DNA of 43,578 bases, taken from IMG/VR virus record IMGVR_UViG_3300044732_002014, positions 1 to 43,578 of that record; one strand, given 5' to 3'. A model generated the notes under the pieces. That model made no database searches. It saw only the letters and a program-made list of their open reading frames with translations, and was not told where the DNA came from. The position numbers were made by a program, and so were the translations under genes. The stretch's first letter is position 1, and every line of letters starts with the position of its first letter. Of this stretch, positions 1-43,578 are shown piece by piece. This DNA comes from a virus.

Positions 1-513
<513 letters not shown>

Positions 514-561
514 GACCTCAATCGCTTTCTATGCTGTGACCCCTCAAGGTCTGTTTAAGTA

Positions 562-1863
562 TTAGCCTTGTACGACGATTACGTAATCACCAGAAGAAAT
601 TGTTCCATACATGGTGACTGTTACCGTGTTACTGTTGGTGCGGACGGTGTCACCGATTACGGTATTTCCCGAAGACACTTCGTAAATCTGTATCATTACA
701 TCACTTGTATTGAAGTTGTGAGTAACTACTGTTGTTGACGTTCCGCCACTGCTTGCGGCGCATGCTTGTTTAGCGGTGCGAGCAAGTGCAGGTGTACTTG
801 TGGTGCGTCCCGTCGACTCTGATGAAGCCGAAGCCAAGTTGGTGCGAGCGCCAGATTCAGTAGAAGAACCAGTACCACCAGCGGTTACTGCAACGTCAGT
901 TCCGTTCCATACACCAGTGGTGATTGTTCCCAAGGTGGTGATGCTTGATTGACCAACGTAGTTGGCAGAAATATCAACGGCGTCTGAACTAACCGAGATT
1001 CGATCAGTGGTACCGCCAACATTGATTGTGTTTCCAGTCTTGCTAAGACCGTCACCAGCAAGAATGGTTCCAGCAACTGAGAACAAAGCCCAGTTAAGTG
1101 CGGTTGAACCAACGGTGATTGTTCCATTGGTGGTAAGTACCCAACCGCTGTCTGCGTTGAGTGTTCCTTCTTCAACGAAGGTAAACGCGCCCGGTGTTAC
1201 TTCTGCGGTGGAGTCAAAGTCAGTTGCCCGAGTTGGTGCTCCTGTAGCATTAACAACATAGATGCCGTTTTCAGACGCTGTACTTTGGTCTTTAACGAGA
1301 ACACGGTCACCAGTTGCAAGAGTCACCGTGGTGTCAAGTGTGTCGCCATTTTCAAGTCCTGTGGCGAGTGTGATTGGTCCAGTTGTCGCGGCACGAACTG
1401 ACTGCTTGACATCAAGACCTGAACGAGCTGCATCTACATAAGCCTTGGTTGCGGCATGGTCATCAGCAGTTGGTGTACCGAACTTAGCCTGACCGTTAGA
1501 GTCACGGATAACTAGTTTGTTCGCAGTAGCATCAGACGTAGCATCTGCCAACTTTGAGAAGTCTGAAGATGAGAGAAGACCCGCAATTGATGATGTAGCA
1601 AGGTTTGGCGTAATCGTAATTGCGCCGTTGGATTCATTGATAGTGAGGGCACTGGACTGTGAACCAGCCGAGGTGACACCTGTGACCATCTTTCGCCATG
1701 CTGAGGCGGTAACATCGTAGACTTTAATAGTACCTTCAGTGCTATTAAAGATCATTCGACCGTCAAATAGGTTTGTATTAGGGTCGGTGCCTACTACTTC
1801 AAAGGTGCCGTTAATCAGTTGATTCTGATTAAGATCAATGTTAGTTAGAAACTTCTGAGCCAT
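562..1863 (-). CDS. Tail fibre / receptor-binding structural protein
   Basis: 433 residues, virion protein of the tail tip by similarity of style and context. The N-terminus (MAQKFLTNIDLNQN) resembles cyanophage- and actinophage-type fibre heads. Around residues 130-265 lies a recognisable phage fibre module with YVDAARSGLDVKQSVRAAT, a DRVLVKDQ motif and an ENGIYVV motif, found repeatedly in tail fibres of unrelated phages. The C-terminal third is rich in Ser, Thr and Gly. The start ATG has a good GGAG site seven bases upstream. It lies 9 bases after the upstream gene stop, so the two are probably co-transcribed. Chaperone or enzymatic motifs are not visible. Confidence 0.82.
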   Translation of the reverse strand: MAQKFLTNIDLNQNQLINGTFEVVGTDPNTNLFDGRMIFNSTEGTIKVYDVTASAWRKMVTGVTSAGSQSSALTINESNGAITITPNLATSSIAGLLSSSDFSKLADATSDATANKLVIRDSNGQAKFGTPTADDHAATKAYVDAARSGLDVKQSVRAATTGPITLATGLENGDTLDTTVTLATGDRVLVKDQSTASENGIYVVNATGAPTRATDFDSTAEVTPGAFTFVEEGTLNADSGWVLTTNGTITVGSTALNWALFSVAGTILAGDGLSKTGNTINVGGTTDRISVSSDAVDISANYVGQSSITTLGTITTGVWNGTDVAVTAGGTGSSTESGARTNLASASSESTGRTTSTPALARTAKQACAASSGGTSTTVVTHNFNTSDVMIQIYEVSSGNTVIGDTVRTNSNTVTVTMYGTISSGDYVIVVQG

Positions 1864-1872
1864 TAGAACTCC

Positions 1873-2607
1873 TTATGTGAGATAGGCATAACCTGAGAAC
1901 GCTGTTGTGAAACTTACCACAATTTGCGTGGTGCTTATATATGTAATTTCTCCAAATACAACGGTTTTAGCGCTATCAACAACAGTTACTGACGGATAAC
2001 CACCTAAAGCATGGTTAATTGTCCATGTTGTCGACGCTGTCCCTTGAGTATGCACGTGACGCGTTGCCGTAGGATAGACAAGGTTGAGAACTTGGTTTGG
2101 CGGAGTTCCCGTAATGCTGGCAGATGCCGTCCCTGTTGTAACTGTTCCGATGGTTAACGTATTTCCTGGGCCAGTAGGACCTGTTGCGCCTTGCGGACCA
2201 GTTGCACCTTGTGGGCCAACAGGCCCTTGCACTGATGACGGTGGAGGCGCGTATGGATCTCCGTCTGTTACAGTTCCAAGATCGTTAGAGATGTCGGTTG
2301 GAGAACCGTCACCTTCGATAAGATACGCGAAGAACGAGATTGGTGGCGCACCATAGATGTGTACGTGGACTTGGTACGCCCAGTTAGTTGGCGTAAGAAG
2401 TGGATTATCTGTTGTCGGCAGCTCGGCTGAAAATGACCCACTTGAGTCAAGTATATATTGGATTGGGCTGTCGACAACTACAGCATCGTCTGTGTCTACG
2501 ACAACTGTTGTTGGGGTAAACGTTACTTTTCCTCGCGCCGCGCCACCAGATGGCCCGGTATACGTGCCTGTAACAACCCGCGTTACAACATCTTGCGACC
2601 AACTCAC
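1873..2607 (-). CDS. Minor tail protein with short collagen-like segment
   Basis: 244 residues. The N-terminal ~110 residues (TGTYTGPSGGAARGKVTF, then FTPTTVVVDTDDAVVV) look like an actinophage minor tail domain; a short Gly-X-Y stretch at ~130-148 (QGPVGPQGATGPQG) joins it to a C-terminal beta domain with the TINHALGGYPSVTVVDS pattern common in virion appendages. I chose GTG 2607 over the longer GTG 2637: it has a GGAG site seven bases upstream and overlaps the stop of a short upstream frame as GTGA, which is typical translational coupling. The longer version would add ten Cys/Trp-rich residues without a ribosome site. Confidence 0.8.
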   Translation of the reverse strand: MSWSQDVVTRVVTGTYTGPSGGAARGKVTFTPTTVVVDTDDAVVVDSPIQYILDSSGSFSAELPTTDNPLLTPTNWAYQVHVHIYGAPPISFFAYLIEGDGSPTDISNDLGTVTDGDPYAPPPSSVQGPVGPQGATGPQGATGPTGPGNTLTIGTVTTGTASASITGTPPNQVLNLVYPTATRHVHTQGTASTTWTINHALGGYPSVTVVDSAKTVVFGEITYISTTQIVVSFTTAFSGYAYLT

Positions 2608-2696
2608 CAGGCAACTCCAGTCCGTGCAGCGTCCCACACAGGTGCTAAATAGCGAAACTCAACCAGAATAATACCAATGAATTTTGAGGGTGTCAT
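2604..2696 (-). CDS. Small 30-residue peptide coupled to tail gene
   Basis: ATG at 2696 opens a 31-codon frame (starts MTPSKFIGIILVEF, ends RTGVAW) whose TGA overlaps the GTG start of the tail protein as GTGA. Short leader-like frames with this placement are frequent in actinophage tail operons. No Shine-Dalgarno site is visible before the ATG, and the product has no recognisable domain. It could simply be a translational coupling leader. Confidence 0.4.
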   Translation of the reverse strand: MTPSKFIGIILVEFRYLAPVWDAARTGVAW

Positions 2697-2769
2697 TAGG
2701 GAATAGCACCAAAGACCCTGTATAGACAAGGTATCAGTGGGTAAAGAATGCTTTCTTCTTTATTGTGAT

Positions 2770-3768
2770 CTAGTCAAGCCAAACTGTGTACTCGGCGGTG
2801 ACTCTTCCTTTGGATGGGTCAATGAAGTGAAGTCTTTGCGATGGAACTCCGATCGCACCGACAACCTCACGGGCGTATTCGTTGTGAGATTCTGGAGATC
2901 CTGAGATAAATACGCGACCCCCGTTAGACATGGTCAACGTCGTCGGGGTATGCCAGTGACCCATATATACATCTTTAAAGTCTTCAATGACTCCGGTCGC
3001 CCAGGCGTTTGCTTTTCGCATGATACTTCCGAATGACTTTGTCTCATCACCGTGAACAAGTAAGGCACGATATGCACCTATTTCAACGATTTGATACCAG
3101 TCTGGAGACATCTGCCAGGTCACGTTTTTGAGGTCTTTTGTTCGGTCTTTTGTGATCCTGTACGAGATCGCGTCGATGTTGTCATTGCCTGGAAGCTCAC
3201 CCTTGCGCCCGAGGCGGCCGTGGTTGCCAAACTCGCAGACCACATTTACCTTGTCAAAGAACTCGGCAAACGTTCTAACCATCATTTCTTCGATCCCTAC
3301 GGTCTCAAATAGTTGCTCAAATAGATGAGCTTCTACCTCCCAGGCCTGTCCAGGAAAGATCGTGATCCCTTCGACCATGTCTCCGCCAAACATGAGGGTA
3401 CATTCACGAACGGGATGATGAGTACGCTGGAGTTCTGTTAGTTCCAGAACTTTCTTTGTAAACTGCTCCATACGCTCTTTGCATGTCTTAAGCCCGTATG
3501 TTACGGTCTTTTTGCCGTTCTGCCAGTCGGTTGCATGTACCAGCGCAACCTCTGGTTTGATCTTTCGCGTGTCTTTTTCCCGCTGTGTTTTCTCTACTTT
3601 TTTAGTAGATCCAGCAGCAAGTGCCGCGTCTCGAGCAGCTTCGTAGACAGCGTCGACGATGATCTCGCTGGCACGTTTTGCCTTATATTCAGCCTTCTGC
3701 GCACGCTTGAGCGCCGTTCTAAGTTCTGTAATTTCGTCTTCTTTACGGATATCGTCAGACAGGCTCAT
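2770..3768 (-). CDS. Calcineurin-like metallophosphoesterase
   Basis: 332 residues. An N-terminal coiled-coil region (~residues 8-75, Lys/Glu/Ala-rich) precedes a metallophosphoesterase domain with the expected two-metal motifs: HATDWQNG (first block), GGDMVEG (GD-x-V), GNHGR (GNH), LVHGD and GHWHT (GHxH). The family hydrolyses phosphodiester bonds with Mn or Fe; phage members are usually linked to DNA repair or nucleotide processing, but the substrate cannot be read from sequence. The start overlaps the end of the helix-turn-helix gene by 14 bases, so the pair forms an operon divergent from the primase operon. Confidence 0.88.
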   Translation of the reverse strand: MSLSDDIRKEDEITELRTALKRAQKAEYKAKRASEIIVDAVYEAARDAALAAGSTKKVEKTQREKDTRKIKPEVALVHATDWQNGKKTVTYGLKTCKERMEQFTKKVLELTELQRTHHPVRECTLMFGGDMVEGITIFPGQAWEVEAHLFEQLFETVGIEEMMVRTFAEFFDKVNVVCEFGNHGRLGRKGELPGNDNIDAISYRITKDRTKDLKNVTWQMSPDWYQIVEIGAYRALLVHGDETKSFGSIMRKANAWATGVIEDFKDVYMGHWHTPTTLTMSNGGRVFISGSPESHNEYAREVVGAIGVPSQRLHFIDPSKGRVTAEYTVWLD

Positions 3769-4003
3769 TTATGACCGTCAACAGTTCTCCGCGTCGAAAG
3801 CGGCTAATGACATTTACTGCCAGTTTTATCCCACGCTTCTCAAGAGCTTTTGAGATATTTGATGCTGGAATTGAATGATCATTCAACGCTTTTAGTAGAT
3901 CTGCTGCGTCCGACTTTGACAAAGACTCAATGATCTCAGCAATTCGTGACCGCGAACCTGGCGTTGATTTTTCTTTCTTAATTTCGTCAAACAGTGACCC
4001 CAT
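3755..4003 (-). CDS. Small helix-turn-helix protein
   Basis: 82 residues from ATG 4003, chosen because a GGAAGG site lies eight bases upstream; a longer frame to 4075 adds 24 residues without a site. The C-terminal half (SIPASNISKALEKRG, then VNVISRFRRGEL) reads as a DNA-binding helix-turn-helix with a recognition helix ending in RFRRGE, a pattern seen in small actinophage proteins next to replication genes. It is the first gene after a divergent promoter region and probably regulates this operon or the primase operon (inference). Confidence 0.75.
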   Translation of the reverse strand: MGSLFDEIKKEKSTPGSRSRIAEIIESLSKSDAADLLKALNDHSIPASNISKALEKRGIKLAVNVISRFRRGELLTVINEPV

Positions 4004-4285
4004 GCGTAATCCTTCCGCCGTAAGTAAATACCTGTAATGTAATTTATACCATATTCTGGTCTGTATTAAGTACATATTCAGGTATGGCTGTTAATTTTTT
4101 GATAAGGTGATCTTCCCCAATATGCAATATCTTGAGATAGTTCCACAGTTTCCGTACTTCCTTGGATATAATCTTGCGCATACTTCATTGAATAAAAGTG
4201 CAAATCTGCATCTCTCCCAACAAAAAGGCCAACGACAAATGATAGAAAGTTTTCTACAACGGTCCCTAAAGACGGCGCGTAAATA
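4004..4285. promoter_or_regulatory. Divergent promoter region between HTH and primase operons
   Basis: 282 bases without a gene. On the minus strand an extended -10 (TGGTATAAA, box at 4043-4048) sits ~40 bases before the HTH start. On the plus strand a consensus TATAAT at 4167-4172 would start transcription near 4180, leaving a ~105-base leader before the primase ATG. No convincing -35 boxes. No Shine-Dalgarno site precedes the primase ATG. Confidence 0.5.
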
Positions 4286-6922
4286 ATGTCGGCGTGGGAT
4301 CAAGCAAACGGACGATTAGGACCAGCTGCAAAATGGTATGCCGAGCACGGCTGGAAGATCATGCCCTGCTATGGGATCTCAAACGGACGCTGTACATGTG
4401 GCGGCACGCACGCTGAACCTAAAGATGTTGGCAAGCACCCGAGCATTCCCGAGTGGAACTCGCAGGCGACAAGCGAGGTTCACGAAGTTGAGAAGTGGTG
4501 GCCGGACGGAGGCGAAAATAACGTCAGCGTCTTCTGTCGCCCAAGTGGGTTCTTTGTAATCGACATCGACCCACGCTCTGGTGGACCTGATTCGTTTGAA
4601 AAGTTTGAGTCTTTAGTTGAAGGCGCGTTGCCGCCAACCGTTGAGGCGATCACCGGCGCATACACAATGAACGGCAAGGCGACGCGAGGACGTCACCTTT
4701 TCTATCGCTGTGACGAGTCTGAAAATCTTGTCGGCAACCTAAAGAAGTCTGGACTAAACGGAATTGACATCAAGCATAACGGATATGTATTGATTGCGCC
4801 GTCACGTCACTTCTCAGGTGTGTGCTACGAGTGGGTCAAGGGCAAGGCCCCGTGGGAGATTGAGATTGCACAGGCTCCTGAAGAGTTGCTTGTCACTCTG
4901 CGAAAGCGCAGCAAGAGTTCATCAACAGGCGTCGGCACAGGCGACTGGGGTTTCATGGACGACCTTGAGTGGGGCGGCCAGCGCGTTGACATTGAGCGTT
5001 TACTTCAAGAAGGAATTGACGAAGGATCGCGCGCGGTTGATATCTATGCGCTTACATGTGCACTTGCAAACAAGTTTCCAGTAAACACAGAAGCAGGTAA
5101 GCTCGCTGTTGAGACGATGATGATTCGTTTCAACGCTGAGAAAGTTCGTCCGCCTCTAGAACTTGAAGGTCAAGGCGGACTGATGATGCACGTCCGTCGT
5201 GCAATTCAATTTGTTCTTGATAATCCAAAGACAGAGCGTCTCTGGCCTGGTCTTCAAGAGTGGGCACAAAAGTCTCAAGACGAATCACGTTCAACATTTC
5301 CTAAGCCTGCAAATCTTCCTTCACAGAAGACATCGCAAAAACCGGCGCAGAACAGCATGAACACTGGAACGTCGAATCTTCCAGGGACAATCGGCGGTTC
5401 TGTTCTTTCGTCAGTCGAAGACGGTGACTCACTCGCTGATGCAAGTAAGTTATCAAATATAGACGTACCGAAAGACCCTGACGCACTTAGTGAAGAAGAA
5501 GGTGGAGAACCTGGTAAACGAACATTGACAGACGTAGGTAACGGACGTCGACTCATTGACTCGTTTGGTTCTGCAGTTCGATACACACCTGGTCTTGGCT
5601 GGTTCCACTGGGACGGTGGGTATTGGAAGCCAGACGTTGAAAGTCTTGAGATGCGCGAACTTTCTAAAAAGGTTGCGCCGATCGTTGCAAGTGAAGTTGT
5701 TCACTATCTTGATGATGCAGATAAGCAATCAGAAGTTATTAAGTGGGCTCAACAGGCAAAGTCAAACTCGCGTATCAATGGTTTGATTGAAAGCGCAACA
5801 TCTGACCCACGTATCTTGATCGACGTTGAGTCGTGGGACAGCGATGAAACGTTGCTCGGTGTGTCAAACGGAGTTATTGATCTACGTACAGGAGAACTTC
5901 TTCGTGGTCGACCAGATCTATACATCACGCGACGCGCGCCTGTAGCATATAACCCAGGTATTCGCAACGTCCGTTGGGAACAGTTTATTGACTTTGCAAC
6001 TGGCGGAGATAAAGAATTGCAAGAGTGGTTGCAGAAAGCTGCAGGCTACTCGCTGACTGGTTTGCGAACATATGACGTTATGTTCATGGTCTACGGTCCG
6101 CCGGGTTCGGGTAAGAACACAATGGTTGAAGCTTTGGTTAAGGCGATGGGTACATCACAATACGCATGGCCACTTGACTCAAGCATTCTCGCTCAGGGTG
6201 ATGGACAAGCGCACGGTTCGGATCTGTATCACTGGGCTGAGTTGCGTGGACGTCGTATGGTGTGGGTTGACGAATTACCAGACGGCGAACGAGTAAAAGA
6301 AAACTCGATCAAGAAACTTACAGGTTCATCTGAAATCTCAGCGCGTTCACCTGGTGAAAAACCGTTTACGTTCCAGTCTCGCGCAAAGTTGTGGGTAACT
6401 ACAAACCACAGACCGATCATCACTGATGACGCGATGTGGCGACGTATTCGACCAATTCCACTTGGAAACGTTCCAGAAAATCCAGATCCAGACTTGAAGC
6501 ACTACATCTTTGATCCCGAAGGTGCTTTGCCGGCAGTTCTTGCATGGGCAGTTGAAGGTGCAATCAAGTTACTTGGATCAAGCGCACGCGATGCACTTGG
6601 CTGGTGCAAGGCTGTTAGCGAGTCGGCAGAGATGTATCGCAAGAACGAAGATCGCATTGGCTTCTTCTTAACAGAAGAAACAAAAGAATCTGAGAATACC
6701 GCAACGCCGGTCAAGTCACTATATGCTGTTTATCGTGCGTGGAGCGAAGAACGTGGTGAACGTGCGATGACACAGATCGCGTTTCAGCGTAAACTTTCCG
6801 ATCGTGGACTGCAGATTGATGGACACGGATCACGCGCACAGATACTCGGTCGACAACTACTGCCACGCGCAGTGTCTACGGGCGAGGTTGACTGGGGAAC
6901 AGTTCAGAGGTTTGCACGATGA
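4286..6922 (+). CDS. Primase-polymerase / SF3 helicase fusion (P4/D5 type)
   Basis: 878 residues, the replication initiator-helicase. Residues ~10-200 form an archaeo-eukaryotic primase (prim-pol) domain: zinc-ligand cysteines in CYGISNGRCTCGG, KHPSIPEW, the catalytic acidic pair in FVIDIDP (~91-95) and GRHLFYR (His ~137). A Ser/Lys/Pro-rich linker (~335-400) leads to a D5-like superfamily 3 helicase: Walker A GPPGSGKNT (~604-612), Walker B MVWVDEL (~658-664), sensor LWVTTNHRP and arginine finger WRRIRPIPL, followed by a C-terminal winged-helix-like tail. Such fusions open and prime replication in phages and plasmids. The stop overlaps the next gene as ATGA. Confidence 0.93.
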   Translation: MSAWDQANGRLGPAAKWYAEHGWKIMPCYGISNGRCTCGGTHAEPKDVGKHPSIPEWNSQATSEVHEVEKWWPDGGENNVSVFCRPSGFFVIDIDPRSGGPDSFEKFESLVEGALPPTVEAITGAYTMNGKATRGRHLFYRCDESENLVGNLKKSGLNGIDIKHNGYVLIAPSRHFSGVCYEWVKGKAPWEIEIAQAPEELLVTLRKRSKSSSTGVGTGDWGFMDDLEWGGQRVDIERLLQEGIDEGSRAVDIYALTCALANKFPVNTEAGKLAVETMMIRFNAEKVRPPLELEGQGGLMMHVRRAIQFVLDNPKTERLWPGLQEWAQKSQDESRSTFPKPANLPSQKTSQKPAQNSMNTGTSNLPGTIGGSVLSSVEDGDSLADASKLSNIDVPKDPDALSEEEGGEPGKRTLTDVGNGRRLIDSFGSAVRYTPGLGWFHWDGGYWKPDVESLEMRELSKKVAPIVASEVVHYLDDADKQSEVIKWAQQAKSNSRINGLIESATSDPRILIDVESWDSDETLLGVSNGVIDLRTGELLRGRPDLYITRRAPVAYNPGIRNVRWEQFIDFATGGDKELQEWLQKAAGYSLTGLRTYDVMFMVYGPPGSGKNTMVEALVKAMGTSQYAWPLDSSILAQGDGQAHGSDLYHWAELRGRRMVWVDELPDGERVKENSIKKLTGSSEISARSPGEKPFTFQSRAKLWVTTNHRPIITDDAMWRRIRPIPLGNVPENPDPDLKHYIFDPEGALPAVLAWAVEGAIKLLGSSARDALGWCKAVSESAEMYRKNEDRIGFFLTEETKESENTATPVKSLYAVYRAWSEERGERAMTQIAFQRKLSDRGLQIDGHGSRAQILGRQLLPRAVSTGEVDWGTVQRFAR

Positions 6923-7098
6923 AAACTCCAAAGAAACATAGAACGTTTATCATCTACGCCAAAGAGACAGGCGAAGAGATCTGCAAACTTCAACTCACAC
7001 ATGATGAGCATAAAGAACTATCTGCGCTTGCAAAAGCACAGGGCACAACCGTATCTGATCTACTACTAAACGTCATAAAAGATGAGATTGAAAAATGA
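6919..7098 (+). CDS. Small ribbon-helix-helix-like protein
   Basis: 59 residues, overlapping the primase stop (ATGA) and the next start (ATGA). Basic N-terminus (MKTPKKHRTF), then a short beta strand EEICKLQLT followed by two helices (HDEHKELSALAKAQG and VSDLLLNVIKDEIE), the arrangement of Arc/MetJ ribbon-helix-helix DNA-binding proteins. Translational coupling to the primase suggests that it acts in replication control or autoregulation (inference). Confidence 0.7.
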   Translation: MKTPKKHRTFIIYAKETGEEICKLQLTHDEHKELSALAKAQGTTVSDLLLNVIKDEIEK

Positions 7099-7322
7099 CA
7101 GATCCAGTCTTTAAAGATCTAGCAACACATAAGCACTACGCACTGGTTGTAACAGACGGTGAGGTGGGCGGAATTGAGCAGATCCATGTCGACGCCGCCG
7201 ATGCTCTTGAGATCTGGGATCTAAACCCGATCGTTGTACCTATTCCAGACGATATGAAAGGAAAGGTTATCGGCGGTTGGTACTACCGAAACGGTACATT
7301 TGTACCTGCTTCTGAGCGGTAA
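7095..7322 (+). CDS. Hypothetical protein, third gene of primase operon
   Basis: 75 residues; start overlaps the upstream stop as ATGA, so it is translated from the primase operon. The sequence is mixed alpha/beta with a GGWYYRNGTFVPAS end that resembles the tail of many small phage proteins of unknown role. No motif that I recognise. Confidence 0.7.
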   Translation: MTDPVFKDLATHKHYALVVTDGEVGGIEQIHVDAADALEIWDLNPIVVPIPDDMKGKVIGGWYYRNGTFVPASER

Positions 7323-7378
7323 CATTGTACGATTATTAGATCTGGCGCCTTGGGAGAGAGGTTGCCATTACGACTGGG

Positions 7379-8077
7379 TCAGGGTTGAGGATCTTCCTCC
7401 CCTGACTTAGTCTGTCTTTCGCCCTTGTCAACATACTGCTTGATTGTCGTCGGATACCAGCGTTTCTCAAACGGAGTCTTGATGCCTTCAGCATTGAACT
7501 TATTGGCGATCTTTGCGTATGACATTCCGAGGGTGCGAAGCTCGATGATCTTTGAGTACAGCTCGTCTGTGATCATACGCTTGGGGCCAAGATCTACTCC
7601 CCACTTAAGTCCCTTTTCTCGGCGATCCTTATGAACGTCTTTCTGACGCTCAGCAATGATTGAACGTTCCATCTCCGCAAGTGCCGACATGATTGTGACG
7701 ACAAATCTTCCCTGGTAGGTCGAGGTGTCAAGGTTGAGGTCAAGCATGACGATACGCCAGTCATTCTTGTTGGCGCGATCTACAATGCTGAGGAAGTCTT
7801 GGGTAGATCTTGCTAGCCGGTCGATGCGAGTAACAAACAACGCTGTCGCCTCTCCTTTATCAAGACGGTCAAGCGCCTCGCGAAGTACGGGTCGACCTTT
7901 GATCGACTTGCCTGATCTGCCTTCTTCCTTGAGCAGTTCCACCTTTGTAAATCCAGCAGAGTTTGCCGCACGCTTGAGATCTCGTTCTTGCGCGCCTAAC
8001 GACATGCCGTCGGTCGCCTGCATCTGCGTCGAAACACGCGTATAGAGCAGAGCGATGTTTTTCTTCTTTGTGGCCAT
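7379..8077 (-). CDS. Small serine recombinase (resolvase/invertase family)
   Basis: 232 residues. The resolvase catalytic domain starts at residue ~7 with YTRVSTQMQ (nucleophile Ser16, Arg14) and continues with the DRLARS motif and the GRFVVTIMSALAEMERSIIAER block (long helix E). The C-terminus (LGMSYAKIANKFNAEGIKTP) is a recombinase-type helix-turn-helix. At this length it is far shorter than large phage integrases (450-600 residues), closer to resolvases, invertases or transposon recombinases. It lies beside two tail genes, as invertases do in Mu-like phages, but I found no clear crossover sites. A -10-like TACATT (8112-8117) and an AAGGG site precede the ATG. Confidence 0.9.
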   Translation of the reverse strand: MATKKKNIALLYTRVSTQMQATDGMSLGAQERDLKRAANSAGFTKVELLKEEGRSGKSIKGRPVLREALDRLDKGEATALFVTRIDRLARSTQDFLSIVDRANKNDWRIVMLDLNLDTSTYQGRFVVTIMSALAEMERSIIAERQKDVHKDRREKGLKWGVDLGPKRMITDELYSKIIELRTLGMSYAKIANKFNAEGIKTPFEKRWYPTTIKQYVDKGERQTKSGEEDPQP

Positions 8078-8161
8078 AGAAACCCTTATCTCGTAACGGT
8101 TTGGTGAGGTTAATGTACAAGTCAGATCGTATATCTTTAAAGTTAAGTTTATACGCTTTTG

Positions 8162-8180
8162 GCCCTTATTTTGTAAGGGC
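8162..8180 (-). terminator. Hairpin after tail gene
   Basis: Perfect 7-bp inverted repeat GCCCTTA/TAAGGGC with a 5-base loop, 15 bases beyond the stop of the tail gene at 8196 and before the recombinase start. No T tract follows, so termination would be of the U-less type proposed for actinobacteria. Confidence 0.45.
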
Positions 8181-8195
8181 TAGATACTGCTGAGA

Positions 8196-8732
8196 CTAGG
8201 TCAGCCCGTTACCGTAAATGATCCACTTAGTTGATGTAACCTTCGTTGCTGTTGCCACACCGTACCGCGCAAGTGTCCGCGTTCCAGTGGATCCTGTCGC
8301 TGCAAGCTGCAAAGTGTCTGTTGTAATCGCGATTGAGATGCTCGTTGCTGCGCCTAAGTCATTGAATATGACAAACGTAGTCCCAATCTCATAGGCAACC
8401 GCAGTGTTGGCAGGGATAGTAAAAATAGCCGATGTTGGCGTTCCAGTGACGTAAATGCTTTTTCCAGCGTCTGACGCAGCAAACGTATAGGTAAATGTCC
8501 CAGAAGCTACTCGTGCGTTTTGAGGCGTACCAAGGTAACCAACCACTGACGCGGACGTTGTCACTGTTCCAGATGTCGTGCCTGACGGAGCTACTGGCGT
8601 CGCCATTGGGCCTGTTGCCCCTTGTGCGCCCTGTGGTCCTTGAAGATTTGAGACAACTACCTCTGTTAGACTTGTCAACGACTCGACAGTTGTACTTGCG
8701 GTGTTGACATATACAATACTAGTATCAGCCAT
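8196..8732 (-). CDS. Tail/appendage protein with short collagen-like stretch
   Basis: 178 residues. A short Gly-X-Y segment (LQGPQGAQGATGP, residues ~31-43) separates a small N-terminal head from a C-terminal beta domain with VTSTKWIIYGNGLT, an ending found in many phage and prophage surface-fibre domains. Starts 8 bases inside the upstream gene, so the two are translationally coupled. Likely a virion surface decoration; exact position in the particle unknown. Confidence 0.75.
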   Translation of the reverse strand: MADTSIVYVNTASTTVESLTSLTEVVVSNLQGPQGAQGATGPMATPVAPSGTTSGTVTTSASVVGYLGTPQNARVASGTFTYTFAASDAGKSIYVTGTPTSAIFTIPANTAVAYEIGTTFVIFNDLGAATSISIAITTDTLQLAATGSTGTRTLARYGVATATKVTSTKWIIYGNGLT

Positions 8733-9078
8733 ATGTAACCTCCGAAACTACAGTAAGCGTGCCTTTAAGAAGCCTGGTGACCACTCCGCCAGATGACTCA
8801 AGTTCAAGATCATAGTTATACTTGCCGGCGATTAGGTTTGACGTTGCTGTAGCACTTAGTCCTAGTGTGATCGTTCCAGCCGCACCGCCAAGGGTAATTC
8901 CGCTTGAGCTCGTCAAAGACAGTGCTGGTGGGGCACTTCGACCTGCATTTGTACCTCGCGCCTTTAGTCTTGCAGTATATCCAGTAAGGTTGACCGCGAC
9001 GTCATTTACTTTCCATGTCAACTGCTGACTATACGTTGTACCTTGTTCGATTGACAAGTTAAGAATGCCTGCAGACAT
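8725..9078 (-). CDS. Minor tail / baseplate-like protein
   Basis: 117 residues. The N-terminal ITQ-like pattern (LSIEQGTTYSQQLTW), then LTGYTARLKAR and GKYNYDLELES match the beta-sandwich fold (BppU N-terminal-like) found in phage baseplate and head-fibre proteins, which fold into an immunoglobulin-like domain. Ribosome site AAGGAT lies eight bases before the ATG at 9078. It leads a two-gene tail operon with the collagen-like gene downstream. Confidence 0.75.
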   Translation of the reverse strand: MSAGILNLSIEQGTTYSQQLTWKVNDVAVNLTGYTARLKARGTNAGRSAPPALSLTSSSGITLGGAAGTITLGLSATATSNLIAGKYNYDLELESSGGVVTRLLKGTLTVVSEVTYG

Positions 9079-9258
9079 AGATCGATCCTTTTTGTAGGCA
9101 GCAATGCTGTTCTAACTTTATCATCAAATGCGTAGTCTGTTTGTAGAAAATTGATGATTAGATGCACTTTTTGGAGTAGATCTGCAATATTTTTTTGTAT
9201 ACGAGCACTGGCTTAGACCCGTTTTTACAGGCAAATTGTTATTTTCAGCGTCTTTCGA

Positions 9259-9267
9259 TGGTATAGT
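9259..9267 (+). promoter_or_regulatory. Extended -10 promoter for SLT-like lysozyme gene
   Basis: TGGTATAGT is a full extended -10 (TG-n-TATAGT), 61 bases before the lysozyme ATG; a GAGGAG ribosome site lies at ~9317. A -35 is not evident. Confidence 0.55.
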
Positions 9268-9328
9268 AACTACTACTTCAAACTACAGTCCTTGAGCGTC
9301 CTTATTCCCTACCCGAGGAGACTGCACC

Positions 9329-9910
9329 ATGAGATTCATTAACGGTATACTTTTATCTTTTATTAGTGCCCTAACAGCCGCTGGCGGACTTATAGTCGAC
9401 GTCACCACCGGCGGGCAGGAACCCCCGAGTCCCGTGGGGACTATGGGCGAATACACAGAATACACAGAAAGTGGAAGAGACGTAATACTTGTTGATAAAA
9501 AAGACAGAGACATAAAGTCTCCGTATATTGCAGATTTTGATTACCCTAAAGACCCTAAAAAGAGATGTCCGATGTGGGAACCTCTTTTGCACGAAGCGGC
9601 GCTACTCCCGCTAGACGTTTTTTCTTACGTTGCTTGGCGAGAAAGTGGATGTAATCCAGCAGCGCAAAACGCGCGATGGGACAAGAATGGAAAGATGGTC
9701 TACGCGCTAAACAGCGACGGATCATATGACACTGGCTTGCTACAGATCAACTCTAGCTGGTTCTCTGTAACCAAGCTTGTGTGTGGAGAAGACGCTGTAA
9801 AAAATCGTATGCAAGGTCTTAAAGATCCAGTGTGTAACGTAAACGTTGCGCGCTACATCATGGTGCACAGTAAAGGCAAGCTAGGCAACTGGCGAATGTT
9901 CAGAAACTAA
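9329..9910 (+). CDS. Secreted lytic transglycosylase-like (SLT) protein
   Basis: 193 residues with an N-terminal hydrophobic signal (residues ~5-24). The C-terminal ~110 residues match the goose-lysozyme/SLT fold: catalytic Glu in YVAWRESGCNP (~104-113) and the family motif GLLQINSSWF (~148-157). Such enzymes cleave the MurNAc-GlcNAc bond of peptidoglycan; the signal suggests action outside the membrane, as a virion-associated or exported lysin. Good GAGGAG ribosome site. The stop overlaps the next start (TAATG). Opposite in strand to the endolysin cassette at 10.3-11.6 kb. Confidence 0.85.
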   Translation: MRFINGILLSFISALTAAGGLIVDVTTGGQEPPSPVGTMGEYTEYTESGRDVILVDKKDRDIKSPYIADFDYPKDPKKRCPMWEPLLHEAALLPLDVFSYVAWRESGCNPAAQNARWDKNGKMVYALNSDGSYDTGLLQINSSWFSVTKLVCGEDAVKNRMQGLKDPVCNVNVARYIMVHSKGKLGNWRMFRN

Positions 9911-10131
9911 TGCTGTACACTGAACAGATTCGGCTATTCAACACCCACGGCGATGTTTACTATGAGCGCTACGGTATGAGGTTGATGAAAGAATCATCGT
10001 TTCTTGACATTGCGACGCCGTTGATCAAGATGATCGAGGTTGAAGAAGATGTTGAAGCTTTGTTTGATACCGCTGTGTACCGCTGGTATCGATGGCTTGC
10101 AGAACCTGTAAGGGCTTTAGGTGTTTACTAG
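9910..10131 (+). CDS. Hypothetical protein coupled to SLT-like lysozyme
   Basis: 73 residues, start overlapping the lysozyme stop as TAATG. Acidic and aromatic-rich (FLDIATPLIKMIEVEEDVEA, VYRWYRWLAEP); no signal or membrane segment. Could be a partner or inhibitor of the lysozyme by position only. Confidence 0.65.
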   Translation: MLYTEQIRLFNTHGDVYYERYGMRLMKESSFLDIATPLIKMIEVEEDVEALFDTAVYRWYRWLAEPVRALGVY

Positions 10132-10140
10132 AGTGAGGTT

Positions 10141-10167
10141 GTCCGCCGTCACCTCCGAGCGGCGGAC
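10141..10167 (+). terminator. Hairpin terminator after lysozyme operon
   Basis: Perfect 8-bp stem GTCCGCCG/CGGCGGAC with a 11-base loop, nine bases after the stop at 10131. Followed by a C-rich, not T-rich, stretch. Confidence 0.55.
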
Positions 10168-10210
10168 GAACCCCCCTAAGGTAGCGCTTAGAATTTGTAA
10201 CGCGCTAGAG

Positions 10211-10235
10211 TTCAACTTTTCCGCCGCACCTATTG
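10211..10235 (+). repeat. Dispersed repeat copy 1 (TTCCGCnGCnnnTATTG)
   Basis: Contains TTTTCCGCCGCACCTATTG. One of four copies in 3.5 kb, all in the same orientation; this one is in the convergent intergenic region between the lysozyme operon and the small basic gene. Confidence 0.5.
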
Positions 10236-10302
10236 TCGAATCCTTTCTCTAAAGATACGACGATGTTGCTGTCATCTGCTCGTGTGTCACTTAAAAAGTT
10301 AG

Positions 10303-10500
10303 TTACTTGCTCTTCTTTTGGCTTGTCTTTGTTGGAGTTCGCAGGTCGTGCGTACGCAGTGGATGGCCTAGCGATAGTCGCTGGCGTTTGCGTCCTGCCT
10401 TTGGTCCGCTGACTGTCTCAACCTCGCCTGTTAGCGGGTTTGTTCGTGTTCGCTGTTGTGGGCCTTTAGCTCCACCACCGCCGCCTTTTTTCTTTCCCAT
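10303..10500 (-). CDS. Small very basic Gly/Lys-rich protein
   Basis: 65 residues from ATG 10500 (MGKKKGGGGGAKGPQ...), ending in a Lys/Arg-rich tail. An alternative ATG at 10533 would add 11 residues and overlap the holin-like gene; neither has a Shine-Dalgarno site, and I preferred the shorter start, eight bases after the upstream stop. Third gene of the endolysin cassette. Low complexity and charge suggest nucleic-acid or cell-wall polymer binding; function unknown. Confidence 0.6.
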   Translation of the reverse strand: MGKKKGGGGGAKGPQQRTRTNPLTGEVETVSGPKAGRKRQRLSLGHPLRTHDLRTPTKTSQKKSK

Positions 10501-10507
10501 GAAAGTA

Positions 10508-10759
10508 CTATAACTTTCCCGTAGCGTGGTCATTTATGTGCTGATCAAGCTTGGCCTCTGTACGAATCCCTGTCTCTTCAACACGGTCGATGGAGCGTCC
10601 TAAGGACTTGCCAAGTTGCTCGATCTTGTCTACAACAAAGTTGTGGTCTTGCTTGTTTTCGTCCCAACGCTTTTTACTTCCGCGTCGTTCATTTTCAAGA
10701 TATGCGACAGCAACAAGACCAAACGTGCCGATGAGAGAGACAATGATTTCGGTTGCCAT
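10508..10759 (-). CDS. Holin-like membrane protein
   Basis: 83 residues from ATG 10759, which overlaps the endolysin stop as TAATG. One N-terminal membrane segment (EIIVSLIGTFGLVAVAYL, residues ~4-21) followed by a charged helical tail (KRWDENKQ ... DRVEETGIRTEAKLDQH). Size, topology and position directly after the endolysin fit a class III-like holin or lysis regulator. The longer ATG at 10783 lies within the endolysin end and is less likely. Confidence 0.75.
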   Translation of the reverse strand: MATEIIVSLIGTFGLVAVAYLENERRGSKKRWDENKQDHNFVVDKIEQLGKSLGRSIDRVEETGIRTEAKLDQHINDHATGKL

Positions 10760-11577
10760 TATGCACCAAAGATCTTCTGCCACACCTTTGGACCGGCGAT
10801 CTCATCATTACCAAGTCCGTTAGAGTTCTTAAACGCCTTGACTGCTTTTCCAGTTGCTGCGTCGAATGTTCCAGTAACAGTGACACCAAGCTTTTCTTGA
10901 AGCGCCTTTACAGCATCGCCGGTTGCACCAACTGTGAGCGGCGCGCCTGGATACGCAGCAGCTTTTCCTGCCGCAGACGCAGCAGGTTTTGCTGCTGGTG
11001 CTGCAGCTGGAGCGCCAGCCGCTGGGGCTGTAACTCCGTTGGCGTCCATCCATGCTTTTACTGACGCAGGTGCATTGTCACCAGAGACGTAACGAAGGTG
11101 CCAAGGTTCTGATGGAACAACCTCCCACGAGAAACCAAATTCTTTTACGTTTGCAACCAACCAGTTGAGGCGCTTTGGCTCTGATGCTGAATGAACGTCA
11201 ACAGCCAAGCCGAGGTTATGCTGACTCTTGCCCGGTGTGGCGAGCATCGCCATTCCCTTCTTGAGGTACCAGGTCTTGCCTTCAAATGTCTTGGTGCTCT
11301 GGCCAGGGATAGCTTCAAGTTGGTAGCGCTGTAAGAATCCAGCCTTTTGACTGTCGTAGCTGCGATATGTATCGCCGGCGCTAGTAGGCTTTAGTTCAAC
11401 ACCTTCAGCTTTTGCTTTTTCAACCATCGCGGTCCATGCGCAGGCTGCGATCCAATGCATCTTTCCACCGCCAGCAACTGGCCTAAGCAGGTTGGCAGGA
11501 AGTTTACCTGGCTCGATACCTTTAAGGTCTTTTGGAAGAACCACAGGGACAATGTAATCCCAAGCAAGCTTACTCAT
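10759..11577 (-). CDS. Endolysin: VanY-type D,D-carboxypeptidase with peptidoglycan-binding domain
   Basis: 272 residues. Residues ~1-180 are a peptidase M15 (VanY) domain: SAGDTYRSYDSQ, the zinc motif SQHNLGLAVDVH (His and Asp ligands) and EPWHLRY (catalytic Glu and third ligand His). An Ala/Pro-rich linker (~188-210) joins a C-terminal peptidoglycan-binding domain 1 (LTVGATGDAVKALQEKLGV ... GPKVWQKIF). The enzyme would cut the stem peptide or cross-bridge of the host wall at lysis. AAGGAG lies seven bases before the ATG, and the holin-like gene follows by TAATG overlap. Confidence 0.92.
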   Translation of the reverse strand: MSKLAWDYIVPVVLPKDLKGIEPGKLPANLLRPVAGGGKMHWIAACAWTAMVEKAKAEGVELKPTSAGDTYRSYDSQKAGFLQRYQLEAIPGQSTKTFEGKTWYLKKGMAMLATPGKSQHNLGLAVDVHSASEPKRLNWLVANVKEFGFSWEVVPSEPWHLRYVSGDNAPASVKAWMDANGVTAPAAGAPAAAPAAKPAASAAGKAAAYPGAPLTVGATGDAVKALQEKLGVTVTGTFDAATGKAVKAFKNSNGLGNDEIAGPKVWQKIFGA

Positions 11578-11594
11578 GATCTACTCCTTAAAGC

Positions 11595-11618
11595 GTGAAT
11601 TTTCCGCTGCACCTATTG
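11595..11618 (+). repeat. Dispersed repeat copy 2
   Basis: GTGAATTTTCCGCTGCACC then TATTG, 18 bases upstream of the endolysin start and inside its predicted leader. Confidence 0.5.
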
Positions 11619-11640
11619 CAAACGAATTAGTCTTGCTTTA

Positions 11641-11646
11641 ATCTTA
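11641..11646 (-). promoter_or_regulatory. -10 box for endolysin cassette
   Basis: GTAAGAT on the minus strand (box TAAGAT), giving a ~57-base leader that contains repeat copy 2 and the AAGGAG site. Confidence 0.45.
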
Positions 11647-11699
11647 CTACAATTCGGAGGGGGATCATTATTGCAAAAAGGATGAATCCGAGTATGGCC

Positions 11700-12551
11700 C
11701 TAAGCATTGTAGACCTCGTGCATGTGCTGGATACTGGCGTCTGTATAGCGATGTGGCATGCCAAGAGGTAGAAATGGAGACGAGAAAACTGCTGTCTTAA
11801 TGACGCCACCCACGCAATCTTTTGGTAGTTCTGTGCGAACAAGCACCCGCTTAAGCCAGCGATCTGTGCCGTCGTATCTTGGGGTAAATGGTTTACGACC
11901 GTGGATTGTTGTCTTGTTATTTATCACGAGCGCGTCGCCGGTGTTGAGTACAACCTCGCGTGTGCATAGTGGAATGACAGATGTAAGTTCGTCAAGTGCA
12001 GCCTGGGCGATATCATCTGTGCCGCGCATGACAGATGCGTCGTATTTAAGTTGTGGATTTGCAGTTGAGCCGGAGATGATCGACGTAAGAACTTCTTGAT
12101 CTTCCTCGCCTTCTGTTCTAAAGCTAAGATCTACAGTTGTAATAAACCGAGGTTGACGAAGAATACTCTGCGCCTTTGTTGATAGATGCTCAATGATGTC
12201 GGTGATATCTGCATACGTCGTTGCAGCTGCCGGATCTCCGCGTACACAGTAGAGGATCAGATAGTCAGGTAGATACGGATGAAACGCCGTCTCTGTGTGA
12301 AGATACAACTCTGTCTTTGACGATGATGAGATCTGCTCATTTTCAGTTGACTTGATCGGGAACAGGTTCTGAACAAGACGACCGTTTTGTTCTTGCACAT
12401 AACCGATTGGAGTTCCGTACTTACACGCAAGTGAGATGACAAGATCATCGATCTTTCGCGTCGTGGGTACATCTTTCTTAGCCGTAGGTGTTGCCGGGGC
12501 AACTATCTTTGGTTCAGTCGTGAACGAGCGAATGACGTGAGATGTGACCAT
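11700..12551 (-). CDS. TauD/clavaminate-synthase-like 2OG-Fe(II) oxygenase
   Basis: 283 residues from ATG 12551. Iron-binding HxD/E motif in LYLHTETAFHPYLPD (His-Thr-Glu), distal His in NNKTTIHGRKPF and the 2-oxoglutarate Arg in DRWLKRVLV. This layout is that of the asparagine oxygenase / arginine hydroxylase branch of the TauD superfamily (clavaminate synthase-like), which hydroxylate free or carrier-bound amino acids. The phage substrate is unknown. A TTG at 12617 would lengthen the protein by 22 residues across the divergent promoter and repeat, so I rejected it. No Shine-Dalgarno site before the ATG. Confidence 0.87.
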   Translation of the reverse strand: MVTSHVIRSFTTEPKIVAPATPTAKKDVPTTRKIDDLVISLACKYGTPIGYVQEQNGRLVQNLFPIKSTENEQISSSSKTELYLHTETAFHPYLPDYLILYCVRGDPAAATTYADITDIIEHLSTKAQSILRQPRFITTVDLSFRTEGEEDQEVLTSIISGSTANPQLKYDASVMRGTDDIAQAALDELTSVIPLCTREVVLNTGDALVINNKTTIHGRKPFTPRYDGTDRWLKRVLVRTELPKDCVGGVIKTAVFSSPFLPLGMPHRYTDASIQHMHEVYNA

Positions 12552-12565
12552 ATCGTGGGATTTAC

Positions 12566-12571
12566 TATAAT
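12566..12571 (+). promoter_or_regulatory. -10 box in divergent oxygenase/methyltransferase promoter
   Basis: TATAAT, 27 bases before the methyltransferase ATG. On the minus strand the same bases give TATTAT/TATAGT for the oxygenase, so the element may work both ways. Confidence 0.45.
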
Positions 12572-12574
12572 ACT

Positions 12575-12598
12575 GTGAATCTTCCGCTGCAGGTATTG
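12575..12598 (+). repeat. Dispersed repeat copy 3
   Basis: GTGAATCTTCCGCTGCAGG then TATTG, ending at the base before the methyltransferase ATG, within the divergent promoter. Confidence 0.5.
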
Positions 12599-13402
12599 AT
12601 GGAGTATGATAAGACAATGAGATCAGAGCCGTATCTAAGAGTAAGTGAACAGGTCAAGAAGGTTGTTAGGCCGTTACTTCATGGTGGAGATGAGTATCAT
12701 CGTGGGCACGAGGCACGTCTAGCCCGCACGATTCAGTTGATCGTCGATCTGAATCCTAAGGGAAGACTGCTCGAGATAGGCACAACCGGCGTCATTCCAT
12801 ATGCGCTTAAGCAGCTACTGCCTGATCTTGAGGTCGTTGTTACACACTTTGACAAGTCACGACCAACAGACGCAAAGGTTCAGTGGACAGTCAACGGAGA
12901 AAAGTTCAAACTGCGCACTCTTGCGATAGATTTAGAAAATGAATCCATACCTGTTGATGATGGCTTTTTTGATGTTGTGCTCTGTGGCGAGGTCATTGAG
13001 CACATGGAGATTGATCCCATGTACATGCTCGGCGAGGTCAACCGCGTCACAAAAGATTCGGGAAAGCTTGTAGTAACCACGCCCAATGTTCTTAGCTCGC
13101 GTGGACTAAACAAGATCATCAACGGAATTGAGCCGTACTTCTACATGCAGTATCACAAGACCAGAGAGCTGCATCGCCATAACTACGAGTACACCGTTCC
13201 GTCACTTGCAGCAATGCTAAAGGCCGCTGGGTTTTTAGGGCGTATCTGGACAGAAGACTTATTTGAAGACGGGATAAGCAGCGCCGTTGACAAACTTCGT
13301 CTGGCGGGCGTAAACGTGACGAACGTCGGAGACAACATCTTGGCGGTTGTCGAGAAGACGGGACCTGTGAAAGATCGGCATCCAGTTGGATTCTACGTTT
13401 GA
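12599..13402 (+). CDS. Class I SAM-dependent methyltransferase
   Basis: 267 residues. The Rossmann-fold SAM motif I is LLEIGTTGVIPY (~50-61), motif II-like VVVTHFDKS, and motif IV FDVVLCGEVIEHME (~113-126), which matches the Methyltransf_11/23 small-molecule or glycan methyltransferases rather than DNA methylases (no NPPY or PC motif). Followed by GH130-like and other carbohydrate genes, so a sugar or glycopeptide substrate is plausible (inference). ATG 12599 preferred over GTG 12575, which lies in the repeat; AGG seven bases upstream. Confidence 0.87.
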   Translation: MEYDKTMRSEPYLRVSEQVKKVVRPLLHGGDEYHRGHEARLARTIQLIVDLNPKGRLLEIGTTGVIPYALKQLLPDLEVVVTHFDKSRPTDAKVQWTVNGEKFKLRTLAIDLENESIPVDDGFFDVVLCGEVIEHMEIDPMYMLGEVNRVTKDSGKLVVTTPNVLSSRGLNKIINGIEPYFYMQYHKTRELHRHNYEYTVPSLAAMLKAAGFLGRIWTEDLFEDGISSAVDKLRLAGVNVTNVGDNILAVVEKTGPVKDRHPVGFYV

Positions 13403-14330
13403 AGAACTTGGTGGACGAAACCAGTATCTTCGTCGACTTGTAGATCGAGAAAGTAAGCTGTGGTCTGCGTTCAATCCGTCGATCGCCGTTGATAACAAAG
13501 GCAACTACTCTGTTGCAATTCGTTCAAGTAACTACGTCATTCTTGAGCACGGTGAGTTGAGTGTTACGACCGGAGACAAGATCACCAATCATGTGTGGTT
13601 TGCTGACCTTGATGACGAGCTAAAGATCAAAGAAGAGTCATTACGCAAACTGAATTTTTCCGCGGCGGCTATTGATAAAGACATAAAAGTAGTCAGAGGA
13701 GTCGAAGACCCTAAGCTTATGTGGAGGGGAGGTTGGGTGTTCATGGGTGTGTTCCTGGAGAGGGACGTGCCCGTTGCGCGGAACTGTGTTTGCTACGTTG
13801 ACAAGAACGCGATGAACGTTACAAAGGTAGAACTTATACCAGGGATTGAGACGCGCAGACCAGAAAAGAACTGGATGACGTGCGCAAAACAACCAACAAA
13901 CTTTGACTACGTGTACGACGGAAACGGAGTTGTCATAGGCGATCGTGTGATTCACCGTCTGCGCGACAACAAACTTCTTAACAAGCTACGAGGTAACGGA
14001 CAGTTGCTTGAATACAACAACGGAACGTACCTAGGGCTGATGCACTCTCTTGAGATAACTAAGCAGACAAAGTTTTCGCAGACCAGATTCGCAATGCTCA
14101 ACCACGTCTTAAAACGATACTCGCATTACTTTGTTCGCTTTGATGAAGACGGGTGGATCATTGAGATCAGTAAGCCATTTTGCTTTCAAGGACCTGGGAT
14201 TGAGTTTGCAAACGGGATAGTAGAACGAGGCGATGAGTACGTTATTTCGTATGGAAAAGAAGATATATCATCACATCTGGGGGTAATTAGCAAGAAAGTT
14301 GTTGGTCAATTGATGGAATCCGTCGACTGA
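13386..14330 (+). CDS. GH130-like beta-propeller glycosidase/phosphorylase
   Basis: 314 residues. Blades of a five-bladed beta-propeller are suggested by FNPSIAV (~29-35), GVEDPKLMW (~106-114, conserved EDP), GQLLEYNNGTYLGLMH and the closing GPGIEFANGIV ... YVISYGKEDISSHLGVI, which is the GH130/GH43-like signature. GH130 enzymes phosphorolyse or hydrolyse beta-mannosides; here the exact activity is uncertain. The only start in frame before the homology is TTG 13386, overlapping the methyltransferase end by 17 bases. Repeat copy 4 lies inside this gene. Confidence 0.75.
   Translation: MDSTFEELGGRNQYLRRLVDRESKLWSAFNPSIAVDNKGNYSVAIRSSNYVILEHGELSVTTGDKITNHVWFADLDDELKIKEESLRKLNFSAAAIDKDIKVVRGVEDPKLMWRGGWVFMGVFLERDVPVARNCVCYVDKNAMNVTKVELIPGIETRRPEKNWMTCAKQPTNFDYVYDGNGVVIGDRVIHRLRDNKLLNKLRGNGQLLEYNNGTYLGLMHSLEITKQTKFSQTRFAMLNHVLKRYSHYFVRFDEDGWIIEISKPFCFQGPGIEFANGIVERGDEYVISYGKEDISSHLGVISKKVVGQLMESVD
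13650..13674 (+). repeat. Dispersed repeat copy 4 (intragenic)
   Basis: CTGAATTTTTCCGCGGCGGC then TATTG, inside the GH130-like gene and read as LNFSAAAI. More divergent than the other three; it could be chance. Confidence 0.3.
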
Positions 14331-14335
14331 GGTTT

Positions 14336-14341
14336 TAGAAT
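14336..14341 (+). promoter_or_regulatory. -10 box for leaderless Nei gene
   Basis: TAGAAT with six bases before the ATG at 14348 and no Shine-Dalgarno site; preceded by ACTGAGG, which resembles the right-arm promoter element. Confidence 0.5.
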
Positions 14342-14347
14342 GGCTAC

Positions 14348-15145
14348 ATGCCAGAAGGACACAGTATAAGACACCTAGCGACGGTTCACTCGTATGGGTT
14401 CCTAGGAACCACTGTTCAAGCCACCAGCCCACAAGGTAGGTTCGCCGAAGGCGCCGCGCTGATCAACAATCGAGTAATGACAGACGTGACGTGTAAAGGT
14501 AAGCACCTATTCTTTCACTTTGATGACGACATTGTTCATATCCACCTTGGGCTGTATGGTTGGTTTACAACACGAAAGAACAAGGGTCAGGCGATAAAAG
14601 ACAGCGCGAGACTGCGAATCACGAATGACGAGTACATGTCAGATCTTGTTGGACCTACCGCATGTGAGATCTTTGATAAGCAAAAGTATATTGCAAAGAT
14701 CAATAGTCTCGGCCCAGACCCGCTTTGGGACACTGCAGATCCAGAAGAAGCTTGGAATAAGATCACAAAGAGCAAGAAGACAGTAGGTCAGCTGCTGATG
14801 GATCAATCTGTCATTGCTGGTATTGGAAATGTCTATCGCGCAGAGCTTCTATTCCTCTCTAATCAGTCTCCATTTACTCCAGGTAAAGAACTACAACGTG
14901 ACAAGTTTGATTCACTCTGGCGTGACTCAGTGCGTCTCCTGAAGGTTGGCGCAGAAGACGGTAAGATCAAGACTGTGACTGATGGTCACCTAACAGATGA
15001 TGAGGTAAAACTTCATGGTTGTGCACAGACTAGTTATGTCTATAAGCGCACTGGGAGTCCTTGTCGTGTCTGTGCAGACGTTGTTCAAGCAGACGATATG
15101 GGCGGACGCACACTTTACTGGTGTCCGAGTTGTCAATCGTCTTAG
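14348..15145 (+). CDS. nei: Formamidopyrimidine/endonuclease VIII DNA glycosylase (Nei2-like)
   Basis: 265 residues. Begins MPEGHSIRHLA with the catalytic Pro2 and Glu3 that open all Fpg/Nei enzymes; KHLFFHF carries the conserved Lys; VIAGIGNVYRAELLF is the helix-two-turn-helix; the C-terminal zinc finger uses CRVC and CPSC (SPCRVCADVV ... YWCPSCQSS). The MPEGH start is that of the actinobacterial Nei2 group. It removes oxidised bases and nicks the abasic strand, so it should repair phage or host DNA. Start probably leaderless. Complete and intact. Confidence 0.93.
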   Translation: MPEGHSIRHLATVHSYGFLGTTVQATSPQGRFAEGAALINNRVMTDVTCKGKHLFFHFDDDIVHIHLGLYGWFTTRKNKGQAIKDSARLRITNDEYMSDLVGPTACEIFDKQKYIAKINSLGPDPLWDTADPEEAWNKITKSKKTVGQLLMDQSVIAGIGNVYRAELLFLSNQSPFTPGKELQRDKFDSLWRDSVRLLKVGAEDGKIKTVTDGHLTDDEVKLHGCAQTSYVYKRTGSPCRVCADVVQADDMGGRTLYWCPSCQSS

Positions 15146-15169
15146 CAAGTACTCAAGGACGTAGGCACA

Positions 15170-15382
15170 TTGAGCGATCTAAAGTATCATACGCAGTCTG
15201 TACATAGTGACGGAGATCACGACAAGTTTGCACACTATGTAGAGAAGGAAGAGATCACAAAAGCATTTGTCGAAGGTACACCTGTTATTGCACTTTGTGG
15301 AAAGATCTGGGTGCCAACTCGAGATCCTGAAGGCTTTTCTGTCTGTCCAAAATGCAAGGAAATCTTCAGTCAATTATCTTAG
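15170..15382 (+). CDS. DUF3039-like zinc-ribbon protein
   Basis: 70 residues from TTG 15170 (GTAGG six bases upstream). The pattern HYVEKEEITKAF, VIALCGKIWVPTRDP and VCPKCKEIF is that of DUF3039, a small family almost confined to actinobacteria and their phages. The three cysteines (C43, C59, C62) suggest a zinc site. Function unknown. Confidence 0.82.
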   Translation: MSDLKYHTQSVHSDGDHDKFAHYVEKEEITKAFVEGTPVIALCGKIWVPTRDPEGFSVCPKCKEIFSQLS

Positions 15383-15398
15383 TCTGACGCACGCCAAG

Positions 15399-15404
15399 TA
15401 TAAT
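15399..15404 (+). promoter_or_regulatory. -10 box for ribonucleotide reductase gene
   Basis: AAGTATAAT (box TATAAT), 45 bases before the GTG start, the same AAGTATAAT end as several right-arm elements. Confidence 0.5.
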
Positions 15405-15448
15405 TCTCTAATCGTTGTTTTCCTACAATTCACAAAAGAGGTCTTCCT

Positions 15449-17512
15449 GTGTCATCTATTTTTTCTTTCCGTATTAGCGATGAGTTTGTTGCAGGATATA
15501 GGGATAAGAAATCTCCGTTTGGATATGCTGATGCCGCTGGAAACTCTGTAGGAGAGATCACATTCCTTCGCACATACTCTCGTCTAAAAGAAGACGGGAT
15601 GAAAGAAACATGGGTTGACGTGTGTGAGCGCGTGATCAACGGTATGTATTCGTTGCAGAAGGATCATTGCAAGTCAAGCCGTCTTCCGTGGAACGACGCC
15701 CGTGCGCAGGCAAGTGCAAAAGAAGCATTTGATCGTCTGTTCAACCTCAAGTGGACACCACCAGGACGTGGCCTTTGGGTTATGGGCACGCCACTTGTAA
15801 ACGTCCAGCGCAACTCTGCAGCATTGCAAAACTGCGCGTTCGTGTCAACAGCAGAGATGACAAAGAACAATCCGTCACGTCCGTTTGCGTTTCTTATGGA
15901 GGCGTCGATGTTGGGTGTTGGCGTTGGCTTTGATGACAAAGGCGCTGACAAAGACTTCACGATCTATAAGCCAAAGATGAGTTTGGATCCTGCTGACACT
16001 GTTCGATACCAGATCCCAGATACACGTGAAGGCTGGGTTGAGTCTGTTGCGATGCAGATCAACTCGTACCTCAAGGCTGACCAGCCGTTCTGCGAGTTTG
16101 ACTACTCGCTGATCCGCAAGGCCGGTGAACCGATCAAGATGTTTGGTGGAACAGCCGCCGGCCCAGAGCCACTGCAGAAGTTACACAAGCATATCTTTAA
16201 CTTGTTTACCGGACGTGAAGGTCAGAAGCTTACCCGTAAAGATATTGCTGACATCGGCAACCTAATCGGTGTCTGCGTTGTCTCCGGAAACGTTCGCCGT
16301 TCAGCGGAGTTGTTGATCGGTCGAATTGACGACCAAGACTTCTTAAACTTGAAGAACGCTGAGATCTATCCAGAGCGTAACTCATACGATCCAACAAATC
16401 CAGGTTGGGGCTGGATGTCAAACAACTCGGTTGAGACATCTGTAGGTACTGACCTGTCACCGATCATTGACGGAATTGCGCGTAACGGAGAACCTGGAGT
16501 TATCTGGATGGACATGTCGCGCAAGTACGGACGTCTTGCTGATCCAGCAAACAACAAAGACTGGCGTGTTGCTGGATATAACCCATGTGCAGAACAGTCA
16601 CTTGAGTCGTATGAATGCTGCACATTGGTTGAAACCTACCTAGGTCGACATGAAAGTCTGGAAGACTTTAAGCGTACGTTGAAGTTTGCGTATCTATACG
16701 CAAAGACCGTTACTCTGCTTCCTACGCACTGGGAAGAGACAAACGCAATCATGCAGCGTAACCGTCGCATCGGAACCTCGATGTCAGGTGTTGCTGACTT
16801 TGCAGACGTAAACGGAATGCCAAAGCTTCGCGAGTGGATGGACAGTGGATACGCAGTTATCCGCGAGTACGACAACATCTACTCTGAGTGGTTGGGCATT
16901 CGCGAGTCAATCAAGATGACAACCGTCAAGCCTTCTGGCACCGTGTCAATTCTTGCCGGCGAGTCGCCAGGAGTTCACTGGACACCAGGCGGTAAGTTCT
17001 TCAATCGCGCAATTCGATTCTCAAACGATGATCCGATGTTGCCGCTATTCAAGATGGCGAACTACCGCGTTGAGCCAGCGTCAGAGTCGCCAAAGACAAC
17101 GTCCGTTGTGTTCTTTCCGATCAAGTCCAAGGCTGCTCGTGCAGAGCGTGACGTAACGATCTTTGAGAAGATGTCGCTCGCCGCGACAGCGCAACGCTAC
17201 TGGTCTGATAACTCTGTATCCGTCACGATATCATTCAATGCTGAAACGGAGGCAGAGCATGTTGGAACGGTATTGCACATGTACGACGGGCAGCTTAAGA
17301 CGGTGTCGTTCTTGCCGAGTGGCAACGAGACATATCCGCAGATGCCATATACTCAGATTACTGAAGAGGAGTATGTAACCGCCACGATGTCATTGTTCCC
17401 GATCGACTTCTCAGGAATCTATGCAGGTATGGCCGCTGATGCAATTGGCGAAGCTTATTGCACAACTGACGCCTGTGAGATCAAGTTTGTGAAGGATAAT
17501 ATAAAGAAGTGA
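15449..17512 (+). CDS. nrdJ: Adenosylcobalamin-dependent (class II) ribonucleotide reductase
   Basis: 687 residues, monomeric RTPR type as in Lactobacillus leichmannii. Visible: TYSRLKEDG near the N-terminus, NCAFVST (Cys ~129, one half of the active disulphide), GNVRRSAELLIG (~281-292), NPCAEQ (Cys ~380, thiyl radical residue) with ECC eleven to twelve residues later (other half of the disulphide), GTSMSG, KPSGTVSILAG, and a C-terminal CTTDAC pair (C671, C676) that reloads the disulphide from thioredoxin. It makes deoxynucleotides for phage replication using vitamin B12. GTG start with AGAGG eight bases upstream. Confidence 0.95.
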   Translation: MSSIFSFRISDEFVAGYRDKKSPFGYADAAGNSVGEITFLRTYSRLKEDGMKETWVDVCERVINGMYSLQKDHCKSSRLPWNDARAQASAKEAFDRLFNLKWTPPGRGLWVMGTPLVNVQRNSAALQNCAFVSTAEMTKNNPSRPFAFLMEASMLGVGVGFDDKGADKDFTIYKPKMSLDPADTVRYQIPDTREGWVESVAMQINSYLKADQPFCEFDYSLIRKAGEPIKMFGGTAAGPEPLQKLHKHIFNLFTGREGQKLTRKDIADIGNLIGVCVVSGNVRRSAELLIGRIDDQDFLNLKNAEIYPERNSYDPTNPGWGWMSNNSVETSVGTDLSPIIDGIARNGEPGVIWMDMSRKYGRLADPANNKDWRVAGYNPCAEQSLESYECCTLVETYLGRHESLEDFKRTLKFAYLYAKTVTLLPTHWEETNAIMQRNRRIGTSMSGVADFADVNGMPKLREWMDSGYAVIREYDNIYSEWLGIRESIKMTTVKPSGTVSILAGESPGVHWTPGGKFFNRAIRFSNDDPMLPLFKMANYRVEPASESPKTTSVVFFPIKSKAARAERDVTIFEKMSLAATAQRYWSDNSVSVTISFNAETEAEHVGTVLHMYDGQLKTVSFLPSGNETYPQMPYTQITEEEYVTATMSLFPIDFSGIYAGMAADAIGEAYCTTDACEIKFVKDNIKK

Positions 17513-17661
17513 ACGATACCGCGGTTGTCCATCTGTCAAAGGCGAGTTCGGGTCTTAGTTTTTACTCGACCGCCTGTGGGTTGACGGACGATTCACTTTG
17601 GGTGTCAATCGGCAGACAACATGTTACATGTGAAGAATGTCTAAAAGCAACCGAGAAATAG
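17509..17661 (+). CDS. Small zinc-type peptide (VHLSK...TCEEC)
   Basis: 50 residues. GTG overlaps the reductase stop as GTGA and the end overlaps the next gene by 25 bases. The pattern VVHLSK, ACGLTDD and VTCEECLKA is that of small actinophage proteins with one upstream Cys and a C-x2-C, probably a zinc site. Often found in nucleotide-metabolism or regulatory regions; function unknown. Confidence 0.75.
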   Translation: MNDTAVVHLSKASSGLSFYSTACGLTDDSLWVSIGRQHVTCEECLKATEK

Positions 17662-18638
17662 AAAAACTTCTTAACTTCAACGGTGTCTATGACACGTATG
17701 AGACAATTGATGATCCTAACGGGACCATTCATGTGTTCAATAACGTCATTCTTGGAAACCGCAAGAGCGAGAACATCGTATGTCTAAACGGCACATACTC
17801 TGTGTTTACATGCGTTGCTCACTACTTTCATTTTCTTAAAGAGTACTTTGCATTTCATCTGTACTACAAGAACAACTATGATCCTGGTCTAAAGTATCTG
17901 TGGATGGATCACTCAGGATTCCACTATCCGTCATATCAGAACATGCTGCCGGTGTGCGACTTTGTCTTTGATGGAATGGACATCTCCGAGGGGGTTAGGT
18001 TTCCAGACACTGAGATGGGAAATACCGCGTACCTGATTGAAAAATTGGTTGTCATGTTTGACAGCCAAAAATATATTGTGACCACAAATGTAAAGCAAAG
18101 TGACTACAATGGCACGCCGGGGCTGAACAAGGAGCTTCGAGAGTTTTACATGAAATACGCTGTCAAAGACGAGTCACTGCCAAAGAAGATCTTCTTGACA
18201 CGAAAGATAGTAAGTCAGGAACTGCCTAACCACCCTGGTAACACAGAGGCGCAATACTCTTGGAAGCGCGACCAGCTGAGGTTACGATACAACCCTCCTT
18301 GGTTGGAAGACGCAATCGAACAGTTCTTCATTGATGAGGGATATGAGCTTGTTCAACTGTCAGGTATGACAATTCCAGAACAGGTAAACTTTTTCTATAA
18401 TGCGTCTCACGTCGCCGGTCTGCTTGGCACCGCCTTTTACAACGGGATCTTCTCAAGACAGTGGACAAAGTTTACCGCGGTCAGGGTAACTCCAAGCTAC
18501 TGGTATGACTTTGAAGGCGACATCCAAAGTGTTGTAAATGTAAAGTTTGACTACGCAAATGTCTACGAGCACGTAGATACAGAGCAGGTACGTGAATTCC
18601 TTACCCAGACTCTAAAAAGTAGAGGTAGAACGATATAG
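17637..18638 (+). CDS. GT61-like glycosyltransferase
   Basis: 333 residues. The C-terminal half carries the family 61 / capsular polysaccharide (DUF563) pattern: KKIFLTRK (~184-191), EGYELVQLSGMTIPEQV and FFYNASHVAGLLGTAFYNG. These enzymes transfer pentoses or GlcNAc to glycans. With the methyltransferase and GH130-like gene at 12.6-14.3 kb it suggests that the phage alters a glycan of the host surface or of its own virion (inference). ATG preceded only by a weak GAAG. Confidence 0.8.
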   Translation: MSKSNREIEKLLNFNGVYDTYETIDDPNGTIHVFNNVILGNRKSENIVCLNGTYSVFTCVAHYFHFLKEYFAFHLYYKNNYDPGLKYLWMDHSGFHYPSYQNMLPVCDFVFDGMDISEGVRFPDTEMGNTAYLIEKLVVMFDSQKYIVTTNVKQSDYNGTPGLNKELREFYMKYAVKDESLPKKIFLTRKIVSQELPNHPGNTEAQYSWKRDQLRLRYNPPWLEDAIEQFFIDEGYELVQLSGMTIPEQVNFFYNASHVAGLLGTAFYNGIFSRQWTKFTAVRVTPSYWYDFEGDIQSVVNVKFDYANVYEHVDTEQVREFLTQTLKSRGRTI

Positions 18639-18639
18639 A

Positions 18640-18645
18640 TAAGAT
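18640..18645 (+). promoter_or_regulatory. -10 box for leaderless membrane-protein gene
   Basis: TAAGAT followed by six bases and the ATG at 18652; no Shine-Dalgarno site. Confidence 0.55.
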
Positions 18646-18651
18646 TATGCT

Positions 18652-18903
18652 ATGGAACAGCTCAAGCATATCATCTTGCGTATCATTGCAACATTCGCGG
18701 CATCGGGTCTTGGTGTCATTGGTGCCGGCGCAATCGCCGGTGTTCCGATGCTAACAGCGATCTTCATGGCCGGTATCGGTGGAGTCGCCTCTGTCATTGA
18801 AGGACTGTCTCGTGCGTATCTTGACGATGGCAAGCTCTCTAAAGATGAGATTGATGCCGTATTCACCAAGGCAAAAGAAAAAGCTCGTCCAGACGCTGAG
18901 TAG
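18652..18903 (+). CDS. Two-helix membrane protein (holin-like)
   Basis: 83 residues. Two Ala/Gly/Ile-rich membrane segments (~residues 7-27 and 30-50) and a short charged C-terminus (YLDDGKLSKDEIDAVF). Resembles small holins of actinophages, but is not beside a lysin. Start leaderless by the spacing to TAAGAT; stop overlaps the next start as TAGTG. Confidence 0.75.
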   Translation: MEQLKHIILRIIATFAASGLGVIGAGAIAGVPMLTAIFMAGIGGVASVIEGLSRAYLDDGKLSKDEIDAVFTKAKEKARPDAE

Positions 18904-19145
18904 TGGTTCGATTCTTTAAGTTCGCAAGTATAATCTCACTTGTAGTTTTACTCGTGAGAAACCGAAAGGTCAGGCGTATTTTGGCAGAAGTTCTTGAAGA
19001 TGTTAGAGATCTATCGCTTGGTCTAAAAGTAATTGATGATTCTCTGTATCAACTTGCCTCAAAGAACATTGTGTCCGCCGCTGAGATCTCTGACGTGCTC
19101 TTGGATGTACGCCAAATTATTTTGCTAAATATGCCGACTGAGTAA
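18903..19145 (+). CDS. Small membrane-anchored protein
   Basis: 80 residues from GTG 18903 (TAGTG overlap). N-terminal hydrophobic segment (FASIISLVVLLV, ~6-18), basic cluster RNRKVRR, then a long amphipathic helix. Topology fits a partner of the preceding membrane protein. No known domain. Confidence 0.65.
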   Translation: MVRFFKFASIISLVVLLVRNRKVRRILAEVLEDVRDLSLGLKVIDDSLYQLASKNIVSAAEISDVLLDVRQIILLNMPTE

Positions 19146-19182
19146 TGTACAAGCGCTGAATAGCGCGATACATTCAACCCTC

Positions 19183-19506
19183 ATGGCATCAGACATCTCA
19201 TGGTTTAAAGACGCAATATGTAAAGGTTCTTCGTATCCATTCTTTGGGCATCATGCGGAAAAACCGCAGGCGATGGCTAAGCGTGAGCGAGAGGCAAAGA
19301 AGATCTGCGATAAGTGCCCTGTCATGCACGCGTGTAAACAATACGCGCGTGAAAATCAAGAACATGGGTTCTGGGGTGGTGAAAGCGAAGAAGAGCGCTT
19401 TAGGGCTGGATTCTTGTATGATCCAACAATCGCCCGTCGCTACCGCGCAATGGACATGCGCAAGCGTGAGCGTGAGCTACGCGAGGAGAAAAAACAGCAA
19501 GCTTAG
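19183..19506 (+). CDS. WhiB-family iron-sulphur transcription regulator
   Basis: 107 residues. Four cluster cysteines (C13, C42, C45, C51 in ICDKCPVMHAC) and the GFWGG turn motif identify WhiB, a family found only in actinobacteria and their phages, which binds the host primary sigma factor and DNA. The C-terminal half is strongly basic (MRKRERELREEKKQ). A phage WhiB can block host WhiB2-type functions, as in mycobacteriophage TM4 (known), so host transcription control is likely. Start has no Shine-Dalgarno site; TACATT lies eight bases upstream. Confidence 0.93.
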   Translation: MASDISWFKDAICKGSSYPFFGHHAEKPQAMAKREREAKKICDKCPVMHACKQYARENQEHGFWGGESEEERFRAGFLYDPTIARRYRAMDMRKRERELREEKKQQA

Positions 19507-19604
19507 TCTTGTCGTTTTCTATTTAGCCAGATATCAATAAGTGGTTCAAAGATCCACTTTCCAGCCAGCATTCCGGCAATTGCCGCAAGTAGTACTGTGT
19601 TCAT
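19503..19604 (-). CDS. 33-residue membrane peptide
   Basis: ATG 19604 overlaps the upstream stop as ATGA, with AAGGA nine bases upstream. The peptide MNTVLLAAIAGMLAGKWIFE... has one membrane segment and a basic end (NRKRQD). Its stop overlaps the end of whiB by four bases in convergent orientation. Last gene of the minus operon. Confidence 0.65.
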   Translation of the reverse strand: MNTVLLAAIAGMLAGKWIFEPLIDIWLNRKRQD

Positions 19605-19840
19605 TTCTTCATCCTTTCGCGAACTTTATCGTATAAACCACTTTGAACATCGTCATACACCGCTGCCGCGTACTCAATTTTGCCTAAGTCAATTGCAAGC
19701 ATTTCTGCTGTCTGCTTCCAGTCAGCAGCCTCTTTACGCAGGAATTCAATCTCTTTGATCGCTTCTTCAGCGTTATCCCAAGACAAGAATGTCCTCAGCC
19801 TCGTGGTGATGTCGTTGCTATTAGATTTGGGCATCAACAT
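19601..19840 (-). CDS. Hypothetical coiled-coil protein
   Basis: 79 residues, helical and acidic (EEAIKEIEFLRKEAADWKQ). It overlaps the lipoprotein end by 20 bases; an alternative ATG six bases later (19834) is equally possible. No known domain. Part of the tightly coupled minus operon 19.5-21.2 kb. Confidence 0.65.
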   Translation of the reverse strand: MLMPKSNSNDITTRLRTFLSWDNAEEAIKEIEFLRKEAADWKQTAEMLAIDLGKIEYAAAVYDDVQSGLYDKVRERMKK

Positions 19841-20198
19841 ACGCAGCGTTTTCTGGGCACAAGAATGTTACGGATGACCCAATCACAGCTGCAAAAAATT
19901 CATCATCGTAGAGACCGCTTGAGTAGTCAGAAAAAATGTCAACTACTTCAGCCAGAGTATTTCCTGCGCTGAATGACTCGCATACCGCGCTTCCAAGTTC
20001 AAATAAGTCAGCCTCTTCCCAAGCGCGAGACTGCGCCGAATTGTCATACATTGACTTTAAAAATAAGTCGTACTTATTTTCTTCTACAGCTGGCACAGTT
20101 GTTGGTGGGGTGGTGACAAGAACTTCTCTAATTGTTTCTTTACCGCAGCCTGAGAGAATAGCAAGCGATGCGACACCTATTAGTATTTTTGACTTCAT
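19821..20198 (-). CDS. Lipoprotein, DUF732-like
   Basis: 125 residues. Signal peptide with lipobox LSGC (Cys18) and a Thr/Pro-rich spacer (TTPPTTVPA), then a helical domain with two conserved cysteines (SAVCESFSAGNTL ... TFLCPENAA), the pattern of DUF732, common in actinobacterial cell-envelope proteins. Phage lipoproteins often block superinfection; that role here is inference. AAGGAT precedes the ATG, which overlaps the upstream gene as ATGA. Confidence 0.8.
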   Translation of the reverse strand: MKSKILIGVASLAILSGCGKETIREVLVTTPPTTVPAVEENKYDLFLKSMYDNSAQSRAWEEADLFELGSAVCESFSAGNTLAEVVDIFSDYSSGLYDDEFFAAVIGSSVTFLCPENAAYVDAQI

Positions 20199-20572
20199 TT
20201 GCTATCCTTTGTCTTTGCTCTGTGATCTGCCCAGCGCTTTTCTCTTGCGCCGCTTATTGTAGCATTGTTTCTAACACGGTCGCACATCTTCTCGTGTTCT
20301 GTTTTGACACGGTGTAGTCCGATATGGCCAAGAGCATTAACACCCTCTTGGGTGATCTTATAGCGTGCCTTTGATAGTCTGCCTGTCTGCTCAAGATAAC
20401 CATGCTTGACAAGACTGCCGAAGCTTTTGCCGATGTCATCGAGTAATTTTCTGTTATGCTGTTGAAACAGGCGGTAGTCATCTGCACTAAACCAGGTCTT
20501 CTTTGTTCTTGCGTAGCAGAGAACAACGTATGTTCTACTCTCGTATCTAACGTTTTGTGCGTGTGTTGTCAT
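20195..20572 (-). CDS. Winged-helix DNA-binding protein
   Basis: 125 residues. Residues ~12-80 read as a winged helix (RKLLDDIGKSFGSLVKHGY with the wing GRLSKARYKITQEG), like MarR/PadR-type regulators. Basic C-terminus. AAGGAG precedes the ATG. Confidence 0.7.
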   Translation of the reverse strand: MTTHAQNVRYESRTYVVLCYARTKKTWFSADDYRLFQQHNRKLLDDIGKSFGSLVKHGYLEQTGRLSKARYKITQEGVNALGHIGLHRVKTEHEKMCDRVRNNATISGAREKRWADHRAKTKDSK

Positions 20573-20691
20573 TCTGTCTCCTTGCAGCTTTCTACCTGAT
20601 TACGTAGTTCTTTGATGTCTGGACGGATCCACCACATCGCAAAGCTGTATCCGATCTTTATTCCAATTACAACTGCTAGAGCGTGTAGCAT
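20569..20691 (-). CDS. 40-residue membrane peptide
   Basis: ATG overlaps the upstream stop as TAATG, and the TGA overlaps the next start as ATGA. One membrane segment (LHALAVVIGIKIGYSFAMWW) followed by a charged tail. Unknown function; the two tight overlaps are the main support. Confidence 0.65.
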   Translation of the reverse strand: MLHALAVVIGIKIGYSFAMWWIRPDIKELRNQVESCKETE

Positions 20692-21167
20692 TAGCTCATA
20701 CCTACTTCCCGATTCAAGTGACGTTGAACGCCATAGTACAACGGGAACGAGTTAGAGATTCCAATGCCTTTTGCGATTGCAGCGAGAGATATTCCGTTGT
20801 CAAAGTACTCCTCAGCAAGCTGCGCGTGGTAAACACGCGAGCCTTTACACTTTGCGACGGCCACGCGTTTTACTGCGGCCTCAACCTCTTCAGGTGTTGC
20901 CTTTGACTTTGTGCGACCGTTTGTTATCGACGGTGTGTTTGCCATTGTCACCCGGCGTCTGATCCCGGAGTATGCGACACCTAGTTCACCTGCGAGCTCG
21001 ACAAGATCTCCGCCGTTATCGCGGTACTCTTTAAGAAGTCTTGTGTACTCACGACTTGCGTCATGGGCCGGTGACCTTGAGTCTTTTGCGCCGTATGCAC
21101 GTTTTGCCTGTTCAAGTATCGGTCGTATCTTTTGAAGATACTCCTGCTTCATTTCATCTTTTGTCAT
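20691..21167 (-). CDS. Hypothetical protein with two helix-turn-helix motifs
   Basis: 158 residues from ATG 21167 (AAAAGG seven bases upstream; TTG 21197 rejected). Two helix-turn-helix segments: LVELAGELGVAYSGIRRRV and ISLAAIAKGIGISNSF, with basic surroundings. First gene of the minus operon and likely its regulator. Confidence 0.75.
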   Translation of the reverse strand: MTKDEMKQEYLQKIRPILEQAKRAYGAKDSRSPAHDASREYTRLLKEYRDNGGDLVELAGELGVAYSGIRRRVTMANTPSITNGRTKSKATPEEVEAAVKRVAVAKCKGSRVYHAQLAEEYFDNGISLAAIAKGIGISNSFPLYYGVQRHLNREVGMS

Positions 21168-21199
21168 TTGTTTCCTTTTCTTTGTGTCCTTCGGCAACT

Positions 21200-21205
21200 A
21201 TTATA
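21200..21205 (-). promoter_or_regulatory. -10 box of minus operon 21.2-19.5 kb
   Basis: TATAAT on the minus strand, 32 bases before the ATG at 21167. Confidence 0.5.
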
Positions 21206-21294
21206 TCTACGAAATAATAGAAATCTGTGAATGATAGGACCGATCTTTTTCGAAGATACTGAGCAAATCCGTATACTTTTTTGAGATATAGGTA

Positions 21295-21300
21295 GATAAT
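21295..21300 (+). promoter_or_regulatory. -10 box for leaderless peptide gene
   Basis: GATAAT followed by six bases and the ATG at 21307. Confidence 0.5.
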
Positions 21301-21306
21301 AGACCT

Positions 21307-21471
21307 ATGCTTATCTTTTTACTTTTCATTGTTATCACCGGAACCGCGGTTACGCGCCTTGTCAATAAGGCTGTCGACGAGTATTCATACTACGGAGACT
21401 CTAGTCGTGATTGGAAACACGTCGACTTGTTCTACTACCAAGCCAGTATGCTTGAGAAGCAGTCGAAGTAA
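21307..21471 (+). CDS. 54-residue membrane peptide
   Basis: N-terminal membrane segment (MLIFLLFIVITGTAV) and a soluble, charged tail. Start is leaderless by position. Lies alone on the plus strand between two minus operons. Unknown function. Confidence 0.65.
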   Translation: MLIFLLFIVITGTAVTRLVNKAVDEYSYYGDSSRDWKHVDLFYYQASMLEKQSK

Positions 21472-21672
21472 CTAGCGCTTTCTCTGCCATCGGGGTATAA
21501 CCCCAGGCACATAGTAAGTTTTGGCGTAGTCGAACAAGATTCCGTTCTTTTCGACGTTTTCTCTAAACTTCTTCATGTACGTGTCGTACCACTCACGGTC
21601 GATCAGACCGTACTCGTTTAGCTTTGCGCGACCGTGGGTCTCGCCAATCGGATCTCCAGAACCAATCGCCAC
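21472..21672 (-). CDS. Hypothetical protein
   Basis: 66 residues from GTG 21672, overlapping the upstream stop as TAGTG. Aromatic-rich (REWYDTYMKKFRENVEKNG), ending in WQRKR. No known domain. Confidence 0.65.
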   Translation of the reverse strand: MAIGSGDPIGETHGRAKLNEYGLIDREWYDTYMKKFRENVEKNGILFDYAKTYYVPGVIPRWQRKR

Positions 21673-21854
21673 TACAGACTCTTTGTCTTTATCTTGTCGG
21701 GAACCCAGCGCATCTGATATGAACGCCGCCTGAGATTGGCCTCTAGCCTTCTCGTTCGCTCTGGTTCTGGCAAAAGGTTATACGCCTCAATCCGCTTGCG
21801 ATTCTTTCTCTCGCGCTCGTATTCCTTACGCTTTTGTGGATCTTTCAAAGGCAT
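21672..21854 (-). CDS. Small basic protein
   Basis: 60 residues from ATG 21854 (four bases after the oxygenase stop; the longer frame runs inside that gene). Very Arg/Lys-rich (KRKEYERERKNRKR), helical. Possibly nucleic-acid binding. No known family. Confidence 0.65.
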   Translation of the reverse strand: MPLKDPQKRKEYERERKNRKRIEAYNLLPEPERTRRLEANLRRRSYQMRWVPDKIKTKSL

Positions 21855-21858
21855 GATG

Positions 21859-22506
21859 TCATTGTACCTGCTCGAAGAGCATCTTGATCTTCGGTGTGGT
21901 AAAGAATAATGTACAGTAGATCCGCTCTCCTCGCGTAACCTCTGTGACCCGATGAAGATATTGATGTCCACTCGGGAACATCACAAGCTGACCTACCCTT
22001 GGTTTTATCGACAGGTTGTAGTCGGGAAACTCAAGATGACCTCCGTCAAAGTCTTCCGTTAGATACAGCAGCGCCGTAACTTCATTTAGTCCCGGGGTGA
22101 TCTCGTTGTCGTATGTCGTGAAGTTCTTACTTAGATCTATGAACATGCTTTTTACATATTCAGAGTCAGAGTGGAGATGCAGGTAACCTTCTCCAGGTTC
22201 AGGGATCTGGCGTGGCGGAAGCGCACGGATCTTTGGTCGTTCAGCGAAGATAAGTGTTCTACCGTATGTTGCCGATGCAAGTTCAAGCGCGCTGTTAGCG
22301 TGGAAGACAAGTTCTTTAAGTCGGTCAGCATCTTCGTATTTTCGAGGATAACCTGCATATTCGTTTGTCTCGACACACGTGGTTGTTGCAAAGTCAACTA
22401 TTAGTTTGCAATCATTGACATCTACAAAATCATCAACGATATGAATGTTCTTTTTATAGACCTCGTTGTATGGGTAGATGTGACCGCGATCGTCTTCGTA
22501 GATCAT
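21859..22506 (-). CDS. Prolyl-4-hydroxylase-like 2OG-Fe(II) oxygenase, copy 2
   Basis: 215 residues. Iron motif HLHSDSE (His-x-Asp), core strand FDGGHLEFPDYN, distal FPSGHQYLHRV and the 2-oxoglutarate Arg in RGERIYCTLFF. Typical of the P4Hc/PKHD branch, which hydroxylates protein side chains. About as long as, and clearly a paralogue of, the upstream gene, with the same GGxLxFPxYxLxIKP core; they overlap as ATGA. Substrate unknown; a virion or host protein is plausible. Confidence 0.88.
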   Translation of the reverse strand: MIYEDDRGHIYPYNEVYKKNIHIVDDFVDVNDCKLIVDFATTTCVETNEYAGYPRKYEDADRLKELVFHANSALELASATYGRTLIFAERPKIRALPPRQIPEPGEGYLHLHSDSEYVKSMFIDLSKNFTTYDNEITPGLNEVTALLYLTEDFDGGHLEFPDYNLSIKPRVGQLVMFPSGHQYLHRVTEVTRGERIYCTLFFTTPKIKMLFEQVQ

Positions 22507-23210
22507 GATCTACTTAGCCTTAGGTCGTTGAATGTTGAGTGTTCAAAGAGCATCTTCGTCTTTGGCTCTACGAGAAACGTGCTGAAGTACCAGCGGGTTC
22601 CTCCTGTTACGGGGGTGACGTAGTGGCTATATTGATGACCGCTCGGGAACATAAGCATGTCGCCTGCCTTGGGCTTTATCCTAAGATCATATTGTGGGAA
22701 CACAAGCTCTCCGCCCTCAAACTCACTATTTATATAGACAAGGATCGTTGTATCAAATAGCAGTGGAATGCTTAATGGCTTATGTTGTAACCAGTTTACG
22801 CCCATGTCTACCTTGTTATCTACCTCAACCTCTGAGTCACAATGATAGAGGTAGAAGCTGGTATCGATCTCAGGACCGTTTGTAGACGTGAGTATGCGAA
22901 ATGTTGGCGTGTCATACACGTCTAACGTGCGTCCATATCTTGCACGTGCAAGAACCGCGGCCTTCTCGGAGTAGATATCCAAGGCCTCATGATGTGTCGT
23001 CTGCGCAAAGATCTTTGTGAACCAGGGTGGTTTATTCTGATCATAGCCGCCGATGAACAGATGCTCATATTGTTTGCAGTGTTCAACAAGCGTCTTGCAT
23101 TCTTCATCTGAGATGAAGTGTTCATCAAGATAGATGTGCTTTCGGTATTCAGATGATAGATCTCCGGTTACACCGGTATCTTTCTCATGTATGAATAGGT
23201 CGTCCGCCAC
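22503..23210 (-). CDS. Prolyl-4-hydroxylase-like 2OG-Fe(II) oxygenase, copy 1
   Basis: 235 residues. LYHCDSE (His-x-Asp), FEGGELVFPQYDLRIKP, FPSGHQYSHYV and GTRWYFSTFL (Arg). Tandem paralogue of the next gene. The GTG start has no ribosome site, but a TAGTAT box lies exactly six bases upstream (23217-23222), so the message may be leaderless. Confidence 0.88.
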   Translation of the reverse strand: MADDLFIHEKDTGVTGDLSSEYRKHIYLDEHFISDEECKTLVEHCKQYEHLFIGGYDQNKPPWFTKIFAQTTHHEALDIYSEKAAVLARARYGRTLDVYDTPTFRILTSTNGPEIDTSFYLYHCDSEVEVDNKVDMGVNWLQHKPLSIPLLFDTTILVYINSEFEGGELVFPQYDLRIKPKAGDMLMFPSGHQYSHYVTPVTGGTRWYFSTFLVEPKTKMLFEHSTFNDLRLSRS

Positions 23211-23216
23211 GGGACG

Positions 23217-23222
23217 ATACTA
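23217..23222 (-). promoter_or_regulatory. -10 box for leaderless oxygenase message
   Basis: TAGTAT with six bases to the GTG at 23210. Confidence 0.45.
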
Positions 23223-23228
23223 CTATTT

Positions 23229-23621
23229 TTATTTTGACGAGCTCGTATTCGGTGCCACTGTTGTTGGTACTGGGGCGGCCACAGGTGCCTGGATTGGGGA
23301 GGTCACAGGCAGCTGTGGCGCCGCCGTCGTAGGTGCGACAGCTACGTCTACCTGGGTAGATGCTGCCGGTTCGCCCTGCGATTTTTTAGTCTTGTTCTGT
23401 GATACCGGAGTTGCTGCAGCTGGGAGAGTTGGTGCAACCACGGGAGTCGTTGCAACAAGTGCCTGGGCAGCCAGTGATGTCTGTACCTGCTCGAGCATCG
23501 CATCAATCTGCTTTGCCTGCGCGCTATATGTAAAGTATGTAGATATCCCAAGGGTCGCTGACACAGCAATACCCGTTGAAACGATCTTTGCTCCTAGAGC
23601 TACCGGTTCTTTTTTAGTCAT
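23229..23621 (-). CDS. Membrane-anchored Ala/Pro/Thr-rich protein
   Basis: 130 residues. One N-terminal membrane segment (~8-30), a short coiled coil (QAKQIDAMLEQVQTSL), then a disordered Ala/Pro/Thr/Val-rich tail. Overlaps the upstream gene by 8 bases, which encodes a similar protein. Cell-surface exposure likely. No known domain. Confidence 0.7.
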   Translation of the reverse strand: MTKKEPVALGAKIVSTGIAVSATLGISTYFTYSAQAKQIDAMLEQVQTSLAAQALVATTPVVAPTLPAAATPVSQNKTKKSQGEPAASTQVDVAVAPTTAAPQLPVTSPIQAPVAAPVPTTVAPNTSSSK

Positions 23622-23946
23622 CTTCGTCTTCGTCTCTTTCTCTTGTAGTTGTTCTTGGTTCGGTTGTTACGACTGGCTGCAGCTCAGTTGTGGTTGTTGT
23701 CAATGAACTTGAAGTTGCAGCTCCGCGTACTGATTGATTTGCTTTTTGTTTCTTTTTCTGTGTAGGTACAACCGTTGGTATAACCGTTGTTTCTACAGGG
23801 GCAGTTACGTCAACTGGATACGTTGCTGGAACAAGACTGCTAATATGTTCTATATCAAGTCTGTTCATCAGACTTATGTTGAACGCAATACCTACACCAA
23901 CAAATGATGTTGCAATCGCAATTGCATGTGACGTTTTCATGCTCAT
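23614..23946 (-). CDS. Membrane-anchored Thr-rich protein
   Basis: 110 residues. N-terminal membrane segment (~8-28), then Val/Pro/Thr-rich region, a basic patch (QKKKQKANQ), a TTTTT stretch and an acidic end (DEDEDD). Same design as its neighbour. ATG at 23946 or 23940 possible; no clear ribosome site. Confidence 0.65.
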   Translation of the reverse strand: MSMKTSHAIAIATSFVGVGIAFNISLMNRLDIEHISSLVPATYPVDVTAPVETTVIPTVVPTQKKKQKANQSVRGAATSSSLTTTTTELQPVVTTEPRTTTRERDEDEDD

Positions 23947-23988
23947 ATACTAAGTAACCATACCTAGTACAGTTGCTTAGTATGTCAA
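23947..23988 (-). promoter_or_regulatory. Inverted repeat overlapping TTGACA
   Basis: 12-bp arms ATACTAAGTAAC (23947-23958) and GTTGCTTAGTAT (23972-23983, one G-T pair) immediately before the membrane-protein operon. A perfect TTGACA lies on the minus strand at 23983-23988, touching the distal arm; no good -10 is visible at 16-18 bases. Operator or attenuator-like element. Confidence 0.45.
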
Positions 23989-24013
23989 ATTCTAATACAA
24001 AGTTTGTATAAAC

Positions 24014-24421
24014 TTACTTTTGGTTTGCAGCGCGGCGTTGCTTGAGCAGTTCAAAGTCTTTTACTTTTGTGTCGCCCATGTACGCCCACGCGTAACCGCC
24101 AGCGATTAGAGCTTCATTGACAGAAGTCTCTGCACCATCGAGATAAAGCCATCCAAGGATTCGACCGTACTTTTCCGAGCTGTCCATTTTTTCTGTCTTA
24201 ATGACGATTGACTTTGCATTTTCGATGTCATGCTTGAGTTTTGCCTTTACCTCAAGACCAAGAACTTTTTCTGCTTTGTCTGTTGTACGAGACTCGGGGG
24301 TGTCGATACCAGCAAGACGTACACGTGAAGAGAACGAGATGTCAAACCCAAGATCAATATCAACGTCAATCGTGTCACCGTCAACAATCTTAGTGACTTT
24401 CTTTACGTGATACTCGTACAT
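24014..24421 (-). CDS. Thermonuclease (SNase-like)
   Basis: 135 residues. Staphylococcal nuclease fold: IVDGDTIDV (Asp ligand), RLAGIDTPES (Arg and Asp), KYGRILGWLYL (second Arg) and LIAGGYAWAY. Calcium-dependent hydrolysis of DNA and RNA. No signal peptide, so it would act in the cytoplasm or through lysis. Preceded by membrane and lipoprotein genes in the same operon. Confidence 0.92.
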   Translation of the reverse strand: MYEYHVKKVTKIVDGDTIDVDIDLGFDISFSSRVRLAGIDTPESRTTDKAEKVLGLEVKAKLKHDIENAKSIVIKTEKMDSSEKYGRILGWLYLDGAETSVNEALIAGGYAWAYMGDTKVKDFELLKQRRAANQK

Positions 24422-24423
24422 GA

Positions 24424-24711
24424 TTACGCGCTTTCTTCGTCGTCAGGAACACCGTTGCCGTTTTTGTCTTCGTTATTCCGACCTGTTGAGATCATAAGAC
24501 CGGCGAGTGTTCCAGTGATGAACGTCGCCACTGATGACAAGACACCAAAGAACATCTTGTCGTTTTCTGCCTGCGCACCGACTGGCTGTGTAACGAACAC
24601 AAGTGCGTAAAGAATAAAGAATGTCGTGATGATGAGTACAAAGCCAAGCATGCAGCCGACTACGAACTTAAGACGTGCATCAAGTTCTTGTGGTGTAAGA
24701 CGCTTTTTCAT
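24424..24711 (-). CDS. Two-helix membrane protein with dockerin-like acidic end
   Basis: 95 residues from ATG 24711 (GAGGAG upstream, ATGA overlap with the lipoprotein). Membrane segments at ~18-40 and ~55-75, then NEDKNGNGVPDDEE, a calcium-loop-like motif. Holin-like shape; role uncertain. Confidence 0.75.
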   Translation of the reverse strand: MKKRLTPQELDARLKFVVGCMLGFVLIITTFFILYALVFVTQPVGAQAENDKMFFGVLSSVATFITGTLAGLMISTGRNNEDKNGNGVPDDEESA

Positions 24712-24953
24712 GGCGCTACTGTCTCCTCTGTTGGAATTAGTTCTTCTAACTCTGGGTTTACTAAACTTTCCAAAGTTGGATTGAATCCGAGCAAGTCTTC
24801 TGTACAAGCCCCACTTACCTTGCATACCGGCGGATTGCATTCTTCATTCTCCCAATTCTCTGGATCTTGACATGGATAACGGTAGCCACCGTCATAGCCG
24901 CAGGCTGAAACAGCAATCAGCATGAATGGAAGCACTTTAATAATTTTCATCAT
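24708..24953 (-). CDS. Small lipoprotein
   Basis: 81 residues from ATG 24953. Signal with lipobox VSAC (FMLIAVSACGYDGG); the mature part is acidic with four more cysteines (YPCQD, EECNPPVCKVSGAC) that may form disulphides outside. ATGA overlaps both neighbours. No known family. Confidence 0.72.
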   Translation of the reverse strand: MMKIIKVLPFMLIAVSACGYDGGYRYPCQDPENWENEECNPPVCKVSGACTEDLLGFNPTLESLVNPELEELIPTEETVAP

Positions 24954-25072
24954 AGCATGCACCCGTGAGCAAGAAGAGTTAGGTTGCACTCGCAACTGTC
25001 TGAGCATTCAGTTTCACACTGGCAATAAAGGCAGTTGCACTCGGACTTTTCGTGTGGGCTTTCGATTCTCAT
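24950..25072 (-). CDS. Metallothionein-like Cys-rich peptide
   Basis: 40 residues from ATG 25072 with GGAG eight bases upstream. Nine cysteines, eight of them within CNCLYCQCETECSDSCEC (C-x-C clusters), the spacing of metal-thiolate proteins rather than zinc fingers. Overlaps the lipoprotein start as ATGA. Metal storage or redox role possible (inference). No signal peptide. Confidence 0.6.
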   Translation of the reverse strand: MRIESPHEKSECNCLYCQCETECSDSCECNLTLLAHGCML

Positions 25073-25076
25073 TTGA

Positions 25077-25274
25077 TTACTCCGAGTCGTTTTCAAGCAT
25101 GACTTTTGTGTAATGAACTGCAAGCGCAGCGCCAGTTGCAATCAAGGCGATTGTTTGAGTCCTACCTGAGAGGGTTACAAACACAATTACGCTGCTTGCG
25201 AGTGTAAACGAGAGCGCAGCAGTTTCGCTTGCAAACTTCTTAAAGAAGCCTGTCCAGTTGATTTTTCTTTTCAT
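25077..25274 (-). CDS. Two-helix membrane protein
   Basis: 65 residues; GGAGG precedes the ATG. Membrane segments at ~18-37 and ~40-56 with a basic N-terminus (MKRKINWTGFFKKF). Small holin-like or accessory membrane protein downstream of the large secreted protein. Confidence 0.7.
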   Translation of the reverse strand: MKRKINWTGFFKKFASETAALSFTLASSVIVFVTLSGRTQTIALIATGAALAVHYTKVMLENDSE

Positions 25275-25276
25275 TT

Positions 25277-27205
25277 CTAGTCCTCCAGGTACTTGAAAAT
25301 ACTATTACGTGTAAACTTCTTCTTATCTTCGTTTTCTTCAGGTCCAGCAAGCTCACCGCCACCTTCTTCACCTTCTTCTTCTGGTTTCTTGCCGGTTCCG
25401 TTATTGCTTCCGTCTCCGCCTGACGAGCCGCCGGACGAGCCGCTTGAGCCTCCGCCTGTTGTTCCGCCTGCTGCACCGGCCGCTGCCGCTGCTGTTGCAA
25501 GTGTTGCTGTTGCGGCGATAAGCGTGCGACGTTCGCCTACTGGGATCTCAGATCCTGTTGGTACATATTCATCGAATCCATCGCCATAAACGTCGATCTC
25601 TTCTTCAAATGCTTCCTTAACCTCTGTCGGTGCATCTTGCACAGCTGCTGTGATGTCTGACTTTGCTTCTTCTGTGAGCGCGCCAGCATCAACGGTTGCA
25701 AAGATCTCAGTTGCTTGATCAGCGGTAACGCTTTCAAGAACGGCCGCGCTTGTCGCAAGTGCAACGGCCGCTTCTTCACTGATCTCTTCTTCAAGAATTG
25801 CGTCAACGATCTCTGAAACTTGCTCTTCAGTAAGTGCTCCAGAGTCAAGAACGTCGAGAACCTCAGTGGTTACTTCGCCGGGAACAACTGTCTCGATGAC
25901 CGCATCAACAATTTGGGCGACCTGTTCTTCACTGAGATCACCTGAGCTGAGGACTGAAACTAGTTCTTCTGTAATCCCGGTTGAAGCGATGTCTTCAACA
26001 ATCGCAGTTACTTCTTCTTCTGATACGACGTTCTCTTCTTGCGGGACTTCGGTGTCTGGCGTTGGTTCAGGTACCGTTGTGTCTGGTTCTGAGGTCGCGG
26101 TCGTAGAATCATCTGATGGAATTATTTCAGGCTCTGCGGCTGGTGTTGTCTCTTCTGTGGTTGTTTCTTCGGGCAGCGGGACCTCTGTGGTTGTTGTGGT
26201 CTCTTCTGGGAGTGTGGTCTCTGGCTCAGGCGCTATGGGGACGACTACAGGTGCTTGCGTGGTGGTTGTTGTCGGTACCGTTGATGACGTTGTTGTTGTC
26301 GTGGTCGTGGTCGTCGAAGGTTCTGGAACTGTTGTCGTTGTCGTAGTTGTAGTAGTTGTAGTTGTAGTTGTAGTTGTTGTAGGCGTGACAGGTGTTGCGC
26401 TTACCGTGTAGGTCTCGGTCGTCGACGAGTAGATCTGGAGCGTGTCGTTATCTGCGCGGACCCTAAACTGATACGCCGTGTCGTTTGTCAGGTTGTACAC
26501 GGTTGCTGACGTCGTGGTTGCGGCGATCGCGTATGACGTCACCCAGTTGTCATCACTAAAGAAGATCGCGTAGCGTTCTGGGTTCGCATACCCATCGCCA
26601 CTTACCGGCGGATCCCAAGCGAGCCAGACACTTCCGTCCTGCGGAACAGCGCGAAGATTTGTTGGAGTCGCCATAACCAGCGGTGGCAGAGTTGTCGTTG
26701 TTGGCGGAACCGTGGTTGTTGTCGGTGGAGTTGTTGTGGTTGTTGTTGTGGTTGTTGTTGTGGTTGTCTCAGGTGGATTCGACGGAGCGATGTTTACGTC
26801 GACCGTGTATGAAGTTCCATACCAGCGGTTGGGATCTCCGCAGCAAACACCGGTACGAAGACGATAGGTTCCGGCGGGCAGATCCATCGATATATACGAG
26901 TCAAGTCCAAACTGTGAGTCATCGTTTGCTGCGAGTACCTGGTTGTTTGAGTCGTACAGCCACAGCATCGAGTCGATCCCGTACTGCTGGGCAAACGTGC
27001 GAACCGTAAACAGCTGAGGCTGTGTAAGTTCGAAGAAGTAGTCTTGAGCGCCGGTTGTGGTGAAGCTGTCAGCGTTTGCCGTAGAGCTTGGGCCAACCAG
27101 CGCGATGAGCATCGCCGGTAGTAGAACCCACCAACCTCGAGTAAGTCGTGTTCTTTTGTTGACGCCCTTTAGCCACCCGTCCCCACGGGTCGCTCTTACG
27201 GTCAC
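25277..27205 (-). CDS. Large secreted Thr-rich multidomain surface protein
   Basis: 642 residues. Signal peptide or anchor (WWVLLPAMLIALVG, ~25-46); pre-peptidase-like beta domain (~50-150) with two cysteines (GVCCGDP); Thr-rich linker (~160-185); fibronectin type III domain (TNLRAVPQDGSVWLAWDPP, ~190-280); second Thr/Pro linker; acidic stretch; tandem helical repeats of the form EEQVxxIVDAxxE (~395-530); a membrane-like Ala-rich segment (~565-585) and a Gly/Ser then charged tail. TTTT linkers like these are typical of aquatic actinobacterial (Acidimicrobiia-type) surface proteins. GTG start overlaps no ribosome site; role could be adhesion or envelope alteration. Confidence 0.8.
   Translation of the reverse strand: MTVRATRGDGWLKGVNKRTRLTRGWWVLLPAMLIALVGPSSTANADSFTTTGAQDYFFELTQPQLFTVRTFAQQYGIDSMLWLYDSNNQVLAANDDSQFGLDSYISMDLPAGTYRLRTGVCCGDPNRWYGTSYTVDVNIAPSNPPETTTTTTTTTTTTTPPTTTTVPPTTTTLPPLVMATPTNLRAVPQDGSVWLAWDPPVSGDGYANPERYAIFFSDDNWVTSYAIAATTTSATVYNLTNDTAYQFRVRADNDTLQIYSSTTETYTVSATPVTPTTTTTTTTTTTTTTTTTVPEPSTTTTTTTTTSSTVPTTTTTQAPVVVPIAPEPETTLPEETTTTTEVPLPEETTTEETTPAAEPEIIPSDDSTTATSEPDTTVPEPTPDTEVPQEENVVSEEEVTAIVEDIASTGITEELVSVLSSGDLSEEQVAQIVDAVIETVVPGEVTTEVLDVLDSGALTEEQVSEIVDAILEEEISEEAAVALATSAAVLESVTADQATEIFATVDAGALTEEAKSDITAAVQDAPTEVKEAFEEEIDVYGDGFDEYVPTGSEIPVGERRTLIAATATLATAAAAAGAAGGTTGGGSSGSSGGSSGGDGSNNGTGKKPEEEGEEGGGELAGPEENEDKKKFTRNSIFKYLED
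26325..26385 (+). repeat. Low-complexity GTT/GTA repeat
   Basis: Short GTTGTAGTT-type repeats encoding the second Thr-rich linker on the minus strand; prone to slippage. Confidence 0.7.
26690..26768 (+). repeat. Low-complexity GTT repeat
   Basis: GTTGTTGTGGTT repeats encoding the first Thr-rich linker. Confidence 0.7.
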
Positions 27206-27206
27206 C

Positions 27207-27449
27207 TCAGTCGTTATCTCCGTCTAGGTCTGCTGGTTCGGGTGTATGTTGCCAGGCGATTCCTCGGGCCTCCTCGGTCACGTATACCGCGACGTCAATG
27301 AGGTTCTCCACCGCTATGAGTAGATCTCCGCGATGCTCGATGTTTTCTGGGTCCTCAAGCTCGTCGGCGATCGAGTGCAATGTATGCGTGCATGCAAGTA
27401 TGCGTCGGATCGCTCGCTCGTGCTGAGACTCTTCAATGAACTGAATCAC
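27207..27449 (-). CDS. Hypothetical helical protein
   Basis: 80 residues from GTG 27449. Helical and acidic (HSIADELEDPENIEHRGDL). No known domain. A TAAGAT box lies seven bases before the GTG without Shine-Dalgarno site. It is the first gene of the secreted-protein operon, one base from the next start. Confidence 0.7.
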   Translation of the reverse strand: MIQFIEESQHERAIRRILACTHTLHSIADELEDPENIEHRGDLLIAVENLIDVAVYVTEEARGIAWQHTPEPADLDGDND

Positions 27450-27456
27450 GTGATGA

Positions 27457-27462
27457 ATCTTA
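27457..27462 (-). promoter_or_regulatory. -10 box for leaderless gene
   Basis: TAAGAT in a CATTGTAAGAT context, seven bases before GTG 27449. Confidence 0.5.
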
Positions 27463-27492
27463 CAATGCTTTTTGGGCCGTGATAGTTACAGA

Positions 27493-27537
27493 CATAAAGT
27501 ACTATTCGGGGATTTGGGGGACGAGTAGTACTTTATG
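27493..27537. repeat. Perfect 12-bp inverted repeat with G-rich loop
   Basis: CATAAAGTACTA / TAGTACTTTATG around a 21-base loop containing GGGGATTTGGGGG. Confidence 0.75.
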
Positions 27538-27815
27538 AACAGGGGGTCGGGCGTGATTTTCTGCGCGTCACTATGCGAGAGATGAAGAAGAAAGAGAGGA
27601 AGAAGTTAGGTTAGGGCTAGGTTTGTACTAAGTCGTTTTGCATTTGCGTGCATGCATTTTTGCTTAGTACCTATAAATATATAAATACATAAATAAGAAG
27701 TACTAACTTATTTTTGTATACGCGTATACGTGTACACTGGGTACTAACGAAAAGAAAAGTTGGTATTTCTAATTTGTGTCTTCTGTTTCTTACTTTTATG
27801 GCAGAACGTGGTACC

Positions 27816-27858
27816 ATGTACAAGGACGAAAAAATATGTACAAGACCATGTACAAGAC
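27816..27858 (+). repeat. Three direct repeats ATGTACAAG(G)AC before zinc-finger gene
   Basis: Copies at 27816-27827, 27836-27846 and 27848-27858, 12 bases before the ATG at 27871. Each holds the palindrome TGTACA; possible operator of the gene. Confidence 0.65.
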
Positions 27859-27870
27859 TGGAGAAAATAC

Positions 27871-28332
27871 ATGAGTGACGAGGCAAGAAAAGCACTGGAA
27901 ATGATGGGTCTTTCGGTCGATGAAATGCTCGAGGAAGATGTCATAAAACGTCCGAAGTACACAGATTCTCGAATCTGCCTGTGTGGTCACGCGGTTGCGC
28001 GTCATACAGCGACCAACGGATTTGTCTACTGTAAGCCTTCGAAGATGGAATGTCCATGCAAGAACGTGAGACCGGTTCTCGAGACGGATGATACCCGGAA
28101 GTTTCTTCGAAAGACAGAAGGCGGTGGAAAGCTCCACGCTCTGTCTCTGGGTATGCTCCAGATCCTTCGGTTGGGTAAGTCAGTCAAGTGGATAGTAGAT
28201 CTCAAGTGTGATCGTTGCGGAAGCGAAGATGACCAGGTTGTTCCTGTGCCAGTGACGCAGACGGGTCGACCTACTAACTACGCGACGGGTTACGATGCAT
28301 TGCTATGTCGAGCATGTCGAACGGAGATCTAA
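27871..28332 (+). CDS. Zinc-finger protein (likely regulator)
   Basis: 153 residues from ATG 27871 (GGAG seven bases upstream; the longer frame from 27760 is non-coding leader). Cysteine/histidine clusters: CLCGHAVARH, CKPSKMECPC, CDRCGSEDD and CRAC, consistent with two zinc sites. The central part (LHALSLGMLQILRLG) is helical. Next to direct repeats and the candidate origin, so a DNA-binding role is plausible. Confidence 0.72.
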   Translation: MSDEARKALEMMGLSVDEMLEEDVIKRPKYTDSRICLCGHAVARHTATNGFVYCKPSKMECPCKNVRPVLETDDTRKFLRKTEGGGKLHALSLGMLQILRLGKSVKWIVDLKCDRCGSEDDQVVPVPVTQTGRPTNYATGYDALLCRACRTEI

Positions 28333-28412
28333 TGTCATCGAACTTGGACATAATCAAAGTCGGCGTAAGTCTGCTCGTTGTGATTACTCTCATGTTCTTC
28401 ATCGGGAGTTAG
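28332..28412 (+). CDS. 26-residue membrane peptide
   Basis: ATG overlaps the zinc-finger stop as TAATG; CGGAG six bases upstream. Sequence MSSNLDIIKVGVSLLVVITL... is almost one membrane helix. Function unknown; overlap and site support translation. Confidence 0.6.
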   Translation: MSSNLDIIKVGVSLLVVITLMFFIGS

Positions 28413-28419
28413 TAGATCC

Positions 28420-28491
28420 GCCCTTGTAGCTCAGTGGTAGAGCAACCGCCTTGTAAGCGGTAGGTCGTCAGTTCAATCCTGACCGAGGGCT
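28420..28491 (+). tRNA. tRNA-Thr (anticodon TGT)
   Basis: 72 bases. Acceptor GCCCTTG pairs with CGAGGGC (one G-T), D stem GCTC/GAGC, anticodon stem ACCGC/GCGGT with loop CTTGTAA (TGT, reads ACA), T stem GTCAG/CTGAC with TTCAATC loop, discriminator T. No CCA is encoded. Only tRNA in the window. Confidence 0.95.
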
Positions 28492-28812
28492 CGATAAGTA
28501 GATTCATCTTGCACTTGGATCTACTGTCAGAAAATTGCGTCTGATCGTGTCTGAGATCCTTCCCGCTTCATGGGTCGAGATCATTGTCGGTGCTGAGCAA
28601 GACGGTTAGCCGAATAGGCCACGATCGGCGCAATTTTCACTTTCCCAGAAGCATTTTTATTTTGCCCTGGCTCGGCCCTGAAATCCTTTGTTTCTAAAAG
28701 AGATCCCGCCCAAGCCCCAAACTATGCTGAAAATTCTTTCAAACACACCCCTCGGGCTTTGGTTTTAGATTGATCCCTGGACGTAGTAGTCCAGAAAGCA
28801 AAGGTTCACCAA
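28492..28812. other. Structured intergenic region (ncRNA or packaging-site candidate)
   Basis: 321 bases without a gene. Long-range stem: GAAAATTGCG (28530-28539) pairs with CGCAATTTTC (28629-28638) and GATCGTG (28543-28549) with CACGATC (28620-28626), enclosing ~70 bases. A second hairpin CCAAGCCC/GGGCTTTGG (28710-28762) contains TGAAA/TTTCA; a third, CTGGAC/GTCCAG (28777-28794), lies just before the next ribosome site. No open frame. Confidence 0.5.
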
Positions 28813-29007
28813 ATGAACATAAGCCCAAAAATCCAAGCAATGGCCGCATCCTGGGCCCGATCATTCATCGGCGCAGGACTTGCAGTGTACATGACGGGTA
28901 ACACAAACCCAAGTGACATTGTCAAGGCCGGTGTTGCCGCCGTACTCCCTGTGTTGCTCCGTTGGGTAAACTCCAATGACGCAGCATTTGGCCGCGGCTC
29001 AAAGTAA
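28813..29007 (+). CDS. Small membrane protein (holin-like)
   Basis: 64 residues, AAAGG ten bases upstream. Two weakly hydrophobic segments (WARSFIGAGLAVYMTG and IVKAGVAAVLPVLLRWV). Resembles actinophage holins of this size but the nearest lysin is 1.8 kb away. Confidence 0.65.
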   Translation: MNISPKIQAMAASWARSFIGAGLAVYMTGNTNPSDIVKAGVAAVLPVLLRWVNSNDAAFGRGSK

Positions 29008-29029
29008 GTACACCCAACAGAGGAGAGAA

Positions 29030-29266
29030 ATGAGTACATCAGCTAAGAAGCCAGCAGCTAAGAAGGCGCCTGCAAAGAAGAAAGCAGCTCCAGCTAAGAA
29101 AGCAGCTTCACCGAAGAAAGTAGCTCCAGCAACAGCTCGTCCAGAAGAACTGGCGAAAGGAACCTTTGCGACTTCAGCACCGGCTCCCGCGCCAGTGGCG
29201 AGTTCCTGGACGTCCGCGCCCACCAAGAAGAAGTCACTATTGAAGAGACTCTTCGGCGGTAAGTAA
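29030..29266 (+). CDS. Lys/Ala-rich histone-H1-like protein
   Basis: 78 residues from ATG 29030 (AGGAGAG upstream). N-terminal half of AKKAPAKKKAAPAKK repeats, as in histone H1 and HupB tails; the C-terminus is KKKSLLKRLFGGK. DNA compaction or a nucleic-acid partner of packaging is possible. Confidence 0.7.
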   Translation: MSTSAKKPAAKKAPAKKKAAPAKKAASPKKVAPATARPEELAKGTFATSAPAPAPVASSWTSAPTKKKSLLKRLFGGK

Positions 29267-29276
29267 GCTACAAACC

Positions 29277-29324
29277 GTTAAGCTCCGTCCGAGTTCGCCC
29301 TCTCCCCGTCGGACGGGGCTTAAC
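29277..29324 (+). terminator. 16-bp hairpin before terminase-like gene
   Basis: GTTAAGCTCCGTCCGA / TCGGACGGGGCTTAAC, one G-T pair, 16-base loop. No T tract. Terminator or processing site. Confidence 0.55.
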
Positions 29325-29346
29325 ACCAACCTCTACCTAGGAACAC

Positions 29347-30261
29347 ATGTCAGACCTTGTCTTTGATCCAGAATCTACTCCCGAACGTCCAGAACTTCAG
29401 GTTGACTCTCCGATCAACATCCGCCCAGATCTAACGGCTCTCGGCATTGAAGAGGTTGAGAAGGGCATCTGCCAGGACACCTACGAGAACCGGGCGATCC
29501 TACGTGGGAACAAGATGGGCTGGGACCCGGTCTACGCCTCGAACGGCGTTCCGACCGGTCTCATCCAGGCTCGTTCAAACGAGATGGCCAAGGCTCGACG
29601 GGTCATGTCTCTCACGGAGAAGAAGCCCATCCTCGTCGACCCGGACCACATCAACTCCGACTACCTGACGGGTCTTGACCTGATGGCCGAGTCGGCGGCC
29701 GACTACCTCGTTCCACCCTGGGTCATCGGCGCCACGCGCAACTGGATCAAGGAGCAGAACGAGGGCGGCCTTCCCGCCGGCAGCAGAAAGAAACCAGCCG
29801 CGATGCCTCATCGCTGTAGGCACGTCAAGGAAGACGGGATCCGCTGTATGCTCTGGTCCTCCGGTCGCGCGGCGGACGACGGACTCTGCCGGATCCACCT
29901 CGGGTCCGTCTCACGTAAGCCCGGAGAAGATGTCGAACGTGCACGTGCAAAGCTGACGCAGGCGGCGCCGTACGCCGTCGATGTTCTCGAAGATCTGATG
30001 GAGAACGCGCAGTCCGAGCCGGTCAAGCTCAAGGCCTCAACCGAGATCCTCGACCGCGCGGGAGTCCGCGGCGGTGTAGAGTTCGATGCACGTATCGAGG
30101 TGTCGGACGGACGTCCGCCGGCTCAGATCGTGGCCGAGCGCCTCCAGCGCCTGGCGACGGGTGCGATTGAGGTTGCGGCGCGACTCGCCGAGGCCGGTGT
30201 TCAGGTAGATAACAACGACGCTCAGAGTGACATTCAAGACGCTGAGATCGTTGAGGAATAG
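29347..30261 (+). CDS. Terminase small-subunit-like protein with zinc knuckle
   Basis: 304 residues. N-terminal half matches actinophage proteins of packaging regions; CRHVKEDGIRCMLWSSG ... GLCRIHL is a C-x6-C-x-C/H zinc knuckle (~156-182); the C-terminal helices (AAPYAVDVLEDLMENAQSEP, LKASTEILDRAGVRGG) match small-terminase DNA-binding ends. It would recognise phage DNA for packaging. The large subunit is not in the window. GC is markedly higher than in genes to the left. Confidence 0.65.
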   Translation: MSDLVFDPESTPERPELQVDSPINIRPDLTALGIEEVEKGICQDTYENRAILRGNKMGWDPVYASNGVPTGLIQARSNEMAKARRVMSLTEKKPILVDPDHINSDYLTGLDLMAESAADYLVPPWVIGATRNWIKEQNEGGLPAGSRKKPAAMPHRCRHVKEDGIRCMLWSSGRAADDGLCRIHLGSVSRKPGEDVERARAKLTQAAPYAVDVLEDLMENAQSEPVKLKASTEILDRAGVRGGVEFDARIEVSDGRPPAQIVAERLQRLATGAIEVAARLAEAGVQVDNNDAQSDIQDAEIVEE

Positions 30262-30262
30262 G

Positions 30263-30421
30263 TTGTCCAAAGAAAACTTGACAGAAGATGTTCGAACGCT
30301 GCTGGATCTTTTACTTTCAGATGTCGAGGCCGCGAAGACGAGAGAAGAGCACATCCGGATCACGGCGCGTGCAAACCTCGCCGAGACGATCCTCAGTAAG
30401 TTACTCACGGGTAACTTATAA
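30263..30421 (+). CDS. Small helical protein after terminase-like gene
   Basis: 52 residues from TTG 30263, with GAGG six bases upstream and just after the previous stop; an ATG at 30227 lies inside the upstream gene without a site. Helical (VRTLLDLLLSDVEAAKTREE). Unknown. Confidence 0.6.
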   Translation: MSKENLTEDVRTLLDLLLSDVEAAKTREEHIRITARANLAETILSKLLTGNL

Positions 30422-30422
30422 A

Positions 30423-30439
30423 ACTAAAGAAAATATAAT
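30423..30439 (+). promoter_or_regulatory. 17-bp promoter element, leaderless
   Basis: ACTAAAGAAAATATAAT; ATG six bases later. Confidence 0.7.
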
Positions 30440-30445
30440 CCTCTC

Positions 30446-30862
30446 ATGATGCTGACGGGCGAGTGTGACAACTGCGGAGGAGACCTCCAGATCTTCAGCT
30501 TCAAGAACGAGCCGCTCGAGGACGTGACCGTCTCAGGTTACATCCAGGTCGAGTCCGGCTGGTGTCTTAACTTCACCGGCGGCTACGGCGAGTTCACGGA
30601 CGAGGCGCTCGACGCCGCACCTACCTTCGCCTTTGTCGCGCTCTGCCACGACTGCGCGCTGGCCGTCGCCCGGGCGCTGCCCGGCGTCTTCAGGCCACAG
30701 AGCATGTTTCACTCGATGTCAGCGACGGAGCTGGACCGCACAGACGGCAGGTCCTGCTGTGAGTTCGCCTGGAACACGAACGGTGACGGCTGCCTATACG
30801 TCGGCGATAAAGACGGCGGCTGGACCGCAAAGATCGACCCGGCCGGTAATATGATCTCATGA
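30446..30862 (+). CDS. Zinc-binding hypothetical protein
   Basis: 138 residues. CDNCGGD near the N-terminus and CHDCAL (~residues 68-73) form a likely zinc site. Leaderless start. The stop overlaps the lysin start as ATGA, so both are one message. Unknown function. Confidence 0.72.
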   Translation: MMLTGECDNCGGDLQIFSFKNEPLEDVTVSGYIQVESGWCLNFTGGYGEFTDEALDAAPTFAFVALCHDCALAVARALPGVFRPQSMFHSMSATELDRTDGRSCCEFAWNTNGDGCLYVGDKDGGWTAKIDPAGNMIS

Positions 30863-31617
30863 CGGCTGAACATTTCATCGAGACGGCACGTCGGTATCTC
30901 GGCTACCGGACGTTACCTGGCGGACGGGACGACTTCTCGGCAAAGACGGGTTACAACGGGACGGGTGTTCCGTGGTCCGGATCTTTTATCGACTGTGTGG
31001 CCCGCGAGGCTGGGCTCAACATCCCGGCCTGTGTGTACAGCCCAAACGCGATAACGGAGTTCGCGTCCGACCGACGGTTCAAGTTTAAGCCTAGGCCTGG
31101 GGATATCGTCTTCTTCTCATTTTCAATGACGGGCCCGTTTGGGATGCCCCACGTCGGGATCGTGACGGATGTCAGTAGCTGGAAGGCCGACGGTACATTT
31201 ATCTCGATCGAGGCCGGAATCTCTTCAGGCCTGCCCAAGGCCTCAAAAGATAATGACGGTGTATTCGAGAGAACGCGCTGGAGATATCAGGTCATCGGGT
31301 TCGGAAGGCCGAATTTTAAAGCCAGGCCTGTAAGGGGCGCAAAAAATACAGACGGGCTGCCACTTGTGCTTGGGTCACAGGTACGTCCCGGAAAGAAGCA
31401 CCCGACAATCGAGCACGTGCAACGCGCGCTGATCGTTCACTACGACCTGAAGAATCACGAGTTCTGCCGGTTCGACGAGCGAACACAGCAGGCGTATGCT
31501 CGATTTCAACGACGTATCGGTCTCGTTGGATCCGACGCCGATGGAGTTCCGAACGAGTCAACACTTGCTCGACTCGGACGGGAGACTGGTTCGTTTTCAC
31601 TGAAGATGCAAAACTAA
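30859..31617 (+). CDS. CHAP-like endolysin with peptidoglycan-binding domain
   Basis: 252 residues. N-terminal ~145 residues are CHAP-like: GVPWSGSFIDCVAREAG, then GDIVFFSF and PHVGIVTDV (catalytic-type His). The usual Cys of PWC is Ser here, and a Cys lies five residues later (FIDC), as in some actinophage lysins. C-terminal ~90 residues are a peptidoglycan-binding domain 1 (LVLGSQVRPG ... YARFQRRIGLVG). Acts on the wall cross-peptide or amide. Start overlaps the upstream stop as ATGA. Confidence 0.82.
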   Translation: MTAEHFIETARRYLGYRTLPGGRDDFSAKTGYNGTGVPWSGSFIDCVAREAGLNIPACVYSPNAITEFASDRRFKFKPRPGDIVFFSFSMTGPFGMPHVGIVTDVSSWKADGTFISIEAGISSGLPKASKDNDGVFERTRWRYQVIGFGRPNFKARPVRGAKNTDGLPLVLGSQVRPGKKHPTIEHVQRALIVHYDLKNHEFCRFDERTQQAYARFQRRIGLVGSDADGVPNESTLARLGRETGSFSLKMQN

Positions 31618-31629
31618 AGAATATAAGAT
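31613..31629 (+). promoter_or_regulatory. 17-bp promoter element
   Basis: ACTAAAGAATATAAGAT, overlapping the lysin stop; followed by a second -10 (31667-31672) before the next gene. Confidence 0.6.
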
Positions 31630-31666
31630 ACTTCACGTTGATCACGCGTTTTGGGAAAACCCAAGA

Positions 31667-31672
31667 TATAAT
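31667..31672 (+). promoter_or_regulatory. -10 box before winged-helix gene
   Basis: GATATAATG (box TATAAT); its upstream part departs from the 17-bp consensus. SD AAAAGGA before ATG 31706. Confidence 0.6.
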
Positions 31673-31705
31673 GATCATATCAACATCAAGACAAAAGGAC
31701 TGATT

Positions 31706-32254
31706 ATGTCAAAGACCATACCGAAATACCTACAGAAGTCACTCGAGACGAGAATGGCCAAGGGTCAACAGACCCGTGACTCCATCGTGTCAATCGTCAA
31801 GGACAGTGATCAACCACTGACCATTAACGAGATCACGGTCCTCATGACAAAGTCACTCGGACGAAAGTTCGCCCGCGAATACGTCGCGGCCGTTCTCGCC
31901 GAGCTGGCGCAAGAGGGCAAGATCAGCGCACGTATCGAGACCGACGCCGAGCGTCAGTTCCGTGTCCGCAGCAACGGTCGTCCACAGGGGCGTAACTCGG
32001 TGCTGTACGCATCGAGAATCAACATTCCACGAACCCGTGCGAAGATCGTCGACGTGCCGGACTCGGTCAAGAGCCACCCTTACCACAAGTCAAAGAAGAA
32101 GAAGTCAGGCAAGGTCAAGGCCAGCGTTGTTCAGACGGCTGCCGTAAGCCCATCGCTGTACTCGCAGATCGAGCAAACCATCAAGCCGCTGTTCGATCGA
32201 ATCGAAGCGCTAGAGACAAAGCTCGCGAAGATTCACGAGATCAGCAAGCCGTAA
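31706..32254 (+). CDS. Winged-helix-like DNA-binding protein with coiled-coil end
   Basis: 182 residues. Residues ~20-75 (RDSIVSIVKDSDQPLTINEI ... VLAELAQEGKISARI) resemble a winged helix; a Lys-rich linker (~130-137, KKKKSGKVK) and a C-terminal coiled coil (IEALETKLAKIHEI) follow. Probable regulator of the array. Confidence 0.7.
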   Translation: MSKTIPKYLQKSLETRMAKGQQTRDSIVSIVKDSDQPLTINEITVLMTKSLGRKFAREYVAAVLAELAQEGKISARIETDAERQFRVRSNGRPQGRNSVLYASRINIPRTRAKIVDVPDSVKSHPYHKSKKKKSGKVKASVVQTAAVSPSLYSQIEQTIKPLFDRIEALETKLAKIHEISKP

Positions 32255-32263
32255 ACCCCTGAT

Positions 32264-32295
32264 AGACGGGCACACTTGCGATAGTGTGCTCGTCT
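32264..32295 (+). terminator. Hairpin abutting a start codon
   Basis: AGACGGGCACACT / AGTGTGCTCGTCT (13 bp, one G-T pair), loop of six, ending at the base before ATG 32296. It may terminate the upstream message or control start access. Confidence 0.55.
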
Positions 32296-32550
32296 ATGAA
32301 ACACGATCTATCTGTGTACGTCGTCGAGACAATCGAAGACGCGATTGAGCTCGGGTACGAAGACATCTACGATTTCACGATCGACGGTGACGAATGCTCG
32401 AACTGTGGAATGGTCATCGGAGTTCTCTCCGAACTTGATCAGATTCTTCCGTGCGTGATCATCACAGGAATCAATGACGTTGGCTGGCCGGTCTGTATCG
32501 ACTGTGCCTCGCCACTTTTATATCCAGCAGAGTGGGCGGCTGAGATCTAA
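32296..32550 (+). CDS. Zinc-ribbon hypothetical protein
   Basis: 84 residues from ATG 32296 (frame open from 32284). CSNCGMV and CIDCASP give a four-Cys zinc ribbon. Ends before promoter element. No Shine-Dalgarno site. Confidence 0.7.
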   Translation: MKHDLSVYVVETIEDAIELGYEDIYDFTIDGDECSNCGMVIGVLSELDQILPCVIITGINDVGWPVCIDCASPLLYPAEWAAEI

Positions 32551-32551
32551 A

Positions 32552-32568
32552 ACTAAAGAATATAAGAT
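32552..32568 (+). promoter_or_regulatory. 17-bp promoter element
   Basis: ACTAAAGAATATAAGAT. Ribosome site CGAAAGGACA before ATG 32601. Confidence 0.75.
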
Positions 32569-32600
32569 GAGCTCACACAACCTACCGAAAGGACAACGTA

Positions 32601-33059
32601 ATGACAACCCAACTTCCTACGTCCGGCTTCGCCGTGTATCTGGAGTTCTATAAGCCAGGTCAGAGTTCAACAACTCAGATCTTGTTTATGCCTGAAGGCC
32701 TAGCATCATCTCACCAGATCTTGCCGCTCTCAATGTATCGACGTCGCATCAACAACATCACGCCACGTAAGACCTGGCGCCTTGTTGCCAACGCGGTGAC
32801 AGTCGCGAATGCTCGTGCAGCGGTAACAACGACAGCCGCGGCGATCGAGAAGATCCTGCAGTTCTCTGATCCACTGTTCGTGAGTCTCGAGTCCAATGGC
32901 TGGAAGCTTCGCAAGGCTCCAATCGTTGTCGAGGTTACACCTGAAGACCTCGAGTGTGTACGTCTTTCAAAGACACCATACAAGGTCTTTGGTCGAATCT
33001 GGAAAGTTCGCAAGCAACTTGGGTTCCCGAAAGAATTCATCGTTCCAGAGGCAATCTAA
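32601..33059 (+). CDS. Hypothetical protein
   Basis: 152 residues, alpha/beta, basic middle (RRRINNITPRKTW); no recognised family. Its stop is inside the next promoter element. Confidence 0.75.
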   Translation: MTTQLPTSGFAVYLEFYKPGQSSTTQILFMPEGLASSHQILPLSMYRRRINNITPRKTWRLVANAVTVANARAAVTTTAAAIEKILQFSDPLFVSLESNGWKLRKAPIVVEVTPEDLECVRLSKTPYKVFGRIWKVRKQLGFPKEFIVPEAI

Positions 33060-33071
33060 AGATTGTAATAT
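33055..33071 (+). promoter_or_regulatory. 17-bp promoter element
   Basis: TCTAAAGATTGTAATAT. Confidence 0.7.
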
Positions 33072-33104
33072 CTACACAACAACCTACGTAAAGGACACAA
33101 CACA

Positions 33105-34097
33105 ATGACAGCAGCAACAACCTACGAAAAGCTGAGCCCCGGTCTGGCGAGTATTCTCGCCGGCGTCGCGGCCCAGACATTTGATGCAGAGGCCAAAGGG
33201 ACTCTGGATCGACTAATCACTCCAGGTGGCCGAGCAACAGCTCGTTCATCTGCTCCAAAGAAGAAGCCAGCTATGACATCAACAGATGCGATGATCGCGG
33301 ACGAGAAGTTCATGCGTCCAAATGGCGAGGCCTACTACACACGCAAGTGGGGTGAGCATGACGACGTCATGGTCCTTCGCAAGGCGCGCGCAATGAACAG
33401 CTACATCCTGCTCTATGGCGCTCCAGGTTGCGGCAAGACTGCACTCGTTGAGGCAGCCTTCTGCGATCAGCCCGGTGGAATGCACACTGTCCTCGGCTCA
33501 GGCGACACTGAAGTTGCTGACCTTGTTGGCGGTTATGTGCAGACACCAAGCGGTGGCTTCCTTTGGGAAGATGGTCCACTGCTCAAGGCGGCGGAATCAG
33601 GTGGCGCATTACTCATCGACGAGATTGGTCTTATCGACCCTAAGGTCTTGTCGATTGTGTATGGCTTGATGGATGGTCGACGTGAGTATTCCGTCACAGC
33701 CAATCCTGAGCGCGGCACAGTGAAGGCCAAGGATGGCTTCTATGTCATCGCAGCAACGAACCCGAATGCACCAGGCGTACGTCTCTCCGAGGCCCTCCTG
33801 TCACGCTTCACAGTTCAGGCAGAGATGACAACAGATTGGAATCTTGCGCGCAAGCTTGGCGCACCAACTCCGATCGTCACTGCGGCTCAGAACCTGAGCA
33901 AGAAGCAGCAGTCGAACGAAGTGTCTTGGGCTCCGCAGATGCGCGAGCTCCTCGCCTTCCGCGATCTGTCCAAGGAGTTCGGTACCAAGTTCGCAATTGC
34001 GAACCTGCTCGCCGCTTCTCCCGAGATCGATCGACCAGTGGTTGCGGACGTCTTCACCCGAGTCTTCGGCGAAGAGTGTCGACCAGCCAAGATCTAA
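33105..34097 (+). CDS. MoxR-type AAA+ ATPase
   Basis: 330 residues. Walker A GAPGCGKT (~105-112), Walker B LLIDEIGLIDP (~166-176), sensor 1 FYVIAATNPN and SEALLSRF (arginine-finger block), the MoxR/CbbQ layout. Such ATPases work with a vWA protein, here the next array gene, to remodel or load cofactors into partner enzymes or complexes. N-terminal ~60 residues are a less conserved helical part. Confidence 0.9.
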   Translation: MTAATTYEKLSPGLASILAGVAAQTFDAEAKGTLDRLITPGGRATARSSAPKKKPAMTSTDAMIADEKFMRPNGEAYYTRKWGEHDDVMVLRKARAMNSYILLYGAPGCGKTALVEAAFCDQPGGMHTVLGSGDTEVADLVGGYVQTPSGGFLWEDGPLLKAAESGGALLIDEIGLIDPKVLSIVYGLMDGRREYSVTANPERGTVKAKDGFYVIAATNPNAPGVRLSEALLSRFTVQAEMTTDWNLARKLGAPTPIVTAAQNLSKKQQSNEVSWAPQMRELLAFRDLSKEFGTKFAIANLLAASPEIDRPVVADVFTRVFGEECRPAKI

Positions 34098-34108
34098 CGA
34101 TCTTCCCG

Positions 34109-34136
34109 GGGCAGCCCTAGTAGGTTGGGGCTGCCC
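34109..34136 (+). terminator. Hairpin after AAA+ gene
   Basis: Perfect 9-bp stem GGGCAGCCC/GGGCTGCCC, 10-base loop, no T tract. Confidence 0.65.
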
Positions 34137-34143
34137 TGTGGAA

Positions 34144-34160
34144 ACTAAAGAATGTAAAAT
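34144..34160 (+). promoter_or_regulatory. 17-bp promoter element
   Basis: ACTAAAGAATGTAAAAT. ACGAAAGGACA before ATG 34193. Confidence 0.75.
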
Positions 34161-34192
34161 GAACCTATACCCATACGAAAGGACAAGAACAC

Positions 34193-35968
34193 ATGGGACA
34201 TATTGATTACAAACGAACTTCAAAGGCAGAGGCAACTGACCCCAAGTGGTTGATTGTTGGCTCGCAGATTGGCCAGATCACAAACATCTGGTCAGGACGC
34301 GCAGACATTATCGCCTACGTTGGCCCTGGTGCTGGTGGTCCAGCCCCGGCATGCTTCACCCCGGCAACAGCCGAGGTTGAGGTGAACGTCGACGTTGCAT
34401 TTGGCGCCGGCTTCAACCCTGCGGACATTGGCGACCTACGCGAACGTTCCACACAGTTCGAGTGGCCTAAGGCAACTGGCGCGATCTTTCACGAAGCGCT
34501 GCACGCTCGCTACTCACAGTGGGACATTCTCAAGGCACAGAAAGATCTCAGTGCTGCTGAGTTCCGTGCGATGATTCTTCTCGAAGAGGGTCGCATCGAA
34601 CGTCAGGGTCTCGAGATCTATCCTGAGAACGCCGGCTTCCTACGCGCCTGCATCTTGCAGATCGTGATGGCAGACATCGACGACGAGCCACTACCAGAGA
34701 ATGGCGTGCGCGCGGCAGCAGCACTCGCAGCGCTCACACTTGCTCGAGTAGACGCCGGCTCAGTCGAAGAAGAAGACGTCACAGGTCTTCGCGCGGCAGT
34801 GCTCAAGCAACTCAGCGAAGAAACTCTCAACAAGCTTCGCAGCATCTGGCTCTCAGCTCAAGAATACGACAAGCACTACATGGGCGAAGGTCTCTACGAT
34901 CTCGCGCGTGAGTGGGTGCGCGTTGTCAACGAAGCTGCAGGTAACGAAGAAGACGAAGAGGGCGAAGGTCAGCCAGGCGGAATGTCTGCGCAAGATATTC
35001 AAGACATCCTCGACGCTCTTGGCGAAGCAGCAGAGAACGCAGAGGTTGGCAGCTATGGTCAACTTGGCGATCAGCAGACCACTGAAGAGTGGAATGACAT
35101 CGCAAAAGAACGCGGCAGTGCAGCGAAGCAAGAGCAGGAGCACGAGCGAGTTGCAAGTGACGTGTTCGGCCAAGGCACTGGTCCAATGGCGTCGACGAAG
35201 ACGCGCAGCACATTGAGCGAAGTACGTCCTGCAACAAGTGCAGAACGCACCGCGGCAGTCAAGGTCGCGCAGATGCTCGAGAAGGCGAAGTACCGCGATC
35301 GTGACGAAACAGAAGTCAAGTCGATCTTGCCTCCTGGTCGTCTGCGAACGAGTGCGATGGTGCAGGGCGCGGCATACAAAGCCAAAGGCGTCATGAGCCA
35401 AGTGCAGCCTTGGAAGCGAACGATGCGCAAGCATGTCGACGATCCAACACTCAAGATTGGCGTGATGGTCGACATCAGCGGTTCAATGTCAGAAGCGATG
35501 GAGCCGATGGCGGTGACAGCGTGGGTTATGAGCGAGGCGGTACGTCGCGTGCAAGGTAAGGCCGCAATGGTCTACTACGGCGAAGGCGTCTTCCCAACTC
35601 TCAAGCCCGGGCAGCACCTCGACAAGGTGAACATCTACACTGCACCTGACGGTACAGAGAACTTCGACAAGGCGTTCAAGGCGCTCAACGGTGCACTCGG
35701 TTTGATCCACGGCACTGGCGCGCGACTGCTCGTCGTTGTGAGTGACGGCTGTTACACAGGCGCAGAGACCAAGGCAGCGAAAGCCTGGGTCGAGGCGTGT
35801 ACGCGTGCAGGCGTCGGCGTGCTCTGGCTTCCGATCGATGACGGTCGAACAGCGAAGCACATCACAGTTGGCACGTCAGCGGTGATGCTTCCAAACACGA
35901 GCAACCCAACAGTGGTTGCCACAGAGATTGGTGCGGCGGCAGCGAAGGCGCTGACCGCGGCATCATAA
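34193..35968 (+). CDS. vWA protein with zincin-like HExxH motif (CobT/MoxR partner)
   Basis: 591 residues. Near residue 100 lies FHEALHARYS, an HExxH zinc-protease motif. Middle is acidic (GNEEDEEGEGQ). The C-terminal ~180 residues are a von Willebrand A domain with complete MIDAS DISGSMS (~427-433). This zincin plus vWA design is known from predicted vWA metallopeptidases and CobT-like proteins, paired with MoxR ATPases. Likely acts with the preceding ATPase on a host or phage complex. Largest protein of the right arm. Confidence 0.87.
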   Translation: MGHIDYKRTSKAEATDPKWLIVGSQIGQITNIWSGRADIIAYVGPGAGGPAPACFTPATAEVEVNVDVAFGAGFNPADIGDLRERSTQFEWPKATGAIFHEALHARYSQWDILKAQKDLSAAEFRAMILLEEGRIERQGLEIYPENAGFLRACILQIVMADIDDEPLPENGVRAAAALAALTLARVDAGSVEEEDVTGLRAAVLKQLSEETLNKLRSIWLSAQEYDKHYMGEGLYDLAREWVRVVNEAAGNEEDEEGEGQPGGMSAQDIQDILDALGEAAENAEVGSYGQLGDQQTTEEWNDIAKERGSAAKQEQEHERVASDVFGQGTGPMASTKTRSTLSEVRPATSAERTAAVKVAQMLEKAKYRDRDETEVKSILPPGRLRTSAMVQGAAYKAKGVMSQVQPWKRTMRKHVDDPTLKIGVMVDISGSMSEAMEPMAVTAWVMSEAVRRVQGKAAMVYYGEGVFPTLKPGQHLDKVNIYTAPDGTENFDKAFKALNGALGLIHGTGARLLVVVSDGCYTGAETKAAKAWVEACTRAGVGVLWLPIDDGRTAKHITVGTSAVMLPNTSNPTVVATEIGAAAAKALTAAS

Positions 35969-35975
35969 GATCGCA

Positions 35976-36018
35976 GGCCGGGGATTGTGTGTTACTTGTC
36001 CTTTCCGCGTCCCTGGCC
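35976..36018 (+). terminator. Imperfect hairpin after vWA gene
   Basis: GGCCGGGGA / TCCCTGGCC (one G-T pair) with a 25-base loop. Confidence 0.45.
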
Positions 36019-36027
36019 GGCGAGCAT

Positions 36028-36044
36028 TCTGGAGAACGTATAAT
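36028..36044 (+). promoter_or_regulatory. 17-bp promoter element
   Basis: TCTGGAGAACGTATAAT. Confidence 0.7.
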
Positions 36045-36073
36045 GAACTCATCAACCAAACGAAAGGACAAGC

Positions 36074-36295
36074 ATGGCTGAAAAGAATAAGACGTTCAAG
36101 CCCACGATCGAGGGACCAAAGTTGACGATGCAGGAGCTGGCCGACAAGGTCAACTCACTCGGAGTCGACATCGTCGCGAAGCAGGCCGGACTCACAGAGC
36201 GTGTGGTTCGTAAGTTCACAGTCGACTCGATGGCCTCGAAACTCTCGGACATCGCAAAGATCAAGGCGGCCATCAAGGTCCTGTCCGAGAACTAA
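36074..36295 (+). CDS. Small helix-turn-helix-like protein
   Basis: 73 residues. Helical; VDIVAKQAGLTERVVRKF resembles a helix-turn-helix. ACGAAAGGACA before the ATG. Possible regulator. Confidence 0.65.
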   Translation: MAEKNKTFKPTIEGPKLTMQELADKVNSLGVDIVAKQAGLTERVVRKFTVDSMASKLSDIAKIKAAIKVLSEN

Positions 36296-36307
36296 AGAAA
36301 GTATTAT
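36291..36307 (+). promoter_or_regulatory. 17-bp promoter element
   Basis: ACTAAAGAAAGTATTAT; contains the upstream TAA stop. Confidence 0.75.
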
Positions 36308-36340
36308 CTACTCAACAACCTATACGAAAGGACATACCTC

Positions 36341-36574
36341 ATGCGAATGCGTGAATACACAACTACATCCCACAGCTTCCACGTCAAGGATGGCGAGGTG
36401 CCTACACTTGACATGAACGTGTACGAGGACTACGTGGCGCTCAACTGCCGGCTTCAAGGTGCGACAATCACCCTATTCTTCCACCCGGACGAAGACGAGA
36501 CAGTCGGCGCAATGGTCAGTCGAATCCAGCGTTCGTTCCGCACGATTGAGATCGATGAGGTTCGCAATGCCTAA
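36341..36574 (+). CDS. Hypothetical protein
   Basis: 77 residues, beta-rich (ITLFFHPDEDETVGAMV). Overlaps the following YubB-like gene by 8 bases. Unknown function. Confidence 0.7.
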   Translation: MRMREYTTTSHSFHVKDGEVPTLDMNVYEDYVALNCRLQGATITLFFHPDEDETVGAMVSRIQRSFRTIEIDEVRNA

Positions 36575-37172
36575 CTGGTGCGCAAACAATCTCGAGATCA
36601 CAGGTGACAAGGAGGTCCTGGCGAAGTTCGTCGCGGCCGTCGCCAGTACTGATCCAAAGTCAGAAGACGAGTACGACATTCTCAAGAATCTCGTACCGTG
36701 TCCGGCAGAACTGCTCGACACAGAGAAGAAGTTCCCAGGCTCCAACACCGAGCGTGAGAAACTCAATCTCAAGATGTACGGGTACAAGGACTGGTATGAC
36801 TGGTCAGTCGCGAACTGGGACACGAAGTGGCCGGAGACTGAGACGTCGATGACTCGCCAAGACGATGACTGTGTCGGCTTTCGCTTCCTCACCGCGTGGT
36901 CTCCACCGATCGCGGCGTTCAAGACAATCTCCGGAATGTACCCGGGGTTGACGTTCATCTTGTCATATCAGGGCGAAGGCTTCGACTACGTTGGTGCGAC
37001 ATCGTTCTTCGATGGTGAGATCGCGGCGCAGATCGAGCAGAACTGTGTCGACATCAAGGGATGGGAAGACATCAACTTCGACGATGAAGAAGGCGAGCTC
37101 GATGGATTCGAGGTTGCACATGAACTCGTTGACGAAGCTGAAGAAGCATTCCGACTCCAGGTGCGAATCTAG
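36567..37172 (+). CDS. YubB/DUF1281-like ferredoxin-fold protein
   Basis: 201 residues from ATG 36567 (frame is open further up but the family begins here). Opens with MPNWCANNLEITGD, the hallmark start of api92/YubB proteins found in phages and plasmids; ends acidic (EDINFDDEEGELDG). Function of the family unknown. Confidence 0.82.
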   Translation: MPNWCANNLEITGDKEVLAKFVAAVASTDPKSEDEYDILKNLVPCPAELLDTEKKFPGSNTEREKLNLKMYGYKDWYDWSVANWDTKWPETETSMTRQDDDCVGFRFLTAWSPPIAAFKTISGMYPGLTFILSYQGEGFDYVGATSFFDGEIAAQIEQNCVDIKGWEDINFDDEEGELDGFEVAHELVDEAEEAFRLQVRI

Positions 37173-37184
37173 AGAAAGTAAGAT
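37168..37184 (+). promoter_or_regulatory. 17-bp promoter element
   Basis: TCTAGAGAAAGTAAGAT; contains the upstream TAG stop. Confidence 0.75.
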
Positions 37185-37215
37185 GTAGCCATACACATAA
37201 CGAAAGGACAAGGCA

Positions 37216-37527
37216 ATGGCATTCATAGTTGACATCATGACGAAGACACGGATCCCCGGCGAGACGTGTGACGTGTTTGGCCGGTACTGCAATGACGATC
37301 CCATCTTGCTCGGCACCATCCACTTCCGCCCGAAAGAAGCAAAGGGAGATCAGTGGGTCCCGTACCGAGTCAACGGCAATCATCCGGTAACCTGGGCGCC
37401 TACCAAGTGGCAGGCGGTTCAGGCACTCACGGCTGAGTTGCTCGACTACTTCGACGACGTCGAGGCGTGGTACGGCAGGAAGAAGTTCCACTGGAAGAAG
37501 ATCGAAGGCTGGCAAGAACCGGCGTAA
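37216..37527 (+). CDS. Hypothetical protein
   Basis: 103 residues, Trp- and Lys-rich end (WYGRKKFHWKKIEGW). No known domain. Confidence 0.72.
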   Translation: MAFIVDIMTKTRIPGETCDVFGRYCNDDPILLGTIHFRPKEAKGDQWVPYRVNGNHPVTWAPTKWQAVQALTAELLDYFDDVEAWYGRKKFHWKKIEGWQEPA

Positions 37528-37544
37528 CAACGGAAGGAGACTCA

Positions 37545-37676
37545 GTGATAACACTGTTCGTCTTAGCATTAGTTAAAGCGCTGCTAGCAAAAAGCAAACG
37601 AAAGAGAGACGATAAGCTCGTTGAATGGCTTAGGCCTGTCCATAATGCAACGCGCTACGTCGACTCGTGTAAATAA
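37545..37676 (+). CDS. 43-residue membrane-anchored peptide
   Basis: GTG start with a strong GGAAGGAG site; starts MITLFVLALVKALLA (hydrophobic) then KSKRKRDDK. Second gene of the element at 37168. Unknown. Confidence 0.65.
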   Translation: MITLFVLALVKALLAKSKRKRDDKLVEWLRPVHNATRYVDSCK

Positions 37677-37687
37677 AGAACTTCAGG

Positions 37688-37721
37688 CCTGGACCCGGGG
37701 CAAAAAGCCAGACGGGCCAGG
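37688..37721 (+). terminator. Nested hairpin
   Basis: CCTGGACCCG / CGGGCCAGG with one bulged base, enclosing GGC-AAAAA-GCC. Twelve bases after the peptide stop. Confidence 0.6.
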
Positions 37722-37722
37722 T

Positions 37723-37739
37723 TCTGAGGAAAGTAAGAT
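37723..37739 (+). promoter_or_regulatory. 17-bp promoter element
   Basis: TCTGAGGAAAGTAAGAT. Confidence 0.75.
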
Positions 37740-37766
37740 GTAAGCACAAACACCGAAAGGACAGAC

Positions 37767-37973
37767 ATGACAACACTTCATTACTTCGCAGCAGACGGCA
37801 ACTATGGATCTGCCGATCAGCTCGTGATCGTCGACACCAGTGACTGGGACGTCGAAGAGTGGGATATCATTGATCAGACACCGGACAGCGATCGAGCGAT
37901 GGTTGCATTCCAGATGTCACAAGGCAAAGGCCAGATCATCGACCCAACTCAAGATCCCCTGCCGGGAATCTGA
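37767..37973 (+). CDS. Hypothetical acidic protein
   Basis: 68 residues (DTSDWDVEEWDIIDQTPDSD), strongly acidic, DNA-mimic-like charge. CCGAAAGGACA upstream. Unknown family. Confidence 0.72.
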   Translation: MTTLHYFAADGNYGSADQLVIVDTSDWDVEEWDIIDQTPDSDRAMVAFQMSQGKGQIIDPTQDPLPGI

Positions 37974-37985
37974 GGAAAGTAAAAT
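37969..37985 (+). promoter_or_regulatory. 17-bp promoter element without downstream gene
   Basis: TCTGAGGAAAGTAAAAT; followed by hairpins, not a start codon. Confidence 0.7.
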
Positions 37986-37991
37986 AAAGTC

Positions 37992-38060
37992 GAGGGTTGG
38001 AACGACCCACACCTTCCGATTATGGAAGGCCCTGGCCCAGGGTAAAAGTTCCAGGGCATC
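37992..38060 (+). ncRNA. Candidate small structured RNA 1
   Basis: Starts ~7 bases after the -10 of the orphan element. Hairpins: GGGT/ACCC (near 37993), perfect CCTTCC/GGAAGG (38012-38029) and GCCCTGG/CCAGGGC (38029-38057). Next promoter begins at 38063. No reading frame. Confidence 0.5.
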
Positions 38061-38062
38061 AA

Positions 38063-38079
38063 TCTAAAGAAAGTAAAAT
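38063..38079 (+). promoter_or_regulatory. 17-bp promoter element
   Basis: TCTAAAGAAAGTAAAAT. Confidence 0.8.
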
Positions 38080-38117
38080 GACCAAGTCAACAACAACCCA
38101 GACGAAAGGACAAATAC

Positions 38118-38501
38118 ATGGGCGACAGAGCGGTAATCGGATTCAAGGAGAACAAGGACTCAGTGCCTGTATTCTTGTATTCACATTGGGGTGGCGCAGA
38201 TCGATATCGCGATCTCCAGCGCGCACTCACGGCATCAAGGCCACGTTGGAATGATCACACGTACGCGACTCGCATCGCGATCTCGCAGATCATCGAGAAC
38301 TACTGGTCAGAAGAAACTGGCTTCGGCATCAGCGCCGGCGAGAATTCATTCTGCCAGCCGGACTACGATGACATCCCGGTCGTACTCTGGGACGAGCAAC
38401 AAGTCATTGTCGTGAGCGCGACTGATTCGACACAGCCAGTGAAGAAGTATCTACCTGGCCCGATATCATTCAATGACTTTCTCCGTGTAACGGGATTCTA
38501 A
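38118..38501 (+). CDS. Conserved phage protein of unknown function
   Basis: 127 residues. The pattern VFLYSHWGGADRYRDLQRAL, RWNDHTYATRI and ETGFGIS is a family I know from many phages and some bacteria, without assigned function. ACGAAAGGACA upstream. Confidence 0.78.
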   Translation: MGDRAVIGFKENKDSVPVFLYSHWGGADRYRDLQRALTASRPRWNDHTYATRIAISQIIENYWSEETGFGISAGENSFCQPDYDDIPVVLWDEQQVIVVSATDSTQPVKKYLPGPISFNDFLRVTGF

Positions 38502-38508
38502 AGCTTGG

Positions 38509-38540
38509 GCCGGTCAAGGTGCTCCATCACCTTGGCCGGC
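38509..38540 (+). terminator. 13-bp hairpin terminator
   Basis: GCCGGTCAAGGTG / CACCTTGGCCGGC, one G-T pair, six-base loop. Confidence 0.7.
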
Positions 38541-38550
38541 TCGCCAAGAT

Positions 38551-38567
38551 TCTAAAGAAAGTAAGAT
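38551..38567 (+). promoter_or_regulatory. 17-bp promoter element
   Basis: TCTAAAGAAAGTAAGAT. Confidence 0.8.
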
Positions 38568-38594
38568 GGAGCCATAATCGACGAAAGGACAGCA

Positions 38595-38846
38595 ATGAAA
38601 GTATCATCCAAAGATCTAGACAACCTCGTCTCGAGCATTAGGCCAATCGACACAAACGAACTACGCAAAGCCTTCAATGAAGCTATTGCGACTGGTCGTA
38701 TAAAAGCCAATGATCCAGACATGTGGTATCGCTGGCGCGTATATCATCTGGCGTTTGACGCCGGATTCCGCTTCAGCGAAGAGTACAACGATGCTCATAT
38801 CGACACAGCTCTTCGCCGGGCTGTCCCCCAGCTGAATGACTTCTAA
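38595..38846 (+). CDS. Hypothetical protein
   Basis: 83 residues, helical. No known domain. CGAAAGGACAGCA before the ATG. Confidence 0.72.
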   Translation: MKVSSKDLDNLVSSIRPIDTNELRKAFNEAIATGRIKANDPDMWYRWRVYHLAFDAGFRFSEEYNDAHIDTALRRAVPQLNDF

Positions 38847-38847
38847 T

Positions 38848-38864
38848 TCTAAAGAAAGTAAAAT
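38848..38864 (+). promoter_or_regulatory. 17-bp promoter element
   Basis: TCTAAAGAAAGTAAAAT. Confidence 0.8.
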
Positions 38865-38900
38865 GATCACATCAACCAAAACAACGACGGAAGGAAAGCA

Positions 38901-39227
38901 ATGACATCAACAATCACCACGACCTCGAAGATCGAGATCATCGAAGTCATCACAGACCTGGACCCAACGATGGAAGCAATCATCGTCGAGTTCAACGAAG
39001 CCAAGGCAGCCATCAAGGCTCTCGAGGCGAAGAAGCAAGCGGCAGAGAACACTCTACGCGAGGCACTCAATGGCAACAAGATTGGCTTCATCAATGGAGT
39101 CGAGCGCGTTCGAGTCGCACATCGCAACCTGAGCAAGATCGATCGCGAGCTTCTCAAGACAGCATTCCCTGAAGCGTATGAGGCGTCGCTGGTCGAATCC
39201 TCGTACACGGTCCTTCAGGCCAAATAA
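38901..39227 (+). CDS. Coiled-coil hypothetical protein
   Basis: 108 residues; Ala/Lys/Glu-rich helix EAKAAIKALEAKKQAAENTL (~34-53). GGAAGGA site. Confidence 0.72.
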   Translation: MTSTITTTSKIEIIEVITDLDPTMEAIIVEFNEAKAAIKALEAKKQAAENTLREALNGNKIGFINGVERVRVAHRNLSKIDRELLKTAFPEAYEASLVESSYTVLQAK

Positions 39228-39248
39228 TCGCGAAAGCGAAGAACTAAC

Positions 39249-39289
39249 GTCCCGGCTGGCGCGAACGCGAATCCGCGTACAGCCGGGGC
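39249..39289 (+). terminator. Hairpin terminator
   Basis: GTCCCGGCTG / CAGCCGGGGC (one G-T pair) with inner GCG/CGC pairing, then TTTAG. Confidence 0.65.
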
Positions 39290-39299
39290 TTTAGAAGAT

Positions 39300-39316
39300 T
39301 CTGGAGATTGTAAAAT
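39300..39316 (+). promoter_or_regulatory. 17-bp promoter element
   Basis: TCTGGAGATTGTAAAAT. Confidence 0.75.
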
Positions 39317-39355
39317 GATCTCACAAGCAAGCACATCGACGAAAGGACAACAGCA

Positions 39356-39772
39356 ATGACGAATCAAGCAAAGTTCCTGCTCCCTGGAGCAGAGGTAGTA
39401 ATCAGAGAACGTAAGTACAACCACAGTGACAAGTCCTCGTATTTTGCGAAGCCGCGAATGTACGTCTGGGCAGACGAGACCTTCGACATCAAGGAAGATC
39501 TCATGAATCGAACACGTCGACCATACACAGAATGGAAGAAGATTCTCAAGCCACTGTTTGCGACGTACCTTCCGCAGGTCAACCTCGAACGTCAGTTCAC
39601 GTGGTCGCAGAAAGCCGGCTGCTCGTGTCCCTGCTCTCCGGGATTCATTCTCGGGAGTCAGGTCGTTCGTCTCAGCGACGATCGATCGCTCGTGTACTTC
39701 GACATCTTCGTGACTCTCAAGGGCGCACCACGCGTCGATGAGTCAAAGCCTGGGCGGCTCGTCACCGTCTAG
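39356..39772 (+). CDS. Hypothetical protein with Cys cluster
   Basis: 138 residues. CSCPCSPG near residue 92 may bind metal. Basic and aromatic-rich. No known family. Confidence 0.72.
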   Translation: MTNQAKFLLPGAEVVIRERKYNHSDKSSYFAKPRMYVWADETFDIKEDLMNRTRRPYTEWKKILKPLFATYLPQVNLERQFTWSQKAGCSCPCSPGFILGSQVVRLSDDRSLVYFDIFVTLKGAPRVDESKPGRLVTV

Positions 39773-39784
39773 CAGCAGCGCGCT

Positions 39785-39820
39785 CGAGCCGGGATATCAC
39801 CCCTTTCGTCTCCCGGCTCG
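39785..39820 (+). terminator. Hairpin terminator
   Basis: CGAGCCGGGA / TCCCGGCTCG, perfect 10 bp, 16-base loop. Confidence 0.68.
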
Positions 39821-39831
39821 CGCCTGCAATT

Positions 39832-39848
39832 TCTAAAGAAAGTAAAAT
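39832..39848 (+). promoter_or_regulatory. 17-bp promoter element
   Basis: TCTAAAGAAAGTAAAAT. Confidence 0.8.
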
Positions 39849-39882
39849 GAGAGGGTAAGCACAACTAACGAAAGGACAAAGC

Positions 39883-40275
39883 ATGGAAGTAGATAAGAAG
39901 ACTGCGACAGCAATCACAGATGAGATTGAGGCGGCAGCCAAGGCAATCTTTGCAAAGCATGGTCTCATGCGAGGCAAGGTATCTACCAAGTACGGAATGG
40001 GATATGAGCTCAAGATCACAGCAGACCTGGCCACAATCGACGAAAGCGGAATCAATCTTTCTAGCCGTGAGGCCCAGGACTACACTGCTCTACACTTCCT
40101 CTACGATCTTCCTGAAGGACTTCTTGGCAAGAAGTTCAAGGTCAATGGAAAGGAATACATCTTCGCAGGCATCGCAACCAAGCGAAGCAAGTATCCAATC
40201 TATGTGAAGAACGTAGAAACAGGAGCCATGTCATTCTTCCAGAGTGGCGTCAAGCGCTACCTGGTGAGTGCATAG
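39883..40275 (+). CDS. Hypothetical protein
   Basis: 130 residues, mixed alpha/beta (GKKFKVNGKEYIFAGIATK). Stop overlaps next start as TAGTG. Unknown. Confidence 0.73.
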   Translation: MEVDKKTATAITDEIEAAAKAIFAKHGLMRGKVSTKYGMGYELKITADLATIDESGINLSSREAQDYTALHFLYDLPEGLLGKKFKVNGKEYIFAGIATKRSKYPIYVKNVETGAMSFFQSGVKRYLVSA

Positions 40276-40460
40276 TGGACTACGAAGTAAGGGCCACCTT
40301 CTACGTCAGCGATGAAGCTGACGCAGAGGTGGCTCTTGCTGAGCAGCTCCACAACTACATCGTCTCGCTCATGAACGCGACGGATCCGGTCATATCGATC
40401 AGTCCGGTACCCGAGCCTCCGGATGCGGAGATCTTCCAGTTTCCAAAGAAAGTAGAATGA
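40275..40460 (+). CDS. Hypothetical protein whose C-terminus is encoded by a promoter
   Basis: 61 residues from GTG 40275 (TAGTG overlap). Beta strand then helix (DEADAEVALAEQLHNYIV). The last codons (FPKKVE) lie inside the next 17-bp promoter element. Unknown function. Confidence 0.68.
   Translation: MDYEVRATFYVSDEADAEVALAEQLHNYIVSLMNATDPVISISPVPEPPDAEIFQFPKKVE
40442..40458 (+). promoter_or_regulatory. 17-bp promoter element, leaderless, inside upstream gene
   Basis: TCCAAAGAAAGTAGAAT; ATG 40465 follows after six bases. Confidence 0.7.
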
Positions 40461-40464
40461 CGGC

Positions 40465-40638
40465 ATGGGACTACTCTCGTTATACATCGCCGCAAAGTAC
40501 GGCGAAAGCAAAACCAAGAAGAAGGTCAGCGCGGCGCTCGAAGATGCCGAGACGGTATGTGATCACTGCGGCCATCCACTTTACAGGCACGCCCCTGATG
40601 CTCGCCGGACGTGTCCGACGTACGTGACGGTGTCGTAA
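40465..40638 (+). CDS. Zinc-finger peptide, 57 residues
   Basis: Leaderless ATG; starts MGLLSLYIAAKYGESK. CDHCGHPLYRHAP and a later Cys form a zinc site. The stop overlaps the next start (TAATG). Confidence 0.7.
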   Translation: MGLLSLYIAAKYGESKTKKKVSAALEDAETVCDHCGHPLYRHAPDARRTCPTYVTVS

Positions 40639-41054
40639 TGTCAGGCTCGTGGATTACACTCGAGCCAGACGGCGAGTTCGAGAGATACGTTCCAAGGCGT
40701 GGCCTCTGGACAGGAGACGTTCAGACGGACTCAGTTGTCGTGCGCCCAGGCGTGCGCATGATCTGGCTCGACGACGAGCTATCGAACAAGTACCCGATCA
40801 ACTATCTAGCAACAGGCATCGTGTCATGGCTTGCGCAGTCGGGAGGTTGGCCAGCGCCATTGCCTGATGCGATCCGTGGACGGGTAACGTTTACACACGA
40901 TGGTGTCAGTGCAGTGACAGGCATCTACGACGAGCTGTCAGAGACTGATGTAAATACAATCAGAGTGTACGCGCTCAAGGCACGCGTTGCGATCCGCAGT
41001 GAGATGAGCGGTGTCCCGCTGGGACCAAGCGGTCCGTTTCTCTCGGAGCTGTAA
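40638..41054 (+). CDS. Hypothetical protein
   Basis: 138 residues from ATG 40638 (TAATG overlap with the zinc peptide; the frame to 40611 is inside that gene). No known domain. Confidence 0.72.
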   Translation: MSGSWITLEPDGEFERYVPRRGLWTGDVQTDSVVVRPGVRMIWLDDELSNKYPINYLATGIVSWLAQSGGWPAPLPDAIRGRVTFTHDGVSAVTGIYDELSETDVNTIRVYALKARVAIRSEMSGVPLGPSGPFLSEL

Positions 41055-41071
41055 ACTAGAGAAAGTAAAAT
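41055..41071 (+). promoter_or_regulatory. 17-bp promoter element, leaderless
   Basis: ACTAGAGAAAGTAAAAT; ATG after six bases. Confidence 0.75.
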
Positions 41072-41077
41072 GATCGC

Positions 41078-41263
41078 ATGGCAACAATGAAAACAATCAG
41101 TATCCTCATCGACGAGGTCGAAGCTGGAATCATGGACGCGATGTTCGACTACCCGGACGTCAGCCCCGATGATCTAGCTCCGGAAGTAATCCGCAACATA
41201 GTCAGGGGTGTCCCTGACAACATATCGACATATGTCTTCAACCACTTTGGTCTTGAAAACTAA
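41078..41263 (+). CDS. Acidic hypothetical protein
   Basis: 61 residues, acidic and helical (LIDEVEAGIMDAMFDYPDVS). Leaderless start. Unknown. Confidence 0.7.
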   Translation: MATMKTISILIDEVEAGIMDAMFDYPDVSPDDLAPEVIRNIVRGVPDNISTYVFNHFGLEN

Positions 41264-41280
41264 ACTGGGGAATATATAAT
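41264..41280 (+). promoter_or_regulatory. 17-bp promoter element
   Basis: ACTGGGGAATATATAAT. Confidence 0.72.
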
Positions 41281-41311
41281 GATCTCACAAGCAACGACGA
41301 AAGGAAACGTA

Positions 41312-41608
41312 ATGATTACAAAGATCACTGGCATGAATCTAGATGAGGCCTTGTTCAAGTCTCAAGGTGATGACACAGAAGTCTACGTGACACTCGAGAC
41401 AGATGGATTCGTGGTCACATGGGGCGATTACATTGCCAATGTCTGGGAAGAAAAGTACGTGTCACTAGGCACTGCCTTGGCCAGGGCCGCGGTTCTCGTG
41501 CACGCCTCAGAACACAATGCGAACTTCATGTTCGAACAATCCTCCCCGGAAGAATTCTCGAGCGCATGGGAATCCGCGATGAAGTCCTTCGTATTCTTCG
41601 AGGGCTAA
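41312..41608 (+). CDS. Hypothetical protein
   Basis: 98 residues from ATG 41312 after ACGAAAGGAAA; the ATG at 41279 is part of the promoter. Acidic, ends FVFFEG. Confidence 0.7.
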   Translation: MITKITGMNLDEALFKSQGDDTEVYVTLETDGFVVTWGDYIANVWEEKYVSLGTALARAAVLVHASEHNANFMFEQSSPEEFSSAWESAMKSFVFFEG

Positions 41609-41610
41609 AA

Positions 41611-41627
41611 ACTTGGGCGAGTATAAT
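41611..41627 (+). promoter_or_regulatory. 17-bp promoter element
   Basis: ACTTGGGCGAGTATAAT. Confidence 0.68.
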
Positions 41628-41654
41628 GGCACTATCAACGACGAAGGGAACAAC

Positions 41655-41876
41655 ATGACACCAATAAGAATCACCTCATCAACGATCCGCGACGCCATCG
41701 AGCCCATGTTCGACGCCGGCCGGGTGCATAACCTCACGTTCAAGAACTTTGAATACGACAAGGATGGCGACGTTGCATTTGACGTCATATTCCCGTCATA
41801 CTTCACGAAAAATGACTTCATCGACATGTGTCGTGAATACCAACTCGACGAACTCATCGATCTCATCGAAGAGTAA
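41655..41876 (+). CDS. Acidic hypothetical protein
   Basis: 73 residues from ATG 41655 (ACGAAGGGA upstream). Acidic C-terminus (LDELIDLIEE). Unknown. Confidence 0.68.
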   Translation: MTPIRITSSTIRDAIEPMFDAGRVHNLTFKNFEYDKDGDVAFDVIFPSYFTKNDFIDMCREYQLDELIDLIEE

Positions 41877-41893
41877 ACTGGGGAAAGTATAAT
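41877..41893 (+). promoter_or_regulatory. 17-bp promoter element
   Basis: ACTGGGGAAAGTATAAT. Confidence 0.75.
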
Positions 41894-41921
41894 GAACTTA
41901 CACAACGACGAAAGGAAAAGC

Positions 41922-42185
41922 ATGACAAAGTTTGAGTATTACCTAGACGTTGCCTTTGGCGACGATTACAAGACACTTGCACATTCACTCGAGGTCTTGA
42001 GCGAAAAATGCCCATCGGCATGGGTTCGAATCCTCCGGGCGGAAGGCCCGGGTGGCGGATGGCCAGAGTTGGTTATCACCATTGACGAGTCCGATAACGA
42101 GGCGTTCTGTGAATGGTACGGCGGCGAAGGGGCAACCCCGGCAAGCCTGCTCGCGGAATGCGACATCGAACCAACGGTGATCTAA
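41922..42185 (+). CDS. Hypothetical protein
   Basis: 87 residues from ATG 41922. Mixed, with GPGGGWPELVITID. Unknown. Confidence 0.7.
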   Translation: MTKFEYYLDVAFGDDYKTLAHSLEVLSEKCPSAWVRILRAEGPGGGWPELVITIDESDNEAFCEWYGGEGATPASLLAECDIEPTVI

Positions 42186-42197
42186 AGAAAGTAAGAT
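42181..42197 (+). promoter_or_regulatory. 17-bp promoter element
   Basis: TCTAAAGAAAGTAAGAT; contains the upstream TAA. Confidence 0.8.
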
Positions 42198-42222
42198 TGC
42201 CACATCAACGAAAGGACAAGAC

Positions 42223-42444
42223 ATGAGTAACGAATTGATCGGCGCGACGATAGTCGCCATACGTCCAATGACGGGCGCGGAGATGGAGAAGGAAGGTTGG
42301 ACGGACGGTCGCAATCGCGGCGAGGCCGCAGCCATAGTTCTCTCGAACGGGACGGTCATCTATCCGTCATGCGACGAAGAAGGCAATGCACCAGGCGCGC
42401 TGTTCGGGGTCGAGGCAGACGGCACAGCATTTGCCCTGTGCTAA
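42223..42444 (+). CDS. Conserved small phage protein
   Basis: 73 residues. IGATIVAIRPMT, EKEGW, NGTVIYPSCDEEGNAPGALF is a pattern shared with small proteins of many large phages; function unknown. Confidence 0.76.
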   Translation: MSNELIGATIVAIRPMTGAEMEKEGWTDGRNRGEAAAIVLSNGTVIYPSCDEEGNAPGALFGVEADGTAFALC

Positions 42445-42461
42445 ACTAAAGTAAGTACAAT
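42445..42461 (+). promoter_or_regulatory. 17-bp promoter element
   Basis: ACTAAAGTAAGTACAAT. Confidence 0.7.
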
Positions 42462-42489
42462 CTACTCATCAACGACGAAAGGACAACCC

Positions 42490-42654
42490 ATGCGAAAGCA
42501 AGTACTCATCATCGAATTCAATGCGATGCACATCAGTCTCGTGTCTGCGATCCGCACCGCGATCAACGACTGGGAAGACAACAACGGCGACATCGATTGG
42601 AACATCGAGTCGTTCGTGGTAGAAACGGACAACGACTCGGTCTCGTCGAACTAA
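42490..42654 (+). CDS. Small acidic hypothetical protein
   Basis: 54 residues (MRKQVLIIEFNAMHISL..., then DWEDNNGDIDW), ACGAAAGGACA upstream. Unknown. Confidence 0.7.
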   Translation: MRKQVLIIEFNAMHISLVSAIRTAINDWEDNNGDIDWNIESFVVETDNDSVSSN

Positions 42655-42666
42655 TGAAAGTAAGAT
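42650..42666 (+). promoter_or_regulatory. 17-bp promoter element
   Basis: ACTAATGAAAGTAAGAT; contains the upstream TAA. Confidence 0.75.
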
Positions 42667-42699
42667 GAGTCCATCAACCTAGACGAAAGGACAAAGCAA

Positions 42700-42816
42700 A
42701 TGTGTCAATGTGAAGATCGCCCATGTTGCGGGCACGCAGCCGAGGAACGTGCGGATGACGCCTACTGGGCAGAACGCGCCTACTACGGCGAGGACGACGA
42801 CTCGGACTACGAGTAA
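42700..42816 (+). CDS. 38-residue Cys-rich acidic peptide
   Basis: MCQCEDRPCCGHAAEERADD... with four Cys and one His in the first 12 residues (likely metal site) and an acidic end. ACGAAAGGACA upstream. Confidence 0.65.
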   Translation: MCQCEDRPCCGHAAEERADDAYWAERAYYGEDDDSDYE

Positions 42817-42826
42817 AGTCATCGCG

Positions 42827-42856
42827 GCCCGTTGCGCCTTCGCCGGCGTGACGGGC
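42827..42856 (+). terminator. 12-bp hairpin terminator
   Basis: GCCCGTTGCGCC / GGCGTGACGGGC (two G-T pairs), TTCGCC loop. Confidence 0.65.
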
Positions 42857-42868
42857 ACGCAAACTCGA

Positions 42869-42885
42869 ACTAGAGAAAGTAAGAT
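42869..42885 (+). promoter_or_regulatory. 17-bp promoter element, leaderless
   Basis: ACTAGAGAAAGTAAGAT; ATG after six bases. Confidence 0.75.
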
Positions 42886-42891
42886 GGAGAC

Positions 42892-43071
42892 ATGACAAAC
42901 ACACTGAAACGAACAGCCAAGGAACTTGTGTCCTTGTGCGAAGACATCTACGGCGACCAGCCATACGAGCAGGTCGACGCGATCCGCGAGGCATACGTCC
43001 GCTCCGCCGGCCTAACGGCAGAGCAGGCGTCGAAACTCGAGCGCGAGTTCGCGCTACTGGGATATCTCTAA
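42892..43071 (+). CDS. Small helical protein
   Basis: 59 residues (TAKELVSLCEDIYGDQPYEQ); acidic and helical, leaderless start. Unknown. Confidence 0.7.
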   Translation: MTNTLKRTAKELVSLCEDIYGDQPYEQVDAIREAYVRSAGLTAEQASKLEREFALLGYL

Positions 43072-43088
43072 ACTAGAGAAAGTAAAAT
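43072..43088 (+). promoter_or_regulatory. 17-bp promoter element
   Basis: ACTAGAGAAAGTAAAAT. Confidence 0.8.
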
Positions 43089-43121
43089 CTAGTCATCAAC
43101 CTAAACGACGAAAGGAACAAA

Positions 43122-43262
43122 ATGACGGACGAAGCACTCGCCAACGCTGGCTATGTGAATCACATCAACAAAGGGTCAAAGCGCCAGTACACCTGGGAGG
43201 AATTGAAAGAGATGGGTTGCCCGACCTACATCACACCAGAAGGCTGGATAACCTGGGACTAA
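43122..43262 (+). CDS. 46-residue hypothetical protein
   Basis: Starts MTDEALANAGYVNHINK, ends TPEGWITWD. ACGAAAGGAACA upstream. Unknown. Confidence 0.65.
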   Translation: MTDEALANAGYVNHINKGSKRQYTWEELKEMGCPTYITPEGWITWD

Positions 43263-43297
43263 CGTCCCGGGTAATCCCGGCTGGCCGGCTGGTCGAT

Positions 43298-43314
43298 TCC
43301 AAAGAAAGTAAAAT
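43298..43314 (+). promoter_or_regulatory. 17-bp promoter element without downstream gene
   Basis: TCCAAAGAAAGTAAAAT; followed by a structured stretch. Confidence 0.75.
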
Positions 43315-43320
43315 GGCGAC

Positions 43321-43460
43321 ATAAGGTTTGGTTGGGTATTTACCAACCAGGAAGGTACAGGGTAATCCCTGCTAAGCAAAGCGTCCATCACGCACAAGAG
43401 CATACCGGCCATTGCGGCTGGTCCCTGCCAAGCAGGCAAGTATGAACAGCGGCCTTCCAA
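43321..43460 (+). ncRNA. Candidate structured RNA 2
   Basis: Starts ~7 bases after an orphan promoter element. Five hairpins in order: TGGTTGGGTA/TACCAACCA (43329-43349, one bulge), CAGGG/CCCTG (43358-43371), GCG/CGC (43381-43393), ACCGGCC/GGCTGGT (43404-43422, one G-T) and CCTGC/GCAGG (43424-43436); GGAAGG near 43350 can close with CCTTCC near 43453. No start codon with a ribosome site and no frame of use. Ends before the next promoter. Confidence 0.6.
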
Positions 43461-43462
43461 AT

Positions 43463-43479
43463 TCTAATGAAAGTAAGAT
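43463..43479 (+). promoter_or_regulatory. 17-bp promoter element
   Basis: TCTAATGAAAGTAAGAT. Confidence 0.75.
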
Positions 43480-43507
43480 GACGGCAAGCAACGATGAAAG
43501 GACAGCA

Positions 43508-43578
43508 ATGGCAAACATGACATACATGGCAATCGCGATCGTGGAAGAGGCGAACTCGATGGGCCCGGATGTAGACCG
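43508..43578 (+). CDS. Small gene, cut off by window end
   Basis: ATG after GAAAGGACAGCA; starts MANMTYMAIAIVEEANS and is open to the edge. Confidence 0.6.
   Translation, partial: MANMTYMAIAIVEEANSMGPDVD

Follow-up and report, generated by a model that had tools for sequence, protein, structure and literature searches.

The right arm of a phage of freshwater Actinomycetota carries a promoter that leads into a folded RNA in place of a gene. Judging from its sequence and from those of its relatives, this stretch, which we call RNA-A, is a member of a folded RNA family that had not been described before, and it is very probably a working phage RNA. Ten distinct versions were recovered with covariance models from at least 18 phage records. 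On balance we favour the view that the phage uses the RNA-A unit as the gene of a structured non-coding RNA, about 140 nt long, which would be folded, partner-binding and most likely trans-acting.

The window, meaning the whole stretch of DNA that was analysed, is a 43,578-base IMG/VR record representing a fragment of a tailed phage, and two near-identical contigs continue beyond its end. Over two thirds of its length, its primase/helicase shares 84% identity with the counterpart in phage DSL-LC01, which has a genome of 129 kb, comes from Dishui Lake and has Actinomycetia as its predicted host (PMC10611076). Small genes form an array in the right arm, where the usual unit combines a CTAAAGAAAGTAWRATG-type promoter with the leader ACGAAAGGACA and an ATG; related phages employ variant promoters, CTAAAGWTGTTATAAT or CCTGATATAAT for example, in an identical layout. 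With up to two mismatches allowed, the consensus GAAAGTAWRATG has 39 matches in the window against 10.75 expected, a count that none of 100 shuffles reached, and all 12 of its exact matches fall within 37.1-43.5 kb of the + strand. At three array promoters (40448, 41061 and 42875) there is no SD and the ATG starts at the seventh base past the -10 hexamer; the genes concerned are probably expressed as leaderless mRNAs among SD-led neighbours. The RNA-A unit comprises the following features.

43299..43314, + strand: array promoter CCAAAGAAAGTAAAAT of RNA-A, with the -10 hexamer TAAAAT at 43309-43314
43321..43460, + strand: RNA-A, a predicted structured RNA of about 140 nt (the model matches 43325-43463)
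43329..43349, + strand: 5' hairpin UGGUUGG/CCAACCA, directly before P1, 91.2% of cells paired
43350..43356, + strand: 5' strand of the closing stem P1, GGAAGGU, 98.6% of cells paired
43358..43371, + strand: P2 hairpin CAGGG-UAAU-CCCUG, 97.9% of cells paired, three of five pairs changed on both sides
43371..43378, + strand: conserved junction GCUAAGCA, its first base being the last base of P2
43404..43422, + strand: P4 hairpin ACCGGCC/GGCUGGU, 92.9% of cells paired
43452..43458, + strand: 3' strand of P1, GCCUUCC, with a conserved AGCG just before it
43464..43479, + strand: next array promoter, CTAATGAAAGTAAGAT, which drives the following gene

A preliminary description had called the first of these promoters perfect. 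This holds for the 12-base core GAAAGTAAAATG at 43304-43315, an exact match to the consensus, but the whole 16-mer is near-perfect, its upstream half reading CCAAAG where CTAAAG is mostly found elsewhere. Since the spacing to the ATG is fixed in the three leaderless array genes, transcription of RNA-A would be expected to start at A43321, eight bases upstream of the first hairpin. The same description had reported about 140 bases without a usable frame followed by another promoter, and both statements were borne out. There is neither an SD-led start codon nor a leaderless ATG at the array spacing, and the next promoter, an exact match at 43469-43480, is followed by the SD GAAAGGA and then an ATG. 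A 1-base and a 2-base indel separate the two closest versions, those of the window and of a relative designated type 2, which a conserved frame would not tolerate; nor is any frame common to all RNA-A versions, which range from 97 to 174 nt in length. In the window, RNA-A is predicted to be the sole product of its own promoter. No U-run or other terminator-like signal follows P1, and we therefore infer that the 3' end of RNA-A is likely to be produced by processing.

Type 2, the closest relative, is 86% identical to the window across approximately 149 nt and has its own array promoter with different flanking genes. Between the two, a U-A pair of the 5' hairpin is replaced by C-G in compensatory fashion and a C-G pair of P4 by U-G, while all remaining substitutions lie outside modelled pairs. 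A covariance model built from these two sequences (R1) found the version in L154, the third in the family, at an E-value of 4.1e-5, and matched L137 (E 0.022) and DSL-LC01, here L090 (E 0.33), more weakly. In DSL-LC01, RNA-A fills an unannotated gap of 211 bp that separates two coding genes. The E-values of R1 and of the later models are rough, having come from a shortened calibration. Model R2 added L150 (E 0.002, outside its seed) and L212:10418 (E 0.48), the latter having been detected before R2 through a search for a covarying closing stem. The L215 version was added using a neighbouring protein as bait, and model R3 contributed L162 and L175 (E 3.6e-7 and 7.6e-5, neither in the seed). Beyond the known versions, the covariance model gave no match at E <= 10 in 1.42 Mb of related phage DNA, and none in a further 0.36 Mb of primase regions from the same phage group. 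Whole-record searches of 50 further relatives were likewise empty, the records being short and this type of search less sensitive; the R1 whole-record search overlooked versions that cmsearch detected in identical records, and its negative results were therefore set aside. Searches for RNA-A by exact DNA pattern recovered two sequence types only, and neither BLAST against named phages nor a pattern scan of bacterial genomes gave RNA-A matches. A looser two-motif pattern was discarded when inspection by eye showed that it returned unrelated CCTGCCAAGC-type repeats.

Evidence that the fold is maintained comes from covariation. In the ten-version alignment, 95.5% of 202 pair cells form standard pairs, changes have occurred on both sides in 18 of 22 pairs (58 cells), and the covariation score is 0.693, compared with 0.208 after shuffling and at most 0.121 with slid partners. 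For remote versions the alignment had been fitted to the model, and for this reason eight versions were also aligned without structure and then folded. This recovered P1 with its terminal U-G and four pairs of P2, double changes being present in 7 of 13 predicted pairs, and removes the model-fitting bias for P1 and P2 only. Covariance among homologues, which had been proposed as a check on the RNA, was found, and it was confirmed on the structure-free alignment. P1, previously offered as no more than a possible closing stem, proved to be the best-supported part of the structure; five of its seven pairs show changes on both sides, one is an invariant G-C, and the stem ends in a U-G pair that is invariant in all ten versions. 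This pair identifies the + strand as functional, since it would become an A-C mismatch in RNA made from the other strand. All six modelled pairs of the 5' hairpin are changed on both sides in at least one of the ten versions. In P4 four modelled pairs are double-changed, its length is variable and three of the ten versions have a gap in its place. The junction sequence GCUAAG is present in seven versions, the other three having related UUAR forms. Conserved letters are found in the GCUAAGYA-like junction, in the AGCG that precedes P1 and at the P1 and P2 ends, whereas loops and stem sequences drift.

Five successive hairpins had been described for this stretch, and the minimum-energy fold of 43315-43466 contains exactly five, four of them enclosed by the 7-bp closing stem. 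As features of the family, we retain the 5' and CAGGG hairpins and, with less confidence, ACCGGCC; the other two, GCGU/ACGC (approximately 43382-43394) and CCUGC/GCAGG (approximately 43424-43436), are broken in type 2. The comparison with shuffled controls that had been suggested alongside was also carried out. The folding z of the RNA-A region was -2.2 for the + strand and -2.25 for the - strand, and 43321-43463 gave -3.1 (60 shuffles), yet values of -3.3 and -4.5 occur among the coding units of this array, and the result is not decisive. Because coding neighbours and the opposite strand fold equally well, folding energy was rejected as proof and dropped as evidence for RNA-A; it is covariation that sets RNA-A apart from chance.

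The versions differ in their genomic context. Three of ten (the window, type 2 and L212:10418) follow an array promoter of their own with no gene, and six, which have no promoter of their own, are placed after a stop codon and ahead of the next promoter (L216/L154, L215, L090, L212:652/L137, L202/L150 and L162). The L175 version occupies a 5' leader, with a promoter before it and the SD and ATG of a gene after it. RNA-A is hence located directly behind a promoter in four versions and otherwise 3' of genes, and in six versions the next promoter follows within approximately 30 bases. All versions lie on the coding strand of the array. The flanking genes differ between the window and type 2 and among the further versions. 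RNA-A is thus a mobile module and, as the upstream genes differ, is not dedicated to a single gene; a 3' UTR role linked to one particular gene was rejected on these grounds. The original suggestion of a phage small RNA gains support from covariation, but needs qualification, in that a separate RNA gene is seen in a minority of versions and 7 of 10 lie in untranslated regions. Among the genes of these arms, we observed a small conserved protein of about 108 amino acids, A6, in the window (38901-39224) and in relatives; its C-terminus reads SSYTVLQAK, it matches the C-terminal end of phrog_434 (RecE-like), and it lies directly upstream of RNA-A in several phages, though not in this window.

In the reading that we favour, a host-type RNA polymerase would start at the array promoter, at or near A43321, and the transcript would fold into the 5' hairpin followed directly by a multi-branched domain closed by P1, which would contain P2, the conserved GCUAAGYA/AGCG junction and a variable P4 region. 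RNA-A may then act as a folded object that binds a protein, the ribosome or another fixed partner; such binding is favoured because the conserved letters sit in the junction and at the stem ends while the loops drift, and it is this pattern of conservation that suggests protein binding. Action in trans appears most likely, given that the neighbours differ and that some promoters serve RNA-A only. Where RNA-A lies inside a 5' or 3' untranslated region, it would either be excised or act within the transcript.

The main rival, to which we assign a clearly smaller though appreciable probability, is a cis-acting element of nascent transcripts that alters its own polymerase, in the manner of the put RNAs of phage HK022, or that stabilises or processes the transcript carrying it; from the promoter in the window, modified polymerases or transcripts would then be sent across the arm. 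Six promoterless versions placed after a stop codon and before the next promoter, together with one in a 5' leader directly before the SD and ATG, count against a trans-acting gene and suit a cis element. The independence of RNA-A from any particular gene and the absence of a terminator downstream also fit the cis reading. On the other hand, the preceding gene is already hairpin-ended in the window and at L212:10418, where a promoter separates that gene from the RNA; the positions of RNA-A are scattered in the arm and do not coincide with operon starts; and six versions have the next promoter within about 30 bases.

An antisense regulator that pairs with phage or host mRNAs is unlikely. Phage small RNAs described so far are mostly discussed as regulators of mRNAs (review PMC12197685), and 17 nt of RNA-A (43371-43387) do pair with the array leaders at a mean of -8.35 kcal/mol, compared with -5.7 kcal/mol for shuffles. 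This pairing, however, stems from the GUCC of a hairpin that is not conserved; taken by itself, the conserved 12-mer has a z of +0.6 against the array leaders, three other versions have z of +1.6 to +3.0 against their own leaders, and the loops differ among versions. No conserved unpaired seed complementary to the phage array leaders was found, and in four versions the junction has no more complementarity to these leaders than shuffles have. A DNA-level element, such as a recombination, packaging or replication site whose inverted repeats mimic RNA stems, would account for an opposite strand that folds equally well by energy and for a module that changes place among related phages. We regard it as very improbable, given that the P1 U-G invariant in 10 of 10 versions would be an A-C mismatch on the other strand, that three versions are promoter-directed and that in every version RNA-A is on the array's coding strand. 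A reading as spacer DNA or as a decaying gene, with hairpins arisen by chance, has next to nothing in its favour, for although a z of -2.2 is ordinary for this array, the fold is kept in ten versions despite changes of letters, 86% identity to type 2 extends across some 149 nt, and covariation already contradicts it.

Comparison with the covariance models of Rfam 15 (4227 families) gave no match to RNA-A, the best score (E 0.46) being to a microRNA model on the other strand and far below cut-off; the L154 version was matched by none either. The put element of phage HK022 is a short, two-hairpin RNA found just downstream of early promoters, which acts on RNA polymerase in cis. Likened to RNA-A by description only, it shares hairpins near phage promoters and the lack of an associated protein gene, but RNA-A has a closed multi-branched domain and lies mostly 3' of genes. 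The packaging RNA of phi29 (pRNA) is of similar length to RNA-A and is closed by a terminal stem; unlike pRNA, RNA-A has no Rfam match, and the related DSL-LC01 has a conventional terminase large subunit. With phage-encoded small RNAs in general (review PMC12197685), RNA-A shares a short, gene-less and promoter-driven unit in an accessory phage arm, and differs from them in its conserved multi-branched fold and junction, in the lack of a detected conserved antisense seed or Rfam match, and in the occurrence of several unrelated structured RNAs per arm. Candidate structured RNA classes that came out of comparative genomics (Weinberg et al. 2010, PMC2864571; for GOLLD, ROOL and OLE, PMC12286853) are likewise defined by covariation; GOLLD is lake-derived, as is RNA-A, and these classes were without an assigned function at discovery (PMC2864571, PMC12286853). 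RNA-A is far smaller, at about 140 nt, has no Rfam match and resides in an array of promoter units.

Four more gene-less promoter units in the arm, RNA-B to RNA-E, are conserved in type 2 and gave no matches to Rfam. They are listed here with a unit from a relative.

37970..38063, + strand: RNA-B, a three-hairpin unit, the second in the window with a promoter but no gene, lacking SD-led and leaderless ORFs alike
L006:555-654: RNA-C, gene-less unit of about 85 nt closed by AAGCGGUCCGG/CCGGGCCGCUU
L006:1333-1581: RNA-D, gene-less promoter unit of about 235 nt, approximately 1.1 kb past the window end, with further copies at L102:18122 and 21013 and at L139:6415 and 12182
L006:2270-2363 and L102:19967: RNA-E, two hairpins
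L139:11397-11561 (contig IMGVR_UViG_3300044732_003033): gene-less promoter unit with a very stable fold

RNA-B is 98.5% identical over 68 nt in type 2 and also occurs behind array promoters in more distant phages; in L125 its first hairpin shows compensation from G-C to U-A. RNA-C is 94% identical in type 2 (L102:13462). RNA-D, which is also present in more distant phages, has a long closing stem that changes in sequence and stays complementary, with 32 of 61 predicted pairs double-changed. It contains two copies each of GAUAAGGCUCU and AUCCGYCCUC(C), its C-rich segments resembling the anti-Shine-Dalgarno sequence; when bacterial genomes were searched for the double motif, 16 matches turned up, scattered among unrelated lineages and slightly above the handful that chance would give. 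The loops of RNA-E, UGGAUAAC and GUUAUCCA, are perfectly complementary, its first stem carries a compensatory change between both phages, and a kissing loop is possible. At L139:11397 the loop CCUCCUUUCGUC is exactly antisense to the array leader GACGAAAGGA, and pairing with the leaders of that phage has a mean duplex energy of -14.8 kcal/mol compared with -7.9 kcal/mol for shuffles; this unit is possibly an array-wide translation regulator.

We tentatively suggest that the arm might be a mixed array of protein and RNA genes, holding at least five unrelated structured RNAs (A-E) with their own promoters, some of which would control translation globally, and that RNA-A could be the scaffold or protein-binding member of an RNA-based takeover set. 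Were this so, the L139:11397 loop would target the common ribosome-binding leader of its phage's array, and the UCCUCC-type segments of RNA-D could capture AGGAGG sites of the host, sparing the GAAAGGA leaders of the phage.

RNA-A adds a covariation-supported family that is absent from Rfam, in a large and mostly unstudied group of phages of lake actinobacteria. Gene-less gaps in the promoter arrays of these phages, such as the 211-bp gap in DSL-LC01, are probably RNA genes left blank by annotation pipelines; furthermore, several gene-less RNAs use one promoter type across the arm, and the array therefore offers a simple guide to further ones. Through the anti-leader loop of one relative, control of phage translation by RNA becomes open to direct testing.

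Among the non-coding stretches of related arms, DSL-LC01 has a gap at L090:11455-11713 (approximately 31454-31712 of the record) that is unannotated and contains several near-copies of GACCGTSAG-type repeats. At L108:6981-7059, a 79-bp promoter unit holds only a 10-bp hairpin and a T-rich tail, and may be either a tiny RNA or a promoter-terminator pair.
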